The position numbers and the translations under genes were made by a program. DNA of 33,620 nt, from NCBI GenBank assembly GCA_017546725.1, contig JAFYRX010000069.1:1-33620 (forward strand). The letters are read 5' to 3'. The first letter of the stretch is position 1; each line of letters starts with the position of its first letter. This stretch comes from Alistipes sp. Its GTDB lineage: Bacteria; Bacteroidota; Bacteroidia; Bacteroidales; Rikenellaceae. Under the pieces are notes generated by a model. It worked only from the letters and a program-made list of their open reading frames with translations. It was not told where the DNA came from and searched no databases. This document shows positions 1 through 33,620 of this stretch, piece by piece.

Positions 1-2
1 AG

Positions 3-2159
3 CAGGTAATCGACACCTTGATTAAGGACCAGGATGGTTTCAACCCCGTATATATGATGCTTGACTCTGGAGCCCGTGGTTCTAAGGAGCAGATTCGTCA
101 GCTCTCTGGTATGCGTGGTTTGATGGCAAAGCCGCAGAAGTCAGGTGTTGAGGGTGGTCAGCAGGTTATCGAGAACCCCATCTTGTCTAACTTTAAGGAG
201 GGTCTTTCGGTGCTTGAGTACTTTATCTCTACTCACGGTGCTCGTAAGGGTTTGGCCGATACCGCGTTGAAGACTGCCGATGCAGGTTACTTGACTCGTC
301 GTTTGGTCGATGTAGCACAGGATGTAATCATCAACGAGGAGGATTGCGGTACATTGCGTGGTTTGACTGCTACTGCTATCAAGCGTAACGATGACGTTGT
401 TCAGTCGTTGTATGACAGAATCTTGGGCCGTACGGCTTTGAATGATGTTATTGACCCCACAACGGGCGACATCATCTGCAAGGCTGGTGAGGAGATTACC
501 GAGGAGATTGCCGAGGCTATCGATAAGTCACCGTTGGAGTCTGTAGAGATTCGTTCAGTTCTTACTTGCGAGGCTCGTCGCGGTGTATGTGCTAAGTGTT
601 ATGGTCGCAACCTTGCTACCGCACGTATGGTACAGAAGGGTGAGGTTGTCGGTGCTATCGCTGCACAGTCTATCGGTGAGCCGGGTACTCAGTTGACACT
701 TCGTACGTTCCACGTCGGTGGTGTTGCGGGTGGTACTACTGTTGAGACTAATGTTGTATCGAAGTATGAGGGTCGCTTGGAGATTGACGAGTTGCGTACA
801 ATCAAGGGCAAGAACCAGAATGGCGATGCCGCTGATATCGTAATCTCACGTCAGTCAGAGTTCCGTATCGTTGACCCCAAGACAGAGATTGTACTCTATA
901 CACACGCTTTGCCTTATGCATCTATGCTTTATATGCAGGACGGTGCAATGGTCAAGAAGGGCGATTTGATTTGCGAGTGGGACCCCTACAACGCAGTTAT
1001 CATTGCCGAGACCGATGGTAAGGTTGCATTTGAGAACATCATCGAGGGTGTTACATACCGTGATGAGCGTGACGAGCAGACAGGCCTTTCAGAGAAGGTG
1101 GTTATCGAGTCTAAGGACCGTACCAAGAACCCTGTTATCCGTATCGTCAACAAGGAGGGTGAGGATGTCAAGTCATATAACCTTCCGGTTACGGCTCACA
1201 TCATCGTTAAGGATAATGCCAAGATTAAGGCTGGCGACATCTTGATTAAGATTCCTCGTGCCGTAGGTAAGGGTGGCGGTGATATCACCGGAGGTCTTCC
1301 TCGTGTGACAGAGTTGTTCGAGGCTCGTAACCCGTCTAACCCCGCTATCGTATCAGAGATTGATGGTGAGGTAACATTCGGTAAGATTAAGCGTGGTAAT
1401 CGTGAGATTGTCATCACATCAAAGCAGGGTGATGTTAAGCGTTACCTCGTGCCATTGAGCCGCCAGATTGTTGTTCAGGAGAACGACTACGTTAAGGCTG
1501 GTATGGCATTGTCGGATGGCGCTATCACTCCTAGCGATATCCTTCGTATCCTCGGACCTACAAAGGTTCAGGAGTACATCGTAAATGAGGTACAGGAGGT
1601 TTACCGTATGCAGGGTGTGAAGATTAACGATAAGCACTTCGAGGTTATCGTTCGTCAGATGATGAGCAAGGTGAAGATTGAGGATCCGGGTGATTCACGC
1701 TTCTTCGAGGACCAGATTGTAGATAAGTGGGAGTTTATGGATGTAAACGACGAACTCTACGATAAGGTTGTAGTTGAGGATGCTGGTGATTCGCAGAACG
1801 TACAGCCTGGTCAGATTATCTCGATGCGTAAGTTGCGTGACGAGAATTCTGCACTCAAGCGTCGTGATATGAAACTTGTTAAGGTTCGCGATATCGTTCC
1901 TGCTACATCTAACCAGGTACTTCAGGGTATTACTCGTGCAGCATTGCAGACATCAAGTTTCATCTCTGCTGCATCGTTCCAGGAGACTACTAAGGTCTTG
2001 AACGAGGCTGCTATCCAGGGTAAGATTGACCCGTTGGCAAACTTGAAGGAGAATGTCATCTGCGGTCACTTGATTCCTGGTGGTACAGGTCTTCGCGATT
2101 ACGACAACTTGATTGTCGGTTTGAAGGCCGACGTCGAGGGCTTGTCACAGGCAGAGTAA
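3..2159 (+). CDS. rpoC: RNA polymerase beta' subunit, C-terminal half (5' truncated by window edge)
   Basis: This is the C-terminal part (about 718 residues) of the largest catalytic subunit of RNA polymerase; the reading frame is open from the window edge, so the true start lies upstream. Visible landmarks in order are the bridge-helix sequence [20 protein letters not shown], the trigger-loop region with [20 protein letters not shown], the second zinc site (one Cys in NEEDCG, then [11 protein letters not shown]) and the conserved block [21 protein letters not shown]. The rest is the long bacterial beta' C-terminal region ending in GLRDYDNL. Codon use is strongly host-like (GAG, CGT, TTG), as expected of a highly expressed gene. 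It is followed by a clear intrinsic terminator. In most bacteria rpoB lies immediately upstream, which here would be outside the window. Confidence 0.98.
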
Positions 2160-2186
2160 GTAAATCTCTAAGAATTATATTAAAAG

Positions 2187-2220
2187 TAGCCTAATCTTCG
2201 GATTGGGCTATTTTTTTGTT
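2187..2220 (+). terminator. rpoC intrinsic terminator
   Basis: A 10-bp stem (2187-2196 with 2201-2210, one G-U pair) closes on a TTCG tetraloop and is followed by seven T. It lies 28 nt after the rpoC stop and separates rpoC from the tRNA unit. Confidence 0.93.
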
Positions 2221-2290
2221 TCGCGGAAACGTGTATTATTCTTTTGGTGATGAAGTAATGTCGGTTTGTGGTTATAAGAGAAGAATTTTT

Positions 2291-2319
2291 TGAATTTTGA
2301 ATTATTTTGTATCTTTGTA
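2291..2319 (+). promoter_or_regulatory. Promoter of the tRNA-Arg / argF' unit
   Basis: TATCTTTG at 2312-2319 matches the Bacteroidetes -7 box TAnnTTTG exactly. TTTG at 2291-2294 is a -33 candidate with a 17-nt spacer, slightly short of the usual 19-21. It is the only good promoter seen between rpoC and argF', so it may serve both the tRNA and the gene behind it. Confidence 0.7.
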
Positions 2320-2346
2320 TCTATTAGTCTGTAGACTTTGAGTTTT

Positions 2347-2418
2347 GGCTCCATAGTTCAAGGGATAGAACGAGGGTTTCCTAAACCCTAGATTCGCGTT
2401 CGAGTCGCGGTGGGGCTA
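2347..2418 (+). tRNA. tRNA-Arg (anticodon CCT)
   Basis: A full cloverleaf can be folded. The acceptor stem pairs 2347-2353 with 2411-2417 (two G-U pairs) and the D stem GTTC/GAAC pairs 2356-2359 with 2368-2371. The anticodon stem AGGGT/ACCCT has loop TTCCTAA, giving anticodon CCT at 2380-2382. A 4-nt variable loop is followed by a 5-bp T stem with loop TTCGAGT, and A2418 is the discriminator. The 3' CCA is not encoded. CCT reads codon AGG, which is rare in the host-like genes of this window. Confidence 0.95.
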
Positions 2419-2436
2419 CATTTGAATGTTGAACGT

Positions 2437-2488
2437 AAGCGCATATTGCTGCATATTTTAAGTATTGAGTGCGGCCTATGCGCTTTTT
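2437..2488 (+). terminator. Strong terminator-like hairpin between tRNA-Arg and argF'
   Basis: A lower 9-bp perfect stem (2437-2445 with 2477-2485) and an upper 6-bp stem (2448-2453 with 2470-2475, one G-U) are separated by a small internal loop, with a 16-nt apical loop. TTTTT overlaps and follows the 3' arm. It ends only 15 nt before the argF' start codon, and no promoter is visible after it. It is therefore either the tRNA terminator with read-through, or an attenuator of argF'. Confidence 0.72.
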
Positions 2489-2503
2489 AATCAAGTTGTG
2501 ATT

Positions 2504-3469
2504 ATGAGAGTATTTCGCAGTGTAAAGGATTTGGGCCCGTTAGATGTCGCGCTGAAGGAGGCATTCGAGATTAAGGCGGACCGCTTTAAGTATAACGAAT
2601 TGGGCCGCAATAAGACGGCACTCTTGATTTTCTTCAATAATAGTCTGCGTACACGTTTGAGTACACAAAAGGCGGCTATGAACTTGGGTATGAACGTCAT
2701 CGTGCTCGATATCAATCAGGGTGCGTGGAAGTTGGAGACCGAGCGTGGCGTGGTGATGGATGGCGACAAGAGCGAGCACCTGTTGGAGGCCATTCCCGTT
2801 ATGGCAAGTTACTGCGACATCATCGGCGTTCGTTCGTTTGCACGTTTCGAGAGCCGTGAGGATGATTACAACGAGAAGATTCTCCAGCAGTTTATCCAAT
2901 ATTCGGGCAAGCCCGTCTTCTTTATGGAGAGTGCTACGGTGCACCCCTTGCAGTCGTTTGCTGACCTTATCACTATCGAGGAGTACAAGGAGAGCAAGCG
3001 CCCGAAGGTTGTCCTGACGTGGGCTCCCCATCCGAAGGCTCTGCCTCAGGCTGTGCCTAACTCGTTTGCCGAGTGGATGAATGCTGCCGATGTGGATTTC
3101 GTGGTTACTCACCCCGAGGGTTATGAACTCGACCCCGAGTTTGTGGGCGATGCGAAGGTTGAGTACGACCAGATGAAGGCCTTTGAGGGTGCAGACTTCG
3201 TATATGCCAAGAACTGGAGTTGCCCCGGTGTTACTCGCCCCGAGGATTACGGCAAGGTTTTGTCGCAGGATATGAGTTGGACGGTTAGTGAGCGTCAGAT
3301 GGCTGTGACTAACAATGCACACTTTATGCACTGCCTGCCCGTAAGACGTAATATGATTGTGACTGACGACGTTATCGAGTCACCTCGTTCGTTGGTTATC
3401 CCCGAGGCTGCCAACCGTGAGATTTCGGCTACGGTGGTCCTCAAGCGAATGTTGGAGGCGTTGAAGTAG
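2504..3469 (+). CDS. argF': N-succinylornithine carbamoyltransferase (Bacteroidetes ArgF')
   Basis: This 321-residue cytoplasmic enzyme transfers the carbamoyl group of carbamoyl phosphate to an N-acylated ornithine in the acylated arginine pathway of Bacteroidetes. Seen: the carbamoyl-phosphate motif SLRTR (residues 47-51), HPLQSFADL, a long block WAPHPKALPQAVPNSFAEWMNA, and HCLPVRRNM near the end. It aligns without gaps over much of its length to the Bacteroides fragilis enzyme as I remember it. The residue that separates succinylornithine from acetylornithine enzymes (Pro90 in B. fragilis, Glu92 in Xanthomonas) is Ser90 here; Ser at this site is reported to give succinylornithine activity. 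I chose ATG 2504 because it matches the family N-terminus MRxF; the frame could be extended to a TTG at 2465, but that lies inside the preceding hairpin. No other arginine genes are in the window. Confidence 0.95.
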   Translation: MRVFRSVKDLGPLDVALKEAFEIKADRFKYNELGRNKTALLIFFNNSLRTRLSTQKAAMNLGMNVIVLDINQGAWKLETERGVVMDGDKSEHLLEAIPVMASYCDIIGVRSFARFESREDDYNEKILQQFIQYSGKPVFFMESATVHPLQSFADLITIEEYKESKRPKVVLTWAPHPKALPQAVPNSFAEWMNAADVDFVVTHPEGYELDPEFVGDAKVEYDQMKAFEGADFVYAKNWSCPGVTRPEDYGKVLSQDMSWTVSERQMAVTNNAHFMHCLPVRRNMIVTDDVIESPRSLVIPEAANREISATVVLKRMLEALK

Positions 3470-3489
3470 AATCTTAAATAAATAAAATT

Positions 3490-3828
3490 ATGTCGGTTTT
3501 TATCATTTTACTATCGCTTGTTTATGCTATTCTTTGCATTATATTGTTCTTTAAGGTTTGGGGAATGTGTAATGATGTGAGAGAGTTAAAGAATTATTTT
3601 ATCAAGTCGCAGAGTAGTGTCCCTATTGCACCACCTGCAAATAATGAAAAAGTAGAGGAGGGTATATTTGAGGCGGGTCAGACAGTTATCTATCCGCCAA
3701 TGCAGCGTGTTATGATTGTAAAGGAGATTACAAGTGATGGTTTAATTGCTTGTGTATCTTATAATAAGGGTAAAGAGGAATTTGAGGGGAAATATAAGCC
3801 CTCTCAAATAAAGCATTATACAGAATAG
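3490..3828 (+). CDS. Small single-pass membrane protein, unknown function
   Basis: This is a 112-residue protein that I do not recognise as a named family. Residues 2-24 form one strongly hydrophobic segment (IILLSLVYAILCIILFF), followed by a short basic/polar region and a soluble C-terminal half. That half has the pattern AGQTVIYPPMQRVMIVKEI...GLIACVSYNKGKEEFEGKY, which looks like a small beta-barrel of the kind that tolerates charged repeats. It begins 20 nt after argF' on the same strand with no promoter or terminator between, so it is probably co-transcribed. Codon use is more AT-rich (TTA, GAA, GTA) than in argF'. The ATG at 3490 is preceded by an AT-rich leader without a Shine-Dalgarno site, as is normal for this group. 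Confidence 0.72.
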   Translation: MSVFIILLSLVYAILCIILFFKVWGMCNDVRELKNYFIKSQSSVPIAPPANNEKVEEGIFEAGQTVIYPPMQRVMIVKEITSDGLIACVSYNKGKEEFEGKYKPSQIKHYTE

Positions 3829-3888
3829 TATAATTTTGGCAATATTACCAAATTTTAATAAGTCGTGTGGCGTTACGCTATAATAAAA

Positions 3889-3912
3889 TGGGCTGTTCAA
3901 CTGAACAGCCCA
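3889..3912. terminator. Bidirectional terminator between convergent genes
   Basis: Two perfect 11-nt inverted arms (3889-3899 and 3902-3912) flank a 2-nt centre. AT-rich tracts lie on both sides. It sits between the plus-strand argF' unit and the minus-strand sialidase-like gene. Confidence 0.75.
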
Positions 3913-3934
3913 AATTGTTGTAAATGTATTACAT

Positions 3935-4984
3935 TTATTTTTTTCTCTTATAGAACATATCGAGAGGGAACTTCGCTACATATACCGAGGCGTTGGGTGA
4001 GCCGTGCATAGAGTAGTAACTAACCCACAACTCGTTGCCGACGGTGATAAAGCCAGGGTAACTTGTGTCACCACCTGACGGGAGAATAACCGCATCGATA
4101 AAACGTCCGTTATTGTCACCTACGAAGAGTGTAGTCTTGGCTGCGTGGGGAGCCAGGAATGTTCTACCTCCTGCGACTATACGATTGTCATCCAGTACGA
4201 TACAATCAGGACCTCCTAAATAAAAACCTGTCTTTTTCCACTGCCAATCGGTGTAGGGAGCGTTGCTCAAGCCCCACATAGCCTGACGGTCACCTCCGTC
4301 ACGTCTTAAAAGAATAGCCATACGTCCATCGGGAAGGAATCTAACGGTAGCCTCATTGGGGAAGCCGTTGATTTCGGGGAAGGCCTTGACGAGCGAATAG
4401 TTAATACCGTCGGTGGTCTTCATAAGTTTAATTGTAGCCTCCTGACCCTCGGGCCCGCCATACGATACGCCATAGCCTGTGTCGCCCTGCCAAGTCACTC
4501 GCCACAACCACTCTGATTCGCCCTCTACCTTTGATTCAAAAACGATGGGTTGGGGCTCGGTGAAGGTCTTGCCGTCCTCGCTGAAAAAGACGTGAGGCTG
4601 GCAATCAACGAGTTTTTGATTACGATATATCGAGCCACCGAGCGTTACCATCAATCGTCCGTCGGGTGTAACCGAAAGTTTCGGGTCACGCAGGTCGTAA
4701 CCATCCTTGCCGATGAGGGGCAGAGTCTCCCACTTGTCGCCATCCTCCGATACGAGTATGCGAATCTTGCCTCGAGCCTCGCCGTCGCTATCGAAAACGT
4801 GGCCCTGAGCCTCGCGGAATGTCACATAATATTTACCCTTGAATTCGGCAATCGAGGTGAAAGCGCAGTGCTGGCCGTTGCCCCATACCTTATTAACTGT
4901 GTAGGCGATTTGCTGGATTTGTGCCGATGCTGTGTTGCACAACGCAATCGTGCAAAAAATAAATAGTCCAATAAATTTCTTCAT
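3935..4984 (-). CDS. Secreted sialidase-fold (BNR/Asp-box) protein
   Basis: This 349-residue protein has a signal peptide (MKKFIGLFIFCTIALCNTASAQ, cleavage after about residue 22), so it is exported. Asp-box motifs SxDxGxxW-like occur at VSEDGDKWE and FSEDGKTFT, and the spacing of strands (YYVTFRE, LMVTLGG, MAILLRR, RIVAGGR, LWVSYYS) suggests a six-bladed propeller of the sialidase superfamily. A conserved arginine in VTFREAQG could correspond to the first arginine of the sialidase triad, but I cannot confirm all catalytic residues. It may be an exo-sialidase or a relative acting on another sugar. It stands alone behind its own promoter and is divergent from gdhA. There is no lipobox, so it is either periplasmic or secreted. 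Confidence 0.8.
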   Translation of the reverse strand: MKKFIGLFIFCTIALCNTASAQIQQIAYTVNKVWGNGQHCAFTSIAEFKGKYYVTFREAQGHVFDSDGEARGKIRILVSEDGDKWETLPLIGKDGYDLRDPKLSVTPDGRLMVTLGGSIYRNQKLVDCQPHVFFSEDGKTFTEPQPIVFESKVEGESEWLWRVTWQGDTGYGVSYGGPEGQEATIKLMKTTDGINYSLVKAFPEINGFPNEATVRFLPDGRMAILLRRDGGDRQAMWGLSNAPYTDWQWKKTGFYLGGPDCIVLDDNRIVAGGRTFLAPHAAKTTLFVGDNNGRFIDAVILPSGGDTSYPGFITVGNELWVSYYSMHGSPNASVYVAKFPLDMFYKRKK

Positions 4985-5015
4985 TGTAATGGTAGTTTTT
5001 GGTTTTAGTTTAGTA

Positions 5016-5023
5016 CAAAGATA
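5016..5023 (-). promoter_or_regulatory. -7 promoter box of the sialidase-like gene
   Basis: On the minus strand the sequence is TATCTTTG, an exact TAnnTTTG match 31 nt before the ATG at 4984. The -33 element is weak. Confidence 0.7.
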
Positions 5024-5163
5024 GAAATTTTAATCGTAAAATTTCAATATGATGGCGAATTTATTGTAACAAATTGTAAGCAGATATTTATGCTGTCTAA
5101 TGTTGCATAATATGTGATATATCTGCATAAGTATGCAATAAAACAGATTTTTATTGCAATTAT

Positions 5164-5194
5164 TTTGTGTTTTTAATAAATTTTATTAAGTTTG
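5164..5194 (+). promoter_or_regulatory. gdhA promoter
   Basis: TTTG (5164-5167), a 19-nt spacer and TAAGTTTG (5187-5194) form a full match to the Bacteroidetes vegetative promoter. The predicted transcript starts near 5201 and gives a leader of about 30 nt. Confidence 0.85.
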
Positions 5195-5233
5195 CATCAC
5201 TAATTGATTAAGAAATATTAACACGTAAGATAT

Positions 5234-6589
5234 ATGAATACAGCAGTTAAGGAATATGTCGAGCAATTTATGGCCGACGTAGTGGCAAAGAACCCTGGTG
5301 AGAAGGAGTTTCATCAGGCAGTTCGTGAGGTGGTCGAGAGTGTGGCTCCCTACATTATGGAGAATCCGCAACTAATCAAGATGAAGATTTTGGAGCGTAT
5401 TGCCGAGCCTGAACGTGTTATTATGTTCCGTGTACCTTGGGTTACAGACAAGGGCGAGATTATGATTAATAAGGGTTATCGTGTTCAGATGAACAGTGCG
5501 ATTGGTCCTTACAAGGGTGGTATTCGTTTCCACTCAAGCGTTAATTTGAGTATTTTGAAGTTCTTGGCTTTCGAGCAGACTTTCAAGAATAGCCTTACTA
5601 CGCTGCCTATGGGTGGTGGTAAGGGTGGCTCTGACTTCAACCCGAAGGGCCGCTCGGAGATGGAGATTATGCGCTTCTGTCAGAGTTTTATGACAGAGTT
5701 GTATCGCCACATTGGTCACGATACCGATGTCCCTGCTGGTGATATTGGTGTAGGAGGCCGTGAGGTTGGCTATATGTTTGGTCAGTATAAGCGTTTGGCT
5801 AATGAGTTTACAGGCACACTTACAGGTAAGGGCTTGAGTTTCGGTGGCTCACTTGTTCGCCCCGAGGCTACAGGTTATGGTGCTTGCTACTTCGGTCAGG
5901 CTATGTTGGCTACAAAGGGTGACTCTTATGCTGGTAAAAGCGTCGCTATCTCGGGTTCGGGTAATGTAGCGCAGTATGCAGCCGAGAAGGCTTTGGCATT
6001 GGGTGCAAAGGTGCTTACAATGTCGGACTCTAACGGTTACATCTACGACCCCGATGGCATCGACAGCGACAAGTTGCAGTATATCTTCGAACTCAAGAAT
6101 ATGTTGCGTGGCCGTATCCGCGAGTATGCTGTTAAGTATCCTACGGCTCAATACTTTGAGGGTGAGCGTCCGTGGGGTGTTAAGTGTGATATCGCTATGC
6201 CTTGTGCTACGCAGAACGAACTTAACGGCGAGGATGCTGCCAAGTTGGTTGCCAACGGTTGTATGTGTGTGGTTGAGGGTGCAAATATGCCCTCTACTCC
6301 CGAGGCTATCGAGACATTCCAGAAGGCAAAGATTCTCTACTCGCCTGGTAAGGCATCAAACGCTGGTGGTGTAGCCACATCGGGTCTTGAGATGACACAG
6401 AACTCTATGCGTTTGAAGTGGAGCGCCGAGGAGGTGGATGCTAAGTTGCACGAGATTATGAATAAGATACACGCCGTGTGCGTTGAGTACGGTACCGAGC
6501 CTGACGGCTATGTCAACTATGTAAAGGGTGCAAATATTGCGGGCTTTATGACAGTTGCCGAGGCTATGTTGGCTCAGGGTGTCGTATAA
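5234..6589 (+). CDS. gdhA: NADP-type glutamate dehydrogenase
   Basis: This 451-residue hexameric-type enzyme interconverts 2-oxoglutarate plus ammonium and glutamate in the cytoplasm, a main ammonium entry point in gut Bacteroidales. Visible are the substrate region GPYKGGIRFHSSVNLSILKFLAFEQ, the catalytic-lysine loop LPMGGGKGGSDFNPKG, DVPAGDIGVGGREVGYM, GGSLVRPEATGYG and the dinucleotide-binding turn SGSGNVAQYAAEKA, then EGANMPSTPEA and SPGKASNAGGVATSGLEMTQN near the C-terminus. The length is typical of the short (about 450-residue) class. Cofactor preference (NADP over NAD) is inferred from the class, not from a residue I could verify. It is monocistronic, bounded by its own promoter and a strong terminator. 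Confidence 0.97.
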   Translation: MNTAVKEYVEQFMADVVAKNPGEKEFHQAVREVVESVAPYIMENPQLIKMKILERIAEPERVIMFRVPWVTDKGEIMINKGYRVQMNSAIGPYKGGIRFHSSVNLSILKFLAFEQTFKNSLTTLPMGGGKGGSDFNPKGRSEMEIMRFCQSFMTELYRHIGHDTDVPAGDIGVGGREVGYMFGQYKRLANEFTGTLTGKGLSFGGSLVRPEATGYGACYFGQAMLATKGDSYAGKSVAISGSGNVAQYAAEKALALGAKVLTMSDSNGYIYDPDGIDSDKLQYIFELKNMLRGRIREYAVKYPTAQYFEGERPWGVKCDIAMPCATQNELNGEDAAKLVANGCMCVVEGANMPSTPEAIETFQKAKILYSPGKASNAGGVATSGLEMTQNSMRLKWSAEEVDAKLHEIMNKIHAVCVEYGTEPDGYVNYVKGANIAGFMTVAEAMLAQGVV

Positions 6590-6623
6590 GACGGTCAAAA
6601 GGTTGGTTTTAGGTATTTGAGAG

Positions 6624-6664
6624 TCGCAGCACTTCCTTGAGGGGAGGTGCTGCGATATTTTTTT
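6624..6664 (+). terminator. gdhA intrinsic terminator
   Basis: A 13-bp stem (6624-6636 with 6643-6655, one G-U pair) with a 6-nt loop is followed by a T-run at 6658-6664. Confidence 0.92.
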
Positions 6665-6699
6665 GCGTGACAATGTGGTCTAATATGAATATTATTTCT

Positions 6700-6707
6700 T
6701 ATATTTG
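6700..6707 (+). promoter_or_regulatory. -7 promoter box for uraA-upp
   Basis: TATATTTG matches TAnnTTTG about 90 nt before the permease start. No clear -33 TTTG is seen at the right distance. Confidence 0.55.
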
Positions 6708-6796
6708 TAGTATGGGGTTGTTTGGGAGTGTTTATGTTGCTAAATACATCCGAATAGCAGTGTTCGTATAAAATGCGAAATTTTATTTATATTATT

Positions 6797-8008
6797 ATGA
6801 ATAATATCACTAAACTCAGTCCTGTACAGAAAACGATTGTCGGTGTACAGTTTCTTTTTGTTGCGTTTGGAGCAACGGTGTTAGTTCCTATATTGGTGGG
6901 AATGAATCCATCTATCGCTCTGTTTACCGCTGGTGTAGGTACTCTTCTCTTTCATTTGATAACAAAGGGTAAGGTGCCTATTTTCTTAGGTAGTAGTTTT
7001 GCATTTATTGCACCAATCATCAAGGCGACTGAGTTGTATGGGTTGCCCAGTACACTTTCGGGCCTTGTCGCAGTGGGTGCTGTATATGGAATAATGAGCG
7101 CTTTGGTGCGTTTTCGCGGAGTCGATTTCATTACTCGCTTGTTCCCTCCCGTAGTGGTAGGTCCTGTTATTATGCTTATCGGATTATCGTTGGCAGGTAC
7201 GGGTGTCGATATGGCCAAATCAAACTGGTTGTTGGCAATCATTGCATTGGTAACTACAGTCATCGTATCGTTGTTCGGAAAGGGGCTGCTTCGTTTGATT
7301 CCTATTTTTGCGGGTATTTTAGTAGGTTATGTGGTAGCCATATTTTTAGGTGTTGTAGATTTGCAGCCTATTGTAGATGCATCTTGGTTTGCATTGCCAG
7401 CATTTGTCCGTCCTGAATTTTGCTGGGAGGCTGTTGTTTTTATGATTCCAGTGGCTATTGCCCCTGTTATAGAGCATATTGGTGATGTGTATGCTGTTAG
7501 TGAGGTAGCGGGTAAAGATTTTGTGAAGGAGCCTGGCTTGCATCGTACAATGTTGGGTGATGGTTTGGCCTGCATTGCTGCTTCGTTTTTCGGAGGACCT
7601 CCTGTGACTACCTATTCTGAGGTAACAGGTGCTGTCTCACTGACAAAGATTGCAGACCCTGCTGTTATCCGCATTGCGGCAGTCGTGGGTATACTATTCT
7701 CTGTTTTAGGAAAGGTGAATGCTATACTGCAAACTATACCGAGCGCTGTTTTGGGAGGTATTATGTTGTTGCTGTTCGGAACTATCGCATCAGTTGGTAT
7801 AAATAGTTTGATAAAGAATAAGGTCGATATGGGTGATACCCGTAATCTGGTTATCGCATCGCTTATTCTAACTTTGGGTATCGGAGGTGCAGAGATGACT
7901 TTCGGAGGTGTTACAATGAGCGGCATTGGATTGGCGGCATTGGTTGGCGTTATACTGAATTTGATAATTCCTCAGAAAAAATCTAATCCAGAGAAGGAAG
8001 AGAATTAG
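6797..8008 (+). CDS. uraA: Uracil permease (nucleobase:cation symporter-2 family)
   Basis: This protein of about 403 residues is a polytopic inner-membrane transporter that takes up uracil with protons. The N-terminus SPVQKTIVGVQFLFVAFGATVLVPILVGMNP matches the family, followed by GKVPIFLGSSFAFIAP. Substrate-binding glutamates are visible in PVIEHIGDV and in TTYSEVTGA; these correspond to Glu241 and Glu290 of E. coli UraA, while the E. coli His245 position appears to be Asp here. I prefer ATG 6797, which leaves a normal short cytoplasmic N-terminus; an upstream in-frame ATG at 6773 would add MRNFIYII. It lies 54 nt before upp with no terminator, so uptake and salvage are probably one operon. 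Xanthine or another base is possible, but the upp neighbour favours uracil. Confidence 0.93.
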   Translation: MNNITKLSPVQKTIVGVQFLFVAFGATVLVPILVGMNPSIALFTAGVGTLLFHLITKGKVPIFLGSSFAFIAPIIKATELYGLPSTLSGLVAVGAVYGIMSALVRFRGVDFITRLFPPVVVGPVIMLIGLSLAGTGVDMAKSNWLLAIIALVTTVIVSLFGKGLLRLIPIFAGILVGYVVAIFLGVVDLQPIVDASWFALPAFVRPEFCWEAVVFMIPVAIAPVIEHIGDVYAVSEVAGKDFVKEPGLHRTMLGDGLACIAASFFGGPPVTTYSEVTGAVSLTKIADPAVIRIAAVVGILFSVLGKVNAILQTIPSAVLGGIMLLLFGTIASVGINSLIKNKVDMGDTRNLVIASLILTLGIGGAEMTFGGVTMSGIGLAALVGVILNLIIPQKKSNPEKEEN

Positions 8009-8062
8009 GGTATAAAGACCATAATTTGTGAATAGAATCTAAAACTTTAATAATAATATACT

Positions 8063-8686
8063 ATGAGTGTACATATTATAGACCATCCACTTGTGCAACA
8101 CAAACTTAGTATTATGCGCGACAAGAGGACTTCGACTAATAAATTTCGTCAGTCGTTGCAGGAAATTTCTATGTTGATGGGTTATGAAATCACCAAAGAC
8201 TTCCCTCTGGCGTATGAGGAAATCGAGACTCCCCTCCAGAAAATGAATGCGCCTAAGGTTGCGGGAAAGAAGGTTGTTATTGCTCCTATCTTGCGTGCAG
8301 GACTTGGTATGGTAGATGGATTGTTGAGTCTGATTCCTTCGGCTAGAGTAGGCCATATCGGTATGTATCGAGACGAGGAGACCTGCTTGCCTGTTTTCTA
8401 CTATTATAAGATGCCAGCCAATAAGGACCGTATGGTGATTTTGACAGACCCGATGCTTGCAACGGGAGGTAGCGCTTGTGATGCAATTGCCCGTTTGAAG
8501 GAGGATGGTTTTACCAATATTCGTATGATGGCTTTGGTTGCGTCGCCACAAGGTTTGAAGGCTGTATGCGATGCTCATCCCGATGTTGATATCTATCTGG
8601 CGGCGCTTGATGATGATTTGAATGAGCGAAAGTATATCCTACCTGGTTTGGGTGATGCTGGAGACAGAATTTTTGGTACAAAGTAG
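8063..8686 (+). CDS. upp: Uracil phosphoribosyltransferase
   Basis: This 207-residue cytoplasmic enzyme makes UMP from uracil and PRPP; its length is almost the same as E. coli Upp. The PRPP-binding loop [14 protein letters not shown] and the uracil-binding C-terminal segment [17 protein letters not shown] are plain. The N-terminal [18 protein letters not shown] is characteristic. The gene directly follows the uracil permease and is followed by a strong terminator, which completes a two-gene salvage operon. The ATG at 8063 is preceded by an AT-rich stretch without a Shine-Dalgarno sequence. Confidence 0.97.
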
Positions 8687-8710
8687 TTTCGATTCTTTAT
8701 AGGTGTTTAT

Positions 8711-8760
8711 AATCAGCGGGCTGGTAATGTGTTAATTATCAGCCCGCTGATTTGTGTTGT
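8711..8760. terminator. Bidirectional terminator, upp / GH16
   Basis: A 13-bp perfect stem (8711-8723 with 8740-8752) has a 16-nt AT-rich loop and T-rich flanks on both strands. It lies between convergent upp and the GH16 gene. Confidence 0.88.
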
Positions 8761-8773
8761 ATGTCTCGATGAT

Positions 8774-9655
8774 TTATTTCTGCTGATAGACTCTCACGTA
8801 ATCAACCTCGTAGCGCAGGGGTAGTATGGCATCATCTATCGGGCCACCGTTGTTGCCGCCGAGAGCCAAATTTAGAAGAATGAAGTGTTCGCGCGAGAAG
8901 GGGTTGATACCTTCTCCTTTGCCGCCTGAATTGATGCTTTTCCAAGCAGGAATTTCATTTAATAGTATGTCATCTACATAGATGCGGATTGAGGTAGAAT
9001 CCCAATCCATACGCCAGATGTGGAACTTGTCGGCCCAATCCTTGTCCAGCGCGGTAAAGTATGAGAACGGAATCTTTATGTCGTCCCAAACCGCCTCTCC
9101 TGCCTTGCGACCTCCCCACGCGGCATTTGCGAGGATATGTGGTTTGCCTCCGATGTGGTAATACTCCATCACGTCAATCTCACCACAGTGGGGCCACGCA
9201 TTTGTCGTGCCTAATAGCCATATTGCGGGCCACGAGCCCTTGCCTACGGGAATCTTTGCCCTTACCTCAAGACGGCCGTAGCAGAATGTGAACTTGCCTC
9301 GTGTGTTGATTGAGGCCGATGTGTAGTCGGCGTAGAGTGCACGCTGGTCCCACCACGTCGGGTTGGGGTTGTATTCGAAACTTACTCTGCGCTCCTTTCG
9401 GGCCTCGAAAATCAACATTCCATCTTCGCACCAGCAATTCTCGCGCTGATAGTATTGTGCCTCCAGGTTGCGCTCAAATCCCTTTTCGTAACGCCATTTG
9501 CGGGCGTCGGGGCGACCATCTTTTGAGAATTCGTCACTCCATACAAGACGGTAGCCTTCATTGCGGTAGGCGTTGGCGGCTTTGCGAGGCGTTTGTGCCG
9601 ACAGTGAGCCGATAAATAGCAGAGTGGAGATTAGGGTTAGTAGCGTTATTTTCAT
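8774..9655 (-). CDS. Secreted GH16 beta-glucanase (laminarinase-like)
   Basis: This 293-residue protein has a signal peptide (MKITLLTLISTLLFIGSLSAQ) and a single GH16 domain. The catalytic signature ExDxxE is at residues 159-164 (EIDVME): the first Glu is the nucleophile and the last the acid/base in the family. Supporting motifs are LVWSDEF near the N-terminus, GSWPAIWLLG before the catalytic strand, and a C-terminal YEVDYVRVYQQ strand. The signature without an extra residue fits the 1,3-beta-glucanase (GH16_3-like) group, though the subfamily is inferred. No lipobox is present. I chose ATG 9655 because the longer frame to 9679 runs into the -7 promoter box and would displace the signal peptide. 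It is a stand-alone gene, not within a SusCD locus. Confidence 0.93.
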   Translation of the reverse strand: MKITLLTLISTLLFIGSLSAQTPRKAANAYRNEGYRLVWSDEFSKDGRPDARKWRYEKGFERNLEAQYYQRENCWCEDGMLIFEARKERRVSFEYNPNPTWWDQRALYADYTSASINTRGKFTFCYGRLEVRAKIPVGKGSWPAIWLLGTTNAWPHCGEIDVMEYYHIGGKPHILANAAWGGRKAGEAVWDDIKIPFSYFTALDKDWADKFHIWRMDWDSTSIRIYVDDILLNEIPAWKSINSGGKGEGINPFSREHFILLNLALGGNNGGPIDDAILPLRYEVDYVRVYQQK

Positions 9656-9676
9656 AGGATTAAGGTTTTGTCTTTG

Positions 9677-9684
9677 CAAAGATA
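9677..9684 (-). promoter_or_regulatory. -7 promoter box of the GH16 gene
   Basis: On the minus strand it reads TATCTTTG, 21 nt before ATG 9655. Its position rules out a translation start at 9679. Confidence 0.7.
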
Positions 9685-9705
9685 TTAAAACGAGAGGATT
9701 TTTAG

Positions 9706-9713
9706 TATCTTTA
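9706..9713 (+). promoter_or_regulatory. Probable -7 box of the flavin reductase-like gene
   Basis: TATCTTTA is one base off TAnnTTTG and ends 18 nt before ATG 9732, implying a leader of only about 10-12 nt. No clear -33 element is visible. Confidence 0.5.
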
Positions 9714-9731
9714 CGCAGAAAATTTTGAACT

Positions 9732-10343
9732 ATGAAGCAGAGTTGGAAGCCAGGGACTATGATTTACCCTGTACCTGCCGTTTTGGTTAGTTGCGGTGCG
9801 ACACCAGAGGAGTATAATCTTTTTACCGTAGCGTGGACTGGTACAACGTGTACCAATCCGCCTATGTGCTATATATCGGTGAGGCCCGAGAGGCACTCTT
9901 ATGAGATAATCAAGCGTACTGGCGAGTTTGTTATTAATCTTACTACCAAGCGGTTGGCGCGCGCGACGGATTGGTGTGGAGTCAGGTCTGGTAAGGATTA
10001 CGACAAGTTCTCACAGATGGAGTTGACTGCTACTCCTGCGGCAGTTGTTACGGCGCCCGTAGTTGAGGAGTCGCCCGTTGCGATAGAGTGTCGAGTAAAG
10101 CAAATCATTCCGCTTGGCTCGCACGATATGTTTTTGGCCGACGTGGTAAATGTGTTGGTAGATGAGGAGTATATCGACCCTGAGAGTGGGCGTTTAGACT
10201 TGCAACGAGCCGAGCCTATAACCTATTGCCACGGAGAGTATTTTTCGTTGGGAGAGGTGATTGGTCACTTCGGTTGGTCGGTAAGAAAGAAGCCACGCAA
10301 GGGCGCAAAAGCGAAGGCTACGTCGGGTAAGCGCAAGAAGTGA
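9732..10343 (+). CDS. Flavin reductase-like (flavoredoxin-type) FMN-binding protein
   Basis: This 203-residue cytoplasmic protein belongs to the split-barrel flavin reductase family. Typical segments are PVPAVLVSCG, FTVAWTGTTCTNPPMCYISVRPERHS (flavin-binding region), GEFVINL and the distal FLADVVNVLVDEEYID. It probably binds FMN and takes part in electron transfer or reduces a small acceptor; the partner is not evident from neighbours. The last about 18 residues (KKPRKGAKAKATSGKRKK) form an unstructured, strongly basic tail that is not part of the fold and could contact nucleic acid or membranes. It is divergent from the GH16 gene and followed by a separate promoter for the export locus. Confidence 0.87.
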   Translation: MKQSWKPGTMIYPVPAVLVSCGATPEEYNLFTVAWTGTTCTNPPMCYISVRPERHSYEIIKRTGEFVINLTTKRLARATDWCGVRSGKDYDKFSQMELTATPAAVVTAPVVEESPVAIECRVKQIIPLGSHDMFLADVVNVLVDEEYIDPESGRLDLQRAEPITYCHGEYFSLGEVIGHFGWSVRKKPRKGAKAKATSGKRKK

Positions 10344-10405
10344 TGTGCTTTTGACGGAGAATCTTGCATTTTATTCAGTGTAAATACATATAAAGCCGAA
10401 ATATA

Positions 10406-10437
10406 TTTGCTTGGGTAGTCGATTTTTGCTATCTTTG
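10406..10437 (+). promoter_or_regulatory. Promoter of the polysaccharide export operon
   Basis: TTTG (10406-10409), a 20-nt spacer and TATCTTTG (10430-10437) form a complete Bacteroidetes promoter. The predicted 5' leader is about 75-80 nt and contains TACCC and GGGTA segments that could pair. The 10344-10522 gap holds no gene. Confidence 0.83.
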
Positions 10438-10522
10438 CGCTTGTGTGTACCCTATTGTGTGGTAATGCATCACTGAGGGGTAGACGGGAATAAAAGAAAG
10501 ATAACTTAATTACAATAAAAAA

Positions 10523-12850
10523 ATGAAAAAACTGTTTGTATTGTTGCTGCTCGTGACGGTGTCTATGGCATCTTACGCGCAGAGTAACCAACAATTGTTG
10601 GAGGCTTACCGTAATGGAACTCTTTCTGAGTCGCAGATTGGCGAATTGAGAAAAGAGAGTGCCCAAGCAAATCAAGAAAATGTACAAAGAGACAGAGGTA
10701 TTAATACAGGAACAGTTGTGCCTGGCTCTACGACCGCTCCGACGGCAGATACTGATGGTGTGGCTGTAAGCACAAGCGGTGCTACTCGTCGTCTTTTTGG
10801 TCACGATTTGTTCACCAACAAAAAACTTACTTTTGAGCCTAATTTGCAGATTGCAACTCCCGATAATTATGTATTGGGTCCTGGTGACGAGGTGATTATC
10901 GACTTGTGGGGTAATACTGATTCAAGCAATAAGTATAAAATCTCTCCCGATGGCAGAATCGTTATTTCGGGTGTTGGTCCTATCACATTGTCGGGCTTGA
11001 CTATTGCCGAGGCTTCAAAGCGTTTGCGTAGTTCAATGGCTGCGATGTACGAGGGATTGTATGACGGCTCAATCCAGTTGAAACTTTCGCTTGGTAGCAT
11101 CCGTAGTATTCAGGTTAATATCACAGGTGAGGTTGGCAATGCCGGTACTTATACTTTGCCTTCGTTGGCAACACTTTTCCACGCATTGCACGTCGCTGGT
11201 GGCGTGAGCGATTTGGGTACATTGCGTAGCATCAAGGTTTATCGTGCAGGTAAGTTGTTCTCTGAGGTAGATGTATTCGATTATATCCTTAATGGCAAGA
11301 CCGAGAAGGATATTGCGTTGCGTGACGGTGACCTCGTTACAGTTGCCCCTTACAGCAAACTTGTTGAGATTGCTGGTCAGGTAAAGCGTCCTATGTTCTA
11401 TGAGTTGACTCAAAACGAGACTGTTGCCGACCTTTTGAACTATGCTGGAGGCTTCTCAAATGAGGCTAACCGCAAGATGGTGAGTGTGACTCGTCGTCAG
11501 GGTGGTAAGTGGGAGTCATTTACCGTTGAGAGCGATAAGTTCGATTCGTTCGTATTGGAGGATGGCGATAATGTAGCGGTGTCTGGTGATATTGACCGTT
11601 TCAATAACCGTGTTCAGATTACAGGTGCCGTATATCGTGAGGGTTATTACGCTATCGACGATAAAACCAGCACAGTAAAGCAACTTATCGAGCGTGCAGA
11701 TGGTTTGCGTGAGGATGCCTTTATGGCTCGTGCGTTGCTCTATCGCGAGAAGCCCGATTGGACAATGGAGGTGTTGCCGATTGACTTGGCAGGTTTGATG
11801 TCTGGCAAGGTTGCGGATATTACACTCCGCCCCAATGATATGCTTACAATTGCTGCTGTATCGGAGATGCAGGAGGAGTATAATGTATCAATCTATGGCT
11901 CGGTACGCCGTCCTGCAGTTTATCCCTATGCTGATAAGATGACGGTTGAGGATTTGTTGGTTGCGGCTGGTGGCCTTCAAGAGTCTGCATCGACAGCAAA
12001 TATTACAATCACACGTCGTATTAAGGATTCAAAGAGCACTACAACACGCGATGAGTTGTTGGAGACTTTTACAGTTGATGTTAATGATGGACTTGAGGTT
12101 AATGGCGGTGCAGGATTTGTTCTTCAGCCCTTCGACCAGGTATATGTTCGTCGTTCACCTGTATACGTTCAGCAGAGTAGCGTGACTGTTCAGGGTGAGG
12201 TGCCTTTTGCCGGTAACTATCCATTGACACACCGTAATATGCGTCTTTCGGAGGTTATATCTGCAGCAGGTAATCCTAACGCGGGTGCCTTTATCGAGGG
12301 TGCTTATCTAATTCGTAAAATGACAGACGAGGAGCGTGCGCAACGTACTGCGTTAAATGAATTGATAGAGAAGCAAGCAATGGCGGGTTCTAGAGATACC
12401 TTAAATTTGAGTAATTTAGAGATGGCGTCAGTGTATACTGTAGGAATAGATTTGGAAGAGGCCTTAAATAAACCAGGTTCTGATGCAGATATTGTATTGC
12501 GTGATGGTGATGTAATATCTATTCCCGAGTATAACGGTTCTGTGCGAGTGTTAGGCGCTGTTACATATCCAAATACTATTACATTCAAATCGAATAAGAA
12601 TTTGAAATATTATATAAAGGCGTCTGGAGGATATGAGAAATGGGCTCGAAAAAATCGTTCATTTGTTATTTATATGAATGGAATGGTGTCTACCGGCAAA
12701 CGAGCCGAAGTACGACCTGGATGTATTATAATTGTTCCGTCAAAGAGTATTTCTGAACCTGTAAAGTGGTCTGATATTGTAGCTGTTCTTAATCCTTTGA
12801 CGACAACATCAGCTGTCGTTTTATCGGCAATAAGTGTTGCAAGTAAATAA
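10523..12850 (+). CDS. Outer-membrane polysaccharide export protein with multiple SLBB domains (Wza-like)
   Basis: This 775-residue protein has a signal peptide (MKKLFVLLLLVTVSMASYAQ) but no lipobox cysteine, unlike classical Wza. A Poly_export domain begins near residue 108 (YVLGPGDEVIIDLWG...ISPDGRIVISGVGPI). About six SLBB-like repeats follow, starting near residues 196, 280, 362, 453, 552 and 672, recognisable by the V-x-I-x-G-x-V...G-x-Y pattern followed by an AAGG-like turn. The C-terminus ends in a hydrophobic stretch (VAVLNPLTTTSAVVLSAISVA) that could span the outer membrane. It would form the exit channel for capsule or exopolysaccharide. The Wzz-like gene starts 5 nt after the stop. 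Codon use shifts near 12340: the last about 165 codons are rich in ATA, GGA, TTA and CGA. No glycosyltransferase genes adjoin the pair. Confidence 0.93.
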   Translation: MKKLFVLLLLVTVSMASYAQSNQQLLEAYRNGTLSESQIGELRKESAQANQENVQRDRGINTGTVVPGSTTAPTADTDGVAVSTSGATRRLFGHDLFTNKKLTFEPNLQIATPDNYVLGPGDEVIIDLWGNTDSSNKYKISPDGRIVISGVGPITLSGLTIAEASKRLRSSMAAMYEGLYDGSIQLKLSLGSIRSIQVNITGEVGNAGTYTLPSLATLFHALHVAGGVSDLGTLRSIKVYRAGKLFSEVDVFDYILNGKTEKDIALRDGDLVTVAPYSKLVEIAGQVKRPMFYELTQNETVADLLNYAGGFSNEANRKMVSVTRRQGGKWESFTVESDKFDSFVLEDGDNVAVSGDIDRFNNRVQITGAVYREGYYAIDDKTSTVKQLIERADGLREDAFMARALLYREKPDWTMEVLPIDLAGLMSGKVADITLRPNDMLTIAAVSEMQEEYNVSIYGSVRRPAVYPYADKMTVEDLLVAAGGLQESASTANITITRRIKDSKSTTTRDELLETFTVDVNDGLEVNGGAGFVLQPFDQVYVRRSPVYVQQSSVTVQGEVPFAGNYPLTHRNMRLSEVISAAGNPNAGAFIEGAYLIRKMTDEERAQRTALNELIEKQAMAGSRDTLNLSNLEMASVYTVGIDLEEALNKPGSDADIVLRDGDVISIPEYNGSVRVLGAVTYPNTITFKSNKNLKYYIKASGGYEKWARKNRSFVIYMNGMVSTGKRAEVRPGCIIIVPSKSISEPVKWSDIVAVLNPLTTTSAVVLSAISVASK

Positions 12851-12855
12851 TTTAT

Positions 12856-14028
12856 ATGACTATGGAACAGTATCAGAATCAAAATAATATGCCCGTTGAG
12901 GAGCAGGAAATTGACCTCGTTGAGTTGATTCAAAAGATGTGGATTAACCGATGGTTGATTATCAAGGTTGCTAGCGTTTTTGTAGTGTTGGGAGTGTTGG
13001 TCGCTCTTTTTAGTGCTAAAGTATATACCGCAAGTTGCGATATTGTACCCGATACAGGTAAGTCGGGTAATTCGAAGATGAGTTCGTTGGCTGCTTTGGC
13101 TGGTGTGAATATGAATAGTGGAGAGGATGTAATGGCTCTCTCTCCGTTGGTATATGAGAATATTATGAATGGTACAACTTTCCGCAAGGAGTTGATGCAG
13201 ACCAAGATTAACTTTGAGGAGATTGACGAGCCTGTAAGTTTCTTCGACTACTACACAAGCGAGGAGTATAACAAACCAAGCGTGTTTAGTTACATCAAGA
13301 AATATACGATTGGCCTGCCTTTTGTAATCTTGAATGCCATTCGTGGTGAGCAGCCAGAGCCTGACTATTCTGGTGTCGGCAAGAGCGAAGGTCCTACTGT
13401 GGAGACTTTGAGCAAGGAGGAGTTCGATGCTATGAATATTCTAGGACAGAGTGTTTCTATTACGCTGCAAGAGAAGAAAGGTTTTGTTACTATTACTTCT
13501 AATATGCCCGAGGCTGTAGCCGCTGCACAGTTGACACAAGCGACAGTAGTATTGTTGCAGAAGTATATTACTGAGTTCAAGATTGCCAAGGTGCAGTCGA
13601 ATTTGGATTTTATCCAGAGCCGATATGATGAGGCTAAGAAGAATTTCGAGGATATTCAGGTGCGCCGTGCCGCTTTCCGTGATGCAAATACCAACACTAA
13701 TAAGTACTCTGCAAGAGTTGAGGCAGAGAAGTTGGATGCGGAATATACCCTCGCAATGAACCTCTATAGTGAGTTGGCTACACAGTTGGAGCAGGCTAAG
13801 ATTGAGGTAAAGAAGGATACTCCTGTACTTACAGTAGTTCGTCCTGTGACTATCCCTTACAAGAAGAGTAAGCCGCAGCGTGCAAAGATTCTTTTTGCCT
13901 TTACCTTCCTCGGTGTAGTTGCTGGTGCAGGTTTGGTACTCGGATTGCCGATGCTTGCCAATATTACAGGTAATGACCGCATCAAGCGATTCGTAAAGGA
14001 GTTGCCCGAGAAGGCAATGGAGAACTAA
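12856..14028 (+). CDS. Wzz-type chain-length / polysaccharide co-polymerase protein
   Basis: This 390-residue inner-membrane protein has the Wzz layout. A short cytoplasmic N-terminus containing EEQEIDLVELIQKMWINRWLI leads into membrane helix 1 (about residues 33-55). A large periplasmic region with a long helical, probably coiled-coil segment follows (about residues 235-320, KVQSNLDFIQSRYDEAKKN). Then comes the PxxP-like PVTIPYKKSKPQRAKI and membrane helix 2 (about residues 343-368). There is no fused tyrosine kinase (no Walker A). It would set chain length or couple synthesis to the SLBB channel encoded 5 nt upstream. ATG 12862 is an equally possible start. The pair is closed by a terminator, so the machinery that makes the sugar chain must be elsewhere. 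Confidence 0.92.
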   Translation: MTMEQYQNQNNMPVEEQEIDLVELIQKMWINRWLIIKVASVFVVLGVLVALFSAKVYTASCDIVPDTGKSGNSKMSSLAALAGVNMNSGEDVMALSPLVYENIMNGTTFRKELMQTKINFEEIDEPVSFFDYYTSEEYNKPSVFSYIKKYTIGLPFVILNAIRGEQPEPDYSGVGKSEGPTVETLSKEEFDAMNILGQSVSITLQEKKGFVTITSNMPEAVAAAQLTQATVVLLQKYITEFKIAKVQSNLDFIQSRYDEAKKNFEDIQVRRAAFRDANTNTNKYSARVEAEKLDAEYTLAMNLYSELATQLEQAKIEVKKDTPVLTVVRPVTIPYKKSKPQRAKILFAFTFLGVVAGAGLVLGLPMLANITGNDRIKRFVKELPEKAMEN

Positions 14029-14050
14029 TTAGCAGGATAATATAATTTAC

Positions 14051-14090
14051 GGTACCGCTTGTACTTACGGTATAGGCGGTATCTCTTTTT
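14051..14090 (+). terminator. Terminator of the export operon
   Basis: An 8-bp stem (14051-14058 with 14076-14083, one G-U) has a 17-nt loop and is followed by TCTTTTT. Confidence 0.75.
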
Positions 14091-14122
14091 AGGTTAGGAT
14101 TTTAGGTTAAAGTTAGGTTTAT

Positions 14123-15325
14123 ATGCCACAAATTTCTCAACGTGCGGTGCAGATGCCTGCGTCGCCTATTCGTAAGTTGGTGCCGTTGGCTGATGAGGCC
14201 AAACGTCGTGGTGTGAAGATATATCATCTGAATATCGGTCAGCCCGATTTGCCCACGCCGCAGGAGGGGTTGGATGCTCTGAAGAATATAGACAGAAAGG
14301 TTTTGGAGTATAGTCCAAGTGATGGTTACCTCTCGTTGCGCGAGAAGCTGGTGGGCTACTACGACCAATATCAAATTAAACTCACGCCCAATGATATCAT
14401 CATCACTACGGGCGGTAGCGAGGCTGTGTTGTTTGCCTTTATGTCGTGCCTTAACCCTGGTGACGAGATTATTGTTCCCGAGCCTGCCTACGCCAACTAT
14501 ATGGCCTTCGCAATCTCGGCGGGTGCCGTTATCCGCACCGTCTCTACATCCATCGAAGAGGGTTTCGCCTTGCCAAAGGTAGAGCAGTTTGAGGCGTTGA
14601 TTAATGAGCGTACACGTGGTATTCTGATATGTAACCCCAACAACCCTACGGGTTACCTCTATACCCGTAAGGAGATGAATCGCATACGCGACATTGTCAA
14701 GAAGTATGACCTTTTCCTCTTCTCTGATGAGGTCTATCGTGAGTTTATTTATACAGGCTCGCCCTATATCTCGGCTTGCCACCTGGAGGGTATCGAGCAG
14801 AATGTTGTCTTGATTGACTCGGTGTCGAAGCGTTATTCGGAGTGCGGAATACGTATTGGCGCATTGATTACCAAGAATCGCCATCTGCGTGATGCCGTTA
14901 TGAAGTTCTGTCAGGCTCGTTTGAGTCCTCCTTTGATTGGTCAGGTTGTGGCTGAGGCATCGTTGGATGCACCGCGCGACTATATGATTCGTACTTACGA
15001 GGAGTATATTGAGCGTCGTAACTGTTTGATTGATGGCTTGAATAAGATTCCTGGAGTCTATTCGCCTATTCCTATGGGTGCGTTCTATACAGTAGCACGT
15101 TTGCCTATTGATGATAGCGACAAGTTCTGTGCTTGGTGTCTTTCGGAGTTCGAATATGAGGGTGAGACTGTAATGATGGCTCCCGCATCAGGTTTCTATA
15201 CAGACCCCAATAAGGGCCGAGATGAGGTGCGTATCGCCTATGTCCTGAAGAAAGCAGACCTGCAACGTGCGCTATTTATATTGGGCAAGGCCCTTGAGGC
15301 GTATCCAGGTAGGGTAGATAAGTAA
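14123..15325 (+). CDS. PLP-dependent class I/II aminotransferase (aspartate aminotransferase-like)
   Basis: This 400-residue cytoplasmic fold-type I aminotransferase shows NIGQPDLPTP near the N-terminus, the PLP phosphate region TGGSEAVLFAF, the CNPNNPTGYLYT loop that holds the PLP-ring asparagine, SDEVYREF, and the Schiff-base lysine Lys236 in DSVSKRYSECGIRIGAL. The C-terminal DEVRIAYVLKKADL carries the arginine that binds the substrate carboxylate. Family members usually exchange aspartate, glutamate or aromatic amino acids with 2-oxo acids; the exact substrate cannot be told. It is monocistronic, between the export-operon terminator and its own perfect terminator. It is a different protein from the aminotransferase in the aromatic operon at 21725-22903. 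Confidence 0.92.
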   Translation: MPQISQRAVQMPASPIRKLVPLADEAKRRGVKIYHLNIGQPDLPTPQEGLDALKNIDRKVLEYSPSDGYLSLREKLVGYYDQYQIKLTPNDIIITTGGSEAVLFAFMSCLNPGDEIIVPEPAYANYMAFAISAGAVIRTVSTSIEEGFALPKVEQFEALINERTRGILICNPNNPTGYLYTRKEMNRIRDIVKKYDLFLFSDEVYREFIYTGSPYISACHLEGIEQNVVLIDSVSKRYSECGIRIGALITKNRHLRDAVMKFCQARLSPPLIGQVVAEASLDAPRDYMIRTYEEYIERRNCLIDGLNKIPGVYSPIPMGAFYTVARLPIDDSDKFCAWCLSEFEYEGETVMMAPASGFYTDPNKGRDEVRIAYVLKKADLQRALFILGKALEAYPGRVDK

Positions 15326-15328
15326 TAG

Positions 15329-15360
15329 AAAAGGCCAGAAGTCGCAACTTCTGGCCTTTT
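15329..15360. terminator. Bidirectional terminator with CGCA loop
   Basis: A perfect 14-bp inverted repeat (15329-15342 with 15347-15360) carries AAAA and TTTT at its ends, so it works on both strands between convergent genes. Confidence 0.93.
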
Positions 15361-15387
15361 CTTTATCTGCCTCTAATCAGTATGCTG

Positions 15388-15954
15388 CTAGAAGTTAAAT
15401 CCTATACCAATCTGAATTGTAGAAATCTTGTTCTCGCCTGTTGTGTATCCCAATACCTCGCTCTCCTCAAATGCGCCGTTGTAGCGAGCCGAGATAGCGA
15501 TTTTCCAAATCTCTACTTCTACTCCTGCTGCGTAGCCTATCGTTGGGCGTTTGATGTCCCATTGTGCGCCTTCGCTTGTACCCGATGTGTTGGTCATTAT
15601 GTTGAACGTAGGTCCAGCGTGCAACGACAGCAGACCTAAAAATCGCAATTCCAACAACAGCGGTAAATCAACCTTGTTCATCTTTATTGTACCGTCGATA
15701 CCCTCCAAATTGAAATTGTTTTGTGAGTAAATCAACTCGGGACGTATTCCGAGCATACCCCAATTCAATGTGGCGTGCGCTCCAGCATACCAACCCGTAT
15801 TAGATTTGATGTCAATACTCTCGACTGCACTCTGGAAATTATTCACCTGATAATCCATACCGCCCTTTACGCCCCACTTCAGCGAAGGAAGTAATCCGGC
15901 CTGAGCCTGCATTGCAGTCATCAGGGCAATCATTACGATAAAAAATCTTTTCAT
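15388..15954 (-). CDS. Small outer-membrane beta-barrel protein (PorT/OmpX-like)
   Basis: This 188-residue protein has a signal peptide (MKRFFIVMIALMTAMQAQA) followed by alternating amphipathic strands typical of an eight-stranded barrel (WGVKGGMDY, GWYAGAHATLNW, GIRPELIYSQ, LPLLLELRF, LSLHAGPTFN, TIGYAAGVEVEIW, IAISARYNGAF, ISTIQIGIGFNF). The last residue is Phe, the usual outer-membrane insertion signal. Function is unknown; such proteins are common and diverse in Bacteroidales. It lies 58 nt downstream of ddl on the same strand with no clear terminator between, so it may be the last gene of the hydrolase/MurF-like/Ddl unit, or it may have its own promoter. Confidence 0.85.
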   Translation of the reverse strand: MKRFFIVMIALMTAMQAQAGLLPSLKWGVKGGMDYQVNNFQSAVESIDIKSNTGWYAGAHATLNWGMLGIRPELIYSQNNFNLEGIDGTIKMNKVDLPLLLELRFLGLLSLHAGPTFNIMTNTSGTSEGAQWDIKRPTIGYAAGVEVEIWKIAISARYNGAFEESEVLGYTTGENKISTIQIGIGFNF

Positions 15955-16012
15955 ATCACACGTTTGTTTTAGGTTTATAATCTATTCTACAAAACTTTAC
16001 CTCTTCACGCAT

Positions 16013-17239
16013 CTATCTCTTTGCGCCCTTGGCACCTTTTGCGCCTGCGCTCGCAGATGAGTAATTGAAGATGTTCTCCTTGTAACTTGTTGTCTTGAAC
16101 GATGAGTCGCGCTTGCGCTCAAATGCAATGGCTATCAATCGCTCTACCAACTCGTTGAATGATACACCCGTAGCCTCCCACAAATAGAACGACAATGAGC
16201 CCGGGATGGTATTTATCTCGTTTACATAAATCTTGCCTGTAGCCTCGTCAATCATAAAGTCGATTCGTGACACGCCATCACAAGCCAATGCCTTGAACGT
16301 AGCGACAGCCGTAGTGCGAATGAATGTGGTCACCTCGTTAGGTAGGTTGGCGGGAATCTCTCTTACCGTAGAGCGCATACCCTGCGATTGCTTTACGCCG
16401 CCGCCTTTAGCGCCACCTTTGGCTCCACCACCAAGATATTTGTCGGCATAACTCAAAATCTCACCGCTGCGGATAGGTGCCTCGCATACCGAAGCCTCGC
16501 ACTCGTAGTAGTTACCCAATACCGAGCAGTTAATCTCCTTCAATTGCTCCACCAATCGCTCCACGATGATGCGCTTTGAGTAACTTACGGCGTTATCAAC
16601 TGCCTCGATAAACTCCTCGCGGTTATGTACGGCCGTAATACCTACACTCGAGCCCGAGTCGGCGGGCTTTACAATCATCGGGTAGTTCAACTTCTTCTCG
16701 GTGCGCTCTACGACACTCTCCTGACTGTCGAACCACTCCTTATCCGAGAACCAAGCATACTCTATTACGGGGATACCCGACTCCGAGAGTATCATCTTCA
16801 TCGTGATTTTATCCATTCCGTTGGCCGAGGCGAGTACATTGCAACCCGCATAGGGTATTCCCGTCATCTCAATAGCACCCTGGAATGAGCCATCCTCGCA
16901 GTTGGTGCCGTGCAGGGCGGGCAGGATTACATCCAATTTAGCCACTACGTCGCTGCCAAACATCGGACGCTTAACCTTGTAGAGGTTATTGTCGCCATAG
17001 ATGGGGCGTAGATATACTGCCTCACACTTGGCATACAGACTCTCCATATCGCGGTAGTTCTCGCTCTTGCGCAAGGCCTCACCTGTGTACCACGCGCCTT
17101 GCTTTGATATATAGATAGGCGTAATGTTGTACTTCGCGGTGTCGATGGCCTCCATAGCCTGAATAGCGGTCAATACAGAAATCTCGTTCTCTACCGAGCG
17201 ACCACCAAATATTACTCCTACATTAATTTTACTCTTCAT
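16013..17239 (-). CDS. ddl: D-alanine--D-alanine ligase with Gly/Ala/Lys-rich insertion and tail
   Basis: This 408-residue ATP-grasp enzyme joins two D-alanines for peptidoglycan precursors. Family motifs are FGGRSVENEIS (with the catalytic Glu), LPALHGTNCEDGSFQG, the ATP-grasp segment YPMIVKPADSGSSVG, SYADKYL (Tyr aligned with the catalytic Tyr of E. coli DdlB, which favours D-Ala over D-lactate as second substrate), and IYVNEINTIPGSLSFYLWEA. It is longer than usual because of a low-complexity stretch GGGAKGGAKGGGVKQSQ directly after the KYL of the omega loop, plus a tail ending GAKGAKGAKR. The ATG at 17239 is 25 nt from the MurF-like stop, so the two are probably co-transcribed. Whether this is the only ddl of the genome is unknown. 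Confidence 0.93.
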   Translation of the reverse strand: MKSKINVGVIFGGRSVENEISVLTAIQAMEAIDTAKYNITPIYISKQGAWYTGEALRKSENYRDMESLYAKCEAVYLRPIYGDNNLYKVKRPMFGSDVVAKLDVILPALHGTNCEDGSFQGAIEMTGIPYAGCNVLASANGMDKITMKMILSESGIPVIEYAWFSDKEWFDSQESVVERTEKKLNYPMIVKPADSGSSVGITAVHNREEFIEAVDNAVSYSKRIIVERLVEQLKEINCSVLGNYYECEASVCEAPIRSGEILSYADKYLGGGAKGGAKGGGVKQSQGMRSTVREIPANLPNEVTTFIRTTAVATFKALACDGVSRIDFMIDEATGKIYVNEINTIPGSLSFYLWEATGVSFNELVERLIAIAFERKRDSSFKTTSYKENIFNYSSASAGAKGAKGAKR

Positions 17240-17264
17240 CGTTTATCTTGAGTTTTATAGTTTT

Positions 17265-18839
17265 CTACTTAAATGAGTCGGGCAAATCGTTCTCGTACAA
17301 TATCACATCGCCCGCAATCATCATCTGCGCCAATCGCTGCGATGCCTCGGCGAACGAGTCGGCTATGATGATGCGCTCCTCCGCAAAGTCGCGCTCCTTG
17401 AGTCCCTGCACTATGGCCTCTCGGTTTACCTTGTTTACGACAAAAGCCCAGTCAGCCGCCTCGGCTATGTGCTGGCCCAACGCACGGTTGTTGCGCTCCT
17501 GGCTCTCGCCCATCTCGACAAAGCCAGGTGTTACCACTATGCGACGACCACCGCCCTTGCGCTTGAAATCGCGCAATACTTCCAGAGCCATTTTTGCGCC
17601 TGCAGGGTTTGAGTTGTAAGCGTCGTCGATAATCGTAACGCCTCCAGCCGTATGCTTTATGCTCAAGCGATGTTCAATCTGCTCGATTTGGCGTATTGCT
17701 CGTTTCTGCATAGCCGAGGGCACCTTCAACTCGTCGGCTACGGCTATTGCGGCCAGTAGGTTGAGTATGTTGCCACGTCCCGCCAAGTGGGTTACATAGC
17801 CATCGTTCTTGTCGCCACGCACGTCTATGGCAAACGACGTCGATAGCGGTGCATAATTCACCTCCGTAGCGCGATAATCGGCTGAGGTGTTCTCCACCGA
17901 GTAACTTATAGTTCTGCAGTGGTGCTTGAGGTGCGCCTCTGCGATAGGCTGTGAGTCGATATTTATAACGCCCAAACCGTTTGCAGGAAGTGCGTCGATG
18001 AGTTCAAACTTCGTATTGAGTACCCCCTCGATTGAGCCGAAGGTCTCGAGATGCATCTCACCAACAGCCGTCACGATACCTATAGTAGGGTGTACCAAGT
18101 CGCAAATCTCCTTGATGTCGCCCCTCTGCTTGGCTCCCATCTCGACGATAAAGACCTGATGGTGGGGCTTTAGATGCTCTCTGACGGTGCGAATCACGCC
18201 CAACGTTGTGTTGAAGTTGCCAGGCGTCATCAGTACGTTGTACTTCTCGGAGAGTATGCGATAGAGGTAGTGCTTCGTTGAGGTCTTGCCAAAACTACCC
18301 GTAACGCCGATAATCTTAAGGTCGGGCATCGAGCGCAGGATGCGTTGCGCGTCATTGTAATACCAGCGCGAAATCATAGCCTCCAAAGGTTTGTTCAGCA
18401 GATTAGATGTAAGCATTACTACGGGCATAAACAACAGCACGAGTGCAGCCAAAGCGGTATATTGCGGTGCGAAGTATGCCATAGCGCCAATGACAGCCGC
18501 CGTAAAGAGTACGGCCGTAAGGAACAAGCGCTTCACACGCATCGTATAAACGATAGGCTTCTTGTATGTGGTGCGCAACTCCGCCCACGCGATAGCGGCC
18601 ATCATTGCAGATGCAAATCCGAGGAATATCTCTCGCGTTACAAAGGGTAGTGCACCCATAATGGCCAATACGGCAATCATCCCCGCACGCCAAAACTTGT
18701 ATCCGCCACGAAACCACCTTGCGTATCGCTCCTCACGATAGGAGTTGTGTTGGAACATATGCACGTCGAAGCGTACTACGGCAAACCATAGCGCAGTGTA
18801 ACAAATCCAAAATATGCAACTAAATAGTATCGTCATCAT
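17265..18839 (-). CDS. Membrane-anchored Mur ligase (MurF-like)
   Basis: This 524-residue protein has two parts. Residues about 1-165 hold four or more hydrophobic segments (TILFSCIFWICYTALWFAV; AGMIAVLAIMGALPF; LTAVLFTAAVIGAMAYF; YTALAALVLLFMPVVML) in place of the usual soluble MurF N-domain. Then comes a Mur ligase core: P-loop GVTGSFGKTSTK, EMGAKQRGDIKEICDLVHP, TAVGEMHLETFGS, the NLLAAIAVA helix and IDDAYNSNPAGAKMALEVL, which are all MurF-type. It ends in VILYENDLPDSFK rather than the KGSR motif of ordinary MurF. The start ATG follows directly on the TAG stop of the hydrolase gene (tagATG), suggesting translational coupling. It probably adds a D-Ala-D-Ala-like dipeptide or another group to a cell-wall precursor at the membrane. 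It could be the sole MurF or an accessory paralogue. Confidence 0.9.
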   Translation of the reverse strand: MMTILFSCIFWICYTALWFAVVRFDVHMFQHNSYREERYARWFRGGYKFWRAGMIAVLAIMGALPFVTREIFLGFASAMMAAIAWAELRTTYKKPIVYTMRVKRLFLTAVLFTAAVIGAMAYFAPQYTALAALVLLFMPVVMLTSNLLNKPLEAMISRWYYNDAQRILRSMPDLKIIGVTGSFGKTSTKHYLYRILSEKYNVLMTPGNFNTTLGVIRTVREHLKPHHQVFIVEMGAKQRGDIKEICDLVHPTIGIVTAVGEMHLETFGSIEGVLNTKFELIDALPANGLGVINIDSQPIAEAHLKHHCRTISYSVENTSADYRATEVNYAPLSTSFAIDVRGDKNDGYVTHLAGRGNILNLLAAIAVADELKVPSAMQKRAIRQIEQIEHRLSIKHTAGGVTIIDDAYNSNPAGAKMALEVLRDFKRKGGGRRIVVTPGFVEMGESQERNNRALGQHIAEAADWAFVVNKVNREAIVQGLKERDFAEERIIIADSFAEASQRLAQMMIAGDVILYENDLPDSFK

Positions 18840-19616
18840 CTACTCCTTTTTCATATCCTTTGCTAAAAAACTCTCCAACACCCTTACGAACAACGGCATA
18901 TTCTCTATGAAAGAGTAGTGTCCAGCACCCGCAACGGTCACCAAACCAGCATCGGGGATAAGTTTCTCCATACGCTTGGCGTCGGCCAAAGGTGTGGCGG
19001 TGTCGTTCTCGCCCCAAAAGAGCAGTGTCGAGGCCTTAATCTTGGGCATTAGGTGGCACAAGTCCTCGTTTACACACTTCGACAATATCGCGCGCATCAT
19101 AGGTGAGGCGTTGTTGTAATCGGCCGAGCCCGCCTTCGCACGTCGTTGCTCGATTATCTTTGTGGCTCGCTCCTTGCCGACGATGAGTGGCAACAATCGT
19201 TTCAAGAGTTTGAAGGTATAGACCTTGCGGTAGTAAGTAAAACTTCTTCGTGGCTTCACTCCAGCAGCATCCACCAAAATCACTTTGCGAGTAGCGTTGC
19301 GCGAGGCATATACTATCGAGACTCTGCCACCGAATGAGTGACCTATGAGTATCGGGTTGGTAATCCCCTCCTGCTCGGCAATAGCCTCTAGCGAACGGGT
19401 ATATTCCTCCACACCCCATACACTCTGCGGCTCTTCGCTCTTGCCGAAGCCTGCGAAATCTACCGTAAAGACCTGGAAATACTGCGTCAAATATGGTTTT
19501 AACTGATTGAAAATCTCACCATTGCATCCCCAGCCGTGTAGCAAAAACAAAGGTCGCCCTGCACCTTCGACGGTGTAGTGCAACCTTATGTCGGAATATG
19601 TAATTGTCTTGTCCAT
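18840..19616 (-). CDS. Alpha/beta-fold hydrolase
   Basis: This 258-residue protein has a full catalytic triad pattern: oxyanion segment LLHGWGCNGEIF, nucleophile elbow GHSFGG, acid Asp in FWGENDTATP and His in AGAGHYSF near the C-terminus. A cap rich in basic residues lies between (about residues 125-190). There is no signal peptide, so it is cytoplasmic. The family includes esterases, peptidases and C-C hydrolases, and sequence alone gives no substrate. Its stop codon abuts the start of the MurF-like gene, which suggests a role in the same cell-wall step. I chose ATG 19616 (MDKTITYSDIRLHY); the frame extends to a TTG at 19631, but that overlaps a TAAATTTG promoter-like box at 19629-19636. 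Confidence 0.9.
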   Translation of the reverse strand: MDKTITYSDIRLHYTVEGAGRPLFLLHGWGCNGEIFNQLKPYLTQYFQVFTVDFAGFGKSEEPQSVWGVEEYTRSLEAIAEQEGITNPILIGHSFGGRVSIVYASRNATRKVILVDAAGVKPRRSFTYYRKVYTFKLLKRLLPLIVGKERATKIIEQRRAKAGSADYNNASPMMRAILSKCVNEDLCHLMPKIKASTLLFWGENDTATPLADAKRMEKLIPDAGLVTVAGAGHYSFIENMPLFVRVLESFLAKDMKKE

Positions 19617-19628
19617 AGTTTCTCGATA

Positions 19629-19636
19629 CAAATTTA
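19629..19636 (-). promoter_or_regulatory. Possible -7 box before the hydrolase gene
   Basis: On the minus strand it reads TAAATTTG, 12 nt before ATG 19616. No -33 TTTG is seen at 19-21 nt. If unused, the gene would depend on read-through from the aromatic operon. Confidence 0.4.
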
Positions 19637-19706
19637 ACTTTTTTTCTTCAACTATAGCAAGATTGTCACCTTTTTATCTTTGGCTTAACCTACTTCTTTT
19701 ATTCAA

Positions 19707-20777
19707 TTACTTATTCATCACCTCGTTTTGGTGGTTGATACTCTCGACGTGGATAGCCTCGAGGACCGAATTTACAAACTCTTCGCTCAAGCCCATCGAG
19801 CGTGTCATATTGAGCATACGACGGCATACCTCGCCCCAACGGTTGGTCTGCAGGATGGCTACGTTTGAAGCCTTCTTGATGTGGCCAATCTTGTCGGCGG
19901 TCTTCATACGCTGGCTCAAGAGTTCAAACAACTCGGCGTCAATCTGGTCAATCTGCTGACGGCAGAGGTTCAACTCATCGTTAAACTCGGGGTCGTCGGC
20001 CGATTTGGTACGCCACATAATGTTGTCAATCATTGTGATGCAATCCTGCGGAACAACCTGCTGTGCCGAGTCGCTCCACGCCTTGTCGGGCGAATTGTGG
20101 CTCTCAATCATCATACCGTCGAAACAGAGGTCAGCGGCCTGCTGTGCAATGCCCTGCAACAATGGACGGCAACCGCAGATGTGCGACGGGTCGCAAATCA
20201 TCATCATCTCGGGGAAGCGTGCGCGCATCTCGAAAATCATATGCCACATAGGCGGGTTGCGGTATTTCGTGTGCCCAAAGTATGAGAATCCACGATGTAT
20301 CAAACCTATGTTCTCGCGCGGAATACCCTCGTTTATAAGGCGGTTAACGGCGCCAGCCCAAAGTCCGATATCGGGCGTCATAGGGTTCTTGACCAAGACG
20401 GTTACATCCTTGTTATCGCGCAGAGCCTCGGCTATCTCCTGGATGGCAAAGGGCGACACGGTAGTGCGCGCACCAATCCAAAGAATATCGATATTGTGCT
20501 TCAGCGCGAGTTGAACGTGCGAACGGTTGGCCACCTCGACTGCCAATGGGAGGCCGGTCTTCTCCTTAATCTCCTCCAGCCACCCCAATGCAGGCTCGCC
20601 AATACCCTCGAATGTGCCAGGGTTGGTGCGGGGCTTCCATACGCCTGCGCGTATTACGTCAACCTTGCCCGACTTCGCCAACTCAAGAGCCGTATTAACG
20701 GTCTGCTCGTAAGTCTCGGCAGCGCAAGGTCCTGCTATGATGAGGGGACGTTTCTCCCCAAGTACAAACTTTCCCAT
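19707..20777 (-). CDS. Bifunctional DAHP synthase (type I-beta) / chorismate mutase
   Basis: This 356-residue fusion has an N-terminal DAHP synthase barrel (about residues 1-255) and a C-terminal chorismate mutase helix bundle (about 268-350). Barrel landmarks are LIIAGPCAAE, IRAGVWKPRTNPGTFEGIG, GARTTVSPF, VKNPMTPD, IHRGFSYFG and CDPSHICGCR. The mutase begins NLCRQQIDQIDAELFELLSQRMKTADKIGHIK, with the Arg/Lys residues of the AroQ fold. It catalyses the first step of the shikimate pathway and chorismate to prephenate; the fused mutase supplies the mutase missing from the neighbouring PheA and TyrA. Related fusions in Prevotella and Porphyromonas are reported to be feedback-controlled by prephenate through the mutase domain. 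It is the last gene of the leader-controlled aromatic operon. Confidence 0.95.
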   Translation of the reverse strand: MGKFVLGEKRPLIIAGPCAAETYEQTVNTALELAKSGKVDVIRAGVWKPRTNPGTFEGIGEPALGWLEEIKEKTGLPLAVEVANRSHVQLALKHNIDILWIGARTTVSPFAIQEIAEALRDNKDVTVLVKNPMTPDIGLWAGAVNRLINEGIPRENIGLIHRGFSYFGHTKYRNPPMWHMIFEMRARFPEMMMICDPSHICGCRPLLQGIAQQAADLCFDGMMIESHNSPDKAWSDSAQQVVPQDCITMIDNIMWRTKSADDPEFNDELNLCRQQIDQIDAELFELLSQRMKTADKIGHIKKASNVAILQTNRWGEVCRRMLNMTRSMGLSEEFVNSVLEAIHVESINHQNEVMNK

Positions 20778-20798
20778 TTTACCTAAATTATTTTTTTA

Positions 20799-20868
20799 GA
20801 CCCTATGTGGCCTCTTGCCCTTTCGTCTTTTGCCATCGGGCAAGCCTAACCTATGGCCACTTGCGGTC
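20799..20868. repeat. Nested inverted repeat between tyrA and the DAHP synthase gene
   Basis: Inner arms CTTGCCC (20814-20820) and GGGCAAG (20838-20844) are perfect. The outer arms 20799-20812 and 20855-20868 match at about 11 of 14 positions. In the operon's direction it is followed by an A-run, not a T-run, so it is not a terminator there. It may be an RNA processing or stability element or a dispersed repeat. Confidence 0.6.
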
Positions 20869-21711
20869 TTATTTTAATATCTCTCTAATCTTGTTGGCTC
20901 TCTTCATAGCCTCAATCAAGCCCTCTCTGTCATCGCGTTCAATCATACGGCGCAGAATCTGCAACTGGTGTATATGCTCGCGCAATACATCCAAAACGTT
21001 GTATTTGTTGCCCAAAAATATCGGGGCCCACGTCTGCGGCAGACTCTTTGCCAGACGCACCGTACTCTCGAAACCTCCAGCGGCCAAATCGAAAATATGC
21101 TCCTCTTCGCGCTCCTTCTCCAACACAGTCAGAGCCAGGGCAAAAGATGTGATGTGCGATATGTGTGACACATAGGCGCAGTGTGTATCCTGTTCCTCGG
21201 CCGACATATAGCGTATCGGCATACCGAGACTTTGGTAGATGTGCTCAACCAACTGCAAAGCGTCACTGTCGGTCTGTCCCTTTTCGCATATTACCACCGT
21301 ACGCCCTTTGAAGGCGTTATGCTCGGCAGCCTCGGGACCGCTATTCTCGGTACCCCACATAGGGTGGGTAGCGACCAGGCGACCTCGGCGAGGATGCAGC
21401 ATAGTAATTTCACACAACTCCTGCTTGGTGGAGCCCATATCCATCACAATCTGCTTCTCGCTGATGCGGTTGAGTATCTTTGTCGCCATTATGGGTATCG
21501 TATCGACGGGCGTTGCCAAGACGATTAAATCGCTCTCGGCAATAGCCTCGTCAATAGTTACAATCCTCTCGACCAAACCCAACTCGAGCGCTTTCTGTGC
21601 GTTGCTCGGTGAGTGTTCGATACCCGTCACGACATCGCATAGTCCCTTCTCCTTGAGGCTCAATGCGAACGAACCACCTATAAGGCCAAGACCAATGACG
21701 GTTGCTTTCAT
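20869..21711 (-). CDS. tyrA: Prephenate dehydrogenase
   Basis: This 280-residue cytoplasmic enzyme oxidatively decarboxylates prephenate to 4-hydroxyphenylpyruvate for tyrosine. The N-terminal Rossmann motif VIGLGLIGGSFALSLKEKG binds NAD(P). The family blocks LIVLATPVDTIPIM, VMDMGSTKQELCE, FVATHPMWGTE-like (VATHPMWGTENSGPEAA) and a C-terminal helical dimerisation domain (HCAYVSHISHITSFAL...FESTVRLAKSLPQTWAPIF) are present. There is no fused chorismate mutase or ACT domain, so mutase activity must come from the next gene. It starts 13 nt after the aminotransferase stop, in the same operon. Confidence 0.95.
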   Translation of the reverse strand: MKATVIGLGLIGGSFALSLKEKGLCDVVTGIEHSPSNAQKALELGLVERIVTIDEAIAESDLIVLATPVDTIPIMATKILNRISEKQIVMDMGSTKQELCEITMLHPRRGRLVATHPMWGTENSGPEAAEHNAFKGRTVVICEKGQTDSDALQLVEHIYQSLGMPIRYMSAEEQDTHCAYVSHISHITSFALALTVLEKEREEEHIFDLAAGGFESTVRLAKSLPQTWAPIFLGNKYNVLDVLREHIHQLQILRRMIERDDREGLIEAMKRANKIREILK

Positions 21712-21724
21712 CTTTGTCGGATGG

Positions 21725-22903
21725 TTATTTTACAAAACGGCTCTTAACACGCTCGGCAGCCTCGGCCAAACGGTTGGCGGGCATACAGAGTGAGATGCGG
21801 ATATACTTGTTACCCTCGCTACCGAAGATACCGCCAGGAGTTACAAATACGTCGCACTCGTTCAATACCTTGTCCGAGAATGCGAAGCAGTCGCCGTCGA
21901 AATCCTCGGGCATAGCAGCCCATACAAACAGACCAGCCTGTCCCTTAACATAGTTACATCCAAGTGCATCGAGCAAAGCGTAGCCGTGTGCCTCGCGCTC
22001 GTAGTATGTAGCGTTCAACTCGTCATACCACTCGTTGCCCAAAGCCAAAGCCTCGGCAGCAGCAGCCTGTACGGGGAAGAACATACCTGAATCCATATTT
22101 GACTTGAAGCGCAAGATGTCGCTCAAGATGTCGGCACGACCTGCTACAACACCTACACGCCAGCCAGCCATAGAGTGACCCTTACTTGTAGAGTTCATCT
22201 CGATAGCCACGTCGCGTGCGCCCTCGATTGAGAGGATGCTCAACTGCAAGTTGTTACGAACGAAACTATAGGGGTTGTCGTGTACCAAAAGGATGTTGTG
22301 CTTTGCAGCAAAGGCAACCAACTTCTCGAACAACTCTACAGTGGGGTGTGTACCCGTAGGCATATTGGGGTAGTTGACAAACATCAACTTAACCTTGCTC
22401 AAATCCTCCTTCTCAATCTCCTCAAAGTTGGGGTAGAAACCGTTAGCGGCATTGAGGCGGTACTCCAAAACCTCACCACCAGCCAATGTAACGGCAGCGC
22501 GGTAAGTGGGGTAGCCAGGGTTGGGAACCAATACCTTGTCACCCTCGTCGAGGAATGCCATACAGATATGCATAATACCCTCCTTTGAACCGAGCAAAGG
22601 GAGAACCTCGCTCTTGGGGTCCAACTTCACGTTGTACCACTTCTCATACCAATCAGCATATGCCTGACGCAAGAGTTCGCTACCGTTGTAGGGCTGGTAG
22701 GCGTGAACGTCGGGGCGCTGTGCCTCCTTGCCCAAGCGGTCGATAACAGCCTGTGCGGGGGGCATATCGGGGCTACCGATACCGAGTGAGATGATGTCAC
22801 GACCAGCCTTGCGCAACTCGGCTATCTCGCGGTTCTTCTTTGAAAAGTAATACTCCTTGATGCAATCCATACGATGCGAGGGAGTGATTGTTACCTTTGT
22901 CAT
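21725..22903 (-). CDS. Aminotransferase of the aromatic operon
   Basis: This 392-residue fold-type I PLP enzyme shows ISLGIGSPDMPP, the PLP-binding LLGSKEGIMH, VPNPGYPTYRAAV, NYPNMPTGTHP (where most relatives have NPNNPTG), HDNPYSFV and the Schiff-base Lys241 in NSTSKGHSMAGWRVG. The C-terminal YIRISLCMP holds the substrate-carboxylate arginine. Because it lies between pheA and tyrA in one operon, the likely reaction is transamination of phenylpyruvate and 4-hydroxyphenylpyruvate to Phe and Tyr; this is context inference, since its fold group also includes aspartate and LL-diaminopimelate aminotransferases. It starts 54 nt after pheA ends. Confidence 0.92.
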   Translation of the reverse strand: MTKVTITPSHRMDCIKEYYFSKKNREIAELRKAGRDIISLGIGSPDMPPAQAVIDRLGKEAQRPDVHAYQPYNGSELLRQAYADWYEKWYNVKLDPKSEVLPLLGSKEGIMHICMAFLDEGDKVLVPNPGYPTYRAAVTLAGGEVLEYRLNAANGFYPNFEEIEKEDLSKVKLMFVNYPNMPTGTHPTVELFEKLVAFAAKHNILLVHDNPYSFVRNNLQLSILSIEGARDVAIEMNSTSKGHSMAGWRVGVVAGRADILSDILRFKSNMDSGMFFPVQAAAAEALALGNEWYDELNATYYEREAHGYALLDALGCNYVKGQAGLFVWAAMPEDFDGDCFAFSDKVLNECDVFVTPGGIFGSEGNKYIRISLCMPANRLAEAAERVKSRFVK

Positions 22904-22957
22904 AGTTTTGTAATGTTTTAATTGTTAATTATTTATATTGTTTTTTTTGTTCTCAAT

Positions 22958-23767
22958 CTATTTGCCGCTGCGGTAAACGCCATAAACGTGCATCTCGCTT
23001 GTGGCACTCTGCAGACGGTCGATGTTTCTGATGTAGTCGTCCAAGCACTTAAACTCCAAGTCGATGTGGAACAGGTAGTGCCACGGCTCGCTCGGTATGG
23101 GGTACGACTGCAACTTCGAGAGGTTGATATTCTGCAATTGGCTCAACGCCTTCAACAGAGAGCCCTCCTCGTGGGGTGTCTTGAAATACAACGACGCCTT
23201 GTTTGCATTGGGTGCAATGTCGTGGTCGTAGCGTTTGAGAACCATAAAACGAGTATAGTTGCTCTTTATTGTGTTGATTTCAGGTGCAATAATCTTCAAT
23301 CCGAACATCTCGGCCGCGAGTTCGCTGGCTATGGCTGCCGTGTGGCGCAACCCCTTCTCGGCTATATGGCGGGCACTCAATGCGGTATCTTCCGACTCGA
23401 TAAGTTTCCACGAAAAGTTATCGAGGTAGTCGATGCATTGCAACAGAGCCATCGAGTGTGACTCTACCTCGCGTATATCCTCCAACTCTACATCGGGCAA
23501 GACCATCAGGTTTTGCTTGATGGGCAGATAGACCTCGCCTGCAACCTGAAGATTTTCATCCTGCAGGATGCTGTAGTTGGGGATGATAGAGCCTGCTATC
23601 GAATTCTCGATAGCCATAAGGCCCATATCGGCCTCTCCACGCTTGACCATAGCGGCTACAGCGCGGAACGTATCGCACGGCGCTATCTCGATATTGCGAC
23701 CAAAATATTGTATGGCGGCAATGTGGTGGAAGCATCCTTCGTATCCTTGTATTGCAATCTTTTGCAT
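22958..23767 (-). CDS. pheA: Prephenate dehydratase with ACT domain
   Basis: This 269-residue monofunctional enzyme converts prephenate to phenylpyruvate. The catalytic domain (about residues 1-180) includes IAIQGYEGCFHHIAA, GLMAIENSIAGSI and the substrate motif NYTRFMVL. An ACT regulatory domain follows (about 190-265, EEGSLLKALSQLQNINLSKLQSYPI...WHYLFHIDLE); the ESRP of proteobacterial enzymes reads QSYP here, so the Phe-binding pocket is altered or divergent. There is no chorismate mutase domain; that activity is in the fusion at the operon end. It is the first structural gene, 11 nt after the T-run of an attenuator terminator and downstream of a Phe/Tyr-rich leader peptide, so expression should fall when charged tRNA-Phe and tRNA-Tyr are plentiful. 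Confidence 0.96.
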   Translation of the reverse strand: MQKIAIQGYEGCFHHIAAIQYFGRNIEIAPCDTFRAVAAMVKRGEADMGLMAIENSIAGSIIPNYSILQDENLQVAGEVYLPIKQNLMVLPDVELEDIREVESHSMALLQCIDYLDNFSWKLIESEDTALSARHIAEKGLRHTAAIASELAAEMFGLKIIAPEINTIKSNYTRFMVLKRYDHDIAPNANKASLYFKTPHEEGSLLKALSQLQNINLSKLQSYPIPSEPWHYLFHIDLEFKCLDDYIRNIDRLQSATSEMHVYGVYRSGK

Positions 23768-23778
23768 TCGTTAATGAT

Positions 23779-23815
23779 TAAAAAATCCTGACCTAGAATT
23801 ATCGAGGTCAGGATT
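23779..23815 (-). terminator. Attenuator terminator of the aromatic operon
   Basis: A perfect 11-bp stem (arms 23805-23815 and 23784-23794, loop of 10 nt) is followed on the minus strand by a six-T run that overlaps the last two stem positions. It ends 11 nt before the pheA ATG and after the promoter, so transcripts must read through it to express pheA. Its 5' arm can pair instead with the leader segment at 23858-23866. Confidence 0.92.
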
Positions 23816-23845
23816 AATATTACTATCTATGAAAGCATCTTCATT

Positions 23846-23911
23846 TTAGCATACGATATCCTGACCGTTCGCACGGAAGTAATAAAATCGCTTATAAAAG
23901 AAGAAACCCAT
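23846..23911 (-). CDS. Phe/Tyr-rich leader peptide of the aromatic operon
   Basis: This is a 21-codon reading frame, ATG at 23911 to TAA ending at 23846. Residues 3-12 are FFFYKRFYYF, so eight of ten are Phe or Tyr, encoded by both TTC/TTT and TAT/TAC codons. After the Phe/Tyr block the codons GGT CAG GAT (residues 16-18) form a 9-nt segment identical to part of the 3' terminator arm and complementary to the 5' arm. A stalled ribosome at low Phe or Tyr would leave this segment free to form an antiterminator; a ribosome reaching the stop would mask it and let the terminator form. This is the logic of enterobacterial pheL and trpL. The frame happens to stay open upstream for about 40 codons but contains no ATG, GTG or TTG. 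Confidence 0.9.
   Translation of the reverse strand: MGFFFYKRFYYFRANGQDIVC
23858..23866 (-). promoter_or_regulatory. Antiterminator segment within the leader
   Basis: On the minus strand GGTCAGGAT is the exact complement of ATCCTGACC in the 5' terminator arm. A 5-bp mini-hairpin (23829-23844) in the spacer may bring the two together. The competing structures are 9 bp (antiterminator) and 11 bp (terminator). Confidence 0.82.
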
Positions 23912-23979
23912 ATCGTCAATATCTTTGTTATTTAACTCTTTATTGTTATGCAGTGCGAAATCAGCCCCGAATAGCGATA

Positions 23980-24010
23980 CAAATATATCGTAATTAGATG
24001 ATATATCAAA
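23980..24010 (-). promoter_or_regulatory. Promoter of the aromatic operon
   Basis: On the minus strand TTTG (24010-24007), a 19-nt spacer and TATATTTG (23987-23980) match the Bacteroidetes consensus fully. The predicted start is near 23973, giving about 60 nt before the leader ATG. Confidence 0.85.
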
Positions 24011-24015
24011 ATCAA

Positions 24016-24044
24016 AAGTAAACTATTTTTGGATAAATTTACTT
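24016..24044 (-). terminator. Weak AT-rich hairpin after the nitroreductase gene
   Basis: Arms AAGTAAA and TTTACTT (24038-24044 with 24016-24022) are followed by TTTTGATTTTG. It could terminate the nitroreductase transcript just before the aromatic-operon promoter. Confidence 0.4.
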
Positions 24045-24054
24045 GGCGCAGGAT

Positions 24055-24702
24055 TTACTGCACATATTTTACTTTCGAGTACTTACGTTCTGGAGTCTCA
24101 GGCTTCTCGTCAGAGTAACCCATACCGATACAAATCAGCAACTCCTGACCTTCGCTTAGTGCAAGGGCATCGAGGAAAGGCTTACCAGCCTCGGTAGAGA
24201 AAAATCCGATGGGACCCATCATAATAACTGATGATACGCCCAGCGACTTCGCTGCATTTACCATATTGCCAGCCATCAAACCGCAATCAAGTTGTGTGCA
24301 AGGGCCTGGACGGTGTGAGATGAAGATAACATTAGTGGCGTTGCGGAACATATTCTTGAAGTTGGGGTCCTCGAACTGTTTGGCCATAGGCGAATCGGCG
24401 GGAACGCTATTCTTGTAAGCCTCTGTTGCATCTTTAATCCATTTCTGAGACTCTACAACTCTCACCTCCCAACGCTGTGCATTCATACCATTGGGTGCGT
24501 GGATACCACACTCCAGAATCTTATCCATAACCTCGTGTGGAATAGGCTCGTCGTTGTATTGGCGTACGCTGCGGCGTGTCATAATAGTCTCGATAACCTC
24601 GTTAGGGTAGGTTGTTTCCTGCTCCTGCTCTTGTTGAGCGGCATTGTCACAAGCCGTAAGGCCGAAAAGGCAAGCGGCGATTAAAAGAAAGTATTTTTTC
24701 AT
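24055..24702 (-). CDS. Nitroreductase-family lipoprotein
   Basis: This 215-residue protein has a lipoprotein signal (MKKYFLLIAACLFGLTACDN, lipobox LTAC, acylated Cys18), a Gln/Glu linker and a nitroreductase domain. The FMN-binding start TRRSVRQYNDEPIP, CGIHAPNGMNAQRWE, the central FISHRPGPCTQLDCGLMAGNMVNAAKSLG and LLICIGMGYSDE are typical. Nitroreductases are normally cytoplasmic FMN enzymes using NAD(P)H; here the signal places the domain on the periplasmic side of a membrane, where NAD(P)H is absent, so a different electron donor is expected. The frame could start at 24756, but ATG 24702 gives the lipobox. It lies 50 nt after the LuxR-type gene on the same strand, probably co-transcribed. 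The substrate is unknown. Confidence 0.88.
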   Translation of the reverse strand: MKKYFLLIAACLFGLTACDNAAQQEQEQETTYPNEVIETIMTRRSVRQYNDEPIPHEVMDKILECGIHAPNGMNAQRWEVRVVESQKWIKDATEAYKNSVPADSPMAKQFEDPNFKNMFRNATNVIFISHRPGPCTQLDCGLMAGNMVNAAKSLGVSSVIMMGPIGFFSTEAGKPFLDALALSEGQELLICIGMGYSDEKPETPERKYSKVKYVQ

Positions 24703-24752
24703 ATTTTCATTAAGTTTTTTGATATTCTCGTTTTTTATAATGTTTAATAAAA

Positions 24753-25358
24753 TCAAAGTTCCTTGACATCTACAATGCCGTTCATTACCGCATAAATAGT
24801 CTGGCGGCCTATGGCGCGAGAGCCAATCTTTTCGCTGATGTTACGGCGGTGAAAGATGACCGTCGGAGTCGATATGTTAAGTATGTCGGCTATCTCCTTG
24901 TTGATATAACCCTTAACGATTAGTGCCAGGACATCCTTTTCGCGTTGTGAGAGCAACTCCTTTTCCTCCTGTGTGGCGTGGTGTTCCATTCCGTGAGCGT
25001 GGTGGGCTGCATTCTGCATCATAAGGAATGCTTTGAGTAGTTCGCGCTCGGGACGGCGGATATCAATCGTGCGGAATCCGTCGGCTTTGAAATCCTCCTC
25101 GCCCTCGACAAGCACTATGCAACGGCGCGATATGGCGTTGAAAAAGTGGGTGTTATCCTTTAATGTGTCGCCCGAAATAAAGAAGTGTATGGCATTGGCT
25201 GGATTATCCGCAGTAAACTCGTCGAATGAGTTATACGACAACACCTCGACATCACGGAACATATCGACAAACGGTGCTATATCCGTGAGGATTGTTCGCA
25301 TTGCCAAGCAACAAAGCGAGTTGGGATGTATGATAACTATCTTCGGACGTTGATTCAT
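24753..25358 (-). CDS. LuxR-type transcriptional regulator with atypical receiver-like domain
   Basis: This 201-residue protein carries a C-terminal LuxR/GerE helix-turn-helix (about residues 135-198: LSQREKDVLALIVKGYINKEIADILNISTPTVIFHRRNISEKIG). The N-terminal about 110 residues resemble a receiver fold (KIVIIHPNSL, AIHFFISGD, CIVLVEGEE) but lack the acidic pair after strand 1 and a clear phospho-acceptor Asp, so classic phosphorylation is unlikely. The linker holds a histidine cluster (His119, 120, 122, 126, 127), and Cys-Cys lies at 16-17; both could bind a metal or heme. It is divergent from a TonB receptor and upstream of a periplasmic nitroreductase, so it may control one or both. A TATATTTG box is only 5 nt before ATG, which suggests a leaderless or near-leaderless mRNA. 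Confidence 0.87.
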   Translation of the reverse strand: MNQRPKIVIIHPNSLCCLAMRTILTDIAPFVDMFRDVEVLSYNSFDEFTADNPANAIHFFISGDTLKDNTHFFNAISRRCIVLVEGEEDFKADGFRTIDIRRPERELLKAFLMMQNAAHHAHGMEHHATQEEKELLSQREKDVLALIVKGYINKEIADILNISTPTVIFHRRNISEKIGSRAIGRQTIYAVMNGIVDVKEL

Positions 25359-25362
25359 ATTA

Positions 25363-25392
25363 CAAATATAGATGTTTTATCGGAAAAACAAA
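25363..25392 (-). promoter_or_regulatory. Promoter of the LuxR-type gene (possibly leaderless)
   Basis: On the minus strand TTTG (25392-25389), an 18-nt spacer and TATATTTG (25370-25363) are seen. The expected start site falls on or within a few bases of ATG 25358. Confidence 0.6.
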
Positions 25393-25409
25393 ACTATAAT
25401 TTATGATAG

Positions 25410-25440
25410 TTGAAACGCGAGTGGGATTATCGTACTTTTG
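25410..25440 (+). promoter_or_regulatory. Promoter of the TonB-dependent receptor
   Basis: TACTTTTG (25433-25440) matches TAnnTTTG; TTGA at 25410-25413 is a weak -33 with a 19-nt spacer. It is divergent from, and within 20 nt of, the LuxR-type promoter, so one regulator site could affect both. Confidence 0.6.
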
Positions 25441-25467
25441 TCAGCGAAAATGAATAAAAGTATAGTG

Positions 25468-27801
25468 ATGAAAAAGATTACGAAATTAATGTTGGCAGTG
25501 GCTGCTGTGTGTGGCGTGCAGGGAGTGGCATTAGCGGATGAGCGTGAGGTAGTTAAGCCCGATAGTCTATATACTACGGAGGTTATTGACGGAGTTAGCG
25601 TAGCGATAAAGATGCCCAAGCAACATTTTGGACTAAAGCGTCAGCCTCTTTCGTCGAGTGTAATGGGTGAGGCTATGTTGGAGCGTGAGCAGATACACTC
25701 GGTGAAGGATTTGTCGGCCATAATGCCCAACTTCTATCAACCCGATTACGGCTCAAAGATGACCTCGTCAATCTATGTTCGCGGATTTGGTGCGCGAATA
25801 GACCAGCCTGTGATTGGAGTGACGGTGGATGGTGTACCTTACCTCAATAAAAACAACTACGATTTCGATATGATGGATGTGGTGCGTGTGGAATTGTTGC
25901 GCGGACCGCAGAGTACGTTGTATGGCCGTAATACGATGGGTGGTCAGATGAATGTATATACTCTATCGCCAATGAATTATACAGGTATGCGCGGCTCGGT
26001 AGAGTATGGCTCGGGTAATACGATTAATGGTAAGTTGATGTATTATGGTCGTAACGGTAATGGACGGTTTGGTTACTCGGTAGGTGGTTATTACAACCGT
26101 ACCGACGGATTTTTTGACAATGCGTATGATGGCAGCAATGTCGATTGGGGACAGAGTAGCGGTGGCCGTCTGCGTTTGGTATGGGATTTAGGTAGTAATT
26201 GGGAGATTGATAACACGGCATCGGTAGGCTATACCGATGAGGGCGGTTATGCTTATGCAATGTATGATGCAGAGAAGGATGTAGTAGGTCCGATTAATTA
26301 TAACTCTCCGAGCGGATATATGCGTTTGAACGTAAGCGATGGCTTGATGCTCTCGCACGCTGGCGAAAAATATAAGTTTACAGCGACAACAAGTCTGCAA
26401 TATATGCACGACCGTATGCGTATGGATAACGACCTCACGCCCGAGTCGATATTTACTTTGGCGCAGGAGCAGAAGGAGTGGGCTGTGACGGAGGATGTGG
26501 TATTTCGTACGAATGACGCATCACGACGCTGGCAATGGTTGACAGGTGCATACGCATTCTATAAGACTATCGATATGCAGGCTCCCGTAAGTATTTTGGA
26601 GGAGGGTATCAACTCTTTGGTGTTGGGTAATATGCCCGATATGATAAAGAATCTATTGGAGTTTGACCGTGAGGCATTGACTGTCGAGAGTAATTTCGAT
26701 TTGCCGACTATGGGCTTGGCTCTCTATCACGAATCATCACTACGTGCAGGTGAGCGCTGGCGCTTTACGGCAGGCCTTAGATTGGATTATGAGGTGGCGA
26801 AGATGAAGTACGATAACTTATCGCAGATAGGTTACAAGATGGGTGCTATGCGTCCTGGTATGCCACCGATGATTCCCGATTTTCGTATGGTTGAGGTGCC
26901 GTTCAAGGGTGATGAGAAGTTGGATTATCTGGAGTTGTTGCCGAAGGTGGCTGTGAATTTTACTACCGATGCGGGTGATTTGTATGTGACGGCTACTCGT
27001 GGATACAAGGCAGGTGGATTTAATACGCAGATATTTTCTGATATCCTGCAAAACAAAGTTAAGACAGCTTTGATGGATGATGCAATGACGGCTATGGGAC
27101 GCCCTGCTGCACCTTCGGAGCCTTCGCCTTATGACGAGGCTTCGGTGACGACTTACAAGCCTGAATATAGTTGGAATTATGAAGTGGGTGGAAAGTTGCG
27201 TTTTGCAGATAATCGTCTGAATTGGGACTTTGCGGCCTTCTGGATTGAGTGTCGAGACCAGCAACTGACCGTATTCCCTGATGGATTGACTACGGGCCGT
27301 ATGATGTCGAATGCAGGTAAGTCGCGCAGCCGAGGAGTAGAGACAACATTGGAGTGGCAGCGTCGTGAGCCCGTGCGCGGATTGACGGTTGTGGGTAGTT
27401 ATGGTTATACGAATGCTAAGTTTGTGGAGTTCAACGATGGTGTAAATGATTATGCTGGTAATTACTTGCCATATGCACCGCAGCATACAGCATCGTTGGG
27501 TGCTTCGTATAGATTCTTTGTAAGTAATAGCGGGCTGTTGAAGTATATAGATTTGAATGCTTCTTGGCAGGGGGCTGGCAAGATTTATTGGAACGAGGCA
27601 AATACGTTGACACAGAACTTCTATTCGCAACTAAATGCGTCGTTGATGTTCCAATTCCGCGATGTAGCACTCTCGTTGTGGGGCCGTAACCTGACCGACA
27701 TGGATTTCTATACATTCTACTTTAAGTCGATGAATAACAACTTCTACAATCACGGAAAACCTTGTCGTGTAGGTGCGACGTTGAGTTTTAAGATATTGTA
27801 G
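25468..27801 (+). CDS. TonB-dependent outer-membrane receptor
   Basis: This protein of about 777 residues has a signal peptide (MKKITKLMLAVAAVCGVQGVALA). A plug domain follows (about residues 50-160: SSIYVRGFGARIDQPVIGVTVDGVPY, VRVELLRGPQSTLYGRNTMGGQMNVYT), then a long beta-barrel ending GATLSFKIL. It lacks the N-terminal carboxypeptidase-like extension and the about 1000-residue length of SusC proteins, and there is no SusD partner. It is therefore more like siderophore, heme or cofactor receptors; the ligand is not identifiable. ATG 25450 (MNKSIV...) is an alternative start lying almost at the predicted transcription start. It is divergent from the LuxR-type regulator and the nitroreductase lipoprotein, suggesting one uptake and redox unit. 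Its own terminator follows. Confidence 0.93.
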   Translation: MKKITKLMLAVAAVCGVQGVALADEREVVKPDSLYTTEVIDGVSVAIKMPKQHFGLKRQPLSSSVMGEAMLEREQIHSVKDLSAIMPNFYQPDYGSKMTSSIYVRGFGARIDQPVIGVTVDGVPYLNKNNYDFDMMDVVRVELLRGPQSTLYGRNTMGGQMNVYTLSPMNYTGMRGSVEYGSGNTINGKLMYYGRNGNGRFGYSVGGYYNRTDGFFDNAYDGSNVDWGQSSGGRLRLVWDLGSNWEIDNTASVGYTDEGGYAYAMYDAEKDVVGPINYNSPSGYMRLNVSDGLMLSHAGEKYKFTATTSLQYMHDRMRMDNDLTPESIFTLAQEQKEWAVTEDVVFRTNDASRRWQWLTGAYAFYKTIDMQAPVSILEEGINSLVLGNMPDMIKNLLEFDREALTVESNFDLPTMGLALYHESSLRAGERWRFTAGLRLDYEVAKMKYDNLSQIGYKMGAMRPGMPPMIPDFRMVEVPFKGDEKLDYLELLPKVAVNFTTDAGDLYVTATRGYKAGGFNTQIFSDILQNKVKTALMDDAMTAMGRPAAPSEPSPYDEASVTTYKPEYSWNYEVGGKLRFADNRLNWDFAAFWIECRDQQLTVFPDGLTTGRMMSNAGKSRSRGVETTLEWQRREPVRGLTVVGSYGYTNAKFVEFNDGVNDYAGNYLPYAPQHTASLGASYRFFVSNSGLLKYIDLNASWQGAGKIYWNEANTLTQNFYSQLNASLMFQFRDVALSLWGRNLTDMDFYTFYFKSMNNNFYNHGKPCRVGATLSFKIL

Positions 27802-27837
27802 CGAGGAGCGATAAACCTAAAATATGAAGTAAAGCGA

Positions 27838-27876
27838 GTGGGGCCTATCTGAAAATTGGATAGGTCCTACTTTTTG
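27838..27876 (+). terminator. Terminator of the TonB receptor gene
   Basis: A 12-bp stem (27838-27849 with 27859-27870, two G-U pairs) with a 9-nt loop is followed by TTTTTG. Confidence 0.9.
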
Positions 27877-27878
27877 TT

Positions 27879-27886
27879 TATATTTG
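27879..27886 (+). promoter_or_regulatory. -7 promoter box of the GH84 gene
   Basis: TATATTTG matches TAnnTTTG, 42 nt before ATG 27929, and starts right after the previous terminator. It excludes the long in-frame start at 27884. Confidence 0.7.
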
Positions 27887-27928
27887 CGTGAGGAATTGAA
27901 AATTATAAAACTAATACACATAATTCGT

Positions 27929-30145
27929 ATGAAAAGATTATTTATTACGTTGATGGCGTGTTTGATGGCACTTGCAGTAAATGCCCAAACTGTGACTATC
28001 TCACCGCTGCCACAGAAGATTAGTTGGGGCGAGGAGGCATTTTCAAACGACACCAAATTTTATGTCGTGGGTTCAAGCGAGGCCGATTCGGATGCTATTA
28101 ATCTGCTTGCCGAGAATTTGGAGATTATTGGCGTAAGCGAGAGAGTAAATGCCAAGAAGTTTGGGATGGCCAAGCCTATCATCATCGGCGAGGCGGGCGA
28201 CAAGTATGTTGCAAAATATGTGAAGAATATCCCTGCAGCCAACGAGAGTTACTTCTTGCAGGTGACTCCCGATAAGGTGGTTATCGCAGGTCGCGACAAT
28301 AGTGGTACGTTCTATGGCGTGCAGAGCCTATTGCAGGTTTTGAGTCAGCCGAAGGTTATGCAGTGTCAGATTGAGGACTACCCGAGCGTAGAGGCTCGTG
28401 GTGTCATCGAGGGTTTCTATGGTAATCCTTGGAGCCACAAGGACCGTCTGCGCCAATTTGACTTCTATGGTCAGTATAAGTTGAACACCTACGTTTATGG
28501 ACCGAAGGATGACCCTTACCACCGTGCTAGTTGGCGTGAGCCATATCCTGCAAAGGAGGCTGCACAGTTGAAGGAGTTGGTGGATGTGGCACACAAGAAC
28601 AAGGTTAAGTTCGTGTGGGCTATTCACCCTGCGGGCGATATCAAGTGGGGTATGGAGGATTACCGTAACGTAGTAAATAAACTCAATGCAATGTATGAGT
28701 TGGGTATCCGTACCTTTGCCGTTTTCTTCGATGACGTGTGGGGCGAGGGTGCTCGTGGTGACAAGCAGGCCGAGTTGATGAACTACTTGACTGATGAGTT
28801 CGTGGGTAAGCACGAAGATGTAGAGCCGCTGATTATGTGCCCATCACAATACAACAAGAATTGGAGCAATGACGACTACCTCAATATCTTGGGTACAAAG
28901 ATGTACCCCGAAGTACGCATTATGTGGACGGGTAACTCGGTTGTCGATATGATTGAGGAGAATGATATGCAGTGGATTAACGACCAGATTAAGCGTAAGG
29001 CATTCATCTGGTTGAACTACCCCGTAAACGACTATTGTCAGAGCCGTTTGTTGATGGGTAAGACCTATGGCAATGGCTTGAACATTAATAATATGGTCAG
29101 TGGATTCTGCTCTAACCCGATGGAGTATGCCGAGGCATCGAAGGTGAGCCTTTACAGCATAGCCGACTATACTTGGAATATGCCCGCATACGATGCCGAG
29201 AGTTCGTGGGAGCGTGCGATGGTGGCATTGATGCCTTCGTGTGCTGATGCGTTCAAGGTGTTCTGCGAGAATAATGTGGATTTGGGTAAGACAGGTCACG
29301 GCTTGCGTCGTGAGGGTGAGAGCCCCAATTTTAAGACTGCATCAAACGAGGAGTTGCGCAAGAGTTTTATGCAACTTATCGTGGCAGCAAGTAAGGTGTT
29401 AGCAGATGAAGAAAATCACCCCGAGATGTTGAGCGAAATCAAACCCTGGCTCGAGAGTATGCAGTTGCTGGGAATGCGAGGCATACACTATGTAAATATG
29501 GTTGAGGCAATGGAGAATAAGGACTCAATGGCCTTTATCGCTAGTTATATTACGCAGTCTAAGATGGAGCAGCAACAGAAGGCTATTATCAGTCGTAATT
29601 ACGAGGGCTCTATCGTAAAGGCAAAGCCTATGGTCAGTGGTGATGTTGTTACTCCTTGGCTTGAAGAGCATTTGGCAGAGTTGATTAAGGCGTATCGTAA
29701 GCAATACACCTATGGTGAGGAGTTCTTCCCTGTGCAGGCTATTGCTGATGGAGAGTATTTCATCAAAGTTAATGGCGAGTATTTGACCAATGCGCAGGCT
29801 GGTCCCGACAGAGTAGGTGACCACCCCGTATTCCAGGCCGAGCGCGATGTGATTAATCCCCAGCGTCAGCAGTGGGTGATTGAGCAGAGTACAAAGACAG
29901 GTCGTTATAAGATTACTAATAAGCAGGATGGTCGCTACGTTAACGAGAGATGTACATTCTGGGCAAATAAGGAACGTAATCCGTATGATGCCGAGTGGCA
30001 CACTTACCTTCTGACTAAGAAGGATGGCAAGTGGAGCATCCAGAATGCTGGTCGTGGTGGCAAGAACTATTGGAATAGAGAGGGCAACCGCCTTAAAGAT
30101 AAAGCGAGTGGGGATTTTATCTTTGAGATAGAGAAAGTAAAATAA
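27929..30145 (+). CDS. Secreted GH84 beta-N-acetylglucosaminidase (O-GlcNAcase-like)
   Basis: This 738-residue enzyme has a signal peptide (MKRLFITLMACLMALAVNAQ), an N-terminal GH20b-like domain (to about residue 145, ending YYGVQSLLQVL-like) and a GH84 catalytic barrel starting GVIEGFYGNPWSHKDR. The catalytic pair of adjacent aspartates is Asp268-Asp269 in FAVFFDDVWGEG, as in the Bacteroides thetaiotaomicron enzyme. NTYVYGPKDDPYHR, VWAIHPAGDIKW, IMWTGNSVV and the later CSNPMEYAEASK further support this. After a helical domain, the last about 130 residues form a beta-rich module (DGEYFIKVNGEYLTNAQ...WHTYLLTKKDGKWSIQNAGRG) that looks trefoil-like and may bind carbohydrate. It removes GlcNAc, probably from host glycans such as mucin. 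It is convergent with the GH92 gene. Confidence 0.95.
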   Translation: MKRLFITLMACLMALAVNAQTVTISPLPQKISWGEEAFSNDTKFYVVGSSEADSDAINLLAENLEIIGVSERVNAKKFGMAKPIIIGEAGDKYVAKYVKNIPAANESYFLQVTPDKVVIAGRDNSGTFYGVQSLLQVLSQPKVMQCQIEDYPSVEARGVIEGFYGNPWSHKDRLRQFDFYGQYKLNTYVYGPKDDPYHRASWREPYPAKEAAQLKELVDVAHKNKVKFVWAIHPAGDIKWGMEDYRNVVNKLNAMYELGIRTFAVFFDDVWGEGARGDKQAELMNYLTDEFVGKHEDVEPLIMCPSQYNKNWSNDDYLNILGTKMYPEVRIMWTGNSVVDMIEENDMQWINDQIKRKAFIWLNYPVNDYCQSRLLMGKTYGNGLNINNMVSGFCSNPMEYAEASKVSLYSIADYTWNMPAYDAESSWERAMVALMPSCADAFKVFCENNVDLGKTGHGLRREGESPNFKTASNEELRKSFMQLIVAASKVLADEENHPEMLSEIKPWLESMQLLGMRGIHYVNMVEAMENKDSMAFIASYITQSKMEQQQKAIISRNYEGSIVKAKPMVSGDVVTPWLEEHLAELIKAYRKQYTYGEEFFPVQAIADGEYFIKVNGEYLTNAQAGPDRVGDHPVFQAERDVINPQRQQWVIEQSTKTGRYKITNKQDGRYVNERCTFWANKERNPYDAEWHTYLLTKKDGKWSIQNAGRGGKNYWNREGNRLKDKASGDFIFEIEKVK

Positions 30146-30168
30146 AATTGTCTAATATGGTGTTTTTT

Positions 30169-30233
30169 GCGTTACGCTCGCCTCTCGAAATGCTCATTTA
30201 CGATTCAGTAAACTCCGCTTTCTCGGGCGTCGC
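30169..30233. repeat. Imperfect inverted repeat downstream of GH84
   Basis: A hairpin with apical arms TTTAC/GTAAA (30197-30201 with 30208-30212), middle GAAA/TTTC and basal CGCC/GGGCG pairs is broken by mismatched loops. GC content is higher than its AT-rich surroundings. The 10-mer GCGTTACGCT at its edge also occurs at 3870-3879, again just after a gene end. Confidence 0.45.
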
Positions 30234-30280
30234 AAGCCTTAAAAACCCTAATATTATACAATTTTAACACGTAGAATAAA

Positions 30281-30316
30281 AATAGGCTACTAGCAATCTG
30301 AGGTTAGTAGCCTATT
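30281..30316. terminator. Bidirectional terminator, GH84 / GH92
   Basis: A perfect 12-bp stem (30281-30292 with 30305-30316) has a 12-nt loop, with A-run before and T-run after. Confidence 0.92.
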
Positions 30317-30338
30317 TTGTTGTGAGTGTGGCGTAAGA

Positions 30339-32648
30339 TTAAAATCTTGCAATCTCGGCCTGCATAGATTGCGGGCGGGTGTGGGGTGCGCTACCCCACG
30401 AGGTGTTGGGTTGTGGGCCCATCTCGAAGCGGAGGGTATTGCTACCGCCGAACATATCTTCGTGCGAAAACCAATTCTTGTCGTAAGGCTTGCCGTTGAG
30501 CGTCACGCTCTGCACATAACAATTCTCGCGTGAGGCGTTGGGGGCGAGGATGGTGAGAGTACCTTTATTGTGCTTGAGGTGCACCTCCTTGAACATAGGC
30601 GAGCCAATGCAGTAGATGCCTTGTCCGTGAGTCATAGGATAGAATCCCATAGCGCTCATTATGTACCACGCCGACATCTGTCCTCCGTCGTCGTTGCCAC
30701 ACATACCGTAGGGCTTGGTGCTATAAAGCGTATAGAGCACGTCGCTGATGCGTTTTTGGCCCTTCCAGGGTTGGCCGACGTAGTTGTAGATGTAGAGTGT
30801 GTGGTGGCCAGGCTCGTTGCCGTGGGCGTATTGTCCTATGCGGCCTGTGATGTCGGGAGCGGGGTTGGGGCCGTGCAGTTCGGAACTGACGGTAAAGAGC
30901 GAATCCAACTTTTCAACAAATTTATCTTCGCCACCATATAACTCGGCCAGACCGGCAATGTCGTGGGGTACAAAGAAACTCCACTGCCACGATGTGCCCT
31001 CGCAGAAATCGTCATCGGGCTGGTAGTGATTCGAGTAGAATGGGTCAAACGGAGTACGCCACGAGCCGTCGGAGAGGCGACCTCGCATAAAGTTGGTACT
31101 CTTGTCGAATAGGTTTTTGTAGCGTTGGGCACGATTCAGGTAAGTTTTGTAATCCTCATCGTGGCCTAACATTCGGGCCATCTGTGCGATGCACCAATCA
31201 TCGTAACAATACTCCAGAGTCTTTGATACCGATGTAATCTCCTTGTCGCAGGGTACATAGCCATACTGATTGTAGTAGCGTGCTCCACGAAAATCGCGCA
31301 AGAAGTAGCCGAATGTGTCGCGGTTGGACGATGCTTTCATAGCCTCAAAGAGTGCCTCGGCATCGAAGCCGCGTATGCCTTTGGAGTAGGTGTCGGCAAT
31401 GACGGGCATCGAGTTGTAGCCTATCATACACATAGTCTCGACACCAGCCAGCAACCAAATGGGGAGTTGTCCGCAGTGGCGGTAGTGTTCGAGCAGGGTA
31501 TTCATCAAGTCGCTTGTAACCTCGGGATGCAGGATGTTCATAAGCGGAACCTGCGTACGGAATGTATCCCAGGGGCTAAATACACCGCCGTAGTAGTTGA
31601 AGCGGCCTTTGTAAACCTTGCTGTCGGATGAGCGATAGTGGCCTGTGACATCGGAGTATAGTTGTGGGTAGAGGTGTGCAAAGTAGAGACAGGTGTAAAA
31701 TACCTCCTTCTGCGGCGAGGGTGCATCGGCTACCTCTATGGCCGATAGTGTTTTATCCCATACGTCGTATGTCGTCTGACGCACCTTGTCGAAATCCCAA
31801 GTACGTATCTCGGCTTTGAGATTTTTGCGTGCGCCCTCTACGCTCACGGGGGATATGCCGACACGTGCTATGATGGGTGAGTCGCTGGCACCGAAACTCA
31901 GGACGGCTTTCAGGTCGGTACCTTCGGCCGATGAGGCGCCGTGAGCGAGTTTACGGTTGTTGTAAATCTTGAGGTCGGCGATAGGCTCCGAGAACTCGGC
32001 ATAGAAATAGACGTGTTGTTCGGGTGCCCAGCCGTTTGTTATGCGTGAGCCGCGTATTGTGCGAGGGCCGACACGCTCGATGTGCGATAGGCGTACAGTA
32101 TCAAAGTCCTCTTCGGGTATGATTGTGCAGGCGTGTTCGCTACCATGCTGGAGGTCGATGAAGACTTGACGATTCTTTGTCGCGGGGTAGTTGTAACGGT
32201 GCATACCGCAACGTTGTGTGGCGGTTAGTTCGGCCTCAATATCATAATCGAGCAGTGTGGCACGGTAGTAACCTGGCTCGACATACTCCTTCTCGTGCGA
32301 GAATCGGCTTGCTACACGTTCGGGACACACTTCTGCTCCTTCCCACGAGGTGTTGGCTATTGGGCAGAACATAATATCCTGAAAGTCGGTGCCTCCCATT
32401 CCCGATTTGTGGGTGTGGCTGAAACCATAGATGTGTCCGTGCTCGTAGAGGTATCCCGAGCCCGAAAAGAAGGTGTCGGGGCACAACTCTACCATACCGA
32501 AAGGTGCGGCGGCGACGGGAGCGACGAAGCCGTTGTTTGTCGTACCCATCATCGGGCGTACAAACTCTACGGGGCGTTGTGCTATGACGTATGATGTTGT
32601 GACGAAGAGTGCCGCAACAAGCAGTGCGACTCGTTTTGGGATATTCAT
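30339..32648 (-). CDS. Secreted GH92 alpha-mannosidase
   Basis: This 769-residue protein has a signal peptide (MNIPKRVALLVAALFVTTSYVIA), an N-terminal beta-sandwich domain (FVRPMMGTTNNGFVAPVAAAPFGMVELCPDT, GYLYEHGHIYGFSHTHKSGMG) and the C-terminal GH92 (alpha/alpha)6 domain. In GH92 the general acid Glu lies in HGNEPGHH and the base Asp pair in GNDDGGQMSAW; both are present, as is the CEGTSWQWSFFVPHD block. GH92 enzymes are calcium-dependent exo-alpha-mannosidases that trim N-glycans, mostly alpha-1,2 or alpha-1,3 linked mannose; the exact linkage cannot be read here. No lipobox is seen. It stands alone behind its own weak promoter, convergent with GH84, and the two could act on the same host N-glycans. 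Confidence 0.96.
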   Translation of the reverse strand: MNIPKRVALLVAALFVTTSYVIAQRPVEFVRPMMGTTNNGFVAPVAAAPFGMVELCPDTFFSGSGYLYEHGHIYGFSHTHKSGMGGTDFQDIMFCPIANTSWEGAEVCPERVASRFSHEKEYVEPGYYRATLLDYDIEAELTATQRCGMHRYNYPATKNRQVFIDLQHGSEHACTIIPEEDFDTVRLSHIERVGPRTIRGSRITNGWAPEQHVYFYAEFSEPIADLKIYNNRKLAHGASSAEGTDLKAVLSFGASDSPIIARVGISPVSVEGARKNLKAEIRTWDFDKVRQTTYDVWDKTLSAIEVADAPSPQKEVFYTCLYFAHLYPQLYSDVTGHYRSSDSKVYKGRFNYYGGVFSPWDTFRTQVPLMNILHPEVTSDLMNTLLEHYRHCGQLPIWLLAGVETMCMIGYNSMPVIADTYSKGIRGFDAEALFEAMKASSNRDTFGYFLRDFRGARYYNQYGYVPCDKEITSVSKTLEYCYDDWCIAQMARMLGHDEDYKTYLNRAQRYKNLFDKSTNFMRGRLSDGSWRTPFDPFYSNHYQPDDDFCEGTSWQWSFFVPHDIAGLAELYGGEDKFVEKLDSLFTVSSELHGPNPAPDITGRIGQYAHGNEPGHHTLYIYNYVGQPWKGQKRISDVLYTLYSTKPYGMCGNDDGGQMSAWYIMSAMGFYPMTHGQGIYCIGSPMFKEVHLKHNKGTLTILAPNASRENCYVQSVTLNGKPYDKNWFSHEDMFGGSNTLRFEMGPQPNTSWGSAPHTRPQSMQAEIARF

Positions 32649-32679
32649 AATGTAGAGTTTTAGTATTTAGGTCGGTTAT

Positions 32680-32710
32680 GTAATGTAGGCAGACAATATA
32701 TGCCGCCAAA
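32680..32710 (-). promoter_or_regulatory. Possible GH92 promoter
   Basis: On the minus strand TTTG (32710-32707), a 19-nt spacer and TACATTAC (32687-32680) are seen; the -7 box differs from TAnnTTTG at two places. It begins right after the T-run of the hairpin at 32711-32740. Confidence 0.42.
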
Positions 32711-32740
32711 CAAAAAAAAGACTTGTCAATGTGACAAGTC
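32711..32740 (-). terminator. Orphan intrinsic terminator upstream of GH92
   Basis: A perfect 9-bp stem (32720-32728 with 32732-32740, 3-nt loop) is followed on the minus strand by eight T. No gene on that strand is seen to its right within the window, so it ends an unseen transcript or attenuates GH92. Confidence 0.8.
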
Positions 32741-32963
32741 CTCTTTAGTAGAACTTCTCATCGAAATTTCTAACCCATTTATAAACGATTACAAGCGTGT
32801 AATACTATTCATTAAATGGATAGAGGCTGTCTATTAAATTTTGCTCACCTGTTTTGTTTACTATATGCTCCTACTTATTTATTATATTATATGAGAGGAG
32901 CGCTTTCACCTGCGCCGATGGTGTCGGTGCGGGTTATAATAATCACACAAATTTAATATAAAT
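32741..32963. other. AT-rich gene-free junction with a GC-rich hairpin
   Basis: There is no convincing reading frame on either strand. At 32909-32933 a 10-bp GC-rich stem (32909-32918 with 32924-32933, two G-U pairs) with a 5-nt loop stands out from the AT-rich surroundings, 30 nt before the ATG of the DUF6291-like gene. It could be a junction, an origin-like or a regulatory structure. No attachment-site repeat could be identified within the window. Confidence 0.5.
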
Positions 32964-33620
32964 ATGTTAAAAATCAAAAAAGACAATGGAAAGAACAGTT
33001 TTGTTTTTTATGACTCCTTTTTGGAGGCGATGAAGCACCTCAACGATAGTGAGTTTAGAGAGTGCGTGATGAAAATAAGAGATTATGCGTTGGAAGGTAT
33101 TGATGAGGAGAGCCAAAGTCCGTATGTCAATATCATCCTTGCAATGGCGAAACCAAACCTCGACTCGGCAAGACGGCGGTATATGGCGAGTGTTGAGAAT
33201 GGTAAGAAGGGTGCAGAGTTTGGCAAGTTAGGCGGTGCGCCGAAGGGTAACCAGAACGCCCGCAAAAAACAACCCCTAATTCAACCCCAGAAACAACCCC
33301 TTGATGAGAATGTTAATGTAGATGTTGAAGAAGATGTAAATGAAGAAGTAAATGTAAATGGCGATGATGATGGGGATACCCCATCAGGGACAATAGGTTT
33401 TCAATCTTCTTTTTCTAATTCTTCAATAGGTTTTCAAGAAGAGGAAATCGAGAACGATAGTGAACGATTGGAAGAAAGAGAAGAAAACAATGAAAGAAAT
33501 CTGGGATTTGACTTCAAAGGTTTTGAATTTGTTGCGGCGAGCGAGGAAATGGGTGAAACCCCTATATATTCCAAGGATGATAATTCTAATTCCGCATCCA
33601 GCCCTTGTTTTGAAGAGGAG
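32964..33620 (+). CDS. DUF6291-like phage/plasmid-type protein (3' truncated by window edge)
   Basis: This frame is open from ATG 32964 to the window end (219 codons). The first about 90 residues match the DUF6291 pattern found near replication genes of phages and mobile elements: KKDNGKNSFVFYDSFLEAMKHL, VMKIRDYALEGI, ILAMAKPNLDSARRRYMAS, then NGKKGAEFGKLGGAPKGNQNARKKQP. The rest is low complexity and very acidic, rich in Glu, Asp, Asn and Ser, and probably disordered. Codon use is unlike the upstream genes (GAA, AGA, ATA and AAA frequent), which agrees with horizontal transfer. Function is unproven; it may be a replication-associated protein. The stop and neighbours lie beyond the window. 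Confidence 0.78.
   Translation, partial: MLKIKKDNGKNSFVFYDSFLEAMKHLNDSEFRECVMKIRDYALEGIDEESQSPYVNIILAMAKPNLDSARRRYMASVENGKKGAEFGKLGGAPKGNQNARKKQPLIQPQKQPLDENVNVDVEEDVNEEVNVNGDDDGDTPSGTIGFQSSFSNSSIGFQEEEIENDSERLEEREENNERNLGFDFKGFEFVAASEEMGETPIYSKDDNSNSASSPCFEEE

Follow-up and report, generated by a model that had tools for sequence, protein, structure and literature searches.

The window, that is, the whole stretch of 33,620 nucleotides of Alistipes sp. DNA that we analyzed, carries on its minus strand an aromatic amino acid operon in which pheA, a class I/II aminotransferase, tyrA, and a DAHP synthase/chorismate mutase fusion follow one another with gaps of 54, 13, and 91 nt (Table 1). The operon may continue into peptidoglycan genes; on the same strand (16013–19631), an alpha/beta hydrolase, a MurF-like Mur ligase, and a D-Ala-D-Ala ligase come after the DAHP synthase/chorismate mutase gene with gaps of 75, 0, and 25 nt.

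Table 1. Leader, segments, and downstream genes of the aromatic operon in the window.
Feature	Position	Strand	Basis
-33 promoter element TTTG	24007..24010	-	read on minus strand
-7 promoter element TATATTTG (TAnnTTTG)	23980..23987	-	read directly; 19 nt from TTTG
Leader peptide ORF, 21 codons, MGFFFYKRFYYFRANGQDIVC	23846..23911	-	sequence; F/Y-rich counterparts in relatives
Regulatory codons 3-12 (FFFYKRFYYF)	23876..23905	-	translation and codon-wise comparison, n=24
Possible fourth segment GCGAU (codons Lys-Arg-Phe), could pair with 23853-23857	23887..23891	-	RNAalifold consensus, n=24
Small hairpin CCGU-GCGA-ACGG, 3' side overlapping segment 1	23865..23876	-	pairs standard in 24/24
Segment 1 GGTCAGGAT, antiterminator strand within leader	23858..23866	-	complementary to terminator 5' arm
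Small hairpin AUGAAG...UUUCAU, nested in antiterminator loop	23829..23844	-	predicted fold, window only
Segment 2, terminator 5' arm AATCCTGACCT	23805..23815	-	sequence, folding, alignment
Segment 3, terminator 3' arm AGGTCAGGATT	23784..23794	-	sequence; covariation in 24 sequences
T run of terminator	23780..23785	-	read on minus strand
pheA, prephenate dehydratase	22958..23767	-	Pfam PDT, E 5.8e-55
Class I/II aminotransferase	21725..22903	-	Pfam Aminotran_1_2
tyrA, prephenate dehydrogenase	20869..21711	-	NCBIfam PRK08507 above cut-off; Pfam PDH_N, PDH_C
DAHP synthase/chorismate mutase fusion	19707..20777	-	Pfam DAHP_synth_1 and CM_2

Upstream of pheA lie a short leader ORF rich in Phe and Tyr codons and a terminator; both are real. 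A preliminary description made from the letters of this DNA had listed a promoter separated into two elements by 19 nt, a 21-codon leader with an aromatic block at residues 3–12, a segment 1 within the leader just after that block, and a 9-mer common to segments 1 and 3; we find each of these on the minus strand, and the positions given earlier are accurate to within one or two bases. The description of an 11-bp terminator with six Ts holds for the hairpin, but two Ts had been counted twice, so that the structure is either 11 bp with four free Ts or 9 bp with six; the distance from the last T to the ATG of pheA at 23767 is 12 nt instead of 11. The aromatic codons of the leader are 3–6 and 9–12, and of all ORFs of 8–60 codons on the two strands of the window, the leader alone has at least seven Phe or Tyr (F/Y) per 10 codons. 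Within the whole window, the three segments are the only places where the 9-mer or its complement occurs. Taken in full, the leader RNA has a better fold than its shuffles (z -2.33; 1 of 200 shuffles equal or better). The terminator is absent from a scan for consensus terminators; its 10-nt loop, between the two arms, exceeds the limit of the tool (8 nt).

We assembled the regions upstream of pheA from relatives and scored each for an ORF with at least six F/Y per 10 codons within 400 nt of pheA. The 160 loci comprise the window, 39 from the nearest-relative set, 15 more from its own genus, 82 from the rest of its order, and 23 from other orders of its class. The 15 were chosen from 27 genus-mates with a pheA match (nine of the other 12 are contigs of L031–L057, and three offer little sequence upstream or match only in part), the 82 from 138 matching genomes besides that of the window (mostly one per genus), and the 23 from 32 matching genomes of the same class; L002–L010 were left out, identical contigs being already among L031–L057. 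A pheA match is absent from 21 of 48 genus-mates (G001–G048), which may have lost Phe synthesis or have incomplete genomes. After three loci with short upstream sequence were dropped (L026, L041, and L096), 157 regions remained, some of them not independent (the leader stretch of L049 is that of L044, and L063 hardly differs from L039).

An F/Y-rich leader is found in 146 of the 157 regions: 35/39 for the nearest-relative set with the window, 15/15 for the own genus, 74/80 for the rest of the order, and 22/23 for the other orders. The same criterion is reached by 84 of 3140 dinucleotide shuffles and by 6 of 157 reverse complements; the rows are mutually related, so this contrast carries greater weight than the count itself. 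Among loci from other classes of the phylum, the leader occurs in 2 of 13, which were picked for an ordinary pheA frame length from 95 out-of-class genomes with a match. These two (L170 and L171) also have the pheA closest to that of the window among the out-of-class matches; a transfer of the operon along with its leader is possible. The promoter pair (TTTG or TTG, 17 to 23 nt, TAnnTTTG), a Bacteroidetes promoter type, lies upstream of 85 of 137 leaders, including 26/26 in the nearest clade, and occurs in 1.3% of shuffles; 7 of the 144 leaders with a detected terminator have too little sequence ahead of them and are omitted from this count.

Nine of the 11 misses are explained by a leader that lies just below the threshold, farther upstream, or at the head of another aromatic operon. 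A recognizable leader is present 253–555 nt upstream of pheA in L064, L066, and L067 (in the latter two it scores 5/10, below the threshold), and the locus of L114, when taken longer (L183), has a leader whose stop codon lies 385 nt ahead of pheA. In the Rikenella-like loci (L064, L066, L067, and L069), the 253–555 nt from leader stop to pheA look GC-rich by eye. L154/L189 has pheA as the fourth gene, after DAHP synthase/chorismate mutase, aroB, and aroA, and an F/Y leader with a terminator precedes the first of these genes. In one family (G117, G208, and G340), pheA has no leader, and the leader is found ahead of tyrA and DAHP synthase/chorismate mutase, as it is in G282 of the same family; in G150, it precedes an aminotransferase, DAHP synthase/chorismate mutase, and tyrA. 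A convincing leader was not found in the contig-limited L065 or upstream of pheA in the genome of L124/L186, in which the DAHP synthase match is weak. Frames with 6/10 F/Y about 1 and about 7 kb upstream in L184 and L186 were taken as chance.

By this comparison, the leader keeps to the start of an aromatic operon and not to pheA. The occurrence of the leader at the operon head despite changed gene order supports control of the whole operon; the earlier suggestion that one leader sets the entire operon, including the DAHP synthase/chorismate mutase, thereby gains comparative support, and the rearranged operons are natural experiments on the range of control of the leader.

The amino acid in which such leaders are rich follows the pathway, as shown by comparison with hisG (30 of 36 matches) and trpE (27 of the 30 loci obtained; L247–L249, partial matches, were omitted), for which we searched 650-nt upstream regions. 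With thresholds of at least four His or at least three Trp per 10 codons (these counts stand without shuffle controls), His-rich frames are found upstream of 23/30 hisG genes and Trp-rich frames upstream of 19/27 trpE genes, one of the latter (L237) having scattered Trp and being possibly chance; F/Y-rich frames occur in 2/30 and 2/27, respectively. Upstream of pheA (400-nt regions), His-rich frames number 2/157 and Trp-rich frames 0/157. The hisG locus of the genome of the window (L209) has a His leader, MTNLLNIHHHHHILRKMR, and a downstream terminator; the end of that leader and the 3' arm of the terminator have GGTAGG in common, a design like that of the pheA leader. A trpE match was not found in the window's own genome, which is rated 85% complete.

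These counts bear on the view that the ORF and the hairpin are unrelated, that is, that a plain terminator or processing site happens to follow a chance F/Y-rich frame. T-rich intergenic DNA can give F/Y by chance, as the shuffles that reach 6/10 illustrate; however, the frequency of the leader in real regions and the tracking of the pathway by the amino acid (His, Trp, or Phe) contradict this view, to which we assign a practically negligible probability.

Both F and Y are present in 138 of 140 distinct leaders (742 F and 517 Y residues), and across 24 aligned sequences from the nearest clade, codons 5, 6, 11, and 12 encode F in some members and Y in others. This exchange fits selection for 'a Phe or Tyr codon' and, together with the joint presence of the two residues, lends comparative support to the earlier proposal that a single leader senses both Phe and Tyr. 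It also speaks against a TnaC-like mechanism, in which the peptide would arrest the ribosome on sensing a small molecule instead of by codon starvation: the peptide is short and its C-terminal part is conserved in the nearest clade, as such a mechanism might suggest, but the listed peptides differ between families apart from their F/Y content, F and Y replace each other at several codons, and the C-terminal stretch that the clade conserves is also where segment 1 lies. We consider a TnaC-like mechanism highly improbable.

Trp occurs in 29 of the 140 leaders (1.0% of residues), and 23 of 32 Trp adjoin F or Y; by our estimate this adjacency is about that expected from the abundance of F/Y, and we do not claim Trp as a third sensed amino acid. 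In a family in which the leader precedes tyrA and DAHP synthase (L250, L251, L252, and L254), Trp lies within the F/Y block in 4/4 leaders, and all three aromatic amino acids are possibly sensed.

A terminator is detected downstream of 144 of the 146 leaders; the two others (L123 and L134) are omitted from the segment counts. To score segment 1, we took the best pairing of the remaining leader (plus 6 nt) with the 5' arm of the terminator; a helix with a score of at least 16 is found in 104/144, compared with 8.1% for shuffled segment-1 regions and 18.2% when terminators are swapped between genomes, the latter control being conservative because many terminators have TCCCG in common. The 40 sequences in which no segment 1 above threshold was found in the stretch searched are excluded from the spacing and fold statistics (n=104). 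Segment 1 starts a median of 9 nt (IQR 8–12) past the last aromatic codon, as it does in the window (9 nt); given the size of the ribosome footprint, this is near where the leading edge of a ribosome would be if it stalled at that codon.

In the alignment across relatives that the preliminary description had proposed as a check, the Phe/Tyr-rich leader is conserved; in the nearest clade the terminator covaries, but the helix between segments 1 and 2 does not. In 24 sequences of this clade, 95.8% of terminator cells are paired, 6 cells are changed on both sides, and 0 of 500 shuffles reach the observed value on three of five measures; the segment 1–2 helix is 90.2% paired in the same sequences with covariation not beyond shuffles, so its support rests on the distant comparisons.

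We folded the RNA with the ribosome-covered part left out, for the states before and after segment 3 is made. Before segment 3, the probability of the antiterminator in the window is 0.96 without a ribosome and 0.87 with a ribosome stalled at the last aromatic codon; with an assumed footprint of 14 nt, the latter drops to 0.42. Placing the ribosome at the stop codon brings it to 0, but here the masking covers segment 1 by assumption. The means for the 104 sequences are 0.68 without a ribosome and 0.84 with the stall. After segment 3 is made, the equilibrium probability of the antiterminator in the window is 0 to 0.08 in every ribosome state; the terminator thus wins once segment 3 exists, and the predicted switch must be kinetic.

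The sequence has the hallmarks of an attenuator: a short ORF rich in codons for the end products, a terminator before the first structural gene, and a predicted antiterminator, mutually exclusive with the terminator, just ahead of where a ribosome would stall. As the preliminary description had proposed, and as the recurrence of the leader, terminator, and segment 1–2 helix among relatives supports, the element is very probably a ribosome-mediated transcription attenuator of the Phe/Tyr biosynthesis operon; we infer from these patterns that the leader is translated, that ribosomes stall on it, that transcription terminates, and that the element responds to amino acids. RNA polymerase would start at the TTTG/TAnnTTTG promoter, with a ribosome trailing through the 21-codon leader. 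When Phe- and Tyr-tRNA are ample, the ribosome would reach the stop codon and cover segment 1, so that segments 2 and 3 pair; the terminator would form, and transcription would stop ahead of pheA. When Phe or Tyr is scarce, the ribosome would stall in codons 3–12, leaving segment 1, just ahead, free to pair with segment 2 before segment 3 has been transcribed; the resulting antitermination would allow read-through into pheA, the aminotransferase, tyrA, and DAHP synthase/chorismate mutase. Several results stand against this explanation: the segment 1–2 helix does not covary beyond shuffles within the nearest clade, the antiterminator of the window loses at equilibrium once segment 3 exists, its probability with the stall drops under the larger footprint, 40 of 144 sequences have no segment 1 above threshold in the stretch searched, one genome (L124/L186) and the contig-limited L065 have no convincing leader, and the probability of the antiterminator in the window without a ribosome is as high as with the stalled ribosome.

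The last of these results concerns the number of segments. The preliminary description had held that three segments suffice, which is partly supported: three segments are compatible with the window, in which segment 1 is predicted to be free without a ribosome, but the leader folding in many relatives and a hairpin that overlaps segment 1 in the nearest clade favor a fourth. In a classical four-segment attenuator, a variant of the explanation just given and compatible with it, the 5' part of a ribosome-free leader would fold onto segment 1 and the operon would be off without translation, as in trpL. In 42% of the 104 sequences, at least 95% of 40 codon shuffles of the 5' part of the leader fold less well than its natural codon order (rank ≤0.05; mean z over the 104, -1.70), and the effect persists in the 78 sequences outside the nearest clade (Wilcoxon p 1.3e-12, with relatedness uncorrected). 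Several families have long leader hairpins that cover segment 1. In the nearest clade, the four pairs of the CCGU/ACGG hairpin are standard in 24/24, with one compensated pair (U-A in 17, C-G in 6, and U-G in 1). The codons AAG, CGA, and TTT are each identical in 23/24, and the GCGAU that they contain is able to pair just past segment 1; compensatory change in this pairing was not found in the 24 sequences, and the pairing is weak in the window.

Against four segments, the window has a codon-shuffle rank of 0.55 and a leader-only z of 0.07 in addition to its high ribosome-free antiterminator probability, and this probability falls below 0.5 in just 30 of the 104 sequences. Leader folds that end at segment 1 give mean z values of -0.31 (32 Rikenellaceae) and -0.54 (112 others); when the folds extend past the stop codon, the means are -0.61 in the nearest clade (26 sequences) and -1.67 in the 118 others, which prompted the codon-shuffle test. 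We judge the four-segment design to have somewhat less than an even chance. Both designs may occur in the class. A broader proposal, which we advance tentatively and think rather unlikely to hold in full, is a class-wide Bacteroidia Phe/Tyr attenuator that travels as a unit with the first part of the aromatic operon and has three segments in some lineages, including that of the window; in these, an untranslated leader would leave segment 1 free and read-through would be the default, the opposite of trpL. The difference between lineages in the protecting hairpin makes the effect of an untranslated leader directly testable.

The Phe/Tyr leader thus looks like an attenuator of the classical type that is widespread in the relatives examined; from the comparisons, its interest is in its breadth, its apparent dual sensing of Phe and Tyr, and its location at operon heads. 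The control of amino acid biosynthesis in gut Bacteroidia is little described in the literature that we searched, and the recurrence of one anatomy at Phe/Tyr, His, and Trp operons points to leader-peptide attenuation as a common mode of control in the Bacteroidia sampled; the anatomy also provides a simple rule for finding such switches.

A riboswitch or T-box that senses Phe/Tyr or tRNA directly would likewise be a 5' element with a terminator ahead of an amino acid operon. However, at the gathering threshold Rfam has no match at the element (its one match within the window is a tRNA at another place) and no attenuator family in 20 of the 249 loci of relatives and controls (9 pheA, 3 hisG, and 8 trpE), and what the bacterial families have in common is the F/Y frame and the pairing pattern. 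No T-box is among the Rfam matches in the window or, up to E 10, in 23700–24060. We regard a riboswitch or T-box as exceedingly improbable. The best weak Rfam matches at the element, Bacillus ncr1575 and the greA leader, align with the terminator hairpin far below their cut-offs and were dismissed as chance. Phe_leader (RF01859), the Rfam family for the E. coli pheL attenuator, does not appear up to E 10 in 23700–24060, and a PHROGs search of the leader peptide returned no family.

Bacteroid-trp (RF01692, 'Bacteroidete tryptophan peptide leader RNA'; PMC2864571) is, like the element in the window, a leader-peptide element of Bacteroidetes; unlike it, Bacteroid-trp concerns trp, and the model has no match in the window at the gathering threshold or up to E 10 in 23700–24060. 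Below its cut-off (49 bits), the model aligns with the trpE leaders in L223 (1262–1397, 40.2 bits) and L224 (1278–1395, 39.8 bits). The Rfam model may be too narrow.

For Flavobacterium psychrophilum, PMC9723704 reports strong clues of leader-peptide attenuation ahead of amino acid operons and, upstream of pheA, a 5' element conserved in Flavobacteriaceae that has no Rfam match. It resembles our element as a structured 5' region without an Rfam match and is probably the same element; unlike the present analysis, the text consulted gives no leader peptide, segments, or breadth past Flavobacteriaceae. According to PMC7366714, short ORFs that resemble leader peptides are present in 5' UTRs of B. 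thetaiotaomicron. Before adding a Firmicutes case, PMC2965389 (2010) gave Proteobacteria and Actinobacteria as the only groups for which leader-peptide systems had been demonstrated; a 2010 comparative attenuation study by Lopatovskaya and others, cited in PMC4833913, may partly cover the present element. Among the matches listed in the literature searched, we recognized no description of a Phe/Tyr leader peptide of Bacteroidetes. The preliminary description knew of no described Bacteroidales example of this exact design, a statement qualified by the Bacteroidetes Trp leader (RF01692) and by the Flavobacteriaceae pheA element.

The actinobacterial trp attenuators (PMC1262725), predicted from a leader peptide with tandem Trp codons, an antiterminator, and a terminator, with conserved complementary triples, are like the element in the window in their leader and antiterminator/terminator but belong to another phylum and concern another amino acid.

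The E. coli trpL and pheL attenuators have, like the element in the window, a leader peptide with regulatory codons, an alternative antiterminator and terminator, and the terminator ahead of the first structural gene. In contrast, the leader in the window has mixed Phe and Tyr codons, and its operon holds pheA, tyrA, and DAHP synthase; furthermore, the 1:2 protector hairpin of trpL has no measurable counterpart in the codon order of the window leader, whereas such a hairpin has support in relatives.
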